From an uncultured Clostridia bacterium (GTDB taxonomy: Bacteria; Bacillota; Clostridia; Oscillospirales; Ruminococcaceae), in contig CALXGT010000050.1 of the NCBI GenBank assembly GCA_944387915.1, forward strand, positions 1-64,000: a stretch of DNA of 64,000 bases, given 5' to 3'. Shown one piece after another: positions 1 through 64,000 of the stretch (its first letter is position 1; each line of letters begins with the position of its first letter). The translations under genes were made by a program, and so were the position numbers. Under the pieces are notes generated by a model. That model did not search any database. It had not been told where the DNA came from and worked only from the letters and a program-made list of their open reading frames with translations.

Positions 1-13
1 TTTTCATGAAATG

Positions 14-49
14 AAAAAAGCCCGAAGTCTTTTGCAAAACTTCGGGCAG
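14..49 (-). terminator. Minus-strand intrinsic terminator, outer of two in tandem
   Basis: A perfect 9-bp stem (20-28 with 39-47) is preceded on the plus strand by A6, so minus-strand RNA ends in a hairpin followed by U6. It lies downstream of the minus-strand tRNA genes but beyond a closer terminator at 202-227, so it may serve a further transcript. Confidence 0.7.
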
Positions 50-57
50 TGAAACGC

Positions 58-100
58 AAAAACGGCAGACAAGTTTTCAGTGACTTGTCTGCCGTTTGAA
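58..100 (-). terminator. Long perfect hairpin, probable minus-strand terminator
   Basis: A 14-bp perfect stem (61-74 with 83-96), extended by AAA/TTT, encloses an 8-nt loop. On the minus strand it is followed by TTTTTGCGTTT. No gene is visible between this hairpin and the one at 202-227; the interval 101-201 has no credible ORF. Confidence 0.6.
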
Positions 101-201
101 GCAGTTATTCTGTTGTACGGGAGTTCAGTTCTATCCGCAAAGTAAAAATAGCCGTTTTATATCTACAAATATGCATCTTAAAATCCCGGCGTTTGGGCAG
201 C

Positions 202-227
202 AAAAAACCCCGATAAAATCGGGGTTT
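202..227 (-). terminator. Terminator of the tRNA-Pro/tRNA-Tyr transcript
   Basis: A 10-bp stem (205-214 with 218-227) has a 3-nt loop and a T6 run on the minus strand. It begins 32 bp past the 3' end of tRNA-Tyr, as expected for the end of the two-tRNA operon. Confidence 0.8.
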
Positions 228-259
228 ATGCGGAACATATCTTTTTTATGTTCCTATTA

Positions 260-345
260 TGGTGGAGGAGGGTGGATTCGGACCACCGAAGCTGAAAAGC
301 AACAGATTTACAGTCTGCCCCCTTTGGCCACTCGGGAACTCCTCC
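260..345 (-). tRNA. tRNA-Tyr (anticodon GTA)
   Basis: Read on the minus strand this is an 86-nt class II tRNA. It has a GGAGGAG/CTCCTCC acceptor stem, a long variable arm, a T-loop, anticodon loop with GTA, and an encoded CCA end. It is cotranscribed with tRNA-Pro, which lies 21 bp upstream. Confidence 0.95.
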
Positions 346-366
346 ATATTCTATTTCGCGCCGGTC

Positions 367-443
367 TGGTCGGGGCGACAGGACTTGAACCTGCGGCATC
401 TTGGTCCCAAACCAAGCACTCTACCAAACTGAGCTACGCCCCG
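367..443 (-). tRNA. tRNA-Pro (anticodon TGG)
   Basis: A 77-nt cloverleaf on the minus strand: CGGGGCG acceptor arm, D-arm, anticodon stem CTTGG/CCAAG with anticodon TGG, T-arm with GGTTCAAGTCC, and encoded CCA. It is first in a two-tRNA unit driven by the promoter at 474-502. Confidence 0.95.
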
Positions 444-473
444 TCAGGACAGCGCTTCAGTGACAGCTTTTAT

Positions 474-502
474 AGTGTATCACCGAAAATCGATTTTGTC
501 AA
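474..502 (-). promoter_or_regulatory. Promoter of the tRNA-Pro/tRNA-Tyr unit
   Basis: Minus-strand TTGACA (497-502), a 17-bp spacer and TACACT (474-479) form a near-consensus sigma-70 type promoter about 30 bp upstream of tRNA-Pro. It fits in the short gap after the mnmA stop codon. Confidence 0.85.
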
Positions 503-520
503 GAGTTTTTTTGAATTTTT

Positions 521-1546
521 TTATTGAATGATTCCGCCGCCCAAAACCACATCTCCCGAATAAATGACCGCGGACTGTCCTTTAGCGGGAAACCGCTGGG
601 ACTCGCAAAAATGGACCACCGCTTCTTTCCCCTCAAAATCGGCTGTGCAGCCAACCGCTTTTGCCCGGGAACGAATTTTAACCGTCCAAAGCCCTTTATC
701 GGACCAGGCGCCGGGAAAGGTCTCCGAAAGATCGGAAAGCCGAATCTCTTTTTGCTCCCCTTCTACGAGATCGCCAAGATATACCCGATTTTTCAGCGGA
801 TCAATCTCTTTGACAAAAACCGGTCGTCCCAACGCGACGCCAAGGTGCTTTCGTTGACCCACGGTATAATGTAAAATACCCCGGTGCGTCCCGCAAACCT
901 TTCCTTCCGGGGAAATCAGTTCCCCTTGAGGGAGCGCGCCCCGCCGCGCTTCGATATACGCGCCGTAGTCATTGTCGGGGATAAAACAGTTCTCCTGACT
1001 GTCCGGAGCGGAAAAAGAACTCAATCCCGCTTCCTCGGCAATTTTGCGCACCGACGCTTTATCCAAATGAGACAGAGGAAGAAGGAGACGGCTCAGTACA
1101 TCCTGTTTGAGCCGATACAGCATATACGATTGGTCCCGTTTTTCATCTTCCCCTTTACACAAATAGGAAATCCCGCCTTCTCTTCTCAAAGCGGCGTAAT
1201 GGCCGGTGGCAATCCATTGGGCTCCGATCTCATCGGCAGTGTCCAAGAGCGCCTTAAATTTGACGCGAGGATTGCAGTAAATACAGGGATTCGGCGTTTT
1301 CCCCGAAAGGTATGCGTCAATAAAGTAGGTAATGACCTCTTGCGTAAACGTTTCTTCCATTTCTTTGACAATCAAGGGAACATCCGCTTCCTTCGCCGCC
1401 TGTTTTGCCGCTTCCACCGTACCGGCGTGAGCCTCGGTCATTTTCAAGACAACGCCGCTGACATCATATCCTTCTTTTTTGAGCAGATAGGCGCAAACGG
1501 AGCTGTCTACCCCGCCGCTCATCGCTACCAAAACCTTTTCCTTCAT
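521..1546 (-). CDS. mnmA: tRNA-specific 2-thiouridylase MnmA
   Basis: MnmA activates U34 of Lys, Glu and Gln tRNAs with ATP and inserts sulfur at position 2, in the cytosol. The 341-residue protein begins with the PP-loop ATP-binding motif SGGVDSS at residues 10-16. It keeps the NPC-x2-C segment with the first catalytic cysteine, the GHYA motif, and a DSQENCFI segment with the second catalytic cysteine. Length is slightly below the usual 355-370. The start has a good Shine-Dalgarno (AGGAG, 9 bp upstream) and lies 9 bp after the rnhA stop, so the two are probably cotranscribed. The gene stops just before the tRNA promoter. Confidence 0.96.
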   Translation of the reverse strand: MKEKVLVAMSGGVDSSVCAYLLKKEGYDVSGVVLKMTEAHAGTVEAAKQAAKEADVPLIVKEMEETFTQEVITYFIDAYLSGKTPNPCIYCNPRVKFKALLDTADEIGAQWIATGHYAALRREGGISYLCKGEDEKRDQSYMLYRLKQDVLSRLLLPLSHLDKASVRKIAEEAGLSSFSAPDSQENCFIPDNDYGAYIEARRGALPQGELISPEGKVCGTHRGILHYTVGQRKHLGVALGRPVFVKEIDPLKNRVYLGDLVEGEQKEIRLSDLSETFPGAWSDKGLWTVKIRSRAKAVGCTADFEGKEAVVHFCESQRFPAKGQSAVIYSGDVVLGGGIIQ

Positions 1547-1555
1547 ATGTTTCTC

Positions 1556-1993
1556 CTATTTAAACTTCTGGCTTTCCATCACTGCCAGCTCGTCGCACCG
1601 TTCATTTTCCGGATGCCCCGCATGTCCCTTGACCCATTGATAGGTCATCTGATGTTTTTCAATCTCGGAAAGCAATACCTCCCAAAGATCGGGATTTAAG
1701 GCCTTCTCTTTTTTGTTTCGCATCCAGTTATTTTTCTGCCAACGTTTCGCCCATCCTAAGGTAATGGCGTCGATCACATATTTGGAATCGCTGACTAACG
1801 TAACGCTGCATGGATATTTGAGCTGCCTTAACCCCTCGATCACCGCCGTCAGCTCCATACGGTTGTTGGTGGTATTTTCTTCCCCGCCGGAAAGCTCCTT
1901 TCGATGTTCCCCAAATACCAAAATCGCGCCCCATCCCCCTGGACCGGGATTTCCGCTGCATGCGCCGTCGGTATATAAAAAGACTTTTTTCAT
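1556..1993 (-). CDS. rnhA: Ribonuclease HI
   Basis: RNase HI cleaves the RNA strand of RNA-DNA hybrids (R-loops, primers) using two metal ions. The 145-residue protein matches the compact bacterial form. All four carboxylates are visible: D9 in the N-terminal [10 protein letters not shown] motif, E47 in NNRMEL, D69 in VSDSKYV and D134 in the C-terminal ERCDELA. H124 of the VKGHAG loop is also present. It is first in a two-gene unit with mnmA and has its own promoter at 2013-2041. Confidence 0.96.
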
Positions 1994-2012
1994 GCCTTGC
2001 CTCCTCTCCCAC

Positions 2013-2041
2013 AGTATACCTGCTTTTTAAAGAAAATACAA
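2013..2041 (-). promoter_or_regulatory. Promoter of rnhA-mnmA
   Basis: Minus-strand TTGTAT (2036-2041), a 17-bp spacer and TATACT (2013-2018) lie about 20 bp upstream of the rnhA start. The -35 is imperfect and the -10 good. Confidence 0.65.
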
Positions 2042-2087
2042 TTCTCTTTTTTAAAAACAGCAGTATGGGTTCTTCTCTTTAAAAGCC

Positions 2088-2117
2088 TTGACAAAAGAAA
2101 ATACTCTATAGTATAAT
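2088..2117 (+). promoter_or_regulatory. Consensus promoter of tRNA-Thr
   Basis: TTGACA (2088-2093) and TATAAT (2112-2117) are both perfect consensus hexamers with an 18-bp spacer. The -10 ends 11 bp before the mature tRNA 5' end. Confidence 0.9.
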
Positions 2118-2128
2118 GAGAGGCGAGC

Positions 2129-2204
2129 GCTGGTGTAGCACAGTTGGTAGTGCAGCTGATTTGTAATCAGCAGGTCGGGGGTTCGAGTCCGTCCACCAGC
2201 TCCA
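2129..2204 (+). tRNA. tRNA-Thr (anticodon TGT)
   Basis: A 76-nt cloverleaf: acceptor arms GCTGGTG/CACCAGC, D-arm, anticodon stem CTGAT/ATCAG with TGT, T-arm with GGTTCGAGTCC, and encoded CCA. It is monocistronic with its own strong promoter, and is followed directly by the terminator-like tandem array. Confidence 0.95.
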
Positions 2205-2207
2205 GGA

Positions 2208-2640
2208 CCTGCGGTCAGCACTTCGCGATCGCAGGTTTTTCTTTTTCTCTTCGTTTATGCCCGCGCCGGTACGGGTATTTTACCTTACCCATTCTTTTGC
2301 TCTGCGGTCGGCGTTTCGCCATCGCAGGTTTTTCTTTTTCTCTTCGTTTATGCCCACGCTGTCACAAATTCTTTGTCTTACCCATTCTTTTTACTCTGCG
2401 GTCGGCGTTTCGCGATCGCAGGTTTTTCTTTTTCTCTTCGTTTATGCCCGCGCTGTCACAAATTCTTTGTCTTACCCATTCGTTTTACTCTGCGGTCGGC
2501 GTTTCGCCATCGCAGGTTTTTCTTTTTCTCTCCGTCTGTGCCCGCGCTGTCACAAATTCTTTGTCTTACCCATTCTTTTACTCTGCGGTCGGCACTTCGC
2601 GATCGCAGGTTTTCTTTTTTATCGGTAATGCGCCCGTTCT
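2208..2640 (+). repeat. Five tandem terminator-like hairpin units, period 93-94 bp
   Basis: Five copies of a unit begin with CTGCGGTC near 2209, 2302, 2396, 2490 and 2583. Each unit has a GC-rich hairpin (CTGCG ... CGCAG with inner pairing), a T-rich tail of the form TTTTTCTTTTT, and, in copies 2-4, a spacer with a weak second hairpin (ACAAA-TTC-TTTGT). Copies differ at a few hairpin positions: GCACTTCGCGAT in copies 1 and 5, GCGTTTCGCCAT in 2 and 4, GCGTTTCGCGAT in 3. The first copy starts 4 bp after tRNA-Thr and should be its terminator; the rest look like tandem duplications. Because 94 is not a multiple of 3, all three frames carry the same repeated pseudo-peptide, which argues against coding. 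Confidence 0.85.
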
Positions 2641-2781
2641 CTTTCCTCTTTTCTCGCAAGCCCCGCTTCTACGGTACGCATCCCACTAAACCCCTCGATC
2701 AAAGCGGATGGAAGCGTTACTGGGATAATAACTGCCGCGCCCAAAAGTATTCCCATATTTTGTATCCATTTGTTTTACGTA

Positions 2782-2810
2782 TTGAAATAATTGTATAAAA
2801 TATGTATAAT
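2782..2810 (+). promoter_or_regulatory. Promoter of the metallo-hydrolase gene
   Basis: TTGAAA (2782-2787), a 17-bp spacer and TATAAT (2805-2810). The region between the repeat array and this promoter (2641-2781) shows no other feature. Confidence 0.8.
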
Positions 2811-2857
2811 AAAGAAAGAAACAATAGAAAAAAATATAGGAATACAGGAGGTAGACT

Positions 2858-3706
2858 ATGTCAAACGCATCATTCATCACCCATGGGTTGAAATTTCGCT
2901 GGATCAACGCCCAATGCTTTGAATTTCAATTTTCCAATGGAAAAACCCTGCTCACCGATCCATACTTTGACGTACCGGAGCGCTTTAAAGAAGGGGTTGG
3001 AATGTCTCTGATGAATTTCCATGTAGAAGACATCGAGAATGTGGATTATGTTTTTATCAATCATACCCATGGCGACCACATCGCCAACCTCCAGCAGGTT
3101 TGCGACCGGTTTTCGCCCACTGTGATCTGTCACAGTGCCGTGGCTATGGAAATCGCGAAAACCCATGTCGTCCCTCTTACATCCATTTATCCGGTAGATT
3201 TTAACGGCAGATACTACTTTGACGGCTTTTCTTTGGATACTTACCACGGTACGCACCATGCAAGCCGCAGCGCCTACGCCGAATCCAAAGCCTTTACCAT
3301 GCGGGACGGCGACAATGAACTTGGCGTTATGGGGAGCATTTTTAACGTAAACTTTGTATTAAACCTTCCCGAAGGGCTTCGTGTCGCCTTCGTAGGAGGA
3401 AATGACGATGGGATGAGCGAACGGTTTCGAGAGATCCGCCCCAATATTATGATCCGCAACAAAATGGGAAGTTCCCGGGATTTTGACCGGGTCGCGGAAC
3501 GTTTTGCGGACATTTTTGCCAAATCCAATACCCAAATGCTGATCCCCATGCACTGTGAAACCTGGGTCAACGAATGTCCGGAATTTATAAACAGCGTCAT
3601 GGAGGACATGAATCACATTATGGAAGAAAAAGGGCTGATCGGAAGGGTAAAGCTGTTAGACCGCACCAAATGGTATTATCTGGACTTGGCCATCAACGAA
3701 GCTTAG
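2858..3706 (+). CDS. Metallo-beta-lactamase fold hydrolase
   Basis: A 282-residue protein of the metallo-beta-lactamase superfamily, closest in layout to UlaG-like cytosolic hydrolases. The zinc signature HTHGDH sits at residues 69-74. Further candidate ligands are the histidines of YHGTHHA near 129-134 and a late histidine in MLIPMHCETW. There is no signal peptide. The substrate cannot be read from the sequence. The gene has its own promoter and a GGAGG Shine-Dalgarno and ends before a bidirectional terminator, so it is a single-gene unit. The neighbouring LacI-type gene is convergent, so a regulatory link is not implied by position. Confidence 0.8.
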   Translation: MSNASFITHGLKFRWINAQCFEFQFSNGKTLLTDPYFDVPERFKEGVGMSLMNFHVEDIENVDYVFINHTHGDHIANLQQVCDRFSPTVICHSAVAMEIAKTHVVPLTSIYPVDFNGRYYFDGFSLDTYHGTHHASRSAYAESKAFTMRDGDNELGVMGSIFNVNFVLNLPEGLRVAFVGGNDDGMSERFREIRPNIMIRNKMGSSRDFDRVAERFADIFAKSNTQMLIPMHCETWVNECPEFINSVMEDMNHIMEEKGLIGRVKLLDRTKWYYLDLAINEA

Positions 3707-3766
3707 TGTTCGTTCTTCTCCCCCAAAAAATGGCGGCCGCGCCGGCCATCCTCTGTCTTTCTCATC

Positions 3767-3799
3767 AAAAAAGGTCATAGCAAAAGCTATGACCTTTTT
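3767..3799. terminator. Bidirectional terminator between the hydrolase and the LacI-type gene
   Basis: A stem of about 14 bp (AAAAAAGGTCATAGC with its complement) and an AAAA loop, with T runs on both strands. It serves two convergent genes. Confidence 0.85.
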
Positions 3800-3820
3800 C
3801 CTTTTAACCTCGGCATTCTT

Positions 3821-4855
3821 TTACTTATACTCAAAGAAACGGCCTGCCGTCTTTCCTTCGGTAGAAGTGCGATAAATCATCCTGTGCGGCGTATAAATGG
3901 TACGTCCCTGGGTAATGACACCGGTAATGATCTCATCCAAAAAGCGAACGATATCCATGCCTAAAATCGTCTCCTGCTGATCGATAGTACTGAGAGCCAC
4001 CGGCAAATAAGGGGAAGAAAATCCATTATCCACACCCATTACCGCAATTTCTTCGGGAATTTGTACGCCCGCGTCAAACAACGCGGCCATACAACCGGTT
4101 GCCAGCATATCGTTCATACAAAAAATAGCGTCCGGCCGGGGAGAAGTTGTTAAGATTTGATCCCGCGTCGCTATGTAAGCCTCTTTTACAGAAAATCCGC
4201 AGTCAAATTTCAGCTTTTCATCCCGGGGAAGGTTATACTGCCACAACGCATCCATATATCCCCGTTCCCGTAAATCGATATATTCCCAAGTATTCACCAA
4301 ACTTTTGGTCATCAAAAGGGCTACCCGTCTCCTTCCCTGCTCCAGCAGGTGGGTAACCGCTTCAAACACCATGCGACGATTGTCGGTGCTGATTACATAA
4401 TTTTCTTTCAAAGAGCAGCATGCCCCAACCTGTATCACCTTAGTTTGATTCAAAAGATCAACAAATTCCCGATCGTGGATTACCGGAAGGTGATACAAAA
4501 TAACACCCGTTAGATTTCTCTCCAAATGGCGTTTTAATGTCTCTTTTCCTTCTTCCCACTCACCTTCCCGTCCCACCATAGGGTGGATCAACACTTCGTA
4601 ACCCAGCTCAAACAGCTGGCTGGAACAGCTCGCCAGAAAATCATGGACAAAGATCGCCGTAAAAATCAAAATAGTTTTAATCTCGCCCTTTTGCTTTCCT
4701 TTGACCCGCTCGGAAGGGATATAACCGACTTTTTTCATAGCCGCATAGACCAGTTCCCTTTTTTCGGCAGAAACGATCACACTGTTATTCATTACCCGAG
4801 ATACTGTTGCTACGGAAACGCCCGCTTCTCGCGCAACGTCCACTATTGTCGCCAC
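3821..4855 (-). CDS. LacI-family transcriptional regulator
   Basis: A 344-residue LacI/GalR-type repressor. Residues 1-25 form the helix-turn-helix (IVDVAREAGVSVATVSRVMN), followed by a hinge and a periplasmic-binding-protein-like effector domain (GVDNGFSSPYLPVALSTIDQ near the C-terminal part is typical). It starts at GTG, 8 bp after AAGGAG. The ligand and regulon are unknown: no sugar-uptake or catabolic gene is adjacent, and both neighbours appear to have their own promoters. A palindrome overlapping its own promoter suggests autoregulation. Confidence 0.9.
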   Translation of the reverse strand: MATIVDVAREAGVSVATVSRVMNNSVIVSAEKRELVYAAMKKVGYIPSERVKGKQKGEIKTILIFTAIFVHDFLASCSSQLFELGYEVLIHPMVGREGEWEEGKETLKRHLERNLTGVILYHLPVIHDREFVDLLNQTKVIQVGACCSLKENYVISTDNRRMVFEAVTHLLEQGRRRVALLMTKSLVNTWEYIDLRERGYMDALWQYNLPRDEKLKFDCGFSVKEAYIATRDQILTTSPRPDAIFCMNDMLATGCMAALFDAGVQIPEEIAVMGVDNGFSSPYLPVALSTIDQQETILGMDIVRFLDEIITGVITQGRTIYTPHRMIYRTSTEGKTAGRFFEYK

Positions 4856-4927
4856 GATTCATTCTCCTTTTCCCGTCAATTTCTTTTTTTCGCAAAATCA
4901 GTTGCCTTTTCCCATACGGCTATCCTT

Positions 4928-4967
4928 ATTATACGAAAAAAGCGAAAAAAATCAAACGGGCCGTTTG
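4928..4967 (-). promoter_or_regulatory. Promoter and candidate operator of the LacI-type gene
   Basis: Minus-strand TTGATT (4950-4955), a 16-bp spacer and TATAAT (4928-4933). A perfect 15-bp palindrome, CAAACGG-G-CCGTTTG at 4953-4967, overlaps the -35. Operators of this family are palindromes near the promoter; its central base makes it odd-length, unlike the usual even LacI operator with central CG. Confidence 0.55.
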
Positions 4968-5121
4968 CTTATTTCCGTAACTTTTGTCCATGTTCAGTGA
5001 ATTTGCTAAGAAAAGTCCTCTTTATTTTATCTTAGTTATATAATGTTTTCCCATTTTTCTTTTCCTTCATTTTACCATTTTTGTGGGTTCAAGAGAAAAT
5101 GAAAAAAGTCCAACCACTTTT

Positions 5122-6612
5122 TCAATTTTTTTCACCATCCATAAATAAAAACCGACTTGCCACCGCATTTTGAAAAGCCCGGTCGTGCTCCACGAACAAA
5201 ATGGTAGGTTTCCATTGAAGCAGCAGTTCCTCGATTTGCATCCGGGAAACAATGTCCACAAAATTGAGCGGCTCGTCCCAAAGGTAAAGATTCGCTTGCT
5301 CGCTTAAGCTTCTCGCTAACAGCACCTTCTTTTTCTGCCCGCCGCTAAATTCCTCCATATTTTTTTCAAACTGGACCCGCTCAAAGCCGAACTTCCGCAA
5401 AATGGTCTTAAAAAGGCTTTCGTCAATTTCCTCTTGCCTCGCGTAATCGGAAAGATTCCCTTTCAGGAAAGAGGTGTCCTGACTCACGAAGGAGATTTTT
5501 AAATCCGACGGCAAAGAGAGCGCACCGGTATAACGGATGGGATCCCCTAAGATCCGATGCAAAAGAGTGGATTTGCCCGAACCGTTTTTCCCGCAAAGAG
5601 CCACCTGTTCCCCCTGGCTTAAGGAAAAGGAAAGGGGGCCTGCCACAGCCCGATCCCCGTAATATAAAGTCAAGTCCTTTCCGTAAAGAAGCTCTTTTTT
5701 CCGATAGGGAAGAATATGGATTTTTAGCTCTTCCTGACGCTCTACATTTTTCAAGAGCTTTTTCTTTTCATCCAAAGCCGTCTGTCTTCGGTTTTCAATC
5801 GCCTTTGCCCGCTTCATCATTTTCGCTGACTGGTGACCTACATATCCCCTGTCCACCGAAATACCCGAGTTATCCGAATGGTATTTTCCTTTTTCCACCT
5901 TGTCTGACCAGCCCGCCGTCCGCTTTACCGCGGTCTCCAATCGGGAAATATCCCCCGCAAGCCGCTCGTTTTCCCTTTGCTCATATTGATCGAGCCGGTC
6001 TCGATTTTCTTTCCAAGAAGAGAAATTTCCTTTTTGCAGCTCAATATCCCCTTTATTGATAGAAAGGATATGGTCCACCGCGCGGTCGAGAAAATCCCGG
6101 TCATGGGAAACGAGGATAAAGCCTTTTTTCCGGCGCAGGTACTCCCCTAAGATCTCCCGCCCCTCGGCGTCCAGATGATTGGTGGGTTCATCGATAAGCA
6201 AGAACCGGTTTTCCCGCAAAAACATCCCCGCGATCTGAACTTTTGTCTTCTCTCCACCGGAAAGTGTCCCATAGGGACGGGAAAGTACCGAATCGGAGAC
6301 CGAAAGCAAGGAAAGCTCCCGCTCGATCTCCCAGTCCTCCGCATCCGAAAGAATATGCATCAGCTCCAAAACCGGGAGGGTCTCGTTGATGGAATCGTCG
6401 GGGAAATATTCAAACTCCACCGGAGACGAGATGGCGCCCCGATACTCCTCTTTGCCCATCAAAAGCTTCAGTAACGTAGTTTTTCCTCTTCCGTTTCGCC
6501 CAATCAGCCCCAAACGCCAGTTGGTGTCCAAAGAGAGGGATACATTCTCAAAAATATTGTCATAGCTCCCATCATAACAAAAGGTCAGGTGGGAAATAGA
6601 GATTAACGCCAT
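5122..6612 (-). CDS. ABC-F ATPase, Lsa/Vga-like ribosome-protection type
   Basis: A soluble 496-residue twin-ATPase with no membrane segment, as in ABC-F proteins that act on ribosomes. Domain 1: Walker A GRNGRGKTT 38-46, signature LSGGE 117-121, Walker B/NHL 138-147. Domain 2: Walker A GKNGSGKST 341-349, signature FSGGQ 422-426, Walker B WDEPLNFVD 445-453. The basic linker at about 200-300 is where family members reach the P-site tRNA. The N-terminus (DTNWRLGLIGRNGRGKTTL) closely resembles Lsa-type proteins, known for lincosamide, streptogramin A and pleuromutilin resistance. A leader with a short peptide ORF and terminator precedes the gene, which supports antibiotic-induced expression. The substrate class is inferred from resemblance only. 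Confidence 0.88.
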   Translation of the reverse strand: MALISISHLTFCYDGSYDNIFENVSLSLDTNWRLGLIGRNGRGKTTLLKLLMGKEEYRGAISSPVEFEYFPDDSINETLPVLELMHILSDAEDWEIERELSLLSVSDSVLSRPYGTLSGGEKTKVQIAGMFLRENRFLLIDEPTNHLDAEGREILGEYLRRKKGFILVSHDRDFLDRAVDHILSINKGDIELQKGNFSSWKENRDRLDQYEQRENERLAGDISRLETAVKRTAGWSDKVEKGKYHSDNSGISVDRGYVGHQSAKMMKRAKAIENRRQTALDEKKKLLKNVERQEELKIHILPYRKKELLYGKDLTLYYGDRAVAGPLSFSLSQGEQVALCGKNGSGKSTLLHRILGDPIRYTGALSLPSDLKISFVSQDTSFLKGNLSDYARQEEIDESLFKTILRKFGFERVQFEKNMEEFSGGQKKKVLLARSLSEQANLYLWDEPLNFVDIVSRMQIEELLLQWKPTILFVEHDRAFQNAVASRFLFMDGEKN

Positions 6613-6834
6613 AAGTTCTCCTTTCTTTTCCGCAAAAAAACGCCGCAGGAAACCCTGCAGCGTTTCAAACTCAAAAAGGCGTTACTCCTTTTGGGCGAAA
6701 AGATGCATCATTTCCCGCTTTCCAAACGACAAAAAGAAAGGTAACACAAAAAGACGGCTTTCACCGCTTCCTTTTCCTTTTCGCCGTATCGTTAGCAAGA
6801 AATATGCATTTTCTCCCTCCTGATCCTCTTTTTT
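6613..6834 (-). promoter_or_regulatory. Attenuator leader of the ABC-F gene
   Basis: The roughly 220-nt 5' leader carries a leader-peptide ORF, a second short ORF (6682-6711, MMHLFAQKE, weak ribosome site) and a factor-independent terminator at 6633-6664 (stem AACGC-x-GCAGG with its complement, followed by T7), only 20 bp before the ABC-F start. A 9-nt segment GGCGAAAAG (6777-6785) after the leader peptide is perfectly complementary to CTTTTCGCC (6694-6702) inside the second ORF, giving a possible alternative fold. This is the layout of drug-sensing ribosome-mediated attenuation. Confidence 0.75.
6792..6809 (-). CDS. Leader peptide MHISC upstream of the ABC-F gene
   Basis: A five-codon ORF (Met-His-Ile-Ser-Cys-stop) begins 6 bp after a perfect AGGAGG (6816-6821), a stronger ribosome site than most genes here have. 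It lies about 24 bp from the predicted transcription start and about 130 bp before a terminator. A ribosome stalled here by a drug could change downstream folding. It is too short for similarity-based support. Confidence 0.65.
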   Translation of the reverse strand: MHISC

Positions 6835-6839
6835 CGTTC

Positions 6840-6868
6840 ATTATATCAGTCTTTTTCTTCTTTGTCAA
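6840..6868 (-). promoter_or_regulatory. Consensus promoter of the ABC-F gene inside the folC 3' end
   Basis: Minus-strand TTGACA (6863-6868), 17-bp spacer and TATAAT (6840-6845), both perfect. The -35 lies within the last codons of folC and the -10 directly follows its stop codon. Confidence 0.88.
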
Positions 6869-8138
6869 CTTCCCTTTGGTAGCATTCCCGTACCGTCTGG
6901 GAAAAATAAAGGGAACCCAAAGCCACTACGGGGATCCCCGTACTTTTGGCTTTCGCAACGGCGGCATGGACTCCTTCTTCAATCGTAGGAAACGCCGTCG
7001 CTTCTCTCCCGAAGGAACAAAGAAGCTTCGCTAACTCTGTTGCCTCCATCGCCCGGGGATTTGGCGGGGTAATGGTAAAAAACCGTTTCGCGTAAGGAAG
7101 AAGCATCGAGTACATCCCCGTAACATCCTTGTCCGCCAAAGCGCCAGTCAGGATCAAAACCGGTTTTCCGGAAAACTGGGTCTTGATACTTTGGACCGCC
7201 GCCGCCATCCCGTGGGGATTATGGGCGCCGTCTAAAATAAAGAGAGGATCCTCTCCCAGCACCTCGAATCTCCCGGGCCAGCAAACCTGGGACAGCCCCG
7301 AAACAATCGCCTCATCCGAAACCGCAAGCCCTCTTTCCCGAAGAACCTGTAACACGGTGATTGCCAAAGCGGCGTTATTTGGCTGGTAGGTACCCGCCAT
7401 GGGGAGAAACAATCCTTTGTACTCCTTGTAGTCGAAGGTGATGCCTTTTAACGAAATATGAGTGATCCGAAGGGAGTCGGGGTCGGAAAAAGAGAGTACG
7501 CATCCTTTTTTTTCCGCCGTCTTTTGGATCACTGCCTTGGCTTCCTCCGGCTGGGGCGCGCAGACCACCGCCGTTCCCGGTTTGATGATGCCCGCCTTCG
7601 CCCTCGCGATGTCCGAAAGGGTGGGACCAAGCTCTTTGACATGATCCATACCTAACGGCGTGATCACCGCCGCAAGGGGGGGATCAATAACATTGGTGGC
7701 GTCCAATTCGCCTCCCATGCCCACTTCCAATACCACCACGTCGCATTTCTCTCTTTGAAAATACGCCATGGCGATGGCAAGGGTCATCTCGAACTCGGTG
7801 GGAGCATCCTCCATCCCATCGGCAAATGGCCGGATCTCTTCGACGATAGACGCTAACGTCTCTTCGGAAATCTCCTGCCCGTTGACCTGCATCCGGTCAT
7901 TATACCGTTTTAATCCCGGAGAGGTGTATAACCCTACCCGGTATCCCTGGGCGCGAAGCATCGAATAGAGCATGGCACAGGTGCTTCCCTTGCCGTTGGT
8001 CCCGGCGACATGAATAAACGAAAGGGATTTTTGGGGATCCCCCATTAAGGACAGCAATTCCTTCGTCCGGGAAAGTCCCGGCTTGCTTCCGGTCCATTTG
8101 ACGCTAAAAATATACGCTAACGCTTCTTCGTATGTCAT
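6846..8138 (-). CDS. folC: Bifunctional folylpolyglutamate / dihydrofolate synthase
   Basis: FolC adds glutamate to dihydropteroate and/or to reduced folates, which traps folates in the cell. The 430-residue protein matches the Mur-ligase-like family: P-loop GTNGKGS at 46-52, a DATNVIDP segment with the omega-loop region, and a C-terminal ligase domain with FILDGAHNPHGM. It starts 4 bp after folT, so folT-folC forms an operon under the THF riboswitch. With no folP/folK/folB here, salvage through FolT followed by polyglutamylation is a reasonable reading, though the rest of the genome is not visible. Its 3' end contains the promoter of the next gene. Confidence 0.94.
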   Translation of the reverse strand: MTYEEALAYIFSVKWTGSKPGLSRTKELLSLMGDPQKSLSFIHVAGTNGKGSTCAMLYSMLRAQGYRVGLYTSPGLKRYNDRMQVNGQEISEETLASIVEEIRPFADGMEDAPTEFEMTLAIAMAYFQREKCDVVVLEVGMGGELDATNVIDPPLAAVITPLGMDHVKELGPTLSDIARAKAGIIKPGTAVVCAPQPEEAKAVIQKTAEKKGCVLSFSDPDSLRITHISLKGITFDYKEYKGLFLPMAGTYQPNNAALAITVLQVLRERGLAVSDEAIVSGLSQVCWPGRFEVLGEDPLFILDGAHNPHGMAAAVQSIKTQFSGKPVLILTGALADKDVTGMYSMLLPYAKRFFTITPPNPRAMEATELAKLLCSFGREATAFPTIEEGVHAAVAKAKSTGIPVVALGSLYFSQTVRECYQREVDKEEKD

Positions 8139-8142
8139 CTTT

Positions 8143-8706
8143 CTACCTCGCAGCCAGCCCCAGCCGTTTCAGCTGATCGCCAAGCTTTGTGAGCACCGGC
8201 AAAAAGACGATATGCAGCGGCACCAACACCAGGTACTGCAAAAGCCGGTACATAAACCAGCCCCAGTAGGTTTTGCTGCCGTAAAGCTGAGCCACAAAAC
8301 AGGTATTGATGAACAGCCCGATGAGAACGCAGTTGATCAGCGCAGCCGGCACGATCTCGGTGAACATATGGATCTGTTTCCGGTTGCGGATCAAAGGCAC
8401 GCGGCTTTCGGGATCCCGGTACAAAAACAGCCCGTAGATCAGCCCCATCATCACAGCGCCCAGGGTAAAGCCCACATGGTACGGCCCAATGGGGAACAAA
8501 ACGGCGCCTAAGAAGTCCGAAAGACCGTAGGTGATCCCTGCGGCCAGCGGCCCGTAGAGCATAGCGCAAAGGGAAATGGGGAGAAAGCTAAAACCGATCT
8601 TTACCGCCTGGGTATTGATGGAGCAAAACCGGTTTAAGACGATCTCCAGCGCCGCCAGCAGCGCCATGATACAGATGGTTTTCAAAGTAAATCGTTTTTT
8701 GGGCAT
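8143..8706 (-). CDS. folT: Folate-family ECF transporter S component FolT
   Basis: FolT is the substrate-binding membrane subunit that captures folate and works with the shared ECF module (EcfA1, EcfA2, EcfT), not present here. The 187-residue protein, taken from the ATG at 8706, has about six hydrophobic segments and the family's N-terminal pattern (TLKTICIMALLAALEIVLNR). This start is preferred over an upstream in-frame one at 8796 because AGGAGG (8714-8719) precedes it and because the THF riboswitch occupies the upstream DNA. Assignment to folate rests on family resemblance, the THF switch and the adjacent folC. Confidence 0.9.
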   Translation of the reverse strand: MPKKRFTLKTICIMALLAALEIVLNRFCSINTQAVKIGFSFLPISLCAMLYGPLAAGITYGLSDFLGAVLFPIGPYHVGFTLGAVMMGLIYGLFLYRDPESRVPLIRNRKQIHMFTEIVPAALINCVLIGLFINTCFVAQLYGSKTYWGWFMYRLLQYLVLVPLHIVFLPVLTKLGDQLKRLGLAAR

Positions 8707-8728
8707 AAAAAGACCTCCTTTATGTCTT

Positions 8729-8862
8729 GTCACATAGAGGAGGCCCGAAACTCCAGTATGTAACAGCGGGATGCGGAAACCAGACCGCAAGCGCAAGCTT
8801 TTCGTTCCGTGACAACTCCCTGTTCAGCGGACACTTAACGCCTGGATTCCTACTCTGCGTAC
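8729..8862 (-). promoter_or_regulatory. THF (tetrahydrofolate) riboswitch with translational expression platform
   Basis: The minus-strand leader contains the THF-riboswitch hallmarks GGCGTTAAGTG and CCGCATCCCGC. P1 pairs 8855-8862 with 8760-8766. A downstream hairpin (8757-8764 with 8729-8736, extended by GGAG/CTCC) shares GTTAC with the P1 3' strand, so the two are mutually exclusive. The hairpin's 3' arm holds CCTCCT (8738-8743), fully complementary to the folT Shine-Dalgarno AGGAGG (8714-8719). No U-run follows, so control is more likely translational. Confidence 0.88.
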
Positions 8863-8868
8863 ATGCTG

Positions 8869-8897
8869 ATTATAGCAAAAGGAAATCCCTTTTGCAA
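8869..8897 (-). promoter_or_regulatory. Promoter of folT-folC
   Basis: Minus-strand TTGCAA (8892-8897), 17-bp spacer, TATAAT (8869-8874) with a TG-like extension. It lies just past the nrdG stop and just before the riboswitch. Confidence 0.8.
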
Positions 8898-8918
8898 TAG
8901 GTTTTTCTATTTTCTTTT

Positions 8919-9488
8919 TTAGCTGCCGGAATATCCCGAAGGACGAAAAATTTTCCTTTTGGTATCCGGGTGTTCCGGTACCTCGACTGGATGTCCTTCG
9001 ACCCTGCTCCGATTGAGGTCCAAATACCGTTGGTTTCTGCTTCCCCGGTATTTTAGGTTCAGGTCCCTTTCGCTCAAGATAAACGGCCCATCGATGAGGT
9101 AATCGCAAAGAGACAAAAGCTTTTCCACCGCCGGTTCGGTTTCCGCCCGCTTTTGCAGCTGCTCATAGGTATAGCCGGAAAAGGCGGTGATATCCAGTTT
9201 CATTCCCTTGATGCTTTTGATCTGTTTTGCCAGCTCCAAAAAGGCTTCCGGTTGGCTAAAGGGTTCTCCGCCGGAAAAGGTAACGCCCTGGAGCAAGGGG
9301 TTTTTTCGAATCTCCTCAATAATCCGGTCGGTGTCGATGTCATATCCCCCGTTAAAATCGTGGGTCTGGGGGTTGTGGCAGCCGGGACAGTGATGGGGAC
9401 AGCCCTGGCAAAACACCACGAAGCGAAGACCATGTCCGTCCACGATGGACTCCTTGACCACGCCGGCCAAACGAAGGGTGGCGCCCAT
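8919..9488 (-). CDS. nrdG: Anaerobic ribonucleotide reductase activating protein (radical SAM)
   Basis: NrdG uses S-adenosylmethionine and a 4Fe-4S cluster to create the glycyl radical on NrdD. The 189-residue protein has the cluster motif C-x3-C-x2-C at C30, C34 and C37 with a further cysteine at C27, followed by HNPQTHDF and the TFSGGEPF motif typical of the family. It lies about 53 bp downstream of nrdD, with a hairpin between the two that could lower its expression relative to nrdD. Confidence 0.95.
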   Translation of the reverse strand: MGATLRLAGVVKESIVDGHGLRFVVFCQGCPHHCPGCHNPQTHDFNGGYDIDTDRIIEEIRKNPLLQGVTFSGGEPFSQPEAFLELAKQIKSIKGMKLDITAFSGYTYEQLQKRAETEPAVEKLLSLCDYLIDGPFILSERDLNLKYRGSRNQRYLDLNRSRVEGHPVEVPEHPDTKRKIFRPSGYSGS

Positions 9489-9512
9489 ATGTTTTCCTCC
9501 TTTACGGAAACA

Positions 9513-9537
9513 AAACGGGCGGAAGCTCCGCCCGTTT
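9513..9537 (-). terminator. Intercistronic hairpin between nrdD and nrdG
   Basis: A 10-bp GC-rich stem (AAACGGGCGG with its complement) ends in TTTTGTTT on the minus strand. It could act as a partial terminator or an RNA-stabilising element that sets the nrdD:nrdG ratio. Confidence 0.55.
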
Positions 9538-9541
9538 GCGA

Positions 9542-11887
9542 TTAAAGTTGTTCCATCGCGTCAGCGCTGTTCACCGAATGTTTCACCCGGTCTTCCACTT
9601 CCGCCCGCTTGGCGTTGTTGAACCGGTCTAACGTTCCCACCAAATAGCCGGTGATACGGCGGATCCGCTCGAAGCCCACATCGCCTTCATCCTCTTTCCG
9701 GCCGCACTTGGGGCACTCGTTGCCGATAATGCCGGTATAGCCGCAAATGGGGTCTCTGTCTACCGGATGGTTGATGGAGCCGTATCCGATGTTGCATTCC
9801 TTCATATAACGAACCACCTGCTCAAAGGCGTCCAGATTGCTCAAGGGATCGCCGTCCAGCTCCACATAGGAGATGTGGCCGCCATTGGTGAGCTCATGGT
9901 AAGGCGCTTCCGTTTTGATCTTATGGAAAGCGGTGCAGGGATAATATACCGGCACATGGAAGGAGTTGGTGTAATACTCTCTGTCGGTGATGCCGGGGAT
10001 AATGCCAAAGATCTTTTTATCGATGGCCACAAACCGTCCGGAAAGTCCTTCTGCGGGCGTTCCGATCAAGGAGAAGTTGAGTCCCTTTTCCTTGGTGGCG
10101 TCTTCCATCTTCTGGCGCATAAAACCGACGATCTCCAGTCCCAGGTTCTGGGACTCCTGGCTTTCGCCATGGTGCTTACCGGTAAGCGCCACCAGCGCCT
10201 CCGCCAGTCCGATAAAACCGACCGTCAGGGTGCCCTGTTTTAAGACCTCTTCTACGCTGTCGTCGGGTTTGAGCTTGTCGGAACCTAACCAGACTCCCTG
10301 TCCCATTAAGAACGGATAGTTATAAACCTTCTTGCCGCACTGAATCCGGAACCGAGCCATCAGCTGGTCAATAACCAGATCCACCATCCGATTTAAGGAA
10401 TCAAAGAACGCGTCGATGTTGCCACTGGCGCGGATGGCAAGACGGGGAAGATTGATGGAAGTAAAGCTTAGGTTGCCTCTTCCGGTTACGATCTCGTTTT
10501 CCGGATCGTAGGCGTTGGCGATCACTCTCGTCCGGCATCCCATATACGCCACTTCCGTCTCGGGACGACCCGGCTTATAGTAACGAAGATTAAAGGGGGC
10601 GTCGATGAAAGAATAGTTGGGGAACAGCCGTTTGGCGGATACCTCAAGAGAGAGCTTGAACAGATCGTAGTTGGGATCGCCAGGGTTATAGTTGACTCCT
10701 TCCTTGACTTTAAAGATCTGGATGGGGAAAATGGGAGTCTCGCCGTTTCCCAGCCCCGCTTTGGTCGCCAAAAGGACGTTTTTGACTACCATTCTTCCCT
10801 CGGGAGAGGTATCGGTACCATAGTTGATGGAGCTAAAGGGAACCTGCGCGCCCGCTCTGGAGTGCATGGTGTTGAGATTGTGGATCAGCGCTTCCATGGC
10901 CTGATAGGTAGCCCGGTCCGTTTCTTTATTCGCTTCCTTAGCGGCAAATTTTTGGACCTTTTCCGCCAATTCGGAAGACAATCCCAACGCCTCTAACTTT
11001 TCTTTTTCCTTACTGGTGTATTCGTTGCTTCCGGTTAAGGTAGGAACCAATCCTTCCTCCTTGAGCGCCGAAACAATCTCTTTCGCTTTGTCCTGACCGT
11101 CGGTTAGGCCCGCTAACAGCTCCAACGCTTTCCCTTCGTTGCTCTGATACCGATGGGCGTAAGTCTTTCTTACCCCATCCGCCAGATAGTAATCAAAACA
11201 GGGAATACTCTGGCCGCCGTGCTGGTCGTTTTGGTTGGCTTGGATGGCGATACAGGCTAACGCCGCGTAGCTGGAAATATCGTTGGGCTCTCTGAGGTGG
11301 CCGTGTCCGGTGGAAAAACCGCCCTTGAACAGCTTGCCCAAATCGATCTGGCAGCAAGTGGTGGTCAGCGTCAAAAAGTCCATATCGTGAATATGGATAT
11401 CCCCGTCCCGATGGGCTTTGGCATGGACCGGGTCCAGCACGAACATCTCGTTGAACTGCTTGGCGCCCTCCGAGCCGTATTTTAACATGGATCCCATGGC
11501 GGTATCGCCGTCGATGTTGGCGTTTTCCCGCTTCACGTCGTTTTCCGCCGCCGACTTAAAGGTGAGATCCTCGTAGGTCTTCATCAACCGGGTGCTCATC
11601 TCTCGAACCCGGCTGCGCTCCGCCCGATACAAGATATAGGACTTCGCCGTCCGGGCATGTCCGTTTTCCACTAAGATTTTTTCCACCGCGTCCTGAACAA
11701 ATTCCACGGTGGGAACGGCTTCCTCACAATGCTTCTCCACATAGTCCACGACCTGCTGCGCTAAGGAAAACGCGGTGTCATAATCCTTTCCGCCGCTGGC
11801 CTGAGCCGCCTTAAAAATCGCCGTCGCAATCTTTTCGATATTGAACGCAACTTCTCTTCCGTCTCGTTTTTTGATTTTCGTAATCAT
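9542..11887 (-). CDS. nrdD: Anaerobic (class III) ribonucleoside-triphosphate reductase
   Basis: NrdD reduces ribonucleoside triphosphates to deoxy forms without oxygen, using a glycyl radical. In the 781-residue protein an N-terminal ATP-cone (residues 1 to about 95) senses ATP/dATP; the catalytic barrel follows; the C-terminus has the radical motif RITGYL with G747. Metal-site cysteines are visible at C715, C725 and C728; the position where many homologues have a fourth cysteine appears to be Asp (HPVDRDPIC). Promoter with NrdR-like sites upstream. No class I or II reductase is in the window. Confidence 0.96.
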   Translation of the reverse strand: MITKIKKRDGREVAFNIEKIATAIFKAAQASGGKDYDTAFSLAQQVVDYVEKHCEEAVPTVEFVQDAVEKILVENGHARTAKSYILYRAERSRVREMSTRLMKTYEDLTFKSAAENDVKRENANIDGDTAMGSMLKYGSEGAKQFNEMFVLDPVHAKAHRDGDIHIHDMDFLTLTTTCCQIDLGKLFKGGFSTGHGHLREPNDISSYAALACIAIQANQNDQHGGQSIPCFDYYLADGVRKTYAHRYQSNEGKALELLAGLTDGQDKAKEIVSALKEEGLVPTLTGSNEYTSKEKEKLEALGLSSELAEKVQKFAAKEANKETDRATYQAMEALIHNLNTMHSRAGAQVPFSSINYGTDTSPEGRMVVKNVLLATKAGLGNGETPIFPIQIFKVKEGVNYNPGDPNYDLFKLSLEVSAKRLFPNYSFIDAPFNLRYYKPGRPETEVAYMGCRTRVIANAYDPENEIVTGRGNLSFTSINLPRLAIRASGNIDAFFDSLNRMVDLVIDQLMARFRIQCGKKVYNYPFLMGQGVWLGSDKLKPDDSVEEVLKQGTLTVGFIGLAEALVALTGKHHGESQESQNLGLEIVGFMRQKMEDATKEKGLNFSLIGTPAEGLSGRFVAIDKKIFGIIPGITDREYYTNSFHVPVYYPCTAFHKIKTEAPYHELTNGGHISYVELDGDPLSNLDAFEQVVRYMKECNIGYGSINHPVDRDPICGYTGIIGNECPKCGRKEDEGDVGFERIRRITGYLVGTLDRFNNAKRAEVEDRVKHSVNSADAMEQL

Positions 11888-11949
11888 TTTCCCATCCTCT
11901 TTCTATCAACCCGCAGCGGGGATATTTTGTGTCATGTTTGTCAATAACC

Positions 11950-12002
11950 ACACTATGTAGTGTATGGAATATCATTATATTCGTCCAGCACACTATTGTC
12001 AA
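11950..12002 (-). promoter_or_regulatory. nrdD promoter with NrdR-box-like repeats
   Basis: Minus-strand TTGACA (11997-12002), 17-bp spacer, TATAAT (11974-11979). An inverted repeat ACACTA-TG-TAGTGT (11950-11963) lies just downstream of the -10, and a partial copy, ACACTATTGT (11990-11999), overlaps the -35; starts are 40 bp apart. NrdR boxes are paired ACAC...GTGT palindromes near nrd promoters. The 2-bp centre is shorter than the usual consensus, so the match is good but not exact. Confidence 0.6.
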
Positions 12003-12156
12003 TAGGAAAAATAAATAAAAAATTGTTGCAGCTTCTTGAACCATTCCAAAAAAGCTTTTGTTTTGCCCATAAAATGAACCTTTTTCTTTGTCAAAAAATT
12101 TTTCCTCTTTTTCTCATTTACGAAAAATTTCCCTTTTATTTTATGTCTTTGTGTGG

Positions 12157-12162
12157 TATACT
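12157..12162 (+). promoter_or_regulatory. Extended -10 promoter of murA
   Basis: TGG-TATACT forms an extended -10 about 33 bp before the start codon. No good -35 is visible 17 bp upstream. The AT-rich stretch 12003-12150 between the divergent nrdD and murA promoters shows nothing else. Confidence 0.5.
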
Positions 12163-12194
12163 AATACTGCAAAAATTGAAGCGAGGTGTCGCTC

Positions 12195-13481
12195 TTGGAA
12201 AAATATGTGATTCACGGCGGGAACCGTCTCTTGGGTGAGGTGACGGTGAGTGGCGCAAAAAATGCGGCGCTAGCTATTTTACCTGCCGCTATTTTATCCG
12301 ACGAACCGTGCATTATTGAGAATATTCCCAATATCAGTGATATTGATTATAGCATAAAGATTCTGACTCATATGGGAGTCGAAGTAAAAATGTTAAACCG
12401 GTCTACCCTGCGGATTGACGCCAAAAACCTTCGGCATCCCGTAGTGGAATACGACTTGGCGAAAAATATGCGGGCGAGTTACTACTTTTTGGGCGCCCTT
12501 TTGGGCAAAACCAAAACGGCCAAAGTTTCCCTCCCGGGAGGCTGCGATTTGGGAAGCCGTCCCATTGATCAGCATCTCAAGGGCTTTGAGGCGCTGGGCG
12601 CCAAAGTGGAAATTGACCGAGGGATGGTGTGCCTGGAAGGCGAACACCTTTTGGGTACGAAGATTGATTTTGATGTAGTAACAGTAGGGGCAACGATCAA
12701 CATTATGCTGGCGGCGGTGAAAGCGGAGGGATTAACGATCCTGGAAAACGCGGCCAAAGAGCCCCATATTGTGGATCTGGCGAACTTTTTAAACTCTATG
12801 GGCGCCAACATTATCGGCGCCGGAACCGACGTGATTAAAATTCGGGGCGTTAGCTCTCTGCATGGCGCGCAGTATTCGGTGATTCCCGATCAGATTGAAG
12901 CCGGCACCTTTATGGTGATGGCGGCCGCCACGGGAGGCGATGTCCTCATTAAGAACGTCATTCCAAAGCATTTGGAGGCGGTGACCTCCAAGCTTCAAAA
13001 AATTGGCGCGATCGTGGAAGAATACGACGATAGCATTCGAGTCATCGGCACCGGGCGGCTGGAAAAAACCACCATTAAAACCATGCCCCATCCCGGATTC
13101 CCCACCGATATGCAGCCTCAAATTACCACTCTTCTCGCCATGGCCAACGGAACGAGTATGGTTACCGAAAGCATTTTCGATAACCGCTTTAAATATGTGG
13201 ACGAGCTTCGCCGCATGGGAGCGGATATTACCGTCAACGGAAAAGTAGCCGTAGTAGAAGGCGTCAGCCGTCTCACCGGCGCTTCGGTAAAGGCCACCGA
13301 TCTTCGGGCGGGCGCCGCCTTAATTATTGCCGGGCTTGCCGCCTCGGGAACAACTGAAATCGAAGACGTTTACCATGTAGAACGGGGCTATGAAAACATT
13401 GAGGACAAGCTAAGGGGATTAGGCGCTGATATTAAAAAAATTGTTACCCCCGACAGTATGGTTTTACCCCAGGTTTTATAA
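12195..13481 (+). CDS. murA: UDP-N-acetylglucosamine 1-carboxyvinyltransferase
   Basis: MurA transfers enolpyruvate from PEP to UDP-GlcNAc, the first committed step of peptidoglycan synthesis. The 428-residue protein has the EPSP-synthase-like double fold. The active-site loop PGGCDLGSRPIDQH keeps the cysteine that fosfomycin alkylates. The TTG at 12195 is chosen as start because GAGG lies 8 bp upstream and it yields the usual N-terminus MEKYVIHGG; an in-frame GTG at 12186 overlaps the ribosome site. It is followed by walJ, rlmH and typA on the same strand. Confidence 0.95.
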   Translation: MEKYVIHGGNRLLGEVTVSGAKNAALAILPAAILSDEPCIIENIPNISDIDYSIKILTHMGVEVKMLNRSTLRIDAKNLRHPVVEYDLAKNMRASYYFLGALLGKTKTAKVSLPGGCDLGSRPIDQHLKGFEALGAKVEIDRGMVCLEGEHLLGTKIDFDVVTVGATINIMLAAVKAEGLTILENAAKEPHIVDLANFLNSMGANIIGAGTDVIKIRGVSSLHGAQYSVIPDQIEAGTFMVMAAATGGDVLIKNVIPKHLEAVTSKLQKIGAIVEEYDDSIRVIGTGRLEKTTIKTMPHPGFPTDMQPQITTLLAMANGTSMVTESIFDNRFKYVDELRRMGADITVNGKVAVVEGVSRLTGASVKATDLRAGAALIIAGLAASGTTEIEDVYHVERGYENIEDKLRGLGADIKKIVTPDSMVLPQVL

Positions 13482-13550
13482 CGCGGTTTGGGTTGGGGAA
13501 ATTTTTCTCCGGCCCCTTTTTGCGCCCTATTTTAAGAAAGGAGCTTTCGC

Positions 13551-14321
13551 TTGTCTTTTCTTTATAATTTGTGCAGTTCCTCTTCCGGAAACGCCACCTT
13601 CATAGGTTCGCAAGCCGAGGGCTTTTTTATCGACATGGGTACCGGCGTGCGCACAGTATTTCGGTTTCTGAAAGATGCCCGCATCGACAAAAAAGCGATC
13701 CAGGGAATTTTTATTACCCATGAGCACAGCGACCATGTCAAGGGGCTTTCCACTTTGTTAAAATACCTTCCCGTCCCGGTGTACGCAACCAGGGGAACCC
13801 TTCTCGCCCTGTACGAAAAGGGAATCCTGCATAACGGGAACCGCATGATCCCGTTAAACGGTCCCGCCGACATCGGCCGGTTTATCGTTACCCCCTATGC
13901 CACCTCCCACGACGCGGCGGAGAGTGTCTGCTACCAAATCCAGGAGAAAAACGGGGCGACGGCGGCGGTTTGCACCGATTTAGGGTATGTGAGCGAGGAG
14001 ATCGAAGCGATGCTCTCGGAATGCTCCACCGTGATGCTGGAATCCAATCACGATCGGGAAATGCTTCGAAACGGTCCTTATCCCTATTTCTTAAAAAAGC
14101 GAATTCTTTCCGATTCCGGCCATCTTTCCAACGCCCAGGCGGCCCAGACGATTCAAAAGCTTACCCAAGGAAATCTTCGACAACTTTTACTCGCCCATCT
14201 AAGCGAGCACAATAATCTCCCCTCGCTGGCGCTCCAATCCTCGCTAAGCGCGGTGGGAGAACATCCGTGCGAAGTGTATGTGCTGCCCAAATGGGGCGAA
14301 GGAAGGCGGTTTTTCCTATGA
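13551..14321 (+). CDS. WalJ/YycJ-like metallo-beta-lactamase fold protein
   Basis: A 256-residue member of the WalJ (YycJ) family of metal-dependent hydrolases, thought to act in cell-wall or DNA metabolism. Typical marks are SSSSGNA near the N-terminus, the zinc motif ITHEHSDHVKG (about residues 54-64), an ATSHDA motif and a LESNHD motif. It starts at TTG, 7 bp after AAGGAG. Its stop codon overlaps the rlmH start, a pairing common in Bacillota (yycJ next to rlmH), and the WalRK kinase genes often found near it are not here. Confidence 0.85.
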   Translation: MSFLYNLCSSSSGNATFIGSQAEGFFIDMGTGVRTVFRFLKDARIDKKAIQGIFITHEHSDHVKGLSTLLKYLPVPVYATRGTLLALYEKGILHNGNRMIPLNGPADIGRFIVTPYATSHDAAESVCYQIQEKNGATAAVCTDLGYVSEEIEAMLSECSTVMLESNHDREMLRNGPYPYFLKKRILSDSGHLSNAQAAQTIQKLTQGNLRQLLLAHLSEHNNLPSLALQSSLSAVGEHPCEVYVLPKWGEGRRFFL

Positions 14322-14800
14322 TGAACCTGGAGCTTCTGTGTGTGGGATCGTTAAAGGAACGTTTTTTGCGGGAAGGCTGCGGAGAATACATAAAGCGCCT
14401 GTCGGCGTACTGTAAGCTCACCGTCAAGGAGCTTCCGGAGTACCGTCTGAAAACTGATCCGTCCCCCAAAGAGATCCAAAAAGGGTTGGAAAAAGAGGGG
14501 GACGCCATTTTGTCTCAGCTTTCCGGGCGGGAGGCACTGATCCCTCTTTGTATCGAGGGAAAAACCCTTTCGTCGCCTTCCTTTTCCGATTATTTAAGGC
14601 AGCTACCCTTGCATGGAAAAAGCAGCGCTACCTTTGTGATCGGGGGCTCTTACGGACTGGACGACCGGATCAAGAAAAAAGGGGATCTGTTATTGTCCCT
14701 TTCTCCTATGACCTTTCCTCACCAGCTCACCCGCCTCATTCTTTTGGAACAGATTTACCGTGCCTTCTCGCTGATGAGCGGAGGCAAATACCATAAATAG
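14318..14800 (+). CDS. rlmH: 23S rRNA (pseudouridine1915-N3)-methyltransferase RlmH
   Basis: RlmH is a SPOUT methyltransferase that methylates pseudouridine 1915 in helix 69 of 23S rRNA on the assembled ribosome. The 160-residue product is the normal size. The SAM-binding knot motif VIGGSYGLDD and the conserved end LSLSPMTFPHQLTRLILLEQ ... YHK are present. The start is one of two adjacent ATGs (14318 or 14321) overlapping the walJ stop, which indicates translational coupling. Confidence 0.95.
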   Translation: MMNLELLCVGSLKERFLREGCGEYIKRLSAYCKLTVKELPEYRLKTDPSPKEIQKGLEKEGDAILSQLSGREALIPLCIEGKTLSSPSFSDYLRQLPLHGKSSATFVIGGSYGLDDRIKKKGDLLLSLSPMTFPHQLTRLILLEQIYRAFSLMSGGKYHK

Positions 14801-14830
14801 CCGAATTTCGACAAAGCAGGAGGAATTATC

Positions 14831-16654
14831 TTGATTAGAAACGACTTGCGCAATATTGCTATTGTGGCCCACGTCGACCATGGAAAAACCACCCTGGTAG
14901 ACGAAATGCTAAAACAGGGCGGCGCCTTTCGAGAAAACCAGGTGGTCGCCGAACGGGTCATGGATAACAACGACTTAGAGCGGGAACGGGGTATCACCAT
15001 CCTGGCGAAAAACACCTCGGTGACCTATAACGGGGTAAAAATCAACATCATCGATACCCCAGGCCATGCCGATTTCGGCGGTGAGGTAGAGCGGGTATTG
15101 AAGATGGTGGACGGGATCTTGCTTTTGGTGGATGCCTTCGAGGGCTGTATGCCCCAAACCCGGTTCGTGCTGCAAAAGGCGATGGAACTGGGACACAAAA
15201 TCATTGTAGTGGTCAACAAAATCGACCGTCCTGACGCGCGGCTTTACGAGATTGAAGAGGAAGTTTTAGAGCTTCTGTTCGATTTAAACGCTTCTGACGA
15301 CCAGATTAACAGCCCGGTTTTGTTCTGCTCCGGCAGAGCGGGTATCGCCTCCTTCAGTCCCGATATTCCCGGCACCGATCTGCGTCCCCTGTTTGAAAAA
15401 ATTATTGAGCATATCGATCCTCCCGAGGGGGATGAAAACGGACCTATGCAGATGATGGTCTCCTCCATCGACTACAACGACTACGTAGGACGCATCGCCA
15501 TTGGACGGATCACCAGAGGAAAATTAAGACGGGGCGACGAGGTATCGGTATGCGACTACCACAATCCGGATACCAACTACAAAGGAAAGATCGTTTCCCT
15601 GTACCAGATCGAGGGGTTGAAGCGCACGCCCTGCGAGGAAGCCACCATCGGCGACATTGTCTGCTTCTCCGGCATTGAAAATATTACCATCGGCGAGACG
15701 ATCTGTTCTCCGGAAAAGGTAGAGCCTCTCCCCTTCTCGAAAATCTCTTTGCCTACTGTCCAGATGACCTTCTCGGTAAACACTTCCCCCTTCGCCGGAC
15801 GGGAAGGGAAGTTTGTCACCTCCCGCCAGCTTCGGGAGCGTCTTTACCGAGAGCTTTTAAAAGACGTTTCGTTAAAGGTGGAAGACACCGACTCCGCCGA
15901 TAGCTTTTTAGTGTCCGGAAGAGGGGAAATGCATCTTTCTATCCTGATCGAAACGATGCGCAGAGAAGGCTACGAATTCCAGGTCACCACGCCTAAGGTG
16001 CTGTTCCAGGAAATCGACGGCGTCCGTCAGGAACCCATCGAGCGGTTAGTCATCGATGTTCCCGAGGAGTACATGGGTTCCGTCATGGAAAAAATGGGAA
16101 GCCGCAAAGGGGAAATGCAGTCGATGACGCCCCAGGGAAGCCGGATGAAAATTGAGTTTCTGATTCCCGCGAGAGGGCTCTTCGGCTACAAAAACGAGTT
16201 TTTGACCGACACCAAGGGCGAGGGGATCATGGCTTCTGTCTTCGAATGCTACGCTCCCTACAAAGGGGACATCCCCAAACGTTCCACCGGTTCCCTGATC
16301 GCCTTCGAAACCGGTACCGCCGTGACCTACGGCTTATATAACGCCCAGGAACGGGGGCAGCTCTTTATCGGGCCCGGCGTTGAGGTATATGAAGGAATGA
16401 TTGTGGGGCAATCTCCCAAAGCGGAGGACCTGGTGGTTAACGTCTGTAAGAGAAAGCAGCTCACCAACACCCGTGCCGCCGGAAGCGACGACGCGCTCCG
16501 TTTGGTTCCGCCGAAAATTATGAGTTTGGAGCAGTGCATCGAGTTTATCGCCGATGACGAGCTCATCGAAGTGACGCCAGAAAATTTAAGACTCCGGAAA
16601 ATGATTTTGGATAGAACGCAAAGAGCAAAGATGGCTGCAAGGTTAAAGGGATAA
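14831..16654 (+). CDS. typA: Ribosome-binding GTPase TypA/BipA
   Basis: TypA is an elongation-factor-like GTPase that helps 50S assembly, especially in cold or stress. The 607-residue protein is full length: G1 AHVDHGKT (about 13-20), RGITI, G3 DTPGH, G4 NKID, then domains resembling EF-G and the TypA-specific C-terminus ([13 protein letters not shown]). It starts at TTG, 7 bp after AGGAGGA. A bidirectional terminator follows. Confidence 0.96.
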
Positions 16655-16657
16655 AAT

Positions 16658-16690
16658 AAAAAACGCTGTGCAAAAGCACAGCGTTTTTTT
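16658..16690. terminator. Bidirectional terminator after typA
   Basis: An 11-bp stem (AAACGCTGTGC with its complement) and an AAAA loop, with T7 on the plus strand and an A-rich flank for the minus strand. It separates typA from the convergent radical SAM gene. Confidence 0.88.
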
Positions 16691-17972
16691 ACGGCCGGAA
16701 ATCCCAGCAACAGTTTTTCGCTTTTTTTCCGCTTCCGCAGGGGCACGGGTCGTTTCGCCCCACCCCTTCCCAGCGTTTTTTCGCTTCCATACGGAAAAAC
16801 GAAGAGATCTCGCTTGGAGATTTTCCCTTTTTGACCATTTCCATTACCGTTTTAACCGGCTTTTCGGTATGGGCAAAAAAAGCTTCCATCCCCTTGCAAA
16901 GATAGTAAAGCCCCTCTTCTCCATCCTCGGTGACCGCAAAACGGTCTTTTAAACAGCCGCCCCGGCACAAAAACAGCCATGGACAGCGTTTGCATTTCGC
17001 CGTCAGTTTTTCTTCCTTGCTGTCACCGAACTTTTTTTGAAAGGGCGAATCCACCAACGCTCCCAAGGACGTTTCGGCAATATTGCCGATCCGATGATCC
17101 CCGTCTACAAAATGGTCGCAGGAATACACGCTCCCGTCATGCTCCACTATCAGCACCCGCCCACAGCGCGGCGCCATATAGCAAAGGCTAGCGGGACGTC
17201 CAGCGTATACGGTCGCCATCTCGGCAAACAACTGGACGTCTAATTTCCCAAGATCGTTTTGCAGCCATTCGTCGAAGATCACCGATAAAAACCGGCCGTA
17301 TCCTTCCGGCGTGACCGAGTCGGGGGTGACGTTACCCTGTTCATCCCGACAGACGATGGGAATAAACTGGATCCATCCGGTATTCAGGCTTCTTAACCCC
17401 CGATACACCGCAAGAGGTTCCTTGGCGGAGGCTTCGGTCACCGTACAGAGAAGATCCGGCTGGATCCCCGCTTTTTGGAGCCGCTTTACCGCCGCGGCCG
17501 CCTGGTCGTAGGTTCCGTTTCCGTTTATGTCTTTCCGAAACCGGTCGTGGATCCAGGAAGCGCCGTCGATGCTAAGACCCACGTCAAAATGGTTCTCCGC
17601 CAAAAAACGGCACCATTCCTCGTCGAGCAAAATACCGTTGGTCTGTAAATTATTCCAGCAAGAAAAGCCCTCCGGAAGGTATTTTTTCTGAAGGGCTACC
17701 GCTTTTTCAAAAAAAGGAAGGCCCGCCAGGGTAGGCTCGCCGCCATGCCAGACAAAAGAAATGTTGGGTCCGGGGCTGGCTTTGATATAGCCCCGGATAA
17801 ATTCCTCTAACATCTCGTCGGTCATCCGCGTTTGGTGCGGCTTCCCCGTTCGGGTTCCTGCCTCCAAATAGTAACAGTAACTGCACCGAAGATTACAGGC
17901 GGAACCTATAGGCTTGACCATTACAACAAAGGGATCTTTGGTAAAAACCGGTTTGGGCGAACCCATTTCCAT
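16689..17972 (-). CDS. Radical SAM/SPASM protein, anaerobic sulfatase-maturase-like, with SEC-C tail
   Basis: A 427-residue radical SAM protein resembling anSME, which oxidises an active-site Cys or Ser of sulfatases to formylglycine. The 4Fe-4S motif C-x3-C-x2-C is at C26, C30, C33 (CNLRCSYC). A C-terminal SPASM domain for auxiliary clusters has the series CYMAPRCG ... YSCDHF ... CKRCPWLFLCRGGC. The last 25 residues form a SEC-C zinc motif (GRNDPCPCGSGKKAKNCC). No sulfatase is in the window, so the target is unknown and other SPASM roles are possible. It is last in a three-gene unit after two alpha/beta hydrolases. Confidence 0.82.
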   Translation of the reverse strand: MEMGSPKPVFTKDPFVVMVKPIGSACNLRCSYCYYLEAGTRTGKPHQTRMTDEMLEEFIRGYIKASPGPNISFVWHGGEPTLAGLPFFEKAVALQKKYLPEGFSCWNNLQTNGILLDEEWCRFLAENHFDVGLSIDGASWIHDRFRKDINGNGTYDQAAAAVKRLQKAGIQPDLLCTVTEASAKEPLAVYRGLRSLNTGWIQFIPIVCRDEQGNVTPDSVTPEGYGRFLSVIFDEWLQNDLGKLDVQLFAEMATVYAGRPASLCYMAPRCGRVLIVEHDGSVYSCDHFVDGDHRIGNIAETSLGALVDSPFQKKFGDSKEEKLTAKCKRCPWLFLCRGGCLKDRFAVTEDGEEGLYYLCKGMEAFFAHTEKPVKTVMEMVKKGKSPSEISSFFRMEAKKRWEGVGRNDPCPCGSGKKAKNCCWDFRP

Positions 17973-17983
17973 ACAATCCCCCG

Positions 17984-18748
17984 CTATTTTAAGTGTTCCT
18001 CAAAGAAGGCGAAGACCTTCTCCAAAGAATCCATAGCCTGCTCTTGACGATACATCTGATTATGATAGTACCAGAAGCCATGTCCCGCGCCATCGTAACG
18101 ATAGAAGGTAAAGTCCTTGCCGTATTTCTTTAGGGTTTCTTCCATGACATTGACGTCATCCGGTGTCGGCGAGAAATCGTCGTTTCCGAAAATGCCAAGA
18201 AGCGGGCAGCTCAATTTCTCGGCGTAATCAATGGGAGCCACCGGCTGCGCAGGAGTAAGCTTTTCTTTGGGCGCGACCACGCCGCCGCCCCAGCAGTCTA
18301 CCGCCGCGTCGATGCCGTCTAACTGGCAAGCCGCGAGGAAGGTATGCCGTCCGCCGGAGCACATACCGATCACACCGGCTTTTCCGTTGGCGTTAGGCTG
18401 GTTCTTCAAGAAGGATAACGCCCCTTTGCAGTCTCCCATGACCGTTTTATCGGGGACGCCGCCCCCTTCTCTTACCTTTAACGAGACCTCTTCCGGCGTT
18501 CCATGGCCAAAGCGCTCGTAAATGTTGGGGCAAAGCACCATGTATCCGTGCTGAGTAAACCGTCTCGCCGCCTCTCTGCAATATTCGTCCCATCCGGGCA
18601 TATGAGGGATCAGCACAATGCCGGGGAAAGGTCCCGCTCCCAAAGGACGGGAAAAATACGCATGAATCGACTCCCCTTCGTCGCCGGGAATGGCGATAGT
18701 CTCGGCAATCATGCCCTGATATTCATCGGTTTGAAATTGATTCCACAT
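17984..18748 (-). CDS. Dienelactone-hydrolase family protein
   Basis: A 254-residue cytosolic alpha/beta hydrolase of the dienelactone hydrolase family. The nucleophile is C130 in GMCSGG, with a candidate acid at D190/D191 in FGNDDFSPTPDD and the histidine H223 in GAGHGFWYY, giving the family's Cys-His-Asp triad. There is no signal peptide. The natural substrate is unknown; degradation of aromatics is not suggested by any neighbour. It lies 36 bp downstream of another hydrolase gene and 11 bp upstream of the radical SAM gene. Confidence 0.85.
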   Translation of the reverse strand: MWNQFQTDEYQGMIAETIAIPGDEGESIHAYFSRPLGAGPFPGIVLIPHMPGWDEYCREAARRFTQHGYMVLCPNIYERFGHGTPEEVSLKVREGGGVPDKTVMGDCKGALSFLKNQPNANGKAGVIGMCSGGRHTFLAACQLDGIDAAVDCWGGGVVAPKEKLTPAQPVAPIDYAEKLSCPLLGIFGNDDFSPTPDDVNVMEETLKKYGKDFTFYRYDGAGHGFWYYHNQMYRQEQAMDSLEKVFAFFEEHLK

Positions 18749-18784
18749 ACAAAAACCTCCTTACATAATAACGCGAAAATAAAG

Positions 18785-19621
18785 TTAAAACGGATTTCCC
18801 GCATCCATCTGGTCCAGTCCAAAGAAGGTAAGGGCCTTTTGAATGAAGATATCCCAAAAGCGCCACTCATGGGCGTAACCTGCCGCCTCTTCGAAAGTAA
18901 TATCATAACCCTTTTCCAGCGCATGATTTTTAAAGGTGTTGTAGGCTTCCCAAAGGAAATCCTTGTCGCCGCAGCAGAAATACAGCTTCGGCAAAACACC
19001 GGTACCGATTTTTTCATCCAAAATCTTCCAGGTGTTCTCGTAGGAATTCCGGTACGCATCCAAACCGCCGGCGTTGGCGATGCTGTTCTGGGTCCGGGCG
19101 TTTTTAGGGCTGTTGGGCGCGGAAGCGTCTAAGTCTTCGATACCGTCCATACACATAGCCGGCGCGGACAAAATCGCCGCCGCCGCGAATTTTTCCGGAT
19201 GATTGACCGCGTATTTTAACGCGCCTCCGCCGCCCATGGAAAGACCGGCGATGAAATTATCTTCTCTCTTGTCCGACACCGGGAACCATCCGTAGATCAA
19301 CGGCATCAGCTCGTCAAAAAGGTAATCGTACATATTGTAGCCAGTAGCAAAGGTAGGCCAGTTGGAATAGTTGGAATTTAACGCCGAAGGCATGACCACA
19401 ACCAAATCCTTTTCGCAGGCGTAAAGCTCGATCATACTCTTCCGAATCCAGTCGGAGTAATCGCCGAAGGTTCCATGCAAAAGCCAGAGGACCTTATATT
19501 TCGCGCCGCTTCCGTAAAATTCCGTGGGGCTTTTGGATCTGGGTTTATCGGGGAGAATAATCCCCACTTCATGGTTGTTGCCAAGATACTGGCTTTCAAA
19601 ATTGATGGTTACAAGAGCCAT
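18785..19621 (-). CDS. Esterase D/S-formylglutathione-hydrolase-like alpha/beta hydrolase
   Basis: A 278-residue esterase of the putative-esterase (esterase D / tributyrin esterase) family. The serine nucleophile is S128 in AGLSMGG; an oxyanion-type HG sits at 49-50. No signal peptide. The start at 19621 is chosen because AGGAGA lies just upstream; longer in-frame extensions lack support. First gene of a unit with the dienelactone-hydrolase-like and radical SAM genes. The substrate cannot be read from sequence; small acetyl or feruloyl esters are typical for relatives. Confidence 0.8.
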   Translation of the reverse strand: MALVTINFESQYLGNNHEVGIILPDKPRSKSPTEFYGSGAKYKVLWLLHGTFGDYSDWIRKSMIELYACEKDLVVVMPSALNSNYSNWPTFATGYNMYDYLFDELMPLIYGWFPVSDKREDNFIAGLSMGGGGALKYAVNHPEKFAAAAILSAPAMCMDGIEDLDASAPNSPKNARTQNSIANAGGLDAYRNSYENTWKILDEKIGTGVLPKLYFCCGDKDFLWEAYNTFKNHALEKGYDITFEEAAGYAHEWRFWDIFIQKALTFFGLDQMDAGNPF

Positions 19622-19710
19622 AAACGTCTCCTCCCTTTCATAGGCATTTCTGCCTTTTCCAAAATAAAAACAGCAAAAACCAACGACGACCATCCGCCGT
19701 CATCTTTTTT

Positions 19711-19739
19711 ATTGTACCATATTTTTCAAAAAGGGTAAA
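19711..19739 (-). promoter_or_regulatory. Promoter of the esterase/DLH/radical SAM unit
   Basis: Minus-strand TTTACC (19734-19739), 17-bp spacer, TACAAT (19711-19716), giving a 5' leader of roughly 85 nt. Confidence 0.55.
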
Positions 19740-19790
19740 TAAACTTTGTGATAAAACTTTTTAAACTTTTTTCGGTCAATTTGCCAAAAG

Positions 19791-19820
19791 AAAAACGGGC
19801 GAAATATTCCGCCCGTTTTT
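19791..19820 (-). terminator. Terminator of the lipoprotein gene
   Basis: Stem AAAAACGGGCG (19791-19801) with CGCCCGTTTTT (19810-19820), U-rich end on the minus strand, directly after the lipoprotein stop codon. Confidence 0.85.
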
Positions 19821-19823
19821 CGC

Positions 19824-20561
19824 TTATTCAAAGTAGCCAAGGAAGGTATCCACATCCGTGCCGTCGAAACAGCTCACCGTGACCAAGCCCACCAAAGGCC
19901 CCTCCTCAAACAGAACCATATACTGTGCAAAATCGATACCGCTGATCGAACCGTACAGGGGAACTAAGATACAATCCTTTCCCCAAAGAGTTCTGGTTTC
20001 CTTCTCTCCTTCGGTATACGTCGCATCACTGCTGGCAGTAGCCTGGGCGTAAACGATATCCGCGTATTCCTCTAACGAAACCGCAGCCAGAGGGGAAGTT
20101 ACATCCAGATTCTCGTACATCAGGCTGATGTTGTTGCCGGTGGTTGTATCGATCACCATAAAATCGGCAAACACCGCCGCGGAAGCCAGCGCATCCGCTC
20201 CCTCTTCGGTAAACAAAGCCGCGTCAATGCCAAGATTTTGCGCCAGTTCTTCGTTGCTGTAAATGGTCCAACCCTCGGGGCACTGGAAAGTGATCCCCGT
20301 AGTTTCATTCTTGAAGGTATTGCCGTCCCAGCTTCCCACCGCGTAAGCGAAGGTATCATCTCCGGTGCTCTCCTCATCCTCGCTGCTCTCCGGCAGGGAA
20401 GAATCCTCATCCTCGCCGGAAGTTTCCGACGAAGGATCTTCGGTAGAAATGATCGCCCCGGAATTGGAGTTTTCATCGGAAGAAGAGCCCTTGTCATCCC
20501 CACACGCCGCCAAGCTCACCGTCAAAACAAGCGACAGCAGTAAAGCCAACCATCTTTTCAT
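19824..20561 (-). CDS. Lipoprotein with acidic Ser/Glu-rich linker, function unknown
   Basis: A 245-residue predicted lipoprotein. A lysine-arginine start and hydrophobic stretch lead to the lipobox LAAC at about residues 16-19. A low-complexity linker rich in Ser, Glu and Asp follows (about 25-70), then a folded domain of roughly 170 residues (SWDGNTFKNETTGITFQCPEGW...) that I do not recognise. The start is the ATG at 20561, after GGAGG. The gene has its own promoter and terminator, so it is monocistronic. The layout suits an extracytoplasmic sensor or binding protein, but nothing shows a ligand. Confidence 0.8.
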   Translation of the reverse strand: MKRWLALLLSLVLTVSLAACGDDKGSSSDENSNSGAIISTEDPSSETSGEDEDSSLPESSEDEESTGDDTFAYAVGSWDGNTFKNETTGITFQCPEGWTIYSNEELAQNLGIDAALFTEEGADALASAAVFADFMVIDTTTGNNISLMYENLDVTSPLAAVSLEEYADIVYAQATASSDATYTEGEKETRTLWGKDCILVPLYGSISGIDFAQYMVLFEEGPLVGLVTVSCFDGTDVDTFLGYFE

Positions 20562-20625
20562 CTTTTTTCCTCCATTCGTACATTCAAAAATGCTTTCCAA
20601 CGTTTCATTAGAAAAGCGCAAAAAC

Positions 20626-20654
20626 AGTATATCTTGTTTTCAATAGATTGTCAA
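20626..20654 (-). promoter_or_regulatory. Promoter of the lipoprotein gene
   Basis: Minus-strand TTGACA (20649-20654), 17-bp spacer, TATACT (20626-20631), 65 bp before the start codon. Confidence 0.85.
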
Positions 20655-20674
20655 CATCAAAAGATAAGGAAGCT

Positions 20675-22363
20675 TTATATCTCCTGTCTCTCTAACCACC
20701 CGCGGATCTGTTTTGCCGTTTCGGTTAACGCGCCCTTTCGGAAGGGAGACCGAAGCCCTACCGATTCTACCAACCCCACGAAGGTGTTGGTCCCTCCCTG
20801 GCGCAAAAACGCCATATATTTTTTCCATGCCTCGTCCCAATCCTTCATCGACTCTACCCACATTTGCAGCGCCGCTGTTTGGGCAAGGCTGTAATCGATA
20901 TAGTAAAAAGGATAGAGGTAAATGTGAAGCTGCCGCTGCCAGCCGGCGCCCCGCCCGTAAAAGGGGACCCCTTCCATGTCCAGATAAGGGCGGTACTGTT
21001 TTTCCAGCCTCGCCCAGGTTTGGTTTCTCTCTTCGGGCGTCATTTCCGGATGCCGATAGACTTCCTCCTGAAAATGATCCACTAAGCAGCCGTAAGGAAT
21101 GAATACCAAGGCGTCCTCCGCATGGGAAAGCTCATATTTTTTGGTGTCCTCTTTGAAAAAAAGATGGTGCCACGGCGCCGTCAAAAACTCCATGGACATA
21201 GAATGGGTTTCACAGGCTTCCATGGTGGGATTCCTTAAAAAGCTGTGGGAAATCTCTTTTCCGGCGATGTAGTCGGCAAAGGCATGTCCCGCTTCATGGG
21301 TCAAAACGTCCACATCTCCCGACGTGCCGTTAAAGTTGGAAAAGATAAAGGGACATTGATAGAGAGGCAAACTGGTACAGTATCCTCCGGGCGCTTTTCC
21401 TTCCTTGGCCAGGACGTCAAACAGTTCCATGTCGAACATCTTCTGAATAAATTCTCGGGTTTCTTTGGACATTTCCTCGTACATCCCCTTGCCCGCCGCT
21501 AAAATCTCCTCCGGCGTGCCCTTGGGGGACGCGTTGCCGTCGGGGAAACAAAAGACCTGGTCCCAATACCGGATATGATCCACCCCGATGCGCTTCGCCT
21601 GGTTCGCTTTAATCTCTACGGTAATGGGAACAATCTGCTCAATAACCTCGTTGCGGTAAGCGTCCACATCTTTTGCGGTGTAACAGTTTCGCATCTGCCG
21701 AATATAGGAAAGCTCCACATAGTTTTCAAATCCCAACGTCTTCGCCTGTTTGGTGCGGTTTTTCACTAACTGATCGTAAATATCGTCAAAGGCGTCCCGA
21801 TGTTCGTCGAAGAAGCCCCCTTCCGCCTCCACCGCCTTTTTCCGGATCTCCCGGTCGGGGTTTTCTTTATAAGCCGCAAGCTGCGCCACCGTCAGCGTCT
21901 TTCCCATAAAGGGGATCTTCGCCGAGGCGTAAAGCTTCTCGTATTCCGCCGCCAGGGCATTTTCCTCCTGCATCAGGGAGATGATCTCGGGAGAAAATCC
22001 CTTGATTTGCAGCGCGGCGTTTTCAAAAAAGAGGGTTCCGTATTCTTTTTCCAGCCTGCTTCGGTAAGGGGTTTGGAGCAGTGCTTTCAAAAATTCCTGG
22101 GTCTTTTCGCTGACAAAGGGAGCGAGATCGTCGTTAAATCTTCGCTCTTCCTGGTAATAAGGATCTCGCGTATCAATAGAATTTCGAATATACGCAAGGG
22201 AAGAGGCGGTCTCGAATTCTTCCCCCGCTTTTTCGAAGGCTTCCACCGCCGCCAACGCCTCGCCCTCTGACTGGGCTGTTTTCAACTGTTCAATATGATG
22301 GGAAAGGGTCCGAAGCAGCGCTTCCCGCTTCACCCGACGATAAGGTATCTCCTTGAATTTCAT
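20675..22363 (-). CDS. M3-family oligoendopeptidase (PepF/thimet type)
   Basis: A 562-residue cytosolic zinc metallopeptidase that cuts short peptides. The zinc site HEAGH is at residues 356-360 with the usual preceding FNGTSGDVDVLT context and a downstream glutamate in NPTMEACETHS. No signal peptide. It is the last gene after the DUF3048 lipoprotein (12 bp gap), so the pair and the upstream oxidoreductase form one transcript. The exact peptide specificity cannot be inferred. Confidence 0.93.
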   Translation of the reverse strand: MKFKEIPYRRVKREALLRTLSHHIEQLKTAQSEGEALAAVEAFEKAGEEFETASSLAYIRNSIDTRDPYYQEERRFNDDLAPFVSEKTQEFLKALLQTPYRSRLEKEYGTLFFENAALQIKGFSPEIISLMQEENALAAEYEKLYASAKIPFMGKTLTVAQLAAYKENPDREIRKKAVEAEGGFFDEHRDAFDDIYDQLVKNRTKQAKTLGFENYVELSYIRQMRNCYTAKDVDAYRNEVIEQIVPITVEIKANQAKRIGVDHIRYWDQVFCFPDGNASPKGTPEEILAAGKGMYEEMSKETREFIQKMFDMELFDVLAKEGKAPGGYCTSLPLYQCPFIFSNFNGTSGDVDVLTHEAGHAFADYIAGKEISHSFLRNPTMEACETHSMSMEFLTAPWHHLFFKEDTKKYELSHAEDALVFIPYGCLVDHFQEEVYRHPEMTPEERNQTWARLEKQYRPYLDMEGVPFYGRGAGWQRQLHIYLYPFYYIDYSLAQTAALQMWVESMKDWDEAWKKYMAFLRQGGTNTFVGLVESVGLRSPFRKGALTETAKQIRGWLERQEI

Positions 22364-22375
22364 TTTCTTTCTCCT

Positions 22376-23467
22376 TTACTGATTGTATGTAAAATACTGA
22401 CGCTGACTTTCGTCTGTCAAAGCGATATAGCTTTTTCCCACATTCACTTCGAGAGACGTTCCATCGGCGTTAGTAAAGGTAAAGGGATCGGTAACCCCGC
22501 CTTTTTCCCAATGAATGGGGACAATGCCCCCGTCGGTCATATAATATCCGTCTCCGCCGGCAAAGCTGACTTCCCGACGTTCCGCTTCTCCGTTATAGGA
22601 TGTGACCGAAGTAAAAAGCAAAATTACATTCCGATAGGTGAGACATTCCCCGGTATCCCCATCAATATGGTCTTCCCCGTTCCTTTGTTTTTGATACAGT
22701 TTACTTTCCTCATCATAGGTAAATCCTGAATTGTAACCGGAAGAAAACCGAATGAAAATCTCTGTTGCCGGCTTTTCCTCGAAGGAGATTTCCTCTTCGG
22801 CAAAAGCGAAGGGAGCCGCCGTCTCCCCTTGGATATCAACACCCTTCCCTTCTAAAACAGAAAGGATGCTTTCCCCGTTGATAAAAAAGCTGTGTTCTCT
22901 TCCCACTGCGGCCGCCCGATCCATATCCTGATAAAAAACGCCGCTTTGGGTGTACATGCCATCTACGTCATCCACGCCGTATTGACTGATATACTGATAC
23001 GCTGCCGGACTGCCCCCAAAATGGACATACAACGCATTCATGGGAAGTGCTATGGAAATATAGTAATGTCTCGCGCTTCGCACCGGTCCTACATAAGGAA
23101 TGTCGTATGGATCGGCATACACCGCCATCAGACGGGTGATGCCTCCTTCCACTACGACCTCGTAAAGGATGTCCGCCTCCGCGAGTCCCCGTTGGGGAAG
23201 GGCCTGGCCGATGTTGTTGACCATGACCGCCACCGGGCGCTTTCCTACCGCTTCTTCATTATAGCCCCCTTCTCCTGTAAGGGGATTGATTTCTCCGAGA
23301 TCCGTTTCCACCTGAGAAGCAGATTCTGAGGAAAAGGATGTAGAAGATTCCAGTTTTTGGATCACTGATATCGTTTCCTCATCCCCTTCCCCCGCCGGTT
23401 TTCCGCAAGCGGTCAATAACAAAAGGGAAAAAGCCAAACACATGGCGAGCCATTTACGCTTTGTCAT
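22376..23467 (-). CDS. DUF3048 (YerB-like) lipoprotein
   Basis: A 363-residue predicted lipoprotein. A hydrophobic N-terminus ends in the lipobox LTAC at about residues 18-21, followed by a polar linker and the DUF3048 core with the characteristic stretches GKRPVAVMVNNIGQALPQ, EADILYEVVVEGGITRLMAVY and VGPVRSARHYYI. The family is extracytoplasmic and of unknown function, common in Gram-positive anaerobes. Its first 14 bp overlap the end of the Gfo/Idh gene, indicating translational coupling. Confidence 0.88.
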   Translation of the reverse strand: MTKRKWLAMCLAFSLLLLTACGKPAGEGDEETISVIQKLESSTSFSSESASQVETDLGEINPLTGEGGYNEEAVGKRPVAVMVNNIGQALPQRGLAEADILYEVVVEGGITRLMAVYADPYDIPYVGPVRSARHYYISIALPMNALYVHFGGSPAAYQYISQYGVDDVDGMYTQSGVFYQDMDRAAAVGREHSFFINGESILSVLEGKGVDIQGETAAPFAFAEEEISFEEKPATEIFIRFSSGYNSGFTYDEESKLYQKQRNGEDHIDGDTGECLTYRNVILLFTSVTSYNGEAERREVSFAGGDGYYMTDGGIVPIHWEKGGVTDPFTFTNADGTSLEVNVGKSYIALTDESQRQYFTYNQ

Positions 23468-24479
23468 CCTGTTCCACCTCCGTAGGAAAAGAGATTCCCG
23501 CTTTCTTCCGAATGCGAGATAGCACCTCGCTCACCGTCAGCGAGAGATCGGAAAGAGCGCGATACCGCTCCCTCTCCCGTTCCCCGCCGTCGATAAGCGA
23601 GAAAAAGGTCTCCGCTTCGCCCCGCATCTGTTCCTCTTTGGAAGCGGTGGTGTACAGCGTCGTTTGTTCTCCATCGATCCCCACAAAGCGGAGATTGGTC
23701 AAATGGGAAATGGAATCGGTAGCTACTGTTCCCTGATCCCCTCCGATCTCCGAACCAATGACGCTTCCATCTACCTTAGAGTAGGTCAATACCGCCGTTT
23801 TATCCGGATAGAACAATAGAGCCGTGCCGCAGCTGTCCGCGCCGGAATCCAAAAAACGAGCCCATGCTTCGACGCGATCCGGTTTCCCAAAGAGAGCAAC
23901 CACAGGATAAACACAGTAAATCCCCAAATCCATCAAACAGCCGGTTCCCATAGCGGGATTGAAGATGTTGGGAAGCTCCCCTTTTAGGTAGGCGGGATAT
24001 TTGGAAGAATACTGGGAAAAATTGATCCGAAGCGTGCTGATATTCCCCGTTTTGGCCACTGCTTCCTGAAAGAGAGCAAAAGGCGGCATATGGATGGTGG
24101 GCATAGCCTCCAAAAAGACAAGGCCCTTGTTTTTTGCGAGGGATTGCAAGGCGGCAACCTGTTTTGGGGTTACCGACGCCGGCTTTTCCACCAGCACATG
24201 CTTTCCCGCTTCCAAAAACCGTTTGGCCTGGGAAAAATGAAATCGATTGGGAGAAGCGATGTAAACGGCATCGATAGCGGAAGACGCCATCTCTTCGAGA
24301 TCGGTATAAATTGTCGCCGTTTCCGGAAGGTCTTTCAAAAAAGCGTTTGCCGTTTCTTCTTTTCGGGAATAAAGAGCGCAAAAATCGAATTTTCCGGTAA
24401 GTCTGGCCGCGCCGATAAAGCTTTTCGCGATCCAGCCGGTTCCAATTACGCCGTAACGAATTTGTTCCATAGGTTCCAA
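23454..24479 (-). CDS. Gfo/Idh/MocA-family NAD(P)-dependent oxidoreductase
   Basis: A 341-residue oxidoreductase. N-terminal Rossmann fold with VIGTGWIAKSF (about 9-19), the EKPAS motif (VLVEKPASVT, near residue 95), and a C-terminal alpha/beta substrate domain. Members oxidise or reduce sugars and cyclitols; the substrate here is unknown. First gene of a three-gene unit with the DUF3048 lipoprotein and M3 peptidase; a good promoter precedes it. Confidence 0.9.
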   Translation of the reverse strand: MEPMEQIRYGVIGTGWIAKSFIGAARLTGKFDFCALYSRKEETANAFLKDLPETATIYTDLEEMASSAIDAVYIASPNRFHFSQAKRFLEAGKHVLVEKPASVTPKQVAALQSLAKNKGLVFLEAMPTIHMPPFALFQEAVAKTGNISTLRINFSQYSSKYPAYLKGELPNIFNPAMGTGCLMDLGIYCVYPVVALFGKPDRVEAWARFLDSGADSCGTALLFYPDKTAVLTYSKVDGSVIGSEIGGDQGTVATDSISHLTNLRFVGIDGEQTTLYTTASKEEQMRGEAETFFSLIDGGERERERYRALSDLSLTVSEVLSRIRKKAGISFPTEVEQDDKA

Positions 24480-24491
24480 CTCCTTTGGTTT

Positions 24492-24520
24492 ATTGTATCA
24501 CGACGGAAAATATTTTTCAA
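24492..24520 (-). promoter_or_regulatory. Promoter of the Gfo/Idh-DUF3048-M3 unit
   Basis: Minus-strand TTGAAA (24515-24520), 17-bp spacer, TACAAT (24492-24497), 12 bp before the start codon, implying a very short leader. Confidence 0.75.
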
Positions 24521-24543
24521 TTGATCCGCCAAAAGTCGAAGGT

Positions 24544-24572
24544 TTGCGATTTTTTTCTCCCTATGATAAAAT
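24544..24572 (+). promoter_or_regulatory. Promoter of the small membrane-protein gene
   Basis: TTGCGA (24544-24549), 17-bp spacer, TAAAAT (24567-24572), divergent from the oxidoreductase promoter. Confidence 0.55.
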
Positions 24573-24590
24573 AAGACGAGGAGGCGCAGT

Positions 24591-24815
24591 ATGAAAAAAA
24601 GGACTTTTCTTTTCGGTTTGGTCGGATTTCTGATTTCCATTTGGGTTGCTTCTCGTAAACTCTCCTTTTTTCTCGACCGCCATCGCCGAGACACCTTCAC
24701 CGGAAAAGGAACCCTTCTTGTCTTCGGAAACGGCGTCACAAAAGGCGTCGTCGCCGGATCCACCAAAACCTTTCCCCATTTGGAAAATCAAAGGAAGGAA
24801 TATCGCCCTTCCTGA
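24591..24815 (+). CDS. Small basic single-pass membrane protein, unknown
   Basis: A 74-residue protein with one predicted N-terminal membrane segment (TFLFGLVGFLISIWVAS) after a KKR start, then a basic tail ending RKEYRPS. I do not recognise it. It is the only plus-strand gene in this neighbourhood. Reality is supported by a perfect GAGGAGG (24578-24584) 6 bp before the ATG, a reasonable promoter and a following terminator. Opposite-strand frames over the same DNA lack such signals. Confidence 0.65.
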   Translation: MKKRTFLFGLVGFLISIWVASRKLSFFLDRHRRDTFTGKGTLLVFGNGVTKGVVAGSTKTFPHLENQRKEYRPS

Positions 24816-24821
24816 AAAAGC

Positions 24822-24857
24822 AAAAAGGCGGGCACAAAAGTGCCTGCCTTCTCTTTT
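24822..24857. terminator. Terminator between the small membrane protein and ribU
   Basis: A 10-bp stem (AGGCGGGCAC with GTGCCTGCCT, one G-T pair) and an AAAA loop. Plus-strand tail TCTCTTTTT and minus-strand T5, so it can serve both convergent genes. Confidence 0.8.
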
Positions 24858-24870
24858 TGAAGTATACTTT

Positions 24871-25476
24871 CTATTCTCTTCCGTTTAGCAGCGGAGACAG
24901 CTTATTGTAAGTAAGAAGGGTGATGACCACGCTGCACATACCCTTGATGAACGTAAAGGGCATATTGAAGAGGAACAACGCCTGCCAAAGGTTCTCCACA
25001 TTGGGGTTAATGACCTGATACGCCCCCAAAATGGCTTCCAGCGGCATAAACAGCTTCATGTACACCGGATACACCACATAGTAGTTGGTAAATACGCTTA
25101 AAAGCGCCATAATCAGGGCGCCCGCAATAGAACCAATAACCGCGCCTTTAAAGCCTTTGATCTTCTGATAGATGAGCCCCGCGGGAAATACAAACAGGGA
25201 ACCTAAAATAAAGTTGGAAAGCTCTCCCACCAGTCCCGTTGTGGAAAACATGGCATTTACTAGATTTTTAACAAGACAGACCACAACGCCGCTTACCGGT
25301 CCCAGGGTAAAGGAAGCGATCAGCGCCGGAAGCTCGGAAAAGTCCATCTTAATAAACCCCGGCATCAGGGGAACGTTAAAGCTGAAAAACATCAGCACAG
25401 TGGAGATCGCCGAAAGCATGGCGATCATAGCGATTTTGCGGACATCGATCCGTTTTTGTACAGTTGCGTGTTGCAT
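24871..25476 (-). CDS. ribU: Riboflavin ECF transporter S component RibU
   Basis: RibU is the membrane subunit that binds riboflavin and uses the shared ECF energy module. The 201-residue protein has about six hydrophobic helices and the family sequence VPLMPGFIKMDFSELPALIASFTLGP, followed by KNLVNA. The ATG at 25476 is preferred because AAGGAAAA precedes it; earlier in-frame starts lie next to the terminator. The FMN riboswitch upstream strongly supports the assignment. No riboflavin-synthesis genes are in the window. Confidence 0.94.
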   Translation of the reverse strand: MQHATVQKRIDVRKIAMIAMLSAISTVLMFFSFNVPLMPGFIKMDFSELPALIASFTLGPVSGVVVCLVKNLVNAMFSTTGLVGELSNFILGSLFVFPAGLIYQKIKGFKGAVIGSIAGALIMALLSVFTNYYVVYPVYMKLFMPLEAILGAYQVINPNVENLWQALFLFNMPFTFIKGMCSVVITLLTYNKLSPLLNGRE

Positions 25477-25526
25477 CGTTTTCCTTTCTGCGAAGGGTTG
25501 CTTCGCCATTCCAGGGTTTTGCAAAC

Positions 25527-25560
25527 GAAAAAACGTCCGGGAAAAATCGTTCCCGGACGC
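25527..25560 (-). terminator. Riboswitch-controlled terminator upstream of ribU
   Basis: A 9-10 bp stem GCGTCCGGGA / TCCCGGACG followed by T6 on the minus strand, between the FMN aptamer and the ribU start. It is the expression platform. Confidence 0.88.
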
Positions 25561-25580
25561 AAACTGCCAAATGGCTCTCG

Positions 25581-25690
25581 CTTGTTTCTTTCATCCGGAC
25601 TATACCGTCGGTTTTGGAATTGCACCAAATCAACGCTTTCGCGCTCGCGGACTATACCGCCGGTGGAGAATTTCACTCCGCCCCGAAACA
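25581..25690 (-). promoter_or_regulatory. FMN riboswitch
   Basis: The minus strand shows the conserved FMN (RFN) elements in order: GGGGCGGAGTGAAATTC, CACCGGCGGTATAGTCCGCGAG, GATTTGGTGCAATTCC, AAAACCGACGGTATAGTC, and CCGGATGAAAGAA. FMN binding would favour the terminator at 25527-25560 and lower ribU expression. No clear promoter is visible just upstream. Confidence 0.96.
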
Positions 25691-25750
25691 TATCAATTTA
25701 TTTTTTATCACCACGGGAAAATTCCCGCCGTAACCAAAGACAAAGGAAAA

Positions 25751-26209
25751 TTATTCCTTTTCTTCCTCACAGTCGCAGCCTTCCTCACCGCAATCGCAGT
25801 CGCCGATGTCCAAATCGAACTCCAGCTTCTCATGGCAGGAGGGGCAGACCATCTCGCCTTCATCCAGCATCTCTTCATCCACATACAAAGTGGCATTGCA
25901 GGAAGGGCAGGTCACCTCGTAGACTTCCTCGTCGTCATCACAGTCGCAATCGTCACAATCACATTCGTCACAATCGCACTCGTCATCCTCGCCGAAGACG
26001 GCTTCCTCTACATCGCCCAGATCATGGTCCAAGATGTCAGTCAGCTCACAAATCTCATCCATCTCTTCTTTCAGGCCAACCACCGTTTCAGAGAGATCCT
26101 CGACCAGATCCAGCAGGGCATGAATAAGCTTCACTTCCTTTTTGCTCTCATCCAGCTCCATACCTTCCATCATACCTTTAATATATGCGGCTTTCTCTAA
26201 CAATTCCAT
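25751..26209 (-). CDS. CD1247-N-like zinc-ribbon protein with Asp/Cys-rich segment
   Basis: A 152-residue protein. The N-terminal half (LLEKAAYIKGMMEGMELD ...) is helical and resembles the CD1247 N-terminal domain found in clostridia. Residues from about 80 carry an alternating acidic-cysteine run (ECDCDECDCDDCDCDDDEE), then a zinc ribbon with two CPSC knuckles 20-odd residues apart, then a second acidic-cysteine tail (DCDCGEEGCDCEEEKE). The density of cysteine and carboxylate suggests metal binding; no function is established. The start at 26209 follows AAGGAGG. It lies 37 bp downstream of efp and is probably cotranscribed. Confidence 0.75.
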   Translation of the reverse strand: MELLEKAAYIKGMMEGMELDESKKEVKLIHALLDLVEDLSETVVGLKEEMDEICELTDILDHDLGDVEEAVFGEDDECDCDECDCDDCDCDDDEEVYEVTCPSCNATLYVDEEMLDEGEMVCPSCHEKLEFDLDIGDCDCGEEGCDCEEEKE

Positions 26210-26246
26210 TTTCCGAACCTCCTTCAATCCATCGTCTCTCTAATTT

Positions 26247-26804
26247 CTATGCCCGCTCCATATATTCCCCGGTGCGGGTATCGACACGAATCATTTCCCC
26301 TTCATTGATGAAAAGAGGAACCTTAATCTGCGCGCCAGTCTCCAGCGTAGCGGGTTTGGTGGCGTTGGTAGCGGTATTACCCTTAAATCCGGGATCCGTC
26401 GCCGTTACCTTCAGCTCCACAAAGTTGGGGGGCTCTACGCCGAACACGTTGCCCTGGTAAGACAGCACCTTTACAATCATATTTTCCTTCACAAACTGGA
26501 AACCGTCGGGAAGGAACTTCTCGTCGATGACTTCCTGCTCGTAAGTCTCGCTATCCATAAAATAATATAAATGCTCGTCGTGGTACAGATATTCCATATC
26601 CTTGCGCTCAATATACGCCTCGGGGAATTTGGCGGTAGGGTTAAAGGTCGTCTCGGTTACCGCTCCGGTAATCACGTTCCGCAGCTTGGTGCGAACAAAC
26701 GCCGCGCCCTTGCCGGGCTTTACATGTTGAAACTCGATGACCTGCATCACATTCCCGTCCATATCAAAAGTCAAGCCGTTTCTGAAATCACCCGCAGAAA
26801 TCAT
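26247..26804 (-). CDS. efp: Translation elongation factor P
   Basis: EF-P enters the ribosome E site and rescues peptide-bond formation at polyproline stretches. The 185-residue protein has the three beta-barrel layout; the loop tip [10 protein letters not shown] places K32 at the position modified in many species. No lysine-modifying gene is adjacent. It has its own promoter and a GGAGG site. Confidence 0.96.
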
Positions 26805-26888
26805 GTAGAAACCTCCATCTGTTTTCGTTAGTCCTTATGACGGCAAACCGCCGCCCGTTTTATATAAACACTTACTGATACTCTCTGT

Positions 26889-26917
26889 ATTGTACCCTAT
26901 TTTCTGCTATTTTTCAA
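26889..26917 (-). promoter_or_regulatory. Promoter of efp
   Basis: Minus-strand TTGAAA (26912-26917), 17-bp spacer, TACAAT (26889-26894), leader of about 75 nt. The stretch 26918-27012 holds nothing recognisable. Confidence 0.75.
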
Positions 26918-27012
26918 GCCCTAAATCCATTTTTTCCATCTTGTAACCCGTTTTCCCCGATTTTCCTTCTTTTCGAGGCATCCTTCCAGAGTTTTTCGGG
27001 AAATATTCCCCG

Positions 27013-27876
27013 TTACCGCCGCTCTCCAAGCGCCTCATAAGCGGCTTTCATGGCGGCAGCGTCGATCTCCTGGGTTCCCGCCGACTCGCAAATAATGCGA
27101 GGGGTCAGGTGATTTTCAACAATGAGTTGAATCAGTGGATGGTACTCCGGTCCGTATGCTTCGTCTTCAAAGGTAAGATGGCATTTTTCCCCGCCCTTTT
27201 CGGTAAACTGGATCCGGGAAAAATGGGCATGAAAGTTCCTTCCCCGCTCGTTTCCGAGGCGGTTTTCCATCTCCGAAAGGAGCTTGGAAAACGCTTCTTT
27301 TCCATTGACCGCGCCGAAAGTCCGGGCGTACAAATGGCCAAAGTCGATGCATGGAAGCAAGCGTTCATCCTGTTCGCACAATGTCATCACCTCGTCAAAA
27401 TCGCCGAGCTGATTGATTTTCCCCATGGTCTCGGGACAGATGGTGATATGGGAAAGATGTGCCTCCTCGAGGGCCGAAAGGGCGTTTTTTAAAGTCGATG
27501 AAGCGAGCAAAAGCGCCTCTTGCCGGGTCATCTTACTACAGGATCCACTGTGAACCACAATCCGGTCCGCGCCCATCAGATCCGCCGCTTTGGCGCTTTC
27601 CAAAATATAGTCCACGCTTTTATCCCGCTTTTCCTTCTCCACCGAGGAAAGGGAAATATAGTACGGCGCATGAAGGGAAAGAGCGATATCCTGCTCTCTG
27701 GCTTCTGCACCGAGACGTTTTACCGCATTCTCGTTGATCCGAACCCCTCTGCCGCACTGATACTCGTAGGCATTGAGTCCAAAATCCATCAAATAGGAAA
27801 CGGTCTCCTCGGTTTTTTTATATTTTTGATGAAACAGTTCTCCTTTGCCCGCCGGGCCAAATCGCGCAATCTTCAT
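27013..27876 (-). CDS. Endonuclease IV-like (AP endonuclease 2 family) TIM-barrel protein
   Basis: A 287-residue protein resembling endonuclease IV, which cuts DNA 5' of abasic sites. Candidate zinc ligands appear in order: H69 in SLHAPYY, the histidine of IVVHSGS, the glutamate of CPETMGK, D and H in CIDFGHLYAR, the two histidines of NFHAHFSR, and the late glutamate of ICESAG. It starts at 27876 after GGAGGA, overlapping the yqeG stop by 4 bp (ATGA), hence translational coupling. Sugar-isomerase-like relatives exist, but this ligand order favours endonuclease IV. Confidence 0.82.
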   Translation of the reverse strand: MKIARFGPAGKGELFHQKYKKTEETVSYLMDFGLNAYEYQCGRGVRINENAVKRLGAEAREQDIALSLHAPYYISLSSVEKEKRDKSVDYILESAKAADLMGADRIVVHSGSCSKMTRQEALLLASSTLKNALSALEEAHLSHITICPETMGKINQLGDFDEVMTLCEQDERLLPCIDFGHLYARTFGAVNGKEAFSKLLSEMENRLGNERGRNFHAHFSRIQFTEKGGEKCHLTFEDEAYGPEYHPLIQLIVENHLTPRIICESAGTQEIDAAAMKAAYEALGERR

Positions 27877-28379
27877 TTTTCTTCCTCCAGTAAAGATTGG
27901 TACCGCCGCAAAAACGGCCGTTCCCAAACCCGCTTCACTTTCAAAAATCCTCGCGTCTCCAACTGATAGGGCACCACCAGCACCGAAAAAATACCGCTGA
28001 AATGACCGCAAAGCATATCGGTAAATAACTGATCGCCGATGATCGCCGTCTCTTTTTTCGTTACCTGAAACCGAAAAAGAGCTTCTCTTACGCCCTTGGA
28101 AAGAGGTTTGGCCGCTTTGGAAACAAACGGAAGGGAAAGGGAATCGGCAAAAGCCTTGACCCGGTCATACCGGTTGTTGGAGAGAATGGAAAAAGAAAGC
28201 CCCGCTTTTTTTCCCCGTTCAAGCCAGTCTACGACCCCTTCAGCCGGCACCGGATTGTCATGAGTAGTAAGGGTATTGTCCACATCCAACAAAATCAGAC
28301 GGACGCCCCGCTCCAAAAACAGGGAAAAAGGAATCTGGGTAATCTTTGAAAAATACGCGTCAGGACGAAACAAAGCCAT
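27873..28379 (-). CDS. YqeG-family HAD phosphatase
   Basis: A 168-residue HAD-superfamily (IIIA) protein of the YqeG family. The catalytic DxD is D32/D34 in LLDVDNTL; SNNR supplies motif II and IGDQLFTDM the acidic motif. Substrate unknown; relatives dephosphorylate phosphatidylglycerophosphate in some lineages. The start at 28379 follows AGGAGGG. It sits between a DUF3786 gene (10 bp upstream) and the endonuclease IV-like gene (4-bp overlap). Confidence 0.88.
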   Translation of the reverse strand: MALFRPDAYFSKITQIPFSLFLERGVRLILLDVDNTLTTHDNPVPAEGVVDWLERGKKAGLSFSILSNNRYDRVKAFADSLSLPFVSKAAKPLSKGVREALFRFQVTKKETAIIGDQLFTDMLCGHFSGIFSVLVVPYQLETRGFLKVKRVWERPFLRRYQSLLEEEK

Positions 28380-28389
28380 CCTTTCCCTC

Positions 28390-29031
28390 CTACCAAACAT
28401 AGTGAAGCGGCGACCCTTTGATCGGAAGGGATGCCGTCTTTGCCAACCGCTCGAGACACTCCATACCAATGGTGACCACGCTTTCTATGTGAATGAAATC
28501 CACGGCGCTTTCATCAAAAAGCATATTCGCCTGAGCGGGAAATTCCTCGTCCCCGTCCCAAAAATAGACGTGGACCGGCATACAGTCAAAGGCCCAAAGG
28601 CAAAACCCATTCTTCAAAAGCGCCGTTCCGCAAAGCCGGGTTACCGCCTCCCGCAACGTATCTTCCCGTCCGGAAAACGTCGCGGCGAGCGGCTCCACCA
28701 CCCCTTTTCGAAACGCCGGTGCAAACGGCGCGCCATTGCGCAAAGAGCCAAAATCCACAAACCGACCGGTCTGTCTCGCGCCCGGCGTCGCGTAATACAA
28801 TAACGTATAGATGTTCATTTCGGCAACCTTGGAAACCGGCATAAGATCTTTTGCCCGAACAACGCCATCTCGCAAAGAAATACCGTAAGTGCGGGCAAAG
28901 TGTGTGAGCCAAAACGTCTCTTCCTTTTCCTGAATAAAGGGGATGCGCTTTACAATCTCCCCTTTGTCCGCCGCCAAAAATTGGGACCGAAATCGTTCGC
29001 AGGACAGATCATAATTGGATTGTCGTTCCAT
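28390..29031 (-). CDS. DUF3786 domain protein
   Basis: A 213-residue cytosolic protein with the DUF3786 pattern (PVHVYFWDGDEEFPAQANMLFDESAVDFIHIES). The domain is common in anaerobes and of unknown function. Start after GAGGG. It is first in a three-gene run; no separate promoter is evident in the 56 bp between rpsU and this gene, so it may depend on read-through of the rpsU terminator. Confidence 0.75.
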   Translation of the reverse strand: MERQSNYDLSCERFRSQFLAADKGEIVKRIPFIQEKEETFWLTHFARTYGISLRDGVVRAKDLMPVSKVAEMNIYTLLYYATPGARQTGRFVDFGSLRNGAPFAPAFRKGVVEPLAATFSGREDTLREAVTRLCGTALLKNGFCLWAFDCMPVHVYFWDGDEEFPAQANMLFDESAVDFIHIESVVTIGMECLERLAKTASLPIKGSPLHYVW

Positions 29032-29049
29032 ACTTTTCCCTCATAAAAC

Positions 29050-29080
29050 AAAAAGCGAGCAGAATATGCTCGCTTTTTCC
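29050..29080 (-). terminator. Terminator after rpsU
   Basis: An 11-bp stem (AAAAGCGAGCA ... TGCTCGCTTTT) with a 5-nt loop; the minus-strand tail is TTTTTGTTTT. Confidence 0.8.
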
Positions 29081-29087
29081 GAAAACA

Positions 29088-29264
29088 TTATTTGTATTTC
29101 CGTTTTCTTGCCGCTTCAGACTTCTTTTTCCGACGTACGGAAGGCTTCTCATAGTGCTCTCTCTTGCGAACTTCAGCGAGAACGCCGGACTTCGCGCAGG
29201 AACGCTTAAAGCGCTTCAATGCGTTATCCAAAGATTCGTTGTCTTTTACTCTGATTTCTGCCAT
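29088..29264 (-). CDS. rpsU: 30S ribosomal protein S21
   Basis: A 58-residue basic protein with the S21 pattern ([21 protein letters not shown] ... [22 protein letters not shown]). S21 binds near the anti-Shine-Dalgarno end of 16S rRNA. Start at 29264 after GGGAGGG; a two-codon upstream extension is less likely. It has its own consensus promoter and a structured leader. Confidence 0.97.
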
Positions 29265-29300
29265 TCTCAATCCCTCCCTTTGCTGTAGCGCAGAGGTTAT

Positions 29301-29334
29301 GACGCCCCGAAGAAGCTTTTCTTCCTATGGCGTC
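29301..29334 (-). promoter_or_regulatory. Structured leader hairpin of rpsU
   Basis: GACGCC (29329-29334 on the minus strand reading) pairs with GGCGTC (29301-29306), enclosing GAAGA/TCTTC. The hairpin has no U-run and lies about 40 bp before the start. It may be an autoregulatory target or a stabiliser; no known leader class is recognised. Confidence 0.4.
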
Positions 29335-29344
29335 TATATTCACT

Positions 29345-29373
29345 ATTATACCGAAGAAAAGGCAGAATGTCAA
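29345..29373 (-). promoter_or_regulatory. Consensus promoter of rpsU
   Basis: Minus-strand TTGACA (29368-29373), 17-bp spacer, TATAAT (29345-29350), both perfect. Confidence 0.9.
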
Positions 29374-29408
29374 GTCTAAATTGGAAATAAACGATGAACA
29401 AACCGTCT

Positions 29409-31826
29409 TTATTTTACGACAAGGTTCACCAATTTCCCCTTGACATAAATCTCTTTGACAATGGTTTTTCCGGCGATTTCCGCCGCTACTTTTTCGTCCT
29501 GCTTCGCTGCCGAAATGGCGTCGCTGCTTTCCATCTCCGCCGGCACATTCAACTTCGCCTTGATTTTGCCGTTGATCTGAACGACGATCTCCACCGTGTT
29601 TTCCTTACATTTTTCCTCGTCGTAAGACACCCAGCTGCAAGAGGTAATGGGACCTATAAAGCCCATCCGTTCAAAGATCTCTTCGGTAATATGGGGGACA
29701 AAAGGATTGAGCATAATCAAAAGATCCCGATATTCCGCCCGATTGATGTTTCCCGAAGCGGTAATTTGATTCATAAGGCTCATCATAGCGGCAATAGCGG
29801 TATTAAACTTTAACACTTCAATATCTTCGGTTACCTTCTTGATGGTCTGATGGAACGGCGTCTCTAACTCTTTCCGGTAATTTTCCCCGTCAATCACCTT
29901 TTCCTGTAAGTTCCAAACCTTATCCAAAAACCGCTTACAGCCGCTCACCGCTCTGGGATTCCAGGGAGCCGAGAGCTGGAAATCGCCCATAAACATTTCG
30001 TAAAGCCGCATAGTATCGGCGCCGTACTCGGCGACGATCTGGTCGGGATTGACCACATTGCCCCGGGATTTGCTCATCTTCACGTGATCCTCGCCCAAAA
30101 TCATGCCATGGCTTGTGCGCTTAGCGTAAGGCTCGGGGCAGGACACCACGCCGATATCGTACAGGAATTTGTGCCAGAACCGGGAGTACAGAAGGTGCAA
30201 AGTGGTATGCTCCATACCGCCGTTGTACCAGTCTACCGGCATCCAGTAATCCAACGCCTCTTTGGAAGCCAGTTCCTTATCGTTATGGGGATCACAGTAC
30301 CGTAAGAAATACCACGACGATCCCGCCCACTGGGGCATGGTATCGGTTTCCCGTTTGGCGGGCGCGCCGCACTTGGGGCAGGTGGTATTGACAAAGCTTT
30401 CAATGTTGGCGAGAGGAGATTGGCCATCCTCGGTGGGCTCGTAGCTCTCTACCTCGGGAAGGCGCAAGGGCAGCTCGCTTTCGGGAATGGGAACATATCC
30501 GCAGTGTTCACAGTGGACAATGGGGATGGGTTCGCCCCAATACCGCTGGCGGGCAAAAACCCAGTCTCTCAGCTTATAATTGACCTTCCGAACCCCTTTT
30601 TTGTTTTCCTCTAACCAGTCTTCGATCTTGACCTTGGCTTCCTCGACGGAAAGGCCGTCCAAAAATCCGGAATTGACCATAATCCCGGTCTCACAGTCGG
30701 TAAAGGCTTCCTTTTCAATGTCTCCGCCTTTGACCACCTCAATGATGGGAAGATGGAACACCTTGGCGAAATCGTAGTCTCTGGTATCGTGCGCCGGTAC
30801 CGCCATGATGGCGCCGGTGCCGTAGCTCACCAAAACGTAGTCGGAAATAAAGATGGGAATCTGCTGATCGTTGACGGGATTGATACCCATAACGCCCTCT
30901 AACTTTACGCCGGTTTTGTCCTTGTTGACCTCGGTCCGCTCAAAGTCGGATTTTTTGGCCGCTTCCGCCTGGTACGCCCGTACTTCATCCATGTTCTGGA
31001 TGGAATCCGCCCATTTTTCAATGAGAGGATGCTCGGGAGAGATGACCATGTAGGTGGCGCCAAACAGGGTATCGGGCCTTGTGGTATATACTGTCAGCGG
31101 ATCGCCGAGGGTGGTCTGGAAGGTGACCTCGGCGCCGGTGCTGCGCCCGATCCAGTTAATTTGGGTCGCCTTGATCCGGTCGAAATAATCCACCAGCGAC
31201 AGGTCGTCGATGAGACGCTGGGCATATGCGGTAATTTTCAGCATCCACTGGCTCTTTTCCTTATGGATCACTTCCCCGCCGCAGCGCTCGCAGACGCCAT
31301 TGACCACTTCTTCGTTGGCCAGTACGCACTTACAGGAGGTACACCAGTTGACGTTCATCTTCGCCTTATAGGCAAGACCTTTTTTGAACAGCTGGATAAA
31401 GATCCATTGGGTCCACTTATAGTAAGCGGGATCGGTGGTGTTAATCTCCCGGTCCCAGTCAAAGGAAAGGCCGAGGCTCTTTAACTGGGCTTTAAAGTGC
31501 GCCACATTCTCTTTGGTCACGATCTCGGGATGGATATGATTTTTGATAGCGAAATTTTCGGTCGGAAGGCCGAAAGCGTCCCACCCCATGGCGTAAAGGA
31601 CGTTGTACCCCTGAAGGCGACGCTTTCTCGCGACAATATCCAATGCCGTATAGGAACGGGGATGGCCCACATGCAGCCCCTGTCCCGAAGGATACGGGAA
31701 TTCCACCAACGGGTAATATTTGGGCTTGCTGTGGTCAATCACCGCTTTAAAGGTCTTGTTTTCGTCCCAATAATTTTGCCACTTCTTTTCAATGGCGGCA
31801 AAATCATATCCCTTTTCTTTGCTCAT
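29409..31826 (-). CDS. leuS: Leucyl-tRNA synthetase
   Basis: LeuRS charges tRNA-Leu. The 805-residue class I enzyme has the HIGH signature as HVGH (52-55), a CP1 editing domain, a zinc-type cysteine cluster ([23 protein letters not shown]), a second (CEHCGYVP ... CPKCGAP), and KMSKSRGN. It is the last gene of the long minus-strand block, 25 bp after rsfS; no T-box precedes it directly. Confidence 0.97.
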
Positions 31827-31851
31827 CGTCTTTCTTCCTTCCGTTTTTTTC

Positions 31852-32208
31852 TCAGTCTGTCAAAAGATAGGAAAGATCCACCTGTTCTCCGTCGGCCCAA
31901 AGCCGCTCCAGACCGTAAAAATCTCTGGTCTCACCATGAAAAATATGGACAATTACGTCGCCGTAATCCAAAATCACCCAGCCCTCCGACTGGTAACCCT
32001 CGATGTGCCCCGGCTCGATCCCCAAAAGTCCCATCTGGTAATCCACTTCATCGGTAAGCATTTTGACCTGGGTAGAGCTGCTGCCTCCGGCAATGATAAA
32101 ATAGTCCGCCAGGATCGTCAGATCTCTAACCCGGATCGCCCGGATATCCAACGCTTTTTTGCTGTCTAAAATCGAAACGATTTTCTCCAGTTTTTCTTTC
32201 GAATCCAT
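31852..32208 (-). CDS. rsfS: Ribosomal silencing factor RsfS
   Basis: RsfS binds L14 on the 50S subunit and blocks subunit joining under starvation. The 118-residue protein has the family core ([27 protein letters not shown], then [15 protein letters not shown]). Start at 32208 after AAAGGAG. It lies between the LCP gene and leuS, next to nadD-yqeK, a neighbourhood seen widely in Bacillota. Confidence 0.96.
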
Positions 32209-32218
32209 ATGGTCTCCT

Positions 32219-33274
32219 TTACTCGATATAATCATCCACACCTGTGGTAAGGTCATCATAATAGTCTACGCTATTTTGCACCTCGATAATATTCAGCTCC
32301 TCAGCGGGAACCGGATCATCAAAGGGACGAAAATAAGTATTGAGCACATCCGCCAAAATCTCTTTATGCACCGTCCATACCGAATAACCGTTCACATAGC
32401 ACGATTCCCCCGGTACAATATGGAAAGTAATATCCTCGGCGGAAAGCGCTAACGCCTCAAGTCCGATATCCAAAATATTTTTCACCGTCATATCGGTGGT
32501 GACTTCACTCAACAGAGTGGGCACCAGCGCAGTAATATCCGAAGTGGACAGGGATGTAAATTTCTTGAAGATCGCGGACAATACCTGCTGCTGCGCCTGC
32601 ATCCGTCCAATATCTCCCCCCTGACGGCTGTGCCGTTCTCTGACGAACTTACTGGTTTGATAGCCGTTTAAAGTCTGTACGCCGGGGCGAAACGTTACCC
32701 CTTCCAAAGTAAAGCTCTCGGTAACGTTGATCTCGATGCCGTCAATGGCGTCGATAGCGTTCATAAAGCCATCCATGGTAATGGTAATGTAATGGTCGAT
32801 AGGAATCCGGAACCGGTCGTAAATGACCCGCGCCAGATTGTTGATCCCGCCGGCGTTGGCGTTGTTGTAAACCGCGTTAATCTTTCCCGTAGGATACTCG
32901 CTTCCAATATAAGTATCCCGGGGAATCTGGATAATGGCTACCTTGTTATCCTGCATGTTGAAACTGGCTACCATAATGACGTCGGTAAGCTTACCTCGAT
33001 TAAGCCCGGCGGAAGAATCCGTCTCGGTATAATCAATCCCCACAATCAGAAAGTTTACCACTTTTTCCTCGTTGTCCGCGTCATTTTTAATTTCCTCGTC
33101 GATCCCCACAACGGTACTGCCGTCTCCCCCTACCTCGGGCAGCGGCGTCCAGCTCATCAAGGACGCGTATCCGATCATTCCGCCCGAAGCGATCAGCAAA
33201 AGGATCGCCAGGGAAAGAAAAATCCGATCCGCCCGGGTCAAACGGCGTTTTCTACTTCTTTTTTCTTTTGTCAT
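32219..33274 (-). CDS. LytR-CpsA-Psr (LCP) family cell-wall ligase
   Basis: LCP enzymes attach teichoic acids or polysaccharides to peptidoglycan outside the cell. The 351-residue protein has a basic cytoplasmic start, one membrane anchor (about residues 18-40), then the LCP domain with FLIVGID, DVIMVASF, IPRDTYI, KINAVYN and RERH motifs containing the arginines that hold the polyprenyl-phosphate substrate. It overlaps the nadD-yqeK stop by 4 bp. Confidence 0.93.
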   Translation of the reverse strand: MTKEKRSRKRRLTRADRIFLSLAILLLIASGGMIGYASLMSWTPLPEVGGDGSTVVGIDEEIKNDADNEEKVVNFLIVGIDYTETDSSAGLNRGKLTDVIMVASFNMQDNKVAIIQIPRDTYIGSEYPTGKINAVYNNANAGGINNLARVIYDRFRIPIDHYITITMDGFMNAIDAIDGIEINVTESFTLEGVTFRPGVQTLNGYQTSKFVRERHSRQGGDIGRMQAQQQVLSAIFKKFTSLSTSDITALVPTLLSEVTTDMTVKNILDIGLEALALSAEDITFHIVPGESCYVNGYSVWTVHKEILADVLNTYFRPFDDPVPAEELNIIEVQNSVDYYDDLTTGVDDYIE

Positions 33275-34458
33275 TTTCTCCCTACTCCTGCTTTTGTCAA
33301 TTCGTTATAACAAGAAACCGTATCCGAATGCAAAAGGTTTCCCTTTTCCATCATATCGGAAATCAAAAAGCGAATACAGTATAAAAGCGCGCCGTCCAAG
33401 CTTTCCTCCGAAAGCCGCCGGACAACATCCACATCGGGATAATCCCGATCTTTTGAGGTCAAATCCGCCAAAAAGACGATTCTTTCCAATAAAGACATAC
33501 CCGCTCTGCCGGTTGTATGATAACGAATCGCATTGATGACATCCGTCTCGTCAATAAAGAGCACATTTTGCGCATAAGCCGCGCCGGCGATACTGTGCCA
33601 GATAGGCTTTGCCCAAAGGTCCTCGCTTTTTAAGATTATACCAGAGTCCTTGAAAAATTTCAATAGCGTGTCCGAGGGAGTATCCTTGGCAATATCGTGG
33701 AGAAGTCCCGCCGCTTTTGCCATCTCCTCGTCGGCGCCGTAACGATTCGCTAAGAAAACCGCCCGATCCCGAACGCAAAAAGAATGATAAAGCCGTTTTT
33801 CGGAGAGCTTTTCCCGAAGAAGCTTTTCAAAATAGGGAAAATCGTAGAGGACTTTTTCCTGCTCCCCGTTATATAATCTCCGCTTTCGGATATACTCCGC
33901 CACCTTTAAGGGCACAAGGCCGGAAATATCTTCTCCCTGGTGCAGACGGTAACGGACCTCGGTAGAGGAAAGGGGAAGCGGCGGCGCTAAAATCACATGG
34001 ATATTTCCCTTGGGAAACCGCTTGGCTTTTTTCATCAGCGCATCGTACTCCCCATCGTGTCGGGCGGCGCAAACAATGCCGCACATACTCAAAATCTCCT
34101 GATGCCGGTACCATTTTTCGAAGCTTAAAAACATATCCGATCCCATAATCAGCGTAAAACTGTCTTCGGGAAACGCTTTTTTCAGATGGACTAAAGTGTC
34201 ATAGGTATAGCTTTTTCCCGGCGACCGAAGCTCCAGATCGCAAACCGCCACATCCTCGAGGTCCTCCACCGCCAATGCCGCCATCTTGAGCCGGTCCTTC
34301 CCCGACGCCAGCTCCTTTGCTTCCTTATGGGGCGGGATATTGGCGGGCATGACCCAGATCTCATCCAGCGGAAGGCGGTCCCGCAAAATCTCCAGCATAT
34401 GCAGATGCCCGTTGTGGATGGGATTGAAGGTGCCTCCGAAAATGCCGATCTTTCTCAC
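33271..34458 (-). CDS. nadD: NadD-YqeK fusion: nicotinate-nucleotide adenylyltransferase plus HD-domain hydrolase
   Basis: A 395-residue protein with two enzymes. Residues 1 to about 195 are NadD, which makes deamido-NAD from NaMN and ATP: nucleotidyltransferase motif GTFNPIHNGH (9-18) and SSTEVR (164-169). Residues about 205-395 are a YqeK-type HD phosphohydrolase: first H225, HD pair 254-255 (LLHDIAKDT), HSIAGA, and IRYHTTGRAGMSLLERIVFLADL. YqeK family members hydrolyse diadenosine tetraphosphate symmetrically. In most Bacillota the two are separate adjacent genes; here no stop, start or ribosome site separates them. Confidence 0.93.
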   Translation of the reverse strand: MRKIGIFGGTFNPIHNGHLHMLEILRDRLPLDEIWVMPANIPPHKEAKELASGKDRLKMAALAVEDLEDVAVCDLELRSPGKSYTYDTLVHLKKAFPEDSFTLIMGSDMFLSFEKWYRHQEILSMCGIVCAARHDGEYDALMKKAKRFPKGNIHVILAPPLPLSSTEVRYRLHQGEDISGLVPLKVAEYIRKRRLYNGEQEKVLYDFPYFEKLLREKLSEKRLYHSFCVRDRAVFLANRYGADEEMAKAAGLLHDIAKDTPSDTLLKFFKDSGIILKSEDLWAKPIWHSIAGAAYAQNVLFIDETDVINAIRYHTTGRAGMSLLERIVFLADLTSKDRDYPDVDVVRRLSEESLDGALLYCIRFLISDMMEKGNLLHSDTVSCYNELTKAGVGRK

Positions 34459-34468
34459 AAAATCACCC

Positions 34469-34756
34469 CTATTCCAATACGATCTTCGGGTCTTTCAGGT
34501 TGCGGCGGTATAAGGTGATCCGGCTTCCCAATACCTGAACCACCTCGCAGCGGCAGCTTTCGGCAATCTCTTCGGCCGCTTCCTTCGCGGTGTAAAGGCT
34601 GTTTTCCAAAACCCGAATCTTAATCAGTTCCCTTGCCGTGAGGGCGTCGTTTACCTGTTTGATCACATTTTCATTGACGCCCCCCTTTCCCACCTGCAAA
34701 ATAGTCTCCAAAGGATTGGCAAGCCCCCGAAGATAAGCTCTCTGTTTACTGGTCAT
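34469..34756 (-). CDS. yhbY: YhbY/CRS1 RNA-binding protein
   Basis: A 95-residue protein with the CRM RNA-binding fold (KQRAYLRGLANPLETILQVGKGGVNENVIKQVNDAL), associated with 50S assembly. It begins inside the rdgB 3' end (11-bp overlap) and is followed by nadD-yqeK after 10 bp, the usual neighbourhood. Confidence 0.93.
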   Translation of the reverse strand: MTSKQRAYLRGLANPLETILQVGKGGVNENVIKQVNDALTARELIKIRVLENSLYTAKEAAEEIAESCRCEVVQVLGSRITLYRRNLKDPKIVLE

Positions 34757-35336
34757 TTCCCGTTTCTCCTTTCATGTACGCGAGCAGCTTTTGATTGGCT
34801 TTTCCCCGATGACTGATTTGGTCCTTTTCCTTTCCCGAAAGCTCGGAAAAGCTCTTCTCCCCCACCATAAATACCGGGTCATATCCAAAGCCATTTTCCC
34901 CTTTTGGGGAAAATCCGATGGTACCTTGGCATTCCCCGTAAAAATCGTGCCGCTTTCCCAAAGCGTCGATATAGCAGATGGCGCAGGCAAAATGAGCGGA
35001 CCGGTCTTCGACGCCCTCCATATTTTTCAAAAGAAGCGCCGTCCTTCCCTTATCGTCCAATCCTTCGCCTCCATACCTTGCGGAATACACTCCCGGCGCG
35101 CCGGAAAGGGCGTCCACACAAATTCCGGAATCGTCGGCAATCACCGGGACCTTCGTCAGGTCGTAAATGGTCTTCGCCTTAATATAGGCGTTTTCCGCAA
35201 AGGTGCTTCCGTTTTCCTCGATCTCTACCGAGATTCCCTTTTCCTTCAAAGAAAAAACGCCGATCTCCAGTCCCGCAAACAGTCTCTTAAATTCTTCCAC
35301 CTTGTGGGCGTTATTGGTGGCGATCAAAAGCTCCAT
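34746..35336 (-). CDS. rdgB: XTP/dITP diphosphatase (RdgB/HAM1)
   Basis: This enzyme removes non-canonical purine triphosphates (dITP, XTP). The 196-residue protein is full length: LIATNNAHKVEEFK at the N-terminus, VIADDSGICVDALSGAPGVYSARYGGEG with the catalytic aspartate, and GFGYDPVFM. It lies 15 bp after ftsY. Confidence 0.96.
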   Translation of the reverse strand: MELLIATNNAHKVEEFKRLFAGLEIGVFSLKEKGISVEIEENGSTFAENAYIKAKTIYDLTKVPVIADDSGICVDALSGAPGVYSARYGGEGLDDKGRTALLLKNMEGVEDRSAHFACAICYIDALGKRHDFYGECQGTIGFSPKGENGFGYDPVFMVGEKSFSELSGKEKDQISHRGKANQKLLAYMKGETGNDQ

Positions 35337-35351
35337 ATGGGTCTCTCCTTT

Positions 35352-36263
35352 TTATTCGTTGTCAAATAAGGCGTCGGCGAATAGGTTAGGATCAAAAGGC
35401 TGCAAATCGTCCAATTTCTCCCCAACGCCGATAAACCGAACCGGTAAATTCAGCTGATTTTTCAGAGAAACCACAATACCGCCTTTTGCGGTGCCGTCCA
35501 ATTTCGTTAAAACGATCCCGGTAATATTCGCCGCCTCTTTAAAGAGCGCGGCCTGGCTCACGGCGTTTTGACCGGTAGTGGCGTCCAGCACCAGCAGAAC
35601 CTCCACGTCGCAGCCCTCCGCCTTCTTTTCGATGATCCGAAACATTTTATGAAGCTCATCCATCAGGTTCTTTTTGTTGTGGAGTCTTCCGGCGGTATCG
35701 ATCAGCAGCACATCCACATTTCTCGCCTTGGCCGCCTCGATGGAATCGTAAACCACCGCCGCCGGATCGGCGCCCTCGGCATGCTTGACCATATCCACCC
35801 CGCTGCGCTCCGCCCAAACGGCGAGCTGATCGATGGCGGCGGCGCGGAAGGTATCGGCGGCGCCGATGAGTACCTTCTTGCCCTGGCTTTTAAACATAGC
35901 CGCCATTTTCCCGAGAGTAGTGGTCTTTCCGGCGCCATTGACCCCAATCACAAAAACGATCGACGGCTTTGTGGAAAGGGTAAAGGGCGTCTCGTCGGAA
36001 AGAATATCGGCGATGATTTCCTTTAACAGTCCCATCACCTCTTTGGCGTCAGTGGTTCCCGTTTCTTTGATCTTTTTTCGAAGCGCCTCTACAATGTCGG
36101 CGGAGGTCGCGGCTCCCATATCCGCCATAATGAGGGATTCCTCTAACTCCTCTAAAAATTCCTCATCGATTTTGGTAAAGGAGTTGACCACCCGTTCTAC
36201 CTTACCCTTTACCGAATCTCTGGTTTTTTTGAGTCCTTCTTTGATTTTATCAAACAGTCCCAT
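35352..36263 (-). CDS. ftsY: Signal recognition particle receptor FtsY
   Basis: FtsY docks the SRP-ribosome complex at the membrane. This 303-residue form has only the short N-terminal helix and NG domain, without the acidic A domain. GTPase motifs: GVNGAGKTT (107-115), DTAGR, TKLDGTAKGG. It lies 9 bp after smc, a common pairing. Confidence 0.97.
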   Translation of the reverse strand: MGLFDKIKEGLKKTRDSVKGKVERVVNSFTKIDEEFLEELEESLIMADMGAATSADIVEALRKKIKETGTTDAKEVMGLLKEIIADILSDETPFTLSTKPSIVFVIGVNGAGKTTTLGKMAAMFKSQGKKVLIGAADTFRAAAIDQLAVWAERSGVDMVKHAEGADPAAVVYDSIEAAKARNVDVLLIDTAGRLHNKKNLMDELHKMFRIIEKKAEGCDVEVLLVLDATTGQNAVSQAALFKEAANITGIVLTKLDGTAKGGIVVSLKNQLNLPVRFIGVGEKLDDLQPFDPNLFADALFDNE

Positions 36264-36272
36264 AGGTCCTCC

Positions 36273-39200
36273 TTACGTTTCGCTAAGCGCCATCGCTTCC
36301 GCCCCGGTATCCAATTTCAACAGCTTGGACACGCCCTGTTCCTGCATGGTGACGCCATATAACACATCCGCTTCTTCCATGGTTCCCCGACGATGGGTAA
36401 TCAAAATAAATTGGGTATCCTTGCAAATATTCCGGATGTAGGAAGCAAATTTTCCTACATTGACGTCATCCAAAGCCGCCTCAATTTCGTCCAAAACGCA
36501 AAAAGGCGACGGATGAACCTTCAAAATAGAAAAGTAAATGGCAATGGCTACAAAGGTCTGTTCCCCACCGGAAAGGGCGGAGAGATTTTTGATGATTTTT
36601 CCGGGAGGCTGAACCCGAATCTCGACGCCGGAATTTAAAACATCTTCCGGCTCCGACAAAATCAGTTCCCCTTTTCCCCCGCCGAACAGCTGCGCAAAAA
36701 TGGTTCCGAAATTTTGATTGATAGCCTGAAAGCTGTCTAAAAATAACCGCTCCATATCCTTTGTAAGGGTATGGATCAGCTCCAACAGCTCTTTTTTCGA
36801 CTGAGCGGCGTCTTCTACCTGCTCCGATAAAAAGCGGTGGCGCTCTGATACTTCCTCGTACTCCTCGACCGCCGCCACGTTCACCGTTCCCAACGCCTTG
36901 ATCTGATTGCGCACGCTTCCAAGCCGCCGGTTCATCTCGCTTCGATTGGATACCGGCTGGGCAAAGGATAACGCTTCGCTTTTGGTCATTTCATAATCTT
37001 CCCAAAGACGCAGCACCAATTGATCGCAGCTTTTTTGCGCGGAAAGCCGTTTTTCATCCAAACGAATCAGCTTTTCCTTCGCTTTTTCCCTTTGAAGTCC
37101 AAGCTCCTTGGACGCCTCTCGTTTCTCGGTCGCCTCTTTTTCGGCATCCAGCCGGTGGGAAAGGGCTTCTTCGCTTTTTTTCCGGTAATCGGCAATGCGG
37201 TCGATGTAATTTTCTTCCTCCTCCCGGAGCCGTTTTTGAGTCAAACGATCTTCTTCGATGAGTGTCTGCAACGACTCTTTTTGCGCCTGTAAATCTTTAT
37301 TTCCGGAAAGGAAGGATTCCTTTTCCCGTAAAAGCCGCCCTATCTCCCCTTCTTGCTGCTCCAAGTCCTTTTGCAGCTCGATTAAACGCTGCCCCGATTG
37401 GTTTCGCTGCTCCAATCGCTGTTCCCGCTCTTCCTCCTGGCGGCGAAGCTCTTCCTCGTGGACTCCCATCTCCCGGATGAGCGCTTCCTCTGCCTTTTGA
37501 TATGAAGCCGCCGCCGTTTTCGCCTCAAGGAGGCGCTCTTTGCGGGAAAGGCTCTCTTTTTCTTCCCCTTCCTTTTGCTTTTGCGCGTCGACAGCGAGGG
37601 AGTGAAACCGGTTTTCTTCTTCTTCCAGCCGACTTTCCTCCCCTGAAAAGCGAATATCGTCCTGGTTTATGACAATCAATTCCGACCGGATCGCCTCATA
37701 TTCGGCGTTTAGCGTCTCCCAATCCGCCCGAAGCTTTTGATACCGGTCTTTGAAGGCCTCCATCTCTTCCTTTTGCCGTTCACTTTCCGAAAGAAGCCGG
37801 GCCGCTTCGTTTTTCCGGCTTAGGATTCCCTGATTGCGAAGAGGGGAACCGCCGGTAAAGCTTCCGCCTACGTTAATTTGCTGACCGTCCAAGGTCACAA
37901 TCCGAAACCGGTACCCGTATTTTTTCGCCATAACGGAAGCGGCGTCCAAATCCTCGGCAACGACAATTCTCCCCAAAAGGAAATCAACGATGCCCCGATA
38001 GGGTTCCTCACAGCGCACCAAACGGGATGCGATATCCACATATCCCCCTTCTTTGGAAACGCCCTCGGGTTCAAAAATCTTCCCCTTGACCGAAGTCAAC
38101 GGCAAAAAGGTGGCGCGCCCCGCCTTTTGTTCCTTTAGAAAGCGAATGGCTGATTTCGCCGCCCGCTCGTCTTGTACCACAATATTTTGCAAAGCGGCGC
38201 CCAACGCGGTCTCCACCGCGATTGCGTACTCTTCCGAAACCGAAAGCAAATCGGAAACCGGGCCGTAAATCCCGGAAAGAATCCGGTTTTTCTTCGCCCG
38301 TACCACCGCTTTCACACTCCCGGAAAAGCCTTCCATGGACGCTTCCAAATCCATTAAAAGCTTGGCTCTTTGCTCTTTTTCCCGGATCTGAAGCTGCTTT
38401 TGTTCCGCCTTTTCCTTCGCGTCATTTGCTTCCTTTTCCCGCTTTTCCTTTTTTAATTCATACCCCTTAAGGGCATTTTCCAAAGAGCGTTTTTTCTCCG
38501 ACAGCTGCTCTCGCGCTTTCTTGGTTTCTTCCTTTTGCTTCCTTGCCTCCTCCTCTTGCGCAAAAAGGCGAAGCATATCTTCATTTGCCTGTTGAAGACG
38601 AAGGGCGCCTTCCTGTTCCCTCTCTTCCAGATTGATCGCGAGCAATTCCTCCCGAGAACGGTTTAAAGCCGCTTCTCTGCGCCGGCTTTCCAGTTCCTTC
38701 CTCTTTCCATCGGCTTCCTTGGATTCCTCCAAAAGAGAAAGAAGCTCATTTTCCAACGCTTCCTGCTCTTTTTCCACTTCCTTTTTCTTTTCCGCTAACT
38801 CCCGGCGCTTATTTTTCGCTTCCTCTATTTTTTGCTCCATCTCGCCGGCAGCCTGTTTCGCCTGGGAAAAGGATTTTTCCAGCGCTTCCAGCGCTTCCTT
38901 ATGATGGGAAAGATCGTTTTCCGCCACAGCGGCCTTAGAACGGAGATCGCCGAGAGCGACGTTTAAATTATCCTGAAACTTTCGATACTCCTCACTTTGA
39001 GAAAGGTATCGATTCATCTGATCGTAAATATCCTGGATCTCCGTTTCCGCTTCATTGATCTTTCGCTCAATCTGCTCTTCTTCCTCTTTAGCGGCCAGAT
39101 ACTCCCGCTCCCCCTTTTTGAGGGTCTCCTCTTCCCGATTAAGCGTATCGATCCAAAGGGAAATTTCAAGGGTTTTCCGCTCTTTGGACAGTTCCAAAAA

Positions 39201-39842
39201 CCTTTTCGCCTTTTCGGACTGTTCTTTTAACGGCTCGAGCCGGCCTTCCAATTCGGATAAAATATCATATAAGCGCAGCAGGTTCGCTTCCGCCTGCTCC
39301 AGTCTTCGCTCCGCCTCGCCCTTGCGATAGCGGTACTTGGAGATGCCCGCCGCTTCTTCAAAAATTTCCCGGCGCTCTTTGCTTTTAGCGGAAATGATCT
39401 CGGCAATTTTGCCCTGTCCAATCAAGGCGTACCCGTCTTTTCCAAGCCCTGTATCCATAAAAAGCTCGTTTAAGTCCTTTAGACGGACCGAAGCGCCGTT
39501 GAGCCGGTATTCGCTTTCTCCCGCTCGATCGTACTTTCGCGTTACCGTTACTTCGTCGCTGTCCACCGAAAGCGCCCGATCCTTGTTTTCAAAGGAAAGA
39601 GAAACCGTAGCGCTCCCTACGGGCTTTCGACTCTCCGTCCCGTCGAAAATAACGTCTTCCATCTTGCCGCCCCGAAGGTTTTTGACCGACTGTTCGCCTA
39701 AAACCCACCGTATGGCGTCGCTGATGTTGCTTTTTCCGCTTCCATTTGGGCCCACCACGGCAGTGATATCCCGGTCAAAGGGGATCACCGTTTTATCGGG
39801 AAACGACTTAAACCCGAAAAGTTCCAAGCTCTTTAACCGCAC
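36273..39842 (-). CDS. smc: Chromosome segregation ATPase SMC
   Basis: SMC loads on DNA with ScpAB and organises the chromosome. 1189 residues from the GTG at 39842, 6 bp after AGGAGG; an upstream ATG is less likely because it overlaps the preceding gene further. Walker A GPNGSGKSN (31-39), long coiled coils, a hinge around 510-670 (GIYGPVSDLLSV ... GGSFTGGSPLRNQG), then signature LSGGEQT and Walker B CVLDEIEAALDD. Confidence 0.97.
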   Translation of the reverse strand: MRLKSLELFGFKSFPDKTVIPFDRDITAVVGPNGSGKSNISDAIRWVLGEQSVKNLRGGKMEDVIFDGTESRKPVGSATVSLSFENKDRALSVDSDEVTVTRKYDRAGESEYRLNGASVRLKDLNELFMDTGLGKDGYALIGQGKIAEIISAKSKERREIFEEAAGISKYRYRKGEAERRLEQAEANLLRLYDILSELEGRLEPLKEQSEKAKRFLELSKERKTLEISLWIDTLNREEETLKKGEREYLAAKEEEEQIERKINEAETEIQDIYDQMNRYLSQSEEYRKFQDNLNVALGDLRSKAAVAENDLSHHKEALEALEKSFSQAKQAAGEMEQKIEEAKNKRRELAEKKKEVEKEQEALENELLSLLEESKEADGKRKELESRRREAALNRSREELLAINLEEREQEGALRLQQANEDMLRLFAQEEEARKQKEETKKAREQLSEKKRSLENALKGYELKKEKREKEANDAKEKAEQKQLQIREKEQRAKLLMDLEASMEGFSGSVKAVVRAKKNRILSGIYGPVSDLLSVSEEYAIAVETALGAALQNIVVQDERAAKSAIRFLKEQKAGRATFLPLTSVKGKIFEPEGVSKEGGYVDIASRLVRCEEPYRGIVDFLLGRIVVAEDLDAASVMAKKYGYRFRIVTLDGQQINVGGSFTGGSPLRNQGILSRKNEAARLLSESERQKEEMEAFKDRYQKLRADWETLNAEYEAIRSELIVINQDDIRFSGEESRLEEEENRFHSLAVDAQKQKEGEEKESLSRKERLLEAKTAAASYQKAEEALIREMGVHEEELRRQEEEREQRLEQRNQSGQRLIELQKDLEQQEGEIGRLLREKESFLSGNKDLQAQKESLQTLIEEDRLTQKRLREEEENYIDRIADYRKKSEEALSHRLDAEKEATEKREASKELGLQREKAKEKLIRLDEKRLSAQKSCDQLVLRLWEDYEMTKSEALSFAQPVSNRSEMNRRLGSVRNQIKALGTVNVAAVEEYEEVSERHRFLSEQVEDAAQSKKELLELIHTLTKDMERLFLDSFQAINQNFGTIFAQLFGGGKGELILSEPEDVLNSGVEIRVQPPGKIIKNLSALSGGEQTFVAIAIYFSILKVHPSPFCVLDEIEAALDDVNVGKFASYIRNICKDTQFILITHRRGTMEEADVLYGVTMQEQGVSKLLKLDTGAEAMALSET

Positions 39843-40849
39843 GGTTTCTCCTCCTTTCCTTGTTGTAACTGCCATGCTCCCCGTTTTTGCTTTTCATCCT
39901 CTCGAAGGAACAAGAGATACCCTTTTTCCTGCAAACGAAGAAGATTCTTTCGCTTTTGTCCCGCCGCTACGGAACGGTCTTTTGGGGATATGATTACAGT
40001 ATAGGTTCCTTTGGGCTTTTCCTTTAACTGTTCCCATAGCTTTTGATAATATATTTCGCTCAAACACAGTTCCCGAAACGCCGGATGGTACGGCCCCGCA
40101 AGATAGCTTTTTTCCAGTTCCTTTTCGGCGTGAAGCCCCACCTTCAGCACCGGGATTTTTGCCTCCTCGTACCTCTCCATCAGCTGAGCCGTAATTTGAA
40201 CGCCCTCATCCAGAGAGAGGGGAAGATATCTTCCTTCCCGATACCAGCAAGCAAGCTTGGTTCCTTCCAAAACCAGGGCGGGATAAATCCGAACCCCGTC
40301 GGGACGAAGGTCAATGACCTTTCTTGCCGTCTCGTACGCGCTTTCCTTGGTCTCCGAAAAGAGCCCCACCATCGTCTGTAACACGAAGGAAAACCCGTAT
40401 GACCGGATCCTTTCTGCCGCCAAAACGGTGTCCTTCGCCGTGTGTCCCCGTTCGTTTTTTTGCAGCACCTCATCATCCATGCTCTGGGCGCCCAGTTCTA
40501 TGGTCGTCACCCCATATTCAGCCAGCGTGGAGAGGATCTTTTCGTCTACCGCGTCGGGACGGGTAGACAGCCGGATTCCGTAAGCCTGTCCCCGCTCCAC
40601 ATAAGGATACGCCTCTTTCAAATAAGCTTCCATCTCCTCTTTGGGAAGGCAGGTAAAACTTCCTCCAAAAAAGGCGATCTCCGTTTCACCGGGAGAAAGA
40701 GGCTTTTCAAAGGCATGCTTTAGCGTCTCCCGAACGGTAAGCGGAGTCACAGCACGCTGCTCCCCCGAAATGGCTTTCTGGTCGCAGAAACTGCACCGAT
40801 GGGGACAGCCTCGATGGGGAATAAAAAGGGAAATATTATTGTGACTCAA
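39833..40849 (-). CDS. Elp3-like radical SAM protein
   Basis: A 338-residue radical SAM protein similar to elongator protein 3. The cluster motif is C15, C19, C22 (GCPHRCSFC). Motifs AFFGGSFTCLP and ELGAQSMDDEVL match this group. Unlike eukaryotic Elp3 it lacks an obvious acetyltransferase domain. The location between rnc and smc is conserved in clostridia; its substrate (perhaps tRNA) is not established. It overlaps rnc by 4 bp and smc by 10 bp. Confidence 0.88.
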   Translation of the reverse strand: MSHNNISLFIPHRGCPHRCSFCDQKAISGEQRAVTPLTVRETLKHAFEKPLSPGETEIAFFGGSFTCLPKEEMEAYLKEAYPYVERGQAYGIRLSTRPDAVDEKILSTLAEYGVTTIELGAQSMDDEVLQKNERGHTAKDTVLAAERIRSYGFSFVLQTMVGLFSETKESAYETARKVIDLRPDGVRIYPALVLEGTKLACWYREGRYLPLSLDEGVQITAQLMERYEEAKIPVLKVGLHAEKELEKSYLAGPYHPAFRELCLSEIYYQKLWEQLKEKPKGTYTVIISPKDRSVAAGQKRKNLLRLQEKGYLLFLREDEKQKRGAWQLQQGKEEKPCG

Positions 40850-41532
40850 AGGTCATACCCCATCAAGGACAGCGCCTCTTTGGCGGCGTTTTGCTCCGCC
40901 TGTTTTTTGCTGCTTCCCTCGCCGGTGCCGATCACATTGGAATTTAATAAAACCTCCACAGTAAAAACCTTGGCATGATCCGGTCCCTTTTCGGAAACCA
41001 GCAGATATTCGATTTTTTCTTCCCGGTTTTGCTGAATGATCTCCTGCAAAGCGGTTTTATAATCCGAAAGGGGATTGGCTTTTTTTACGTCCAGCTGATC
41101 CGGAATAAAGGAAAGGACAAATTTCTCCGCCGCCTCCATGCCCCCGTCCAAATAAATGGCGGCAATCAGCGCCTCAAAGGCATCGGCAAGAATAGAGGGC
41201 CGCTTTCTCCCGCCGGTCATTTCCTCGCCCTTCCCTAAGAGAAGGTATTTCCCAAGATCAATCCGATCCGCGAAAACATCCAGCGCCTTTTCGCAAACCA
41301 GCCCCGCGCGAAGCTTGGTGAGATCTCCTTCGGGAATGTTGGGGTAAGAAAGGAACAAATGCTTCGCCACTACAATAGAAAGCACCGAATCTCCCAAAAA
41401 TTCCAGCCGTTCGTTATGTCTGCCATGACGTTTTCCCTCGTTGGCGTAGGAAGAGTGGGTAAGGGCTCTCGTCAATAGCTTCTTATCTTTAAAAACGTAC
41501 CCTATCTTTTTTTCCAGCTCTTCGGTCATCAT
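40846..41532 (-). CDS. rnc: Ribonuclease III
   Basis: RNase III cuts double-stranded RNA, including rRNA precursors. 228 residues: the catalytic motif NERLEFLGDSVLS, a second acidic cluster near ADAFEALIAAIYLDGG, and a C-terminal double-stranded-RNA-binding domain (DYKTALQEIIQQN ... SSKKQAEQNAAKEAL). 4-bp overlaps with both neighbours. Confidence 0.97.
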   Translation of the reverse strand: MMTEELEKKIGYVFKDKKLLTRALTHSSYANEGKRHGRHNERLEFLGDSVLSIVVAKHLFLSYPNIPEGDLTKLRAGLVCEKALDVFADRIDLGKYLLLGKGEEMTGGRKRPSILADAFEALIAAIYLDGGMEAAEKFVLSFIPDQLDVKKANPLSDYKTALQEIIQQNREEKIEYLLVSEKGPDHAKVFTVEVLLNSNVIGTGEGSSKKQAEQNAAKEALSLMGYDL

Positions 41533-42533
41533 GCCTTCTCCTCTTTTCTGACAGCGATCTTCTCCGCGATCTCTCCGATCATATTGCTTTCGGAAAACCG
41601 AATCGCCTGACGCACCGCGTTTTTAAACGCTTTGGCATTGGAACTCCCATGGGCTTTGATAACCGGATAGTTGACGCCAAGTAAAGGCGCGCCGCCGTAC
41701 TCGGTATAGTCCATAGAAGCTTTCAGCGCCGCAAATTTATCTTTGATCATCACCGCGGCGACCTTGCCCCGAAGGTCGGCTAAAAACATCTCCTTGAGCT
41801 TTTGGCTGAACATCAGCGCCACGCCCTCGGTCATCTTTAAAGCCACGTTTCCGGAAAACCCGTCGGCGACCGCTACGTCCACTTCGCCGAAGGGAAGGTC
41901 TCTCGCCTCTACGTTTCCCACAAAATTCAATCCCGATTCCGAAAGAAGCCGAAACGCCTCGATGTGTATTTCGTCTCCTTTGGTCTCCTCGGTGCCAATG
42001 TTCAAAAGGCCTACCCGAGGGGAAGAAAGCCCAAACATTTTCTCCATATAGATACTGCCCATCAAACCGTAGTGGAGCAAGGTTTCCCCTTTGCAATCCA
42101 ACGTTGCCCCGCAGTCCATCAAAAGGTACGTGCCTTGTAATGTGGGGATCACCGAAGCGAGCCCGGCCCGCTTGATCCCCTTGATCCGCTTGGCAATGAA
42201 ATTAGCGCCTACGGCAATGGCGCCGGTAGATCCGCCGCTTACCAAAGCGTCTCCTTTCCCTTCTTTCAAAAGGTGAAAGCCTACGGCCAAAGAGCTTTGG
42301 CTTTTCCCTTTCAAAAGGGAAACGGGGTCATCTTCCATGGTAATAACGTCCGGCGCATCCGCGATCTCGATGTGAGAGAGGTCTAAATTTTCCTCTTTGG
42401 CAATTTCTTTGAGCGCTTTTTCTTTGCCGGTAATCAAAATATCAACGCCGTATTCCTTTACTGCCGCCGCCGCGCCTTCTAAAACCGCCTTCGGCGCATG
42501 ATCTCCGCCGAAGCCATCCATAATAATCTTCAT
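41529..42533 (-). CDS. plsX: Phosphate acyltransferase PlsX
   Basis: PlsX makes acyl-phosphate from acyl-ACP for phospholipid synthesis by PlsY. The 334-residue protein has the family start IIMDGFGGDHAPKAVLEGA, ALVSGGSTGAI and VADGFSGNVALKMTEG. The fab genes and acpP often found between plsX and rnc are absent here; the two overlap by 4 bp. Confidence 0.96.
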   Translation of the reverse strand: MKIIMDGFGGDHAPKAVLEGAAAAVKEYGVDILITGKEKALKEIAKEENLDLSHIEIADAPDVITMEDDPVSLLKGKSQSSLAVGFHLLKEGKGDALVSGGSTGAIAVGANFIAKRIKGIKRAGLASVIPTLQGTYLLMDCGATLDCKGETLLHYGLMGSIYMEKMFGLSSPRVGLLNIGTEETKGDEIHIEAFRLLSESGLNFVGNVEARDLPFGEVDVAVADGFSGNVALKMTEGVALMFSQKLKEMFLADLRGKVAAVMIKDKFAALKASMDYTEYGGAPLLGVNYPVIKAHGSSNAKAFKNAVRQAIRFSESNMIGEIAEKIAVRKEEKA

Positions 42534-42544
42534 GTATTTCTCCT

Positions 42545-43867
42545 TTACTCTGCCGCCTTTGCGAAAGGAATACTCTCTCGCACCTTTGAAAAAGCCCGTA
42601 TGCTGCGTTCAGCTAAGGCTTCATACCGCTGCCGCTTATCTTTGATCCGCTCCTCTAACGGCGGAAGAGATCCCATATTGGCGCCCATAGGCTGGAAATC
42701 CTTTACCGTTGGATCGGAGATATGATAGCTTAGCGCGTAAAGCATAGACTCCTTCGGAAGGGATAACGGCGCAAGGCCCAAAAGCTCTCTGGCGAGATGA
42801 TGGCCGCAAAGAAGCCCCGAAGCCGCCGATTCCATGTATCCCTCTACGCCGGTAAGCTGTCCCGCGAAATATAAGGGAGGTTCTCCGGCAAATCGAAAAT
42901 GAAAATCCAAAATAGACGGCGAACGCAAAAAGGTATTTCGATGCATCACCCCGTAACGGGCAAATTCCGCGTTTTGAAGCCCGGGGATCATGGAAAATAC
43001 CCGTTTTTGCTCGCCGAATTTGAGGTTGGTCTGAAACCCCACCAGATTATATAGCGTCCGGTTTGCGTTTTCCGCCCGAAGCTGTACCACCGCATAAGGC
43101 CGCCGGCCGGTTTTCGGGTCCAAAAGTCCCACCGGCTTTAAGGGGCCAAATCGAAGCGTATCCTTTCCCCGCTTCGCCATAATCTCTACCGGCATACAGC
43201 CCTCATACACCGAAAGGGTGTCCGTATCGTGGAGCTTTGCCCGCTCGGCCGAGATCAAGGCGTCGTAAAACGCCTCGTACTCCTCTTTATCCATCGGGCA
43301 GTTCAAATAATCGTCCTCGCCCCGCCCGTAGCGGGATGCGGCAAACACGATCGAAAAATCGATGCTGTCCGCGGTAACAATGGGCGCCGCCGCGTCGTAA
43401 AAACTAAGCTGTTCCTCCCCGGTCAAAGCGATGATGGATTCCGTTAGCTTATCGGAGGTGAGAGGACCCGTCGCCACAATAGTGGGCAAAGTTCGGTCTA
43501 TGGATGTAACCTCTTTTCGCACCAACGTGATGTGGGGGTTGTTTTCTATTGTCTCGGTGACCAATTTGGAAAACGCTTCCCGGTCCACCGCCAAAGCGCC
43601 TCCCGCCGGTACCGCCGTTTTCTCGGCGCAGGGCACCAAAAGGCTATCCAGTAAGCGCATCTCCTCTTTCAAAAGCCCCGCCGCCGAACCGATCCGGGAC
43701 GCCTTGAAAGAATTGGAGCAAACCAGTTCCGCCAGCCCTTCGCTTTTATGGGCAGGGGAAAACTGTACCGGCTTTTGCTCATAAAGCAATACCTCGACCC
43801 CGTACCGGGTCAAAATATTAGCTGCCTCGCATCCCGCAAGTCCCCCGCCGATGACTACCGCTTTCAC
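42545..43867 (-). CDS. trmFO: Folate- and FAD-dependent tRNA (m5U54) methyltransferase TrmFO
   Basis: TrmFO methylates U54 of tRNA using methylene-THF and FADH2. 440 residues: FAD-binding VIGGGLAGCEAA at the N-terminus, LVCSNSFKA with a conserved cysteine, GQLTGVEGYMESAASGLL near the C-terminus. Together with mnmA and FolT/FolC this ties tRNA modification to the folate pool. It overlaps topA by 4 bp, a conserved pair. Confidence 0.97.
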   Translation of the reverse strand: MKAVVIGGGLAGCEAANILTRYGVEVLLYEQKPVQFSPAHKSEGLAELVCSNSFKASRIGSAAGLLKEEMRLLDSLLVPCAEKTAVPAGGALAVDREAFSKLVTETIENNPHITLVRKEVTSIDRTLPTIVATGPLTSDKLTESIIALTGEEQLSFYDAAAPIVTADSIDFSIVFAASRYGRGEDDYLNCPMDKEEYEAFYDALISAERAKLHDTDTLSVYEGCMPVEIMAKRGKDTLRFGPLKPVGLLDPKTGRRPYAVVQLRAENANRTLYNLVGFQTNLKFGEQKRVFSMIPGLQNAEFARYGVMHRNTFLRSPSILDFHFRFAGEPPLYFAGQLTGVEGYMESAASGLLCGHHLARELLGLAPLSLPKESMLYALSYHISDPTVKDFQPMGANMGSLPPLEERIKDKRQRYEALAERSIRAFSKVRESIPFAKAAE

Positions 43868-45957
43868 GAGGTTTTTTCCTTTCTCTCATAGCCGCAATTC
43901 GGATCGGAACAATACACCTTCGCCGCCCGGCCCGATTTTTTTAACAGGGTCTTGCCGCACTGGGGACAAGTTTCGTCAATGGGCGGATCCCACGACAGGA
44001 AATCGCACTCGGGATTATGTTCGCAGCCGTAAAATTTCTTTCCTTTTTTGGATTTCTTTTCCAAAATCTTGCCGCCGCATTTGGGGCATTTCCCCGGCAT
44101 CTCTACCGCGAGCCGTTTGGTGTTCCGACATTCGGGAAAACCGGGACAGGCCAAAAATTTCCCGTACCGTCCCATTTTAATGACCATCTTCCGCCCGCAT
44201 TTTTCACAGACGATGTCCGTCTCCTCGTCGGGGACCTTCATTTTGATGTCCTTCATCTCCTCCTCGGCCTTTTCCAAGGTTTTGGAGAATCCCCCATAAA
44301 ATTCCTCAATCGTCTGGATCCAGGGCTGTTTTCCTTCCTCGATCCGGTCTAAATCCTCTTCCATATGGGCGGTAAAATCCACATCCACGATGGAAGAAAA
44401 ATAGTCTTTCATCAGCTGGGTGGTGATCTCCCCGAGAAGAGTGGGTTTTAACTGTTTTTGCTCCCGCTCCACATAATTTCTCGCCAAAATGGTGGTGATG
44501 GTGGGCGCATAGGTAGAAGGACGGCCAATGCCGTTTTCTTCCATAAATTTCACCAGAGACGCCTCGGTAAACCGGGAGGGCGGCTCGGTAAAATGCTGAT
44601 TCTTGTCTAAAGACCGCACCGTCAGCACGTCCCCCTCCTTCAAATCGGGAAGAGCGCTTTGCTTTTCTTCCTCCTCATCCTTTCCTTCCACATACAAAGC
44701 GGTGAACCCGTCAAACCGAACGGAGAATCCGCTGGAGCGGAAGGTGTACCCATCGGCGTCGATGTCGGCGGACACGGTATCGTACACGGCGTTGGCCATC
44801 TGGCTCGCGATAAACCGTTCCCATACAAGCTTATATAATTTATACTGATCGCCGGTGAGACTGTCCTTGACCTGCTCCGGAGAAAGCGTGGGCATGGTGG
44901 GACGGATGGCCTCGTGCGCGTCCTGGGCGTTCTTTTTGGATTTAAACACTCTCGGCGAAGAGGGAAGGTAGCTTTCTCCGTACCGTTCTTTGACATATTC
45001 CGCCGCCGCGTTTTTGGCGTCATCGGAAATACGGATGGAGTCGGTACGCATGTAGGTAATTAAACCTACCGCGCCCATTTTCGGAATCTCGACGCCCTCG
45101 TATAATTCCTGCGCCGCTTTCATGGTTCTTCTGGACTGGAACCCTAATTTCCGCGACGCTTCCTGCTGTAAAGTCGAAGTGGTAAAGGGCGGAGCCGGCT
45201 GTTTTTGTCTGGTTCCTTTTTTCACCGAACGGACAGTAAAATCCTTCCCCTCGATCTTGGAAAGGACTTCGTCGGTCTCCTCTTTTGTTTTCAGCTCCAT
45301 CTTTTCTTTTCCAAGCCCGTAAAACTTCGCCGGGAAAGTCTTTTTGGAAGAAGCCGCGGAAAGCTTTGCGTCAATAGTCCAGTACTCCTCCGGCACAAAC
45401 GCCCGGATCTCGTTTTCCCGATCCACGATCACCCGCACCGTCACCGACTGTACCCGGCCGGCGGAAAGCCCGGGGCGCACCTTTTTCCATAAAAACGGGC
45501 TTAATTTGTACCCCACCAGCCGGTCTAAGATCCGTCTGGCCTGCTGGGCATCCACCAGATCCAAATCGATCTTTCTCGGGTGCTTCATCCCGTCGGTCAC
45601 ACCGGTTTTGGTGATCTCGTTAAAGGTGATCCGGTTTTTGTCCTCCACACTTAAATTCAAAAGATTCGCCAAATGCCAGGAGATCGCCTCCCCTTCCCGG
45701 TCCGGGTCGGTGGCGAGAAAGATGTGATCCGATTTTTTGGCGGCGGCCTTCAGTTCCTTGATGGTCTCCGACTGTTTGCGGATATTGATATATTTCGGAG
45801 TAAAATGGTTTTCCACATCTACGCCCAGGGTACTTTTGGGAAGATCCCGGACATGTCCCATAGACGCAATCACCTGATACCGTTTTCCCAGATATTTTTG
45901 AATGGTTTTCGCCTTTGCCGGCGACTCCACGATCACTAAATTTGCCAAACGCTTCAT
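43864..45957 (-). CDS. topA: DNA topoisomerase I
   Basis: TopA relaxes negative supercoils. 697 residues: Toprim domain with DPDREGE (84-90), active-site tyrosine Y302 in GLITYMRTDS, then three C-terminal four-cysteine zinc modules beginning CEKCGRK, CPKCGGK and CPQCGKT. Gap of 26 bp after dprA. Confidence 0.97.
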   Translation of the reverse strand: MKRLANLVIVESPAKAKTIQKYLGKRYQVIASMGHVRDLPKSTLGVDVENHFTPKYINIRKQSETIKELKAAAKKSDHIFLATDPDREGEAISWHLANLLNLSVEDKNRITFNEITKTGVTDGMKHPRKIDLDLVDAQQARRILDRLVGYKLSPFLWKKVRPGLSAGRVQSVTVRVIVDRENEIRAFVPEEYWTIDAKLSAASSKKTFPAKFYGLGKEKMELKTKEETDEVLSKIEGKDFTVRSVKKGTRQKQPAPPFTTSTLQQEASRKLGFQSRRTMKAAQELYEGVEIPKMGAVGLITYMRTDSIRISDDAKNAAAEYVKERYGESYLPSSPRVFKSKKNAQDAHEAIRPTMPTLSPEQVKDSLTGDQYKLYKLVWERFIASQMANAVYDTVSADIDADGYTFRSSGFSVRFDGFTALYVEGKDEEEEKQSALPDLKEGDVLTVRSLDKNQHFTEPPSRFTEASLVKFMEENGIGRPSTYAPTITTILARNYVEREQKQLKPTLLGEITTQLMKDYFSSIVDVDFTAHMEEDLDRIEEGKQPWIQTIEEFYGGFSKTLEKAEEEMKDIKMKVPDEETDIVCEKCGRKMVIKMGRYGKFLACPGFPECRNTKRLAVEMPGKCPKCGGKILEKKSKKGKKFYGCEHNPECDFLSWDPPIDETCPQCGKTLLKKSGRAAKVYCSDPNCGYERKEKTS

Positions 45958-45983
45958 CCCTTTCCCTGTGCTGTAAACTTAGT

Positions 45984-47156
45984 CTATACGAGCCGGTAGA
46001 GCTGACCGGAGACCGCTTCTACGATCCCCATCAGTTCCATCTCTGTTAAGCCCGACAGCACTTCAAATGACTTTAAGCCGGTCTTTGCTAAAATTTCCTC
46101 CAGATGGGTCGGCGTATCCTTTAACGCCTGATAGATCTGCTTTTGATGCTCGGTAAGATCCTTTGGCATCTCTCTTTTTTCCTCAGCTTTTTCCACAGGA
46201 CGCTGAGAATTCGACATTCCGGCCGCCTTTTTCGGAGACCGGCGCATCATCCCTTCCGCGGAAAGGCGGCTCATATCCAGAGTTTGCACATATCTTGAAG
46301 AATATTCCTCTAAAATATCGTAAACCGAAAAGACGCTCTTGGCGCCATCCCGGATCAGCTTTGCCACACCCATACATTCCGGTGAATAGATATCCGCAGG
46401 CGGTACACAAAACAGGTCTTTATTTTGCTCCAGCGCATGATTCGCCGTAAGGAGCGTGCCGCTGCGCAGCGGTGCCTGCGTGATCAAAACACCTTGAGAT
46501 AGGGCAGCCAAAAGCCGGTTTCGGACGCGGAAATATCCGGAGCTTACCTTCGTCCCCAAAGGCAGTTCACTGATGATGGCGCCGTCTTTTAAGATCTGTT
46601 CCCGCATCGCTTCGTTGCCTTTGGGATACGAAATATCCAGTCCGCAGGCTGCGATCCCGATCGTGACCCCCGAAGCCTTCAGCGCACCCGCATGTGCAAA
46701 GCTGTCTGCGCCCAGAGCAAGACCGCTGATGATGACAGCACCCGCTTTCGCCAGCTGATAGGAAAGATTTCCGGTAACGCTTTGGTAGTAAGGCGTCGCG
46801 TTTCTCGTTCCTACCACCGCAATGGAAAGGCGCCGGTCCAGGTCGGGAAGATGGCCCTTGACGTATAAAACCGCCGGCGAATCGATAATCTCTTTGAGCG
46901 ACGAAGGATAGCGGGCATCGCCGTAGCCAATCACCTCGATCCCTTCTTTTTCGCATTTCTCGAGCATCCGCTTTGGCCGGTCATCCGAAACGGACAGCAA
47001 ACGTTTCCCGTCCTTTTCGCTTAACCCCAAAGCCCGAGGCTCTCCTTTATGCCGGTAGATCTCTTCTGCCGGAAATTCCCGCAATAGTTTCCCTAAAATT
47101 CTGGAGCCAAAAGGAAAGCACAAAGAAAGCCAGATGTCATAAAGGATCCCTTCCAT
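45984..47156 (-). CDS. dprA: DNA-processing protein DprA
   Basis: DprA loads RecA on incoming single-stranded DNA during transformation. 390 residues from the ATG at 47156 (AGGAGG upstream; longer frames antisense-extend into the trmH-like gene). Rossmann-like core with VGTRNATPYY, ISGLALGADSFAH, ISELPLGT and RNRLLAALS, and a C-terminal winged-helix-like segment (LTEHQKQIYQALKDTPTHLEEI). dprA next to topA is the usual order; other competence genes are outside the window. Confidence 0.95.
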   Translation of the reverse strand: MEGILYDIWLSLCFPFGSRILGKLLREFPAEEIYRHKGEPRALGLSEKDGKRLLSVSDDRPKRMLEKCEKEGIEVIGYGDARYPSSLKEIIDSPAVLYVKGHLPDLDRRLSIAVVGTRNATPYYQSVTGNLSYQLAKAGAVIISGLALGADSFAHAGALKASGVTIGIAACGLDISYPKGNEAMREQILKDGAIISELPLGTKVSSGYFRVRNRLLAALSQGVLITQAPLRSGTLLTANHALEQNKDLFCVPPADIYSPECMGVAKLIRDGAKSVFSVYDILEEYSSRYVQTLDMSRLSAEGMMRRSPKKAAGMSNSQRPVEKAEEKREMPKDLTEHQKQIYQALKDTPTHLEEILAKTGLKSFEVLSGLTEMELMGIVEAVSGQLYRLV

Positions 47157-47164
47157 ACGTCCTC

Positions 47165-47941
47165 CTATCGCGCCATCTCCCAAAGAACCACCGTTGCTGC
47201 CATGGCGGCGTTCAAGGACTCCGCCTGACCCTTCATGGGGATGATCAGCGTCTCGCCGCAAAGCGCCGCCTGTTCTTTGGAAAGGCCGTTTCCCTCATTT
47301 CCGATCATCACAAGACTGTTTTTCACCGACACCGAGCCGAGGCGCTTTGCCTTATCATCCAGCACTGCGGCGAAACAGCGAAGCGCGGCCGGCTTTTGGC
47401 GGAGGTATTCTTCCATATCCACCACCACGGCAGGAACGCGAAACAACGATCCCATGGCCGCTTTGACGGTCTTGGGATTATAAAGATCGGCACAGTTTTT
47501 GCTCAAAAGAACACCGTCAATCCCAAAAGCGTCCGCAGCGCGCAAAATGGTCCCTACGTTCCCCGGATCCTGCAGATCCCAAAGGCCCAAAAAGCCGCCC
47601 CGAACCGGAAGCTCCCTTTCAGGCTGTCTCATTTTCATCCGACAAATGCCATACACTCCGGCGGGAGAGGAAAACGCCGTCATCTTTTCGGAAACCGAAG
47701 GGGAAACCAACGCGATCCGGATCCCCTTTTTTTCGCAAAGGGCGGCGAGATCTGTATGATCTCGGTAAAAATCCTCTGTCCAATAGCCCTCTAAAAGCGG
47801 ATAATCGGAGGAAAGCGCTTCCACAAACAGTTTTTCCCCTTCGATGGTAAAGCGCCCCTGATTCTCCCGAAACCGCTTTGAGCGGCAAAGCTTGACATAT
47901 TCCTTGATCCGCCCGTTTTCCCGGGAAGAGAGGATCTCCAT
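47165..47941 (-). CDS. TrmH-family (SpoU) RNA 2'-O-methyltransferase
   Basis: A 258-residue SPOUT methyltransferase. An N-terminal substrate domain (RFTIEGEKLFVEAL) is followed by SAM-knot motifs LWDLQDPGNVGTILRAADAFG, MIGNEGNGL and IPMKGQAESLNAAMAATVVLWE. Family members methylate ribose in rRNA or tRNA; the target base is not evident. Start at 47941 after AGGAGG. It follows rplT, where such genes commonly lie, and leads into dprA with an 8-bp gap. Confidence 0.9.
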   Translation of the reverse strand: MEILSSRENGRIKEYVKLCRSKRFRENQGRFTIEGEKLFVEALSSDYPLLEGYWTEDFYRDHTDLAALCEKKGIRIALVSPSVSEKMTAFSSPAGVYGICRMKMRQPERELPVRGGFLGLWDLQDPGNVGTILRAADAFGIDGVLLSKNCADLYNPKTVKAAMGSLFRVPAVVVDMEEYLRQKPAALRCFAAVLDDKAKRLGSVSVKNSLVMIGNEGNGLSKEQAALCGETLIIPMKGQAESLNAAMAATVVLWEMAR

Positions 47942-47987
47942 ATTGACCTCCTGATGGCTGAAAAATTCTTCGGATAAAAACGAGTAA

Positions 47988-48015
47988 ACGCCCAAACCTT
48001 AAAAAGGCCGGGCGT
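47988..48015 (-). terminator. Weak terminator-like hairpin after rplT
   Basis: ACGCCC (47988-47993) pairs with GGGCGT (48010-48015) with an inner CCTT/AAGG helix; the T-run is poor (TTTACTC), so it may only partly stop transcription before the trmH-like gene. Confidence 0.45.
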
Positions 48016-48026
48016 AAGTCGTTCAA

Positions 48027-48380
48027 TTACAGGGCCGCTTTCGCCTTTTCTACCAAAGACGTAAAGGCCGCTTCGTCATGGATCGCCAACTCGGCAAGCA
48101 TCTTCCGGTTCAGGGTGATGCCCGCTTTTTTCAAGCCGTTCATAAACTGGGAATAGTTGATCCCGTTCATCTTGCAGCCGGCGGAGATCCGGGTGATCCA
48201 AAGCTTTCTGAAATCCCGTTTTTTCTGTCTCCGGCCAATGTAGGCATACTGCCCGGATTTCATAACCGCTTCTTTTGCGGTTTTAAATAATTTGCTCTTG
48301 CCGCCCCAATATCCTTTGGCCAGCTTTAAGACTTTATTTCTTCTTTTGCGCGTCATCATAGCGCCCTTAACACGAGCCAT
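48027..48380 (-). CDS. rplT: 50S ribosomal protein L20
   Basis: 117-residue basic protein with the L20 pattern ([19 protein letters not shown] ... [24 protein letters not shown]). L20 is the regulator that binds the infC leader in Bacillota. Last of the infC-rpmI-rplT operon. Confidence 0.98.
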
Positions 48381-48410
48381 ATTCTTTACCTCCCAAGTAC
48401 TCTTTCACTA

Positions 48411-48608
48411 TTATTTGTAGGGGATCATCATCTTTACGGTAGCGGCGCAGGTCTTATCCGCATACGCACCCTGGCGCAGCGCCCGTTTCCGTTTCGAGGA
48501 TTTTTTCGTCAAAATATGGCGTTTTCCCATCTGTCCTCTTTTTACTAAGCCGTTCTTGGTTAAGCTGAAGCGCTTTTTCGAACTGCTGTGCGTTTTGACC
48601 TTCGGCAT
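48411..48608 (-). CDS. rpmI: 50S ribosomal protein L35
   Basis: 65-residue protein with the L35 pattern ([19 protein letters not shown] ... [17 protein letters not shown]). Middle gene of the operon; 30 bp before rplT. Confidence 0.98.
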
Positions 48609-48657
48609 AATCGAAGTCCTCCTTCATCTTGGTATTGACGGCTTTCGCCGCGATCGT

Positions 48658-49191
48658 TTATTTTACAGGCTTCGGAGAAAGGAACAAGACCATGCTTCTT
48701 CCTTCCATTTTCGCGGGTTTATCCACACTTCCGACCTCCGCACAGGCCTCCTGGAACCGAAGGAGGAGAGCCTTGCCCAAATCGGTGTGAGCCATCTCTC
48801 TGCCGCGGAAACGAACCGAAACCTTCACCTTGTCGCCGCCTTTTAAAAATTTGGTGGCCTGGTTTACCTTGGTGGTAAAATCATGGGTATCGATATTCAT
48901 CGACATCCGCACCTCTTTTACCTCCACCGTCTTCTGATTCTTCTTTGCTTCCTTCTCCTTTTTTGCCTGTTCATACCGGTATTTTCCGTAGTCCATAATA
49001 CGGCAGACGTGAGGCGTCGCCTGGGGCGCGATGTCCACCAGATCCAACCCCTTTTGAATGGCCAGATTCATGGCTTCCCGCGTCGGCATAATGCCGAGCT
49101 GGGCGCCGTTTTCGTCTACGACACGGATCTCTTTTTCCCGGATCTCTTCGTTGATCTGAAGCTCTTTTTTGCTGATGATAAGCACCTCCAT
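48658..49191 (-). CDS. infC: Translation initiation factor IF-3
   Basis: IF-3 keeps the 30S subunit free and checks initiator tRNA. 177 residues: N-domain (LQINEEIREKEIRVVDENGAQLG), lysine-rich linker, C-domain (KVKVSVRFRGREMAHTDLG). An ATG at 49191 is taken as start; infC genes often use rare ATT/ATC starts, so an internal start remains possible. Under L20 leader control. Confidence 0.96.
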   Translation of the reverse strand: MEVLIISKKELQINEEIREKEIRVVDENGAQLGIMPTREAMNLAIQKGLDLVDIAPQATPHVCRIMDYGKYRYEQAKKEKEAKKNQKTVEVKEVRMSMNIDTHDFTTKVNQATKFLKGGDKVKVSVRFRGREMAHTDLGKALLLRFQEACAEVGSVDKPAKMEGRSMVLFLSPKPVK

Positions 49192-49214
49192 CGCCTGGTA
49201 AAAACAAATGATAT

Positions 49215-49345
49215 GAAAAAAAGCACGGACCTTTGCCCGCGCTCACAAAAGCAGAGACTCTCCCCGCCTTTCAACCTATTGACCCGCCAATGTCTTTCAA
49301 TCGGCCAGGTGAGAACGGAACATTCTTCTTTATTGTGCATTGGTT
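49215..49345 (-). promoter_or_regulatory. L20 (infC) leader with attenuator
   Basis: The 5' leader has the marks of the Bacillota L20 leader: TTCTCACCTGGCCG early, GGCGGGGAGAGTCTCTGC in the middle, and a terminator (AGCGCGGGC-AAAG-GTCCGTGCT, then T6) at 49215-49243. Excess L20 binding is known to favour termination in this class. Confidence 0.88.
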
Positions 49346-49374
49346 ATTGTACCACGTTATCTTTTCACTGTCAA
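49346..49374 (-). promoter_or_regulatory. Promoter of infC-rpmI-rplT
   Basis: Minus-strand TTGACA (49369-49374), 17-bp spacer, TACAAT (49346-49351). The interval up to the ilvE promoter (49375-49511) shows nothing recognisable. Confidence 0.88.
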
Positions 49375-49511
49375 GGATTTTTTTAAAATCCGAGCGAAAA
49401 GCTTCTTTTCTAAAAGAATACCATAGATCGCTTCCCGCCGCAAGCCTTTTTCTTTGGAAAAAATCTCTATTTTCAGTAGTTAAAAGGGCGAAAAGATAGA
49501 AAGGTTGCTGC

Positions 49512-49540
49512 TTGACCCGGTTTTATCACTGTGCTATACT
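49512..49540 (+). promoter_or_regulatory. Promoter of ilvE
   Basis: TTGACC (49512-49517), 17-bp spacer, TATACT (49535-49540), short 5' leader without an obvious T-box. Confidence 0.85.
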
Positions 49541-49592
49541 AAAGGGAAGAAAAAATTTCTTACCTTACTTAAAATAGGAAGGACTGCTTCAT

Positions 49593-50657
49593 ATGGAAAT
49601 CAAAATTACCCGGACGCAAAATCCCATGCCGAAACCCGACGAAAATAATCTGGGCTTTGGCAAGTATTTTACCGATCACATGTTCACCATGGACTGGGAT
49701 GTGGATAAGGGTTGGCATGACGCTCAAATCATTCCCTACGGTCCCATTCCCCTGTCCCCCGCCTGTAACTGCCTCCACTACAGCCAGGAAACCTTCGAGG
49801 GTATGAAAGCGTACCGCACCGAAGACGGAACCATTCAGCTGTTCCGCCCCGAAGAAAACTTTAAGCGGCTCAACAACTCCAACGACCGGCTGTCTATGCC
49901 CTTGTTGGATGAGGAGTTTGCCTTGAAGGCGTTAAAAGAGCTGTTGAAGATTGACGCGGATTGGGTTCCCCATGGCGATGGAAAATCTCTTTACATCCGT
50001 CCTTTCTGCATCGCGACTGAGCCTTCTCTGGGCGCCCATACCTCTACCAAGTACAAATTTGTTATTATTATGAGCCCCAGCGGCGCTTACTATGCCAGCG
50101 GCTTAAATCCCGTCAAGATTTATGTAGAGACCAACTACGTCCGCGCGGTCCGGGGCGGCACCGGCTTTGCTAAGACCGGCGGAAACTACGCGGCGTCTAT
50201 GAAAGCCCAAGACATCGCCGACGAGCAGGGCTTCTCTCAGGTTTTGTGGTTAGACGGCGTAGAGCGCAAGTACGTAGAGGAAGTAGGCGCCATGAACGTC
50301 TTCTTCGTGGTAGACGGCGAGGTCATTACCCCCGCGCTTCAAGGCTCCATTCTCCCCGGCATCACCAGAAAATCGGTCATCGATATCTTAAAGCACTGGG
50401 GCGTTCCCATTACCGAGCGTCGGATCGCCATTGAGGAGCTGGCGCAAGCCTACAAAGAGGGTCGATTCACCGAGATGTTCGGTTCCGGTACGGCGGCGGT
50501 CATCTCCCCTGTGGGGCTGCTCCGGTACGGCGATCTGGATATGGAACTGTCCGGCGGCAAGATCGGCGAGCTTTCCCAAAAGCTTTATGACGAGCTTACC
50601 GGGATCCAGTGGGGCAAACGCCCCGATCCCTTCGGATGGATCCAGAAAATCGACTGA
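49593..50657 (+). CDS. ilvE: Branched-chain amino acid aminotransferase
   Basis: IlvE moves amino groups between glutamate and the keto acids of Leu, Ile and Val using PLP. The 354-residue protein is the longer (class IV, BCAT2-like) type. The PLP lysine is K194 in TGFAKTGGNYAAS; YIRPF and FGSGTAAVISPVG are conserved. It is monocistronic with its own promoter and terminator. Confidence 0.95.
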   Translation: MEIKITRTQNPMPKPDENNLGFGKYFTDHMFTMDWDVDKGWHDAQIIPYGPIPLSPACNCLHYSQETFEGMKAYRTEDGTIQLFRPEENFKRLNNSNDRLSMPLLDEEFALKALKELLKIDADWVPHGDGKSLYIRPFCIATEPSLGAHTSTKYKFVIIMSPSGAYYASGLNPVKIYVETNYVRAVRGGTGFAKTGGNYAASMKAQDIADEQGFSQVLWLDGVERKYVEEVGAMNVFFVVDGEVITPALQGSILPGITRKSVIDILKHWGVPITERRIAIEELAQAYKEGRFTEMFGSGTAAVISPVGLLRYGDLDMELSGGKIGELSQKLYDELTGIQWGKRPDPFGWIQKID

Positions 50658-50666
50658 TTTTTCTTT

Positions 50667-50692
50667 CCCCGTCTTCGGACGGGGATTTTTTT
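50667..50692 (+). terminator. Terminator of ilvE
   Basis: Stem CCCCGTC/GACGGGG with a TTCG loop followed by ATTTTTTT. Confidence 0.9.
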
Positions 50693-50716
50693 ATCCCCTT
50701 TACCGGCGTTTTGACT

Positions 50717-50768
50717 AAGAACCCCTAAGAGGAATTGGAGATCCCACCAATCCTTTCGCGGGGTTCTT
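50717..50768 (+). repeat. Long inverted repeat overlapping the esterase promoter
   Basis: AAGAACCCC (50717-50725) is a perfect complement of GGGGTTCTT (50760-50768); inside lie AGGAATTGG (50730-50738) and CCAATCCT (50747-50754), complementary with one bulge. The right arm runs into the -35. It could be an operator or a structured RNA end. Confidence 0.6.
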
Positions 50769-50795
50769 GCGCATGGATTCAGCATGTTATATAAT
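50767..50795 (+). promoter_or_regulatory. Promoter of the esterase gene
   Basis: TTGCGC (50767-50772), 17-bp spacer, TATAAT (50790-50795). The weak -35 overlaps the inverted repeat, which suits regulation. Confidence 0.65.
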
Positions 50796-50828
50796 AAATT
50801 TTGTATACAAGAAAGGAGTTTTGGTATT

Positions 50829-52256
50829 ATGTCGAAAGTAAAACTGGTTCCCGGCCGGTCGATTACCGGCGACGCCAACATTACCCATCCCAAAGGGGAT
50901 ATCTTAAACGTAAAAGCTTTTTATGAACAGGATTCCCACATCATCCCCGATGAATTGAAAGAAGTCCATGTATCTATCACCGAAGGAGTCGACAATGTTT
51001 GGTTTGAGTACGCTCCCACCGACCTTTCCGACGGCGAAAACCCGCCCCTGATCATCTCCTTCCATGGCGGAGGTCAGTCGGGCTACGGTCAATGTTACGC
51101 CACTTCCTGGGTCCTTTTGGCGGACAAATACCGCTTTGTGACTGTTTTTCCCACCGCCTCTAACGGCAGAGGCTGGAACATCGACCCGGAGGGTCCCGAT
51201 TTCCGGCTGGTAGACGAGATCATCCGCCAGATGACCGAGCGCTACCATATCGACACCGGACGGATCTTTATCCAGGGCATGTCCTCGGGAAATATGATGA
51301 CTACCGCCCTTTCGAGAAACTGCCCCATATGCTTTGCCGGCGCCGGTATGTCCGCCGGACCGGATTCGGTGGATTTAGTGGCGGATCCCAACTTCGATCT
51401 TTCTCCCTTCTCCCCCATCCCCGTCTACCAGTCCCGGGGCGAGCGGGATACTATGTGCCCTGTCACCGTCACCCAGTATGTTTCTGACCGGTACGAGCTC
51501 AACAAGGCGGACCGGGAATTCTGGATGGCGATCAACGGCTGTGACTTCTTCCCTTCGGCGATCCGTATTCAGGGGAGAAATAACCTGATGGTCTTTCCCG
51601 GAAAGGGCGCCGACGTTTATTTCAGAGATGTGAAATACCGGGGCCATGGCCAGACCATCGATGACGCCGAGCAGATGTGGCGCCAGTATTTCTCCGCATG
51701 CCGGAGAAACGAAGACGGAAGCCTCACCTTCAAGGAACCGCTGGAGCCGGTCAAAGGAGACGAAGCGATCATTTTGGCGGATGGCTGTCAAAACATCCTC
51801 ATCAACGGCGAAAAAGCCGCTTTGGACGCGCCGGTTTATGAAATCACTGAAGTGATGGAGATCCCTCCCGCCCTCGCCGAGCGGAACCCGGAGCTTACGA
51901 AAAATCCGTATCGCTACGGTCCTTTTACTTACGTTCCCCTTTCCTTTATGGAAAAAGCCTTTGGCTTTACGGTGGAAAAAACCTACGACGGCCATGGCGC
52001 TGTCCTTACATCCTCCTGCGGAAAGCTGAAAATCGAAGTGGCGGAGGGCAACGTGGCCTGCACCTACAACGATGTTTTGCGCAATATGGAGCGTCAGGCG
52101 GAGTACAAAGACGGCGTGCTGTTCATCCCTGTCAAAGACTTCGCCGAAGCGTTTGGAAAAACGGTGATCTACCATGACGGCGTTTTGTACATTACCGACC
52201 ATGCCGGAGAGATGACCAACGATTTTGCAAAAATGCTCAAAGCCCTGTTACAATAA
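50829..52256 (+). CDS. PHB-depolymerase-like esterase with copper-amine-oxidase-N-like C-terminal domain
   Basis: A 475-residue protein in two parts. The first (to about 330) is an alpha/beta hydrolase like LpqC or poly(3-hydroxybutyrate) depolymerase/feruloyl esterases: oxyanion HGGG at 79-82, nucleophile S152 in GMSSG, and a candidate histidine in YRGHGQ. The second (about 375-470) resembles the Cu_amine_oxidN1 stalk (FTYVPLSFMEKAFGFTVEKTYD ... FIPVKDFAEAFGKTVIYHDGVLYIT). Such domains usually occur in exported proteins, yet no signal peptide is seen from this start or from an in-frame start 45 bp upstream. Start at 50829 follows AAAGGAG. Substrate unknown. Confidence 0.78.
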   Translation: MSKVKLVPGRSITGDANITHPKGDILNVKAFYEQDSHIIPDELKEVHVSITEGVDNVWFEYAPTDLSDGENPPLIISFHGGGQSGYGQCYATSWVLLADKYRFVTVFPTASNGRGWNIDPEGPDFRLVDEIIRQMTERYHIDTGRIFIQGMSSGNMMTTALSRNCPICFAGAGMSAGPDSVDLVADPNFDLSPFSPIPVYQSRGERDTMCPVTVTQYVSDRYELNKADREFWMAINGCDFFPSAIRIQGRNNLMVFPGKGADVYFRDVKYRGHGQTIDDAEQMWRQYFSACRRNEDGSLTFKEPLEPVKGDEAIILADGCQNILINGEKAALDAPVYEITEVMEIPPALAERNPELTKNPYRYGPFTYVPLSFMEKAFGFTVEKTYDGHGAVLTSSCGKLKIEVAEGNVACTYNDVLRNMERQAEYKDGVLFIPVKDFAEAFGKTVIYHDGVLYITDHAGEMTNDFAKMLKALLQ

Positions 52257-52270
52257 CATCATAATAACAA

Positions 52271-52299
52271 AAAACCGACGGGAAATTCCCGTCGGTTTT
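52271..52299. terminator. Bidirectional terminator between the esterase and groL
   Basis: A 14-bp perfect stem (AAAACCGACGGGAA with its complement) around one base, U-rich on both strands, between convergent genes. Confidence 0.88.
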
Positions 52300-52310
52300 C
52301 TTGATTCGAA

Positions 52311-53966
<1,656 letters not shown>

Positions 53967-53969
53967 TTA

Positions 53970-54325
<356 letters not shown>

Positions 54326-54333
54326 CAGTATCT

Positions 54334-54361
54334 ATTTTATCCTATTTTTATGAAAAATCAA
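54334..54361 (-). promoter_or_regulatory. Promoter of groSL
   Basis: Minus-strand TTGATT (54356-54361), 16-bp spacer, TAAAAT (54334-54339), placing CIRCE near the transcription start. Confidence 0.7.
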
Positions 54362-54553
54362 GTCTTTTTTTTGAAAAACCAAATTTTTGTTTCTTTTACC
54401 AAAATAGCATACTATATTCTGGATATTTCATCCATATTTTATTCGAATTTTTTGGAAAATTTCCGGTTTACCCTTTTCTTTTTCCTCCTAAAGTACTTTT
54501 GGAAAATAAAATTCGATCTTTTTTAGAAAAACGAAAAGGAAATGTCCTTTCCC

Positions 54554-54582
54554 TTGCGTATTGAAGCAGAATCGAGTATAAT
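54554..54582 (+). promoter_or_regulatory. Promoter of degV-metY
   Basis: TTGCGT (54554-54559), 17-bp spacer, TATAAT (54577-54582). Confidence 0.65.
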
Positions 54583-54619
54583 AAAAGTAAATCAGTAATC
54601 CACAGTAAGGAGGCTTAGT

Positions 54620-55501
54620 ATGGAACATCTTCGATATATGCTTTCCACCGAAACCACCTGTGACATGGACCCCGACTACTACACCCAAAACGGCATCAAC
54701 ACGATGGGGCTTACCCTTCTCCTCGACGGGAAGGAATACGACTGTGTTGGGGAAAACACCATTTCCATCAAGGAATTCTACCGGATTTTGCGAAGCGGCG
54801 CTCTCCCAAAAACCTCCCAGGTCACGGTAGATAAAGCGTACCGGTCTTTTGAAACCCTTTTTAAAGCCGGCTATGACGTTTTGCATATCTCCTTTTCCTC
54901 CGCCTTGAGCGGCACTTACCAATCCTGTACCATAGCGGCGCAGGAGCTTGCGTCCCGATATCCGGAGCGAAAGATTCGAGTCATCGACTCCAAATGCGCT
55001 TCCATGGGGCAAGGGCTTTTATTAAACCGGGCGGTTACCTTAAAAGCCCAGGGCAAGAGTCTCCAAGAGGTCGCCGATCAGATCGAGAAAGAAAAGCTGA
55101 CCTTTTGTCATAATTTTACGGTGGACGACCTGTTCCATCTTCATCGAGGCGGGCGCGTCTCCAAAATGACCGCCATTTTAGGCTCCGCTTTAGGAATTAA
55201 GCCTCTGCTCCATGTAGACGACGAAGGGCGCCTTATTAACGTAGGGAAAACCCGCGGGCGAAAAGCGTCTCTAAACTGGTTAGTGGATAAAATGGCGGAG
55301 CAGTTTGTCAAAGAGAAAAACGACGTCGTATATATCTCCCATGGAGACTGTTACGACGACGCCAAATATGTGGCGGAGCTGGTGAAACGGCGGTTCGGCA
55401 TCCACAACATCGTCATTGGCGACGTGGGTCCTGTCATCGGCGCCCACTCCGGCCCCGGAACGGTAGCGCTGTTCTTTGTAGGAAAATCGAGAGCGATATA
55501 A
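54620..55501 (+). CDS. DegV-family fatty-acid-binding protein
   Basis: A 293-residue DegV (FakB-like) protein. The start LSTETTCDM and the motif HISFSSALSGTYQS are the usual fatty-acid-binding segments; VDDLFHLHRGGRVSKMTAILGSALGIKPLL is the family core. FakB proteins present fatty acids to the kinase FakA, not found here. It precedes metY by 34 bp and may be cotranscribed. Confidence 0.9.
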   Translation: MEHLRYMLSTETTCDMDPDYYTQNGINTMGLTLLLDGKEYDCVGENTISIKEFYRILRSGALPKTSQVTVDKAYRSFETLFKAGYDVLHISFSSALSGTYQSCTIAAQELASRYPERKIRVIDSKCASMGQGLLLNRAVTLKAQGKSLQEVADQIEKEKLTFCHNFTVDDLFHLHRGGRVSKMTAILGSALGIKPLLHVDDEGRLINVGKTRGRKASLNWLVDKMAEQFVKEKNDVVYISHGDCYDDAKYVAELVKRRFGIHNIVIGDVGPVIGAHSGPGTVALFFVGKSRAI

Positions 55502-55535
55502 TTTTTATTTTAATACAGTTTGCGAGGGAAGTAAA

Positions 55536-56816
55536 ATGAAACAAGATACCATTTGTGTCCAGGGGGGCTACAGCCCCAAAAACGGCGAGCCCCGGCAGAT
55601 CCCCATTATCCAAAGCACCACCTTCAAGTACGACACCGGCGAAGCCATGGGGAAGCTGTTCGATCTGGAGGCCGACGGTTATTTCTATAGCCGCCTGCAA
55701 AACCCCACCTGCGATACGGTGGCCAAAAAAATCGCGGAATTGGAGGGCGGTACCGCCGCCATGCTTACCTCTTCCGGCCAGGCAGCCAATTTCTACGCCA
55801 TCTTTAACATCTGCTCCTGCGGCGACCATGTGGTAGCGGCGTCCACCATTTACGGCGGCACCTTCAATCTGTTTGCCGTCACCATGAAGCGGATGGGAAT
55901 TGAATTTACCTTTGTGGATCCCCGCTGCTCCGACGAGGAGTTAAACGCTGCCTTCCGGGAGAACACCAAGGCGGTCTTCGGCGAAACCATCGCCAATCCG
56001 GCGCTGATCGTCTTTGATATCGAGCGGTTCGCCAACGCGGCCCATGCTCACGGGGTTCCTCTTATCGTAGACAATACTTTTGCGACGCCCATTAACTGCC
56101 GTCCCTTTGAATGGGGCGCCGATATCGTCACCCATTCCACCACCAAGTATATGGACGGCCACGCTTCCGCCATCGGAGGCTGTATTGTGGACAGCGGAAA
56201 ATTTGACTGGACCAAATATCCGGACAAGTTCCCGGGGCTCACCACCCCCGACGAAAGCTACCACGGTATCACCTACACCGAACGGTTTGGATTAGGGGGC
56301 GCCTATATTACCAAGGCGACTGCCCAGCTGATGCGGGACTTTGGTTCGGTCCAATCGCCCCAAAGCGCCTTTTTGCTGAATTTGGGGCTGGAAAGCCTTC
56401 ATCTTCGGATGAAACGGCATTGCGAAAACGCCAAAGCGGTAGCGCTGTATCTGAAAAACCATCCCAAGATCGCCTGGGTCAACTTCTGTGAGCTTCCCGA
56501 CAGCCCCGACTATGCCCTGGCGCAGAAATACTTGAAAAACGGTTCCTGCGGCGTGGTTTCCTTCGGCGTCAAAGGGGGAAGAGAAGCGGCGGCGGAGTTT
56601 ATGAAAAACTTAAAGGTGGCGTCTATTGTGACCCATGTGGCGGACGCCAAGACCTGCTGTCTCCATCCCGCCAGCACCACCCACCGGCAGATGAACGACG
56701 AGGAGCTGTTAGCTGCCGGCGTATCCGCCGATTTGATTCGGCTTTCGGTAGGGATCGAGGATATTGATGATATCCTTTCCGATATGGAGCAGTCTTTGGC
56801 TAAGCTTTCGGTGTAA
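55536..56816 (+). CDS. metY: O-acetylhomoserine sulfhydrylase-like PLP enzyme
   Basis: A 426-residue Cys/Met-metabolism PLP enzyme. The PLP lysine is K204 in HSTTKYMDGH; YSRLQNPT and SSGQAANF hold the cofactor. Length and motifs fit O-acetylhomoserine sulfhydrylase (homocysteine from O-acetylhomoserine and sulfide). Methionine gamma-lyase or cystathionine gamma-synthase activity cannot be excluded by sequence alone. Confidence 0.85.
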   Translation: MKQDTICVQGGYSPKNGEPRQIPIIQSTTFKYDTGEAMGKLFDLEADGYFYSRLQNPTCDTVAKKIAELEGGTAAMLTSSGQAANFYAIFNICSCGDHVVAASTIYGGTFNLFAVTMKRMGIEFTFVDPRCSDEELNAAFRENTKAVFGETIANPALIVFDIERFANAAHAHGVPLIVDNTFATPINCRPFEWGADIVTHSTTKYMDGHASAIGGCIVDSGKFDWTKYPDKFPGLTTPDESYHGITYTERFGLGGAYITKATAQLMRDFGSVQSPQSAFLLNLGLESLHLRMKRHCENAKAVALYLKNHPKIAWVNFCELPDSPDYALAQKYLKNGSCGVVSFGVKGGREAAAEFMKNLKVASIVTHVADAKTCCLHPASTTHRQMNDEELLAAGVSADLIRLSVGIEDIDDILSDMEQSLAKLSV

Positions 56817-56832
56817 TTTTCATTCCCAAGCA

Positions 56833-56862
56833 AAAACGGACGGAAAATTCCGTCCGTTTTTT
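56833..56862. terminator. Bidirectional terminator between metY and sortase B
   Basis: An 11-bp stem AAAACGGACGG/CCGTCCGTTTT with T6 on the plus strand, serving convergent genes. Confidence 0.88.
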
Positions 56863-57718
56863 ATTCCTTTTCTTCCATAGGCCGCATGACCGCCTGGATC
56901 ACCAGTCTTCCGTCATCGGGGTCCAAATAATAGTCGCAGGTGGAAAGGGTAATGATCCGCTCCCCCTCTTTTACTTCCACATTCGAAGAAAAATAGGATT
57001 TCTCCTTGACGGTATCGATATACGACTGGAACGCCTCTTCGCTTTCAAAGTCCCACTGGACATAAGGAAAATCCACAAGCGCCCGGTAAACCGCAAAAAT
57101 TTCGCATTCATACGCTCCATGCGGCGTCAGGTATTGGAAGGTGGGATGGCTTTTTCGGAAATCCTCGTCCAAAAATTTCGAAAGCTCCCCAAACATACTC
57201 CCGTCGTTCATATTGTGGCCGTAAAGGATGAGATTCCGGCTTTCTTCCACATCCAGCCGGTAATCGGCAAAAATACACCCCGCTTCCTGGTATTCTCCGT
57301 AGATGTTTCGCCTGAGATAGGTGTCGTTACTTTCCCCTTGCAGCACGGGATAGCTGACCTCGGTATCCGCAATACGGATCCAGCCGAATACATCCCCGTT
57401 GATCTCCGACAAAACATCAAAATTGTATCCGTTTCCCGTAACCTCCGTCTCCGGCACCGGCTGCACCGCGGCGCCCCCTTTGTAGCCTTCCTTGGCAAAA
57501 AACATGGAATTCAATTCCTTTTGGAGCTTGGCGTTGGAATGGTACCCGAAATAGATCCGGACGACCTGGAACGCCGAAAAGAGAAAAAGCCCCAAAAAAA
57601 GCAATAGCAATCCGCGGAAAATCCATTTCTTTTTCTTTCTCGTCTTCTCCTCCGCCGGCGATGGGTTTTGCTTACAACATTCCTCAAATCCCCCGTTTTT
57701 CCGCTCTTTTGGATTCAT
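56861..57718 (-). CDS. Class B sortase
   Basis: A 285-residue membrane transpeptidase that joins surface proteins to the cell wall. A basic cytoplasmic N-terminus, one membrane anchor at about 33-55, then the beta-barrel with the catalytic triad H168 (LYGHNM), C261 (TLSTCDY) and R271. The TLSTC form and length fit SrtB rather than SrtA. No sorting-signal substrate protein lies in the window, so partners are elsewhere. Confidence 0.93.
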   Translation of the reverse strand: MNPKERKNGGFEECCKQNPSPAEEKTRKKKKWIFRGLLLLFLGLFLFSAFQVVRIYFGYHSNAKLQKELNSMFFAKEGYKGGAAVQPVPETEVTGNGYNFDVLSEINGDVFGWIRIADTEVSYPVLQGESNDTYLRRNIYGEYQEAGCIFADYRLDVEESRNLILYGHNMNDGSMFGELSKFLDEDFRKSHPTFQYLTPHGAYECEIFAVYRALVDFPYVQWDFESEEAFQSYIDTVKEKSYFSSNVEVKEGERIITLSTCDYYLDPDDGRLVIQAVMRPMEEKE

Positions 57719-57771
57719 TTTTCTCCCCCTTTCCCCGTCTATCTGGAAATTCGAATGTCTTTCCTGCGTTC

Positions 57772-57800
57772 ATTGTACTTTATTCATAAGAAAAAATCAA
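57772..57800 (-). promoter_or_regulatory. Promoter of sortase B
   Basis: Minus-strand TTGATT (57795-57800), 17-bp spacer, TACAAT (57772-57777). The interval 57801-57906 shows nothing else. Confidence 0.7.
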
Positions 57801-57906
57801 CGACTCGCCGTCCAAAGGTCGGAAACGTCAAATTTACATATAGGATTTTATGTAGTTTGCATAATCTGTAAGAAAAAATCAGAAAAACTGTTGGAAAAAA
57901 ATCTTC

Positions 57907-57935
57907 TTGACAATTCTTTAATGATTTAGTACAAT
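57907..57935 (+). promoter_or_regulatory. Promoter of the T-box/aspS-gatCAB operon
   Basis: TTGACA (57907-57912), 17-bp spacer, TACAAT (57930-57935). Confidence 0.88.
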
Positions 57936-57941
57936 GAATCC

Positions 57942-58187
57942 ATTCTGAAAGACCTTGATGGGAAGAGTAGCCTTGACCGGTAGTCACAGAGAGCCGCCGA
58001 CGGTGGAAGAGCGGTACGGACGTCAAGAGGAAGAACATCCCGGAGTTGCTGACCGAACTACAGTAGGCTCAGTCGGGTTCGCCCGTTATTGCGAGAGGAT
58101 ATGCTTGTATCCGGAGAGAGCGTTATGCTGAATTTGGGTGGTACCACGGAGATTGACCTTCGTCCCTTGCGGGATGGAGGTTTTTTT
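57942..58187 (+). promoter_or_regulatory. T-box riboswitch with overlapping Glu/Asn specifier
   Basis: A T-box leader: Stem I with AGAGTAG and ACAGAGAGCCG early, specifier region AAGAACATCCC, the T-box GGGTGGTACCACGG at 58136-58149, and a terminator (CCTTCGTCCC/GGGATGGAGG, then T7) at 58157-58187. The specifier holds GAAC at 58033-58036, readable as AAC (Asn) or, shifted one base, GAA (Glu). Uncharged tRNA should favour antitermination and turn on the amidation operon. The bulge UGGU would pair best with an ACCA end. Confidence 0.9.
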
Positions 58188-58210
58188 ATTTTACCGAAAG
58201 GATGGAAACT

Positions 58211-60286
58211 ATGAAACGAACGGCTTACTGCGGCGCTTTGACTGAAAAAGAGTTGGGAACCGTCCAAACGGTTTGCGGATGGGTTCAAAATAAACGGGAT
58301 ATGGGCGGCGTCATTTTTATTGACCTGCGGGACCGGGAAGGGACCCTCCAAACCGTTTTTGACGTCGGCGCCATCGAAAAGGAATGTTTCGACCTGGCGG
58401 AGAGCATTCGACTGGAATCGGTGGTTTCCGTCACCGGATTTCTCAAAAAGCGAGACGAGGAAACCTATAACCCCAAGCTTCCCACCGGGACTATCGAACT
58501 AAAAGCTTCCTCTTTCACCGTTTTTTCCGAATCCGATCCTCTCCCCTTTTCCCCCGAAGACGGTGAAAAAGTAAGAGAAGAGCTTCGGCTCAAATACCGG
58601 GTATTGGATTTGCGGCGAAAAAAGCTTTTCGATAACCTAAAGCTTCGCCATAAAATCCAAAAGCTCGCCCAGGATTACCTGGATGACCACGGCTTTTTGG
58701 CGGTAGAGACGCCTATGCTCACCAAATCCACCCCGGAAGGCGCCAGAGATTATCTGGTTCCCTCGAGAGTCCACAAAGGAAGATTTTACGCCCTTCCCCA
58801 ATCCCCCCAGATCTTTAAGCAGCTTTTGATGGTGGGCGGAATCGACCGGTATTACCAGATCGCCCGGTGTTTCCGGGACGAAGACCTTCGGGCGGACCGT
58901 CAGCCGGAATTTACCCAAGTGGATATGGAAATGTCCTTTGTGGAGCAAGAGGACATCTTTGCGCATCTGGAACAGTTATTTTCCTATATTTACCGCGGCG
59001 TGCGAGGGGTGGATCCCGCTCCTTTTCTGCGGATCACCTGGCAAGAGGCCATGGATCGCTACGGAAGTGATAAACCGGATCTTCGCTTCGAACTCCCTAT
59101 CGTGGATTTGACGGAAATCGCGAAAAAAAGCAGCTTTTCAGTTTTCCGAAAAGCGGTGGAGCAAGGGGGTGTCGTGCGCGCCCTTACCGTAAAGGGCGGC
59201 GCGTCCATGACCCGAAGCACCATAGAAGATCTGACGAAAAAAGCCCTTCATTACGGCGCCAAAGGAATGGCGTGGATCGCGGTGAAAGAGGACGGCTCTT
59301 TATACTCCATTTTGACGAAATACTTTACCGAAGAAGAGATGAAAGCGATTCTTCAAACCGCAAAAGCAGAAAACGGCGATTTTATCCTCTTTTGCGCCGA
59401 TAAGCTTTCTACCGTTCGCCGGACGCTTGGCGGACTGCGGCTGGATCTGGCGGAGCTGTTCTCCCTTCGGGACGAAACAAAGGACGTTTTCCTTTTCGTA
59501 ACCGACTTTCCTCAATTTGAATACTCGGAAGAGGAAAAGCGGTACGTCGCTTCCCACCATCCCTTTACTATGCCCTACCCCGAGGATGTGCCCTATCTTT
59601 TGACCCATCCGGAAAAGGTAAGGGCCCAAGCCTATGACGTCGTGCTAAACGGCGTAGAGTTAGGAAGCGGAAGCATCAGGATCCACGATAAGGCGGTGCA
59701 GTCCCTGATGTTTGAGGCGCTGGGCTTTTCCAAGGAAGAGATTCAAGAACGGTTCGGCTTTTTGATCGACGCCTTCCGCTACGGCGTACCTCCCCACGGC
59801 GGGTTTGCCTTTGGCTTGGACCGGTTCGTGATGCTGTTAGCCAAAGCGGATTCCCTTCGGGATGTAATCGCCTTCCCCAAAACCAAAGACGCGTCCTGTC
59901 CGTTAACCGGCGCGCCGGATTTTGTAGATAAAAAGCAGTTAGAGGCTTTGGGGTGGACGGAAGAAGCCCTTTTCGGAAACAGCGCTTCCCCGCGGAGCAA
60001 GAAAAAGGAAACCATCGACGTCCTCGCTGTAGCAAATTTAGCAAAGTTAGAATTTTCAAAAGACGCCTTACCCAAATTGGAAAAGGAAATGGCGGCAATT
60101 ATTGATTTTGCCGACCAGTTAAACGCCGCTCCCACCGACGGCGTTCCGGCTTCGGCCTATGCCCTCTCTTTGAAGAACGTGTTCCGAAAAGACGAGGTCA
60201 TCCCTTCCTTTGACCGGGAGGAACTGTTAAAAAATGCCGCTGCCCGAAATGACCAGTTTATTCTGGTTCCGGACACGTTTGAATAG
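58211..60286 (+). CDS. aspS: Aspartyl-tRNA synthetase fused to GatC
   Basis: A 691-residue fusion. Residues 1 to about 587 are a bacterial AspRS: N-terminal anticodon-binding fold (CGWVQNKRDMGGVIFIDLRDREG), class II motif 2 (FRDEDLRADRQPEFTQVDMEM), a GAD-type insertion and motif 3 (GLDRFVMLL). After a short basic linker (SPRSKKKET), residues about 602-691 are a full GatC (IDVLAVANLAKLEF ... NVFRKDEVIPSFDREELLKNA). Residue 31, His in known non-discriminating and Leu in discriminating bacterial AspRS, is Met here. The ATG at 58211 is preferred over one at 58202 because of spacing from AAAGG. gatA follows by 9 bp. No ribosome site for a separate GatC is seen. Confidence 0.93.
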   Translation: MKRTAYCGALTEKELGTVQTVCGWVQNKRDMGGVIFIDLRDREGTLQTVFDVGAIEKECFDLAESIRLESVVSVTGFLKKRDEETYNPKLPTGTIELKASSFTVFSESDPLPFSPEDGEKVREELRLKYRVLDLRRKKLFDNLKLRHKIQKLAQDYLDDHGFLAVETPMLTKSTPEGARDYLVPSRVHKGRFYALPQSPQIFKQLLMVGGIDRYYQIARCFRDEDLRADRQPEFTQVDMEMSFVEQEDIFAHLEQLFSYIYRGVRGVDPAPFLRITWQEAMDRYGSDKPDLRFELPIVDLTEIAKKSSFSVFRKAVEQGGVVRALTVKGGASMTRSTIEDLTKKALHYGAKGMAWIAVKEDGSLYSILTKYFTEEEMKAILQTAKAENGDFILFCADKLSTVRRTLGGLRLDLAELFSLRDETKDVFLFVTDFPQFEYSEEEKRYVASHHPFTMPYPEDVPYLLTHPEKVRAQAYDVVLNGVELGSGSIRIHDKAVQSLMFEALGFSKEEIQERFGFLIDAFRYGVPPHGGFAFGLDRFVMLLAKADSLRDVIAFPKTKDASCPLTGAPDFVDKKQLEALGWTEEALFGNSASPRSKKKETIDVLAVANLAKLEFSKDALPKLEKEMAAIIDFADQLNAAPTDGVPASAYALSLKNVFRKDEVIPSFDREELLKNAAARNDQFILVPDTFE

Positions 60287-60295
60287 GAGGAGCGT

Positions 60296-61759
60296 ATGGA
60301 TATTCTTTCTATGAGCGCTTGCGATCTCAGCCGGGCGCTAAGCGAAAAAAAGGTCTCCGCGTTGGAGGTCACACAGTGTTATCTCAAACAAATCGAAGAA
60401 AAAGAGCCTTCCGTCTCCGCCTATCTCACCGTAGACGCGAAAGGCGCCATCGAAAAAGCGAAAGAGGTGGACCAAAAGCGAGCGGCGGGAGAGCCCCTTT
60501 CCCCTTACGCCGGGATCCCTATTGGCATTAAAGACAACATCTGTACCAAGGGGTTAAAAACCACCTGCGCTTCCAAAATGTTAGAGCATTTTGTCCCCCC
60601 CTATGACGCCACCGTGATTGAGCGTCTTCGATCAAGGGATATGGTGATCCTCGGCAAGCTCAATATGGATGAATTCGCCATGGGATCCTCTACCGAAAAC
60701 TCCTATTTTGGAGTCACCAAAAATCCCCGGGCGCTGGATCGGGTCCCCGGAGGAAGCTCCGGCGGTTCCGCGGCGGCTGTCGCCGCTTTGGAGGCGCCCT
60801 TGACCTTAGGGTCTGATACCGGCGGCTCTATTCGCCAGCCTGCCGCGTTTTGCGGTGTGGTCGGCGTCAAGCCCACCTACGGAACGGTATCCCGCTACGG
60901 GCTTGTGGCTTTCGCCTCCTCTTTGGATCAGATCGGACCTTTGAGCCGAAATGTATCTGACTCCGCCTTTTTGCTAAACGCCTTGGCGGGACATGATCCC
61001 AAAGACGCTACCTCCCTTTCGAGGGACTACGATGACTTTAAAAAGGATATTGATAAAGGCGTCGAGGGTCTCCGTATCGCCCTCCCCAAGGAGTTTTTCG
61101 GCGAGGGGCTGAATAAAGAAGTCAAAGAGGCGGTCCTTTCCGCCGCGAAAACCTTCGAATCGTTGGGCGCGAAGGTGGAAGAGGTCTCCCTTCCCTCCCT
61201 TTCTCTCGCCCTCCCCGCCTATTATGTATTGTCCAGCGCGGAAGCCTCCTCGAACTTAGCCCGTTTTGACGGTATCCGCTACGGCTATCGAAGCGCGGAC
61301 TATTCCGATATGGACAGTCTTTACAAAAAAACGCGCAGCGAGGGCTTCGGCGACGAGGTCAAGCGCCGGATTATGCTGGGAACCTTTGCTCTTTCCTCGG
61401 GATATTACGACGCCTATTATAAAAAAGCGCTCCAGGTCCGTTCCCTCATCGTTTCGGATTACCAGAAGATCTTCAAAACATGCGATGTGATCCTTTCTCC
61501 CGTAGCGCCCACCACCGCATACAAGATCGGAGAAAAGACCTCCGACCCTATGGAAATGTATTTGGGAGACATTTACACCGTCCCGGTCAATATCGCCGGG
61601 ATCCCCGCTTTGTCTATGCCCTGCGGCAAGGATCAAAACGGACTGCCCATCGGCCTTCATTTGATGGGAGATTTCTTCTCGGAGCCCACCCTCTACCGGG
61701 CTGCGGCGGCTTTAGAAAAAACACAGAAAGGAGGAAGCGACGATGCTTTCGGATTATGA
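60296..61759 (+). CDS. gatA: Asp-tRNA(Asn)/Glu-tRNA(Gln) amidotransferase subunit A
   Basis: GatA is the glutaminase that frees ammonia for GatB. 487 residues of the amidase-signature family with K79, S154 and S178 at the canonical catalytic positions (GIKDN, GGSSGGSAA, GSDTGGSIRQP). AGGAGG precedes the start. It overlaps gatB by 17 bp. Confidence 0.97.
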   Translation: MDILSMSACDLSRALSEKKVSALEVTQCYLKQIEEKEPSVSAYLTVDAKGAIEKAKEVDQKRAAGEPLSPYAGIPIGIKDNICTKGLKTTCASKMLEHFVPPYDATVIERLRSRDMVILGKLNMDEFAMGSSTENSYFGVTKNPRALDRVPGGSSGGSAAAVAALEAPLTLGSDTGGSIRQPAAFCGVVGVKPTYGTVSRYGLVAFASSLDQIGPLSRNVSDSAFLLNALAGHDPKDATSLSRDYDDFKKDIDKGVEGLRIALPKEFFGEGLNKEVKEAVLSAAKTFESLGAKVEEVSLPSLSLALPAYYVLSSAEASSNLARFDGIRYGYRSADYSDMDSLYKKTRSEGFGDEVKRRIMLGTFALSSGYYDAYYKKALQVRSLIVSDYQKIFKTCDVILSPVAPTTAYKIGEKTSDPMEMYLGDIYTVPVNIAGIPALSMPCGKDQNGLPIGLHLMGDFFSEPTLYRAAAALEKTQKGGSDDAFGL

Positions 61760-63167
61760 GATGGTTTTGGGGTTAGAGGTTCACGTGGAACTGAATACCG
61801 CCACCAAAATTTTCTGCGGCTGTGCGGTGAGCTACGGCGACGAGCCCAACACCCACTGTTGTCCCGTCTGCATGGGATTTCCGGGGACCTTGCCGGTATT
61901 GAACCAAAAAGTGGTAGAATACGCGATTAAAGCGGGCATCGCCACCAACTGTACCATCGCTTCCTATTCCAAACAAGACCGGAAAAACTACTTTTATCCC
62001 GATCTCCCAAAAGCCTACCAGATCTCCCAGTATGATCTTCCCCTGTGCGAAAACGGGTATCTCACCATTGAGACCGAAAACGGGCCGAAGCGCATTGGTA
62101 TTACACGAATCCATATCGAGGAGGACGCGGGAAAACTGGTTCATGATCCCCAAAAAGGGACCTTTATCGACTGTAACCGGTGCGGCGTGCCGCTGATTGA
62201 GATTGTTTCCGAGCCGGATATGCGGTCGGAAAAAGAAGCGGACGCCTACCTTCGAAAGCTTCGGTCGGTGATCCGGTACACCGGCATCTCGGAGTGTAAA
62301 ATGAACGAAGGAGCGTTTCGCTGTGACGTCAACCTCTCGGTGCGGAAGAAAGGGGAAACCGCCTTTGGAACCCGGACGGAGATGAAAAACCTAAACTCCT
62401 TCCAGTTTATCAGCAAAGCCATTTCTTACGAGTACCAGCGCCAGGTCGCCGCGCTGGAGGCGGGAGAAACCATTGTCCAGGAGACCCGCCGTTTTGACCG
62501 GCAAACCGGTAAAACCTTCTCCATGCGGGGGAAGGAAAACGCCGACGACTATCGCTACTTCCCCGATCCGGACCTCCCCCCCATTGAGAATGACGACGCC
62601 TTCCTTCGAGAGGTCGAAGCGTCTATCCCCACCCTCCCCGATGAACGCAAAGCGTCCTGGATCGAAAAATACGGCCTTCCCGCCTACGACTGCGAGCAGC
62701 TGTTAGAGGAAAAGGAGATTGCCGATTATTTTGAAACTGCTTTGAAAGACTGCTCCTACCCGAAAATTCTTTCCAACCTGATGCTGTCCGAGGTGTTTCG
62801 GCTTTTACCGGAAACGGGAAAGATTCCCGTTCCCCCCACCGATCTTGCGGCCATTGCCAATATGGAAGGAAAGGAAATCCTCAGCAGCAGCGCCGCCAAA
62901 AAAGTCCTTCGGGAATGTTTCGAAACCAAAGAGCGCCCCGAGGACATTGTCGAAAAACGAGGTCTTACCCAAATCAGCGATCCCGAGTTGCTTTTGCCTT
63001 TCGTCTTGGAAACCATCCAAGAAAATCCGAAAATGGTCTCTGATTATCAGAGTGGAAAAACCAACGCCGTAAAAGCCCTTATGGGGAGCTTGATGAAAAA
63101 AAGCGGGGGAAAAGGAAACCCGAAAGTCCTTTCCTCCCTCTTAGAAGACGCTCTTTCCCGTCTGTAA
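61743..63167 (+). CDS. gatB: Asp-tRNA(Asn)/Glu-tRNA(Gln) amidotransferase subunit B
   Basis: GatB phosphorylates and amidates the Asp or Glu already on the tRNA. 474 residues: LGLEVHVELNTATKIFCGC, the zinc-type C-x-C ... HCCPVC, the NYFYPDLPKAYQISQYD segment, and the tail YqeY-like domain for tRNA binding. The start follows AAAGGAGG inside gatA. Last gene of the operon. Confidence 0.97.
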   Translation: MLSDYEMVLGLEVHVELNTATKIFCGCAVSYGDEPNTHCCPVCMGFPGTLPVLNQKVVEYAIKAGIATNCTIASYSKQDRKNYFYPDLPKAYQISQYDLPLCENGYLTIETENGPKRIGITRIHIEEDAGKLVHDPQKGTFIDCNRCGVPLIEIVSEPDMRSEKEADAYLRKLRSVIRYTGISECKMNEGAFRCDVNLSVRKKGETAFGTRTEMKNLNSFQFISKAISYEYQRQVAALEAGETIVQETRRFDRQTGKTFSMRGKENADDYRYFPDPDLPPIENDDAFLREVEASIPTLPDERKASWIEKYGLPAYDCEQLLEEKEIADYFETALKDCSYPKILSNLMLSEVFRLLPETGKIPVPPTDLAAIANMEGKEILSSSAAKKVLRECFETKERPEDIVEKRGLTQISDPELLLPFVLETIQENPKMVSDYQSGKTNAVKALMGSLMKKSGGKGNPKVLSSLLEDALSRL

Positions 63168-63170
63168 ATA

Positions 63171-63204
63171 AAAAAAGATCCTGCCAAAAGGCAGGATCTT
63201 TTTT
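63171..63204. terminator. Bidirectional terminator between gatB and ychF
   Basis: A 15-bp perfect stem (AAAAAAGATCCTGCC with its complement) and an AAAA loop, with T6 on both strands. Confidence 0.92.
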
Positions 63205-64000
63205 ATACGTTAAACCGGAACAAAACAATGTCTCCGTCCTTCATGACGTAATCTTTTCCTTCCAGACGAACCAGTCCCTTTTCTTTGGCCGCCGCCATAC
63301 TGCCGCAGGCAATCAGATCGGAAAACGCCACCACCTCGGCGCGGATAAAGCCTCGCTCAAAGTCGGTGTGGATCTTACCCGCCGCTTGGGGCGCCTTGGT
63401 GCCCTTCACTATGGTCCAGGCGCGAACTTCGTCAGACCCCGCCGTCAGGAAAGAGATAAGCCCCAAAAGGCTGTATCCTTCTTTTATAATCCGGTTAAGA
63501 CCGCTTTCGGTCAAATGGAGGTCGGATAAAAACTCCCGTTTTTCCTCTTCAGTCATATCGGCGATCTCTTCTTCGATCTTGGCACAGATAGGAAGCACCG
63601 CGCTCTTTTCTTCCTCCGCCAGCGCCTTCACCTGCTGGTAATTGGGGTTATTTTCGTACCCTTCGATGAAATCCTCCTCCGAAAGGTTGGCGGCATAGAT
63701 CACCGGCTTATTGGAGAGAAGGGGGGTGTCCCGGATCATGGCGATTTCATCTTCGGTAAAGGGGAAGCTTCTCGCCGATTTGCCTTCCTCGAGATGAGCC
63801 ATGAGCCGCTCTAAAAACGCCACCTCGCCGTTATATTTTTTATCCGCCTTGGCCATTTTTTGGGTTTTTGTGATCTTCCGCTCCAAAATCTCCATGTCGG
63901 CGAAAATGAGCTCCAGATTGATGGTCTCAATATCCCTTAACGCGCCCACCGAACCGTCTACATGGACCACGTCCGGATCCTCGAAGCAGCGCACCACGTG
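63203..64000 (-). CDS. ychF: YchF/OLA1-family ATPase, C-terminal part (runs off the window)
   Basis: At least 265 C-terminal residues of YchF, a P-loop ATPase of the Obg group that binds ribosomes and responds to oxidative stress. The VHVVRCFEDPDVVHVDGSV segment, a coiled-coil arm (about 170 residues) and a C-terminal TGS domain (GTKAPQAAGKIHTDFERGFIRAEV) are visible. The N-terminal nucleotide-binding motifs and the start codon lie beyond the window edge. Confidence 0.96.
   Translation of the reverse strand, partial: HVVRCFEDPDVVHVDGSVGALRDIETINLELIFADMEILERKITKTQKMAKADKKYNGEVAFLERLMAHLEEGKSARSFPFTEDEIAMIRDTPLLSNKPVIYAANLSEEDFIEGYENNPNYQQVKALAEEEKSAVLPICAKIEEEIADMTEEEKREFLSDLHLTESGLNRIIKEGYSLLGLISFLTAGSDEVRAWTIVKGTKAPQAAGKIHTDFERGFIRAEVVAFSDLIACGSMAAAKEKGLVRLEGKDYVMKDGDIVLFRFNV

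Follow-up and report, generated by a model that had tools for sequence, protein, structure and literature searches.

A probable ribosome-mediated attenuator of an Lsa-type ABC-F gene and its relatives across Bacillota

The leader of an Lsa-type ABC-F ribosomal protection gene in the 64,000-nucleotide stretch of DNA analyzed here (the window) is very probably a ribosome-mediated transcription attenuator, judging from sequence conservation and folding calculations, and one that drugs would be expected to induce. The predicted switch is a three-way competition, in which a strand in the middle of the leader (segment B) would pair by default with the codons of a short upstream open reading frame (uORF1, segment A) and, when a ribosome covers uORF1, with a sequence in the terminator (segment C). 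The evidence that we regard as decisive is the conservation of this design in distant relatives. A single odd leader thereby becomes one member of a defined RNA family in Clostridia and further Bacillota, which has a searchable model and a proposed mechanism pinned to exact bases. An earlier note on this DNA had described a drug-induced attenuator at this site: an attenuator that senses ribosomes is strongly supported by the comparison (about 70 loci, compensatory change, and a common downstream gene), and induction by a drug is the part that we infer.

Layout of the leader and its surroundings

All features of the leader lie on the minus strand. The promoter (6868-6840) is a 12/12 match to a sigma-70 promoter, with TTGACA at 6868-6863, a 17-nt spacer, TATAAT at 6845-6840, and an extended -10 TG. 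Its -35 element lies within the 3' end of folC and its -10 element immediately past the folC stop codon, and the RNA is predicted to start at about 6833. The short uORF1 (ATGCATATTTCTTGCTAA, 6809-6792) reads ATG CAT ATT TCT TGC TAA and encodes MHISC, a peptide that is also encoded by the uORF of a distant leader (L090); its perfect Shine-Dalgarno sequence, AGGAGG (6821-6816), is six nt upstream of the ATG. Segment A (GAAAAUGCAUAUUUCUUGC, 6813-6795) consists of the uORF1 codons that pair with B, with its core, AUUUCUUGC, at 6803-6795. Between A and B, the folding calculation places an inner hairpin at 6785-6727 (GGCGAAAAGG...UUUUUGUC), and in an alignment of relatives this interval is also occupied by a hairpin, but with a different sequence. 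A terminator-like hairpin found by the scanner at 6767-6754 is weak and belongs to this inner hairpin. The switch strand, segment B (GCGGGAAAUGAUGCAUCUUUUCGCC, 6718-6694), has its core, GCGGGAAAU, at 6718-6710. The intrinsic terminator (6664-6634) is composed of a stem-loop at 6664-6639 (AACGCUGCAGG GUUU CCUGCGGCGUU) and a T-tract at 6640-6634, and its loop together with the first part of its 3' arm constitutes segment C (GUUUCCUGC, 6653-6645), which resembles the uORF1 sequence AUUUCUUGC and is the target of B. The terminator is followed by the Shine-Dalgarno sequence of the ABC-F gene, AAAGGAG (6624-6618), and, at a distance of about 20 nt, by its ATG (6612). The terminator has a fold z of -4.7, as does the whole leader, for which 0/200 shuffles were equally stable.

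The promoter at the tail of folC, the five-codon frame with its perfect AGGAGG, and the terminator about 20 nt ahead of the ABC-F start had all been named in the earlier note, and each is borne out by these results. The same note had listed a second short ORF. This frame is present (M(M)HLFAQKE-stop, 6711-6682) but is not conserved, a short ATG ORF being found at this place in 6/25 leaders, and it is probably incidental: its ATG lies within an AUGCAU of segment B, which is there because B pairs with the identical hexamer in uORF1.

The ABC-F gene (5122-6612, minus strand) encodes a protein of 496 aa that scores 483.2 bits against the general protection-like model NF000355, above the cut-off of 380. 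Its best family is the curated Lsa model NF000167, where the score of 693.8 bits is below the cut-off of 750, and we therefore call the protein Lsa-type rather than Lsa. The best structural relative is the Lsa(A) chain in the solved ribosome complex 7nhk (429 bits), the identity to plasmid Lsa(E) is 58%, and within the source genome the gene is the sole close match.

Upstream of the leader on the same strand lies folC (6846-8138), and a THF riboswitch (8859-8762, minus strand) heads the upstream genes up to and including folC. A search of the interval between folC and the leader for a terminator found none, so folate transcripts probably stop at the leader terminator as well. They would then also run through uORF1, and under drug, lsa-type RNA could stem from both promoters. 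Elsewhere in the window, we observe an FMN riboswitch (25579-25694, minus strand) and a T-box leader (57946-58170, plus strand), both above the Rfam threshold, as well as a tandem array (2209-2619) of a 94-base unit in 4.4 copies with 90% matches, directly past a tRNA gene (2129-2201).

Predicted three-way competition and proposed mechanism

The core of B fits the cores of A and C alike, with 9/9 pairs each way when G-U pairs are allowed, and such a triple appears in 7/5000 dinucleotide shuffles of the leader in which the terminator is kept. In the folding calculation, the free leader has P(A:B) = 0.99 and a terminator probability close to 1. When uORF1 is covered and the transcript ends at about 6645, the minimum-energy structure is instead B paired with the terminator, and in folding snapshots of the growing transcript, P(B:terminator) is 1.00 with uORF1 covered versus 0.00 with it free. 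Covering A in silico frees B by necessity, and the informative part of these calculations is the next partner of B. After the window's leader has been transcribed through the whole terminator, the antiterminator is the less stable of the two, which implies that the switch would have to act kinetically, during transcription. Such action during transcription is normal for attenuators. An antiterminator on the 5' arm of the terminator was tried and rejected: its best duplex reaches -9.5 kcal/mol, compared to about -14.7 when B pairs with the loop and 3' arm. In addition, no cognate preference for the terminator is seen in the outer part of B.

The triple formed by uORF1, 6718-6710, and the terminator loop with its 3' arm had gone unnoticed in the earlier note, which relied on a 9-nt complementarity between 6785-6777 and 6702-6694. 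That match is indeed perfect, but it is a weak signal by itself because 115/1000 dinucleotide shuffles contain one, and the alternative fold that it was said to provide is not supported, as 0/24 relatives tested reach 8 nt. The triple is the stronger signal.

In the mechanism that we propose, transcription would begin at the promoter that overlaps the folC tail. Without drug, ribosomes would finish the five-codon uORF1 fast and leave, and A would fold onto B; with B blocked, the terminator would form and transcription would end upstream of the ABC-F gene. If a drug stalls ribosomes at initiation or immediately afterwards, a ribosome would be parked on uORF1 and hide A, with lincosamides, pleuromutilins, and streptogramin A as the candidate drugs suggested by the Lsa spectrum. 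The freed B would then grab the terminator loop and 3' arm as both emerge from RNA polymerase, which it could do because C imitates uORF1, and the B:C pairing would beat the terminator's own 5' arm, letting transcription enter the ABC-F gene. Start of transcription, the drug-free default, and the capture of the terminator find support in conservation of the sequence, in compensatory change, and in the folding calculations; we infer the parking of the ribosome by a drug and actual induction. The leader also has the parts by which ABC-F attenuators are recognized, with a uORF and its Shine-Dalgarno sequence near the 5' end, an intrinsic terminator between this uORF and the gene, and an anti-antiterminator containing the uORF that is mutually exclusive with the antiterminator, as computed and as reflected in compensatory change.

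Control could also be exerted mainly on translation, with the read-through RNA hiding the ABC-F Shine-Dalgarno sequence and stalling exposing it. In favor of this reading, the region at about 6624-6613 is partly paired in the full free leader, and cplR combines both layers of control (PMC10201436). We nevertheless consider a mainly translational switch very unlikely: most relatives have a strong intrinsic terminator ahead of the gene, and what B targets in a conserved manner is this terminator, not the Shine-Dalgarno sequence of the gene.

Conservation and distribution of the family

When compared to the one congener examined, the leader is 98.7% identical, with values of 91.9% for the ABC-F coding sequence and 95.5% for folC. 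Some stretches of folC are equally conserved, however, and this comparison alone is therefore modest and was rejected as proof. Such likeness could partly reflect general closeness and, with folC directly upstream on the same strand, the hairpin could be a mere terminator of the folate operon, with the short ORF and the pairings arising by chance and no regulation taking place. This possibility is hardly credible in view of the distant relatives, where the three segments recur upstream of Lsa genes in unrelated neighborhoods and with compensatory change, and in view of the rarity of the triple in shuffles (7/5000).

For transcription attenuation, the comparative evidence comes from ABC-F homologues drawn from 61 relatives and, in addition, from a collection of genomes with one per species. 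Many of these homologues display a common design consisting of a Shine-Dalgarno sequence, a uORF ending in Ser-Cys-stop, segment B, and a terminator in which the uORF sequence recurs. Across 25 aligned leaders, the nine-pair A:B helix has two-sided changes at 4 pairs; the Ser codon, for example, is UCU opposite A and UCC opposite G in B. The helix pairs in 92.9% of cells, and its covariation score is 0.285 versus 0.197 in shuffles (0/500 as high). Covariation and conservation across relatives, which the earlier note had put forward as checks on its reading, are thus both observed. Outside the core, cognate A and B pair at -8.0 kcal/mol versus -5.0 kcal/mol for swapped partners (0/20,000 permutations), and the controls (shuffled sequences, reversed B, and neighboring sequence) are far weaker, with at most a weak effect of composition. 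The core of B also prefers its own terminator over those of other leaders (0/20,000). The uninterrupted run of B:terminator pairs has a mean of 10.4 in 52 leaders, of which 0.5 fall in the 5' arm. In folding snapshots, P(B:terminator) exceeds 0.5 in 37/41 leaders with uORF1 covered versus 2/41 with it free, and the calculated switching is absent in 4/41 (L015, L021, L084, and L118). The 3' arm of the terminator is captured by some upstream sequence in 40/41 real leaders versus 34/123 with shuffled linkers.

A covariance model built on the A:B region and used for genome searches has matches in 39/391 genomes of the class and 28/398 of the phylum, with one leader per genome except for one site read on both strands. 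An Lsa-type gene adjoins the leader in 30/30 loci fetched from the class search and in all phylum loci except L149, L153, and L170. At L149:1735-1800 and L153:1733-1876, the leader is intact but just the first Lsa codons follow it; the Lsa gene seems to have been deleted or truncated there and the leader left behind. The weak match L170 has no Lsa-type gene. The final search yielded 72 aligned matches at 70 loci, two of the matches being opposite-strand echoes. In total, the layout is shared by about 70 loci, found in Clostridia as well as other Bacillota and nearly always upstream of Lsa genes. These counts apply to leaders with the core, as the model itself requires the core sequence and would miss leaders that lack it. 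The leader is absent from many Lsa homologues of low-GC uncultured Clostridia (e.g., L033-L048) and from the plasmid lsa(B) on L143. Against Rfam, the window's leader and the leaders of six relatives gave no match above the gathering score, and we found no description of the leader family or its peptides in the open-access literature searched. Seven leaders (L104, L118, L119, L125, L132, L142, and L155) have a gap of about 110-160 nt between terminator and gene; in L119, L125, and L132, this gap contains further inverted repeats, perhaps a second layer of control.

The family extends to mobile lsa(E). On the Enterococcus faecalis plasmid p12-7 (NZ_KT448818.1; L142:587-842), the lsa(E) leader matches the covariance model at 68.8 bits (E = 6e-14) and includes a uORF encoding MYNFSC, a segment B, a matching terminator (GAGCCGUAAGAAUUUACUUUCUUGCGGCUU), and a TATAAT promoter-like site. 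The gene starts about 160 nt past the terminator, compared to 20 nt in the window's leader, and the lsa(E) antiterminator persists in the folding model even against the full terminator. The 271-base lsa(E) leader recurs with an identity of at least 99% in 106/107 matching plasmid records, which are mostly from Enterococcus and also include Listeria, Lysinibacillus, and Staphylococcus. We predict that drugs against which mobile lsa(E) protects would also induce it, and tests performed without induction might underrate it.

What is conserved in the uORF, and known systems

The peptide MHISC, which the earlier note had not recognized, belongs to a recurrent family, in which uORFs usually read M-x(1-4)-S-C-stop. 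Among the 81 uORFs tabulated, 65 read in-frame Ser-Cys through the core (three Phe-Cys, one Ser-Arg), while 14 stop ahead of the core end, having only M, MK, MR, MI, MF, MKL, MRN, MRI, or MRK before the stop codon. In L171, the core is kept but read in a different frame (MKIFLAK), and the one further row, L139, encodes MYNFSC. The tree of 77 proteins contains 12 interchanges between the two main uORF types, of which at least 7 are forced by supported branches. In the family leaders L141:790-980 (a Paenibacillus urinalis plasmid) and L172, the uORF is apparently a bare start and stop (AUG UGA and AUG UAG).

These uORFs bear on the question of whether the Ser-Cys peptide is itself the sensor, with the nascent M-x-x-x-S-C chain arresting the ribosome in the presence of a particular drug. 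ErmCL and MsrDL are nascent peptides that arrest ribosomes with macrolides. The regulation of MsrD is known to involve a leader peptide (PMC10314930), and in the present family, uORFs that run through the core have a Ser-Cys (or Phe-Cys) frame before the stop in 65/67 cases. We nonetheless consider a peptide sensor unlikely. The peptide as an essential sensor is contradicted by the early-stop uORFs, which keep the RNA core untranslated and are involved in the 12 type changes on the tree, 7 of them forced; L171 reads the core in another frame, and pairing with B also dictates the Ser and Cys codons. Given that early-stop uORFs arose repeatedly with the RNA core kept, stalling at initiation should suffice, and the persistence of the core in these uORFs suggests that the switch could operate without translated Ser-Cys codons. 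Separately, we observe that translated cores keep the Ser-Cys frame, though the RNA switch does not require that frame.

Sensing at initiation would agree with what is known of related leaders. At the uORFs of ABC-F leaders, drugs stall ribosomes at initiation largely regardless of context (PMC10201436), as shown experimentally for vmlR (PMC9226507), and by analogy the early-stop pattern fits drugs of this kind. The family thus separates what is kept in a uORF for the sake of the peptide from what is kept for the RNA, two things that are usually confounded in work on leader peptides. A more speculative reading, to which we give a small but real chance, is that the leaders with M-x(1-4)-S-C uORFs form a separate and widespread attenuator family. 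Its antiterminator would catch the loop and 3' arm of the terminator, which copy the uORF, instead of the 5' arm, and its Ser-Cys-stop end would add a layer of drug-selective arrest. If this were true, the induction of Lsa genes, including mobile lsa(E), would be tuned to particular drugs.

Ribosome-mediated attenuation of ABC-F genes is already known for VmlR (PMC9226507), CplR (PMC10201436), and, according to a review, Lmo0919 (PMC8079631). The published uORFs are MIN for vmlR, MR[I/M] for cplR, MK[L/Q] for vmlR2, and MAGN for lsaA (PMC10201436). The Bacillus subtilis vmlR leader comprises the uORF MIN, the anti-antiterminator SL-1, and the terminator SL-3, and it shares with the present leader an ABC-F gene, a uORF inside the anti-antiterminator hairpin, and the freeing of the antiterminator strand by stalling at initiation, which we propose here; in vmlR, moreover, induction is retained when the short peptide varies in sequence (PMC9226507). 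By this analogy, the switch logic proposed here matches the one shown experimentally for vmlR. The two differ in the uORF (MIN versus M-x(1-4)-S-C), in the gene (ARE2 versus Lsa-type), and in the position of the uORF, which sits in a bulge in vmlR, whereas here pairing is by the uORF codons themselves. The lsa(A) leader of E. faecalis, compared by its uORF only, likewise has a conserved short uORF ahead of an Lsa-family gene, but with the consensus MAGN, which does not end in Ser-Cys, instead of MHISC (PMC10201436). In Clostridioides difficile cplR (MRI; PMC10201436) and Listeria lmo0919/rli53 (a three-codon ORF; PMC8079631), when an antibiotic stalls ribosomes on a very short uORF, the terminator ahead of an ABC-F gene is relieved, and the short variants of the present family, such as MRI-stop in L144, resemble these uORFs. 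Both belong to other gene subfamilies and leaders, and cplR adds control of translation. The logic is that of vmlR, lmo0919/rli53, and cplR; the present family stands apart by its type of uORF, by uORF codons that themselves act as a competing strand, and by a terminator in which the loop and 3' arm mimic the uORF.
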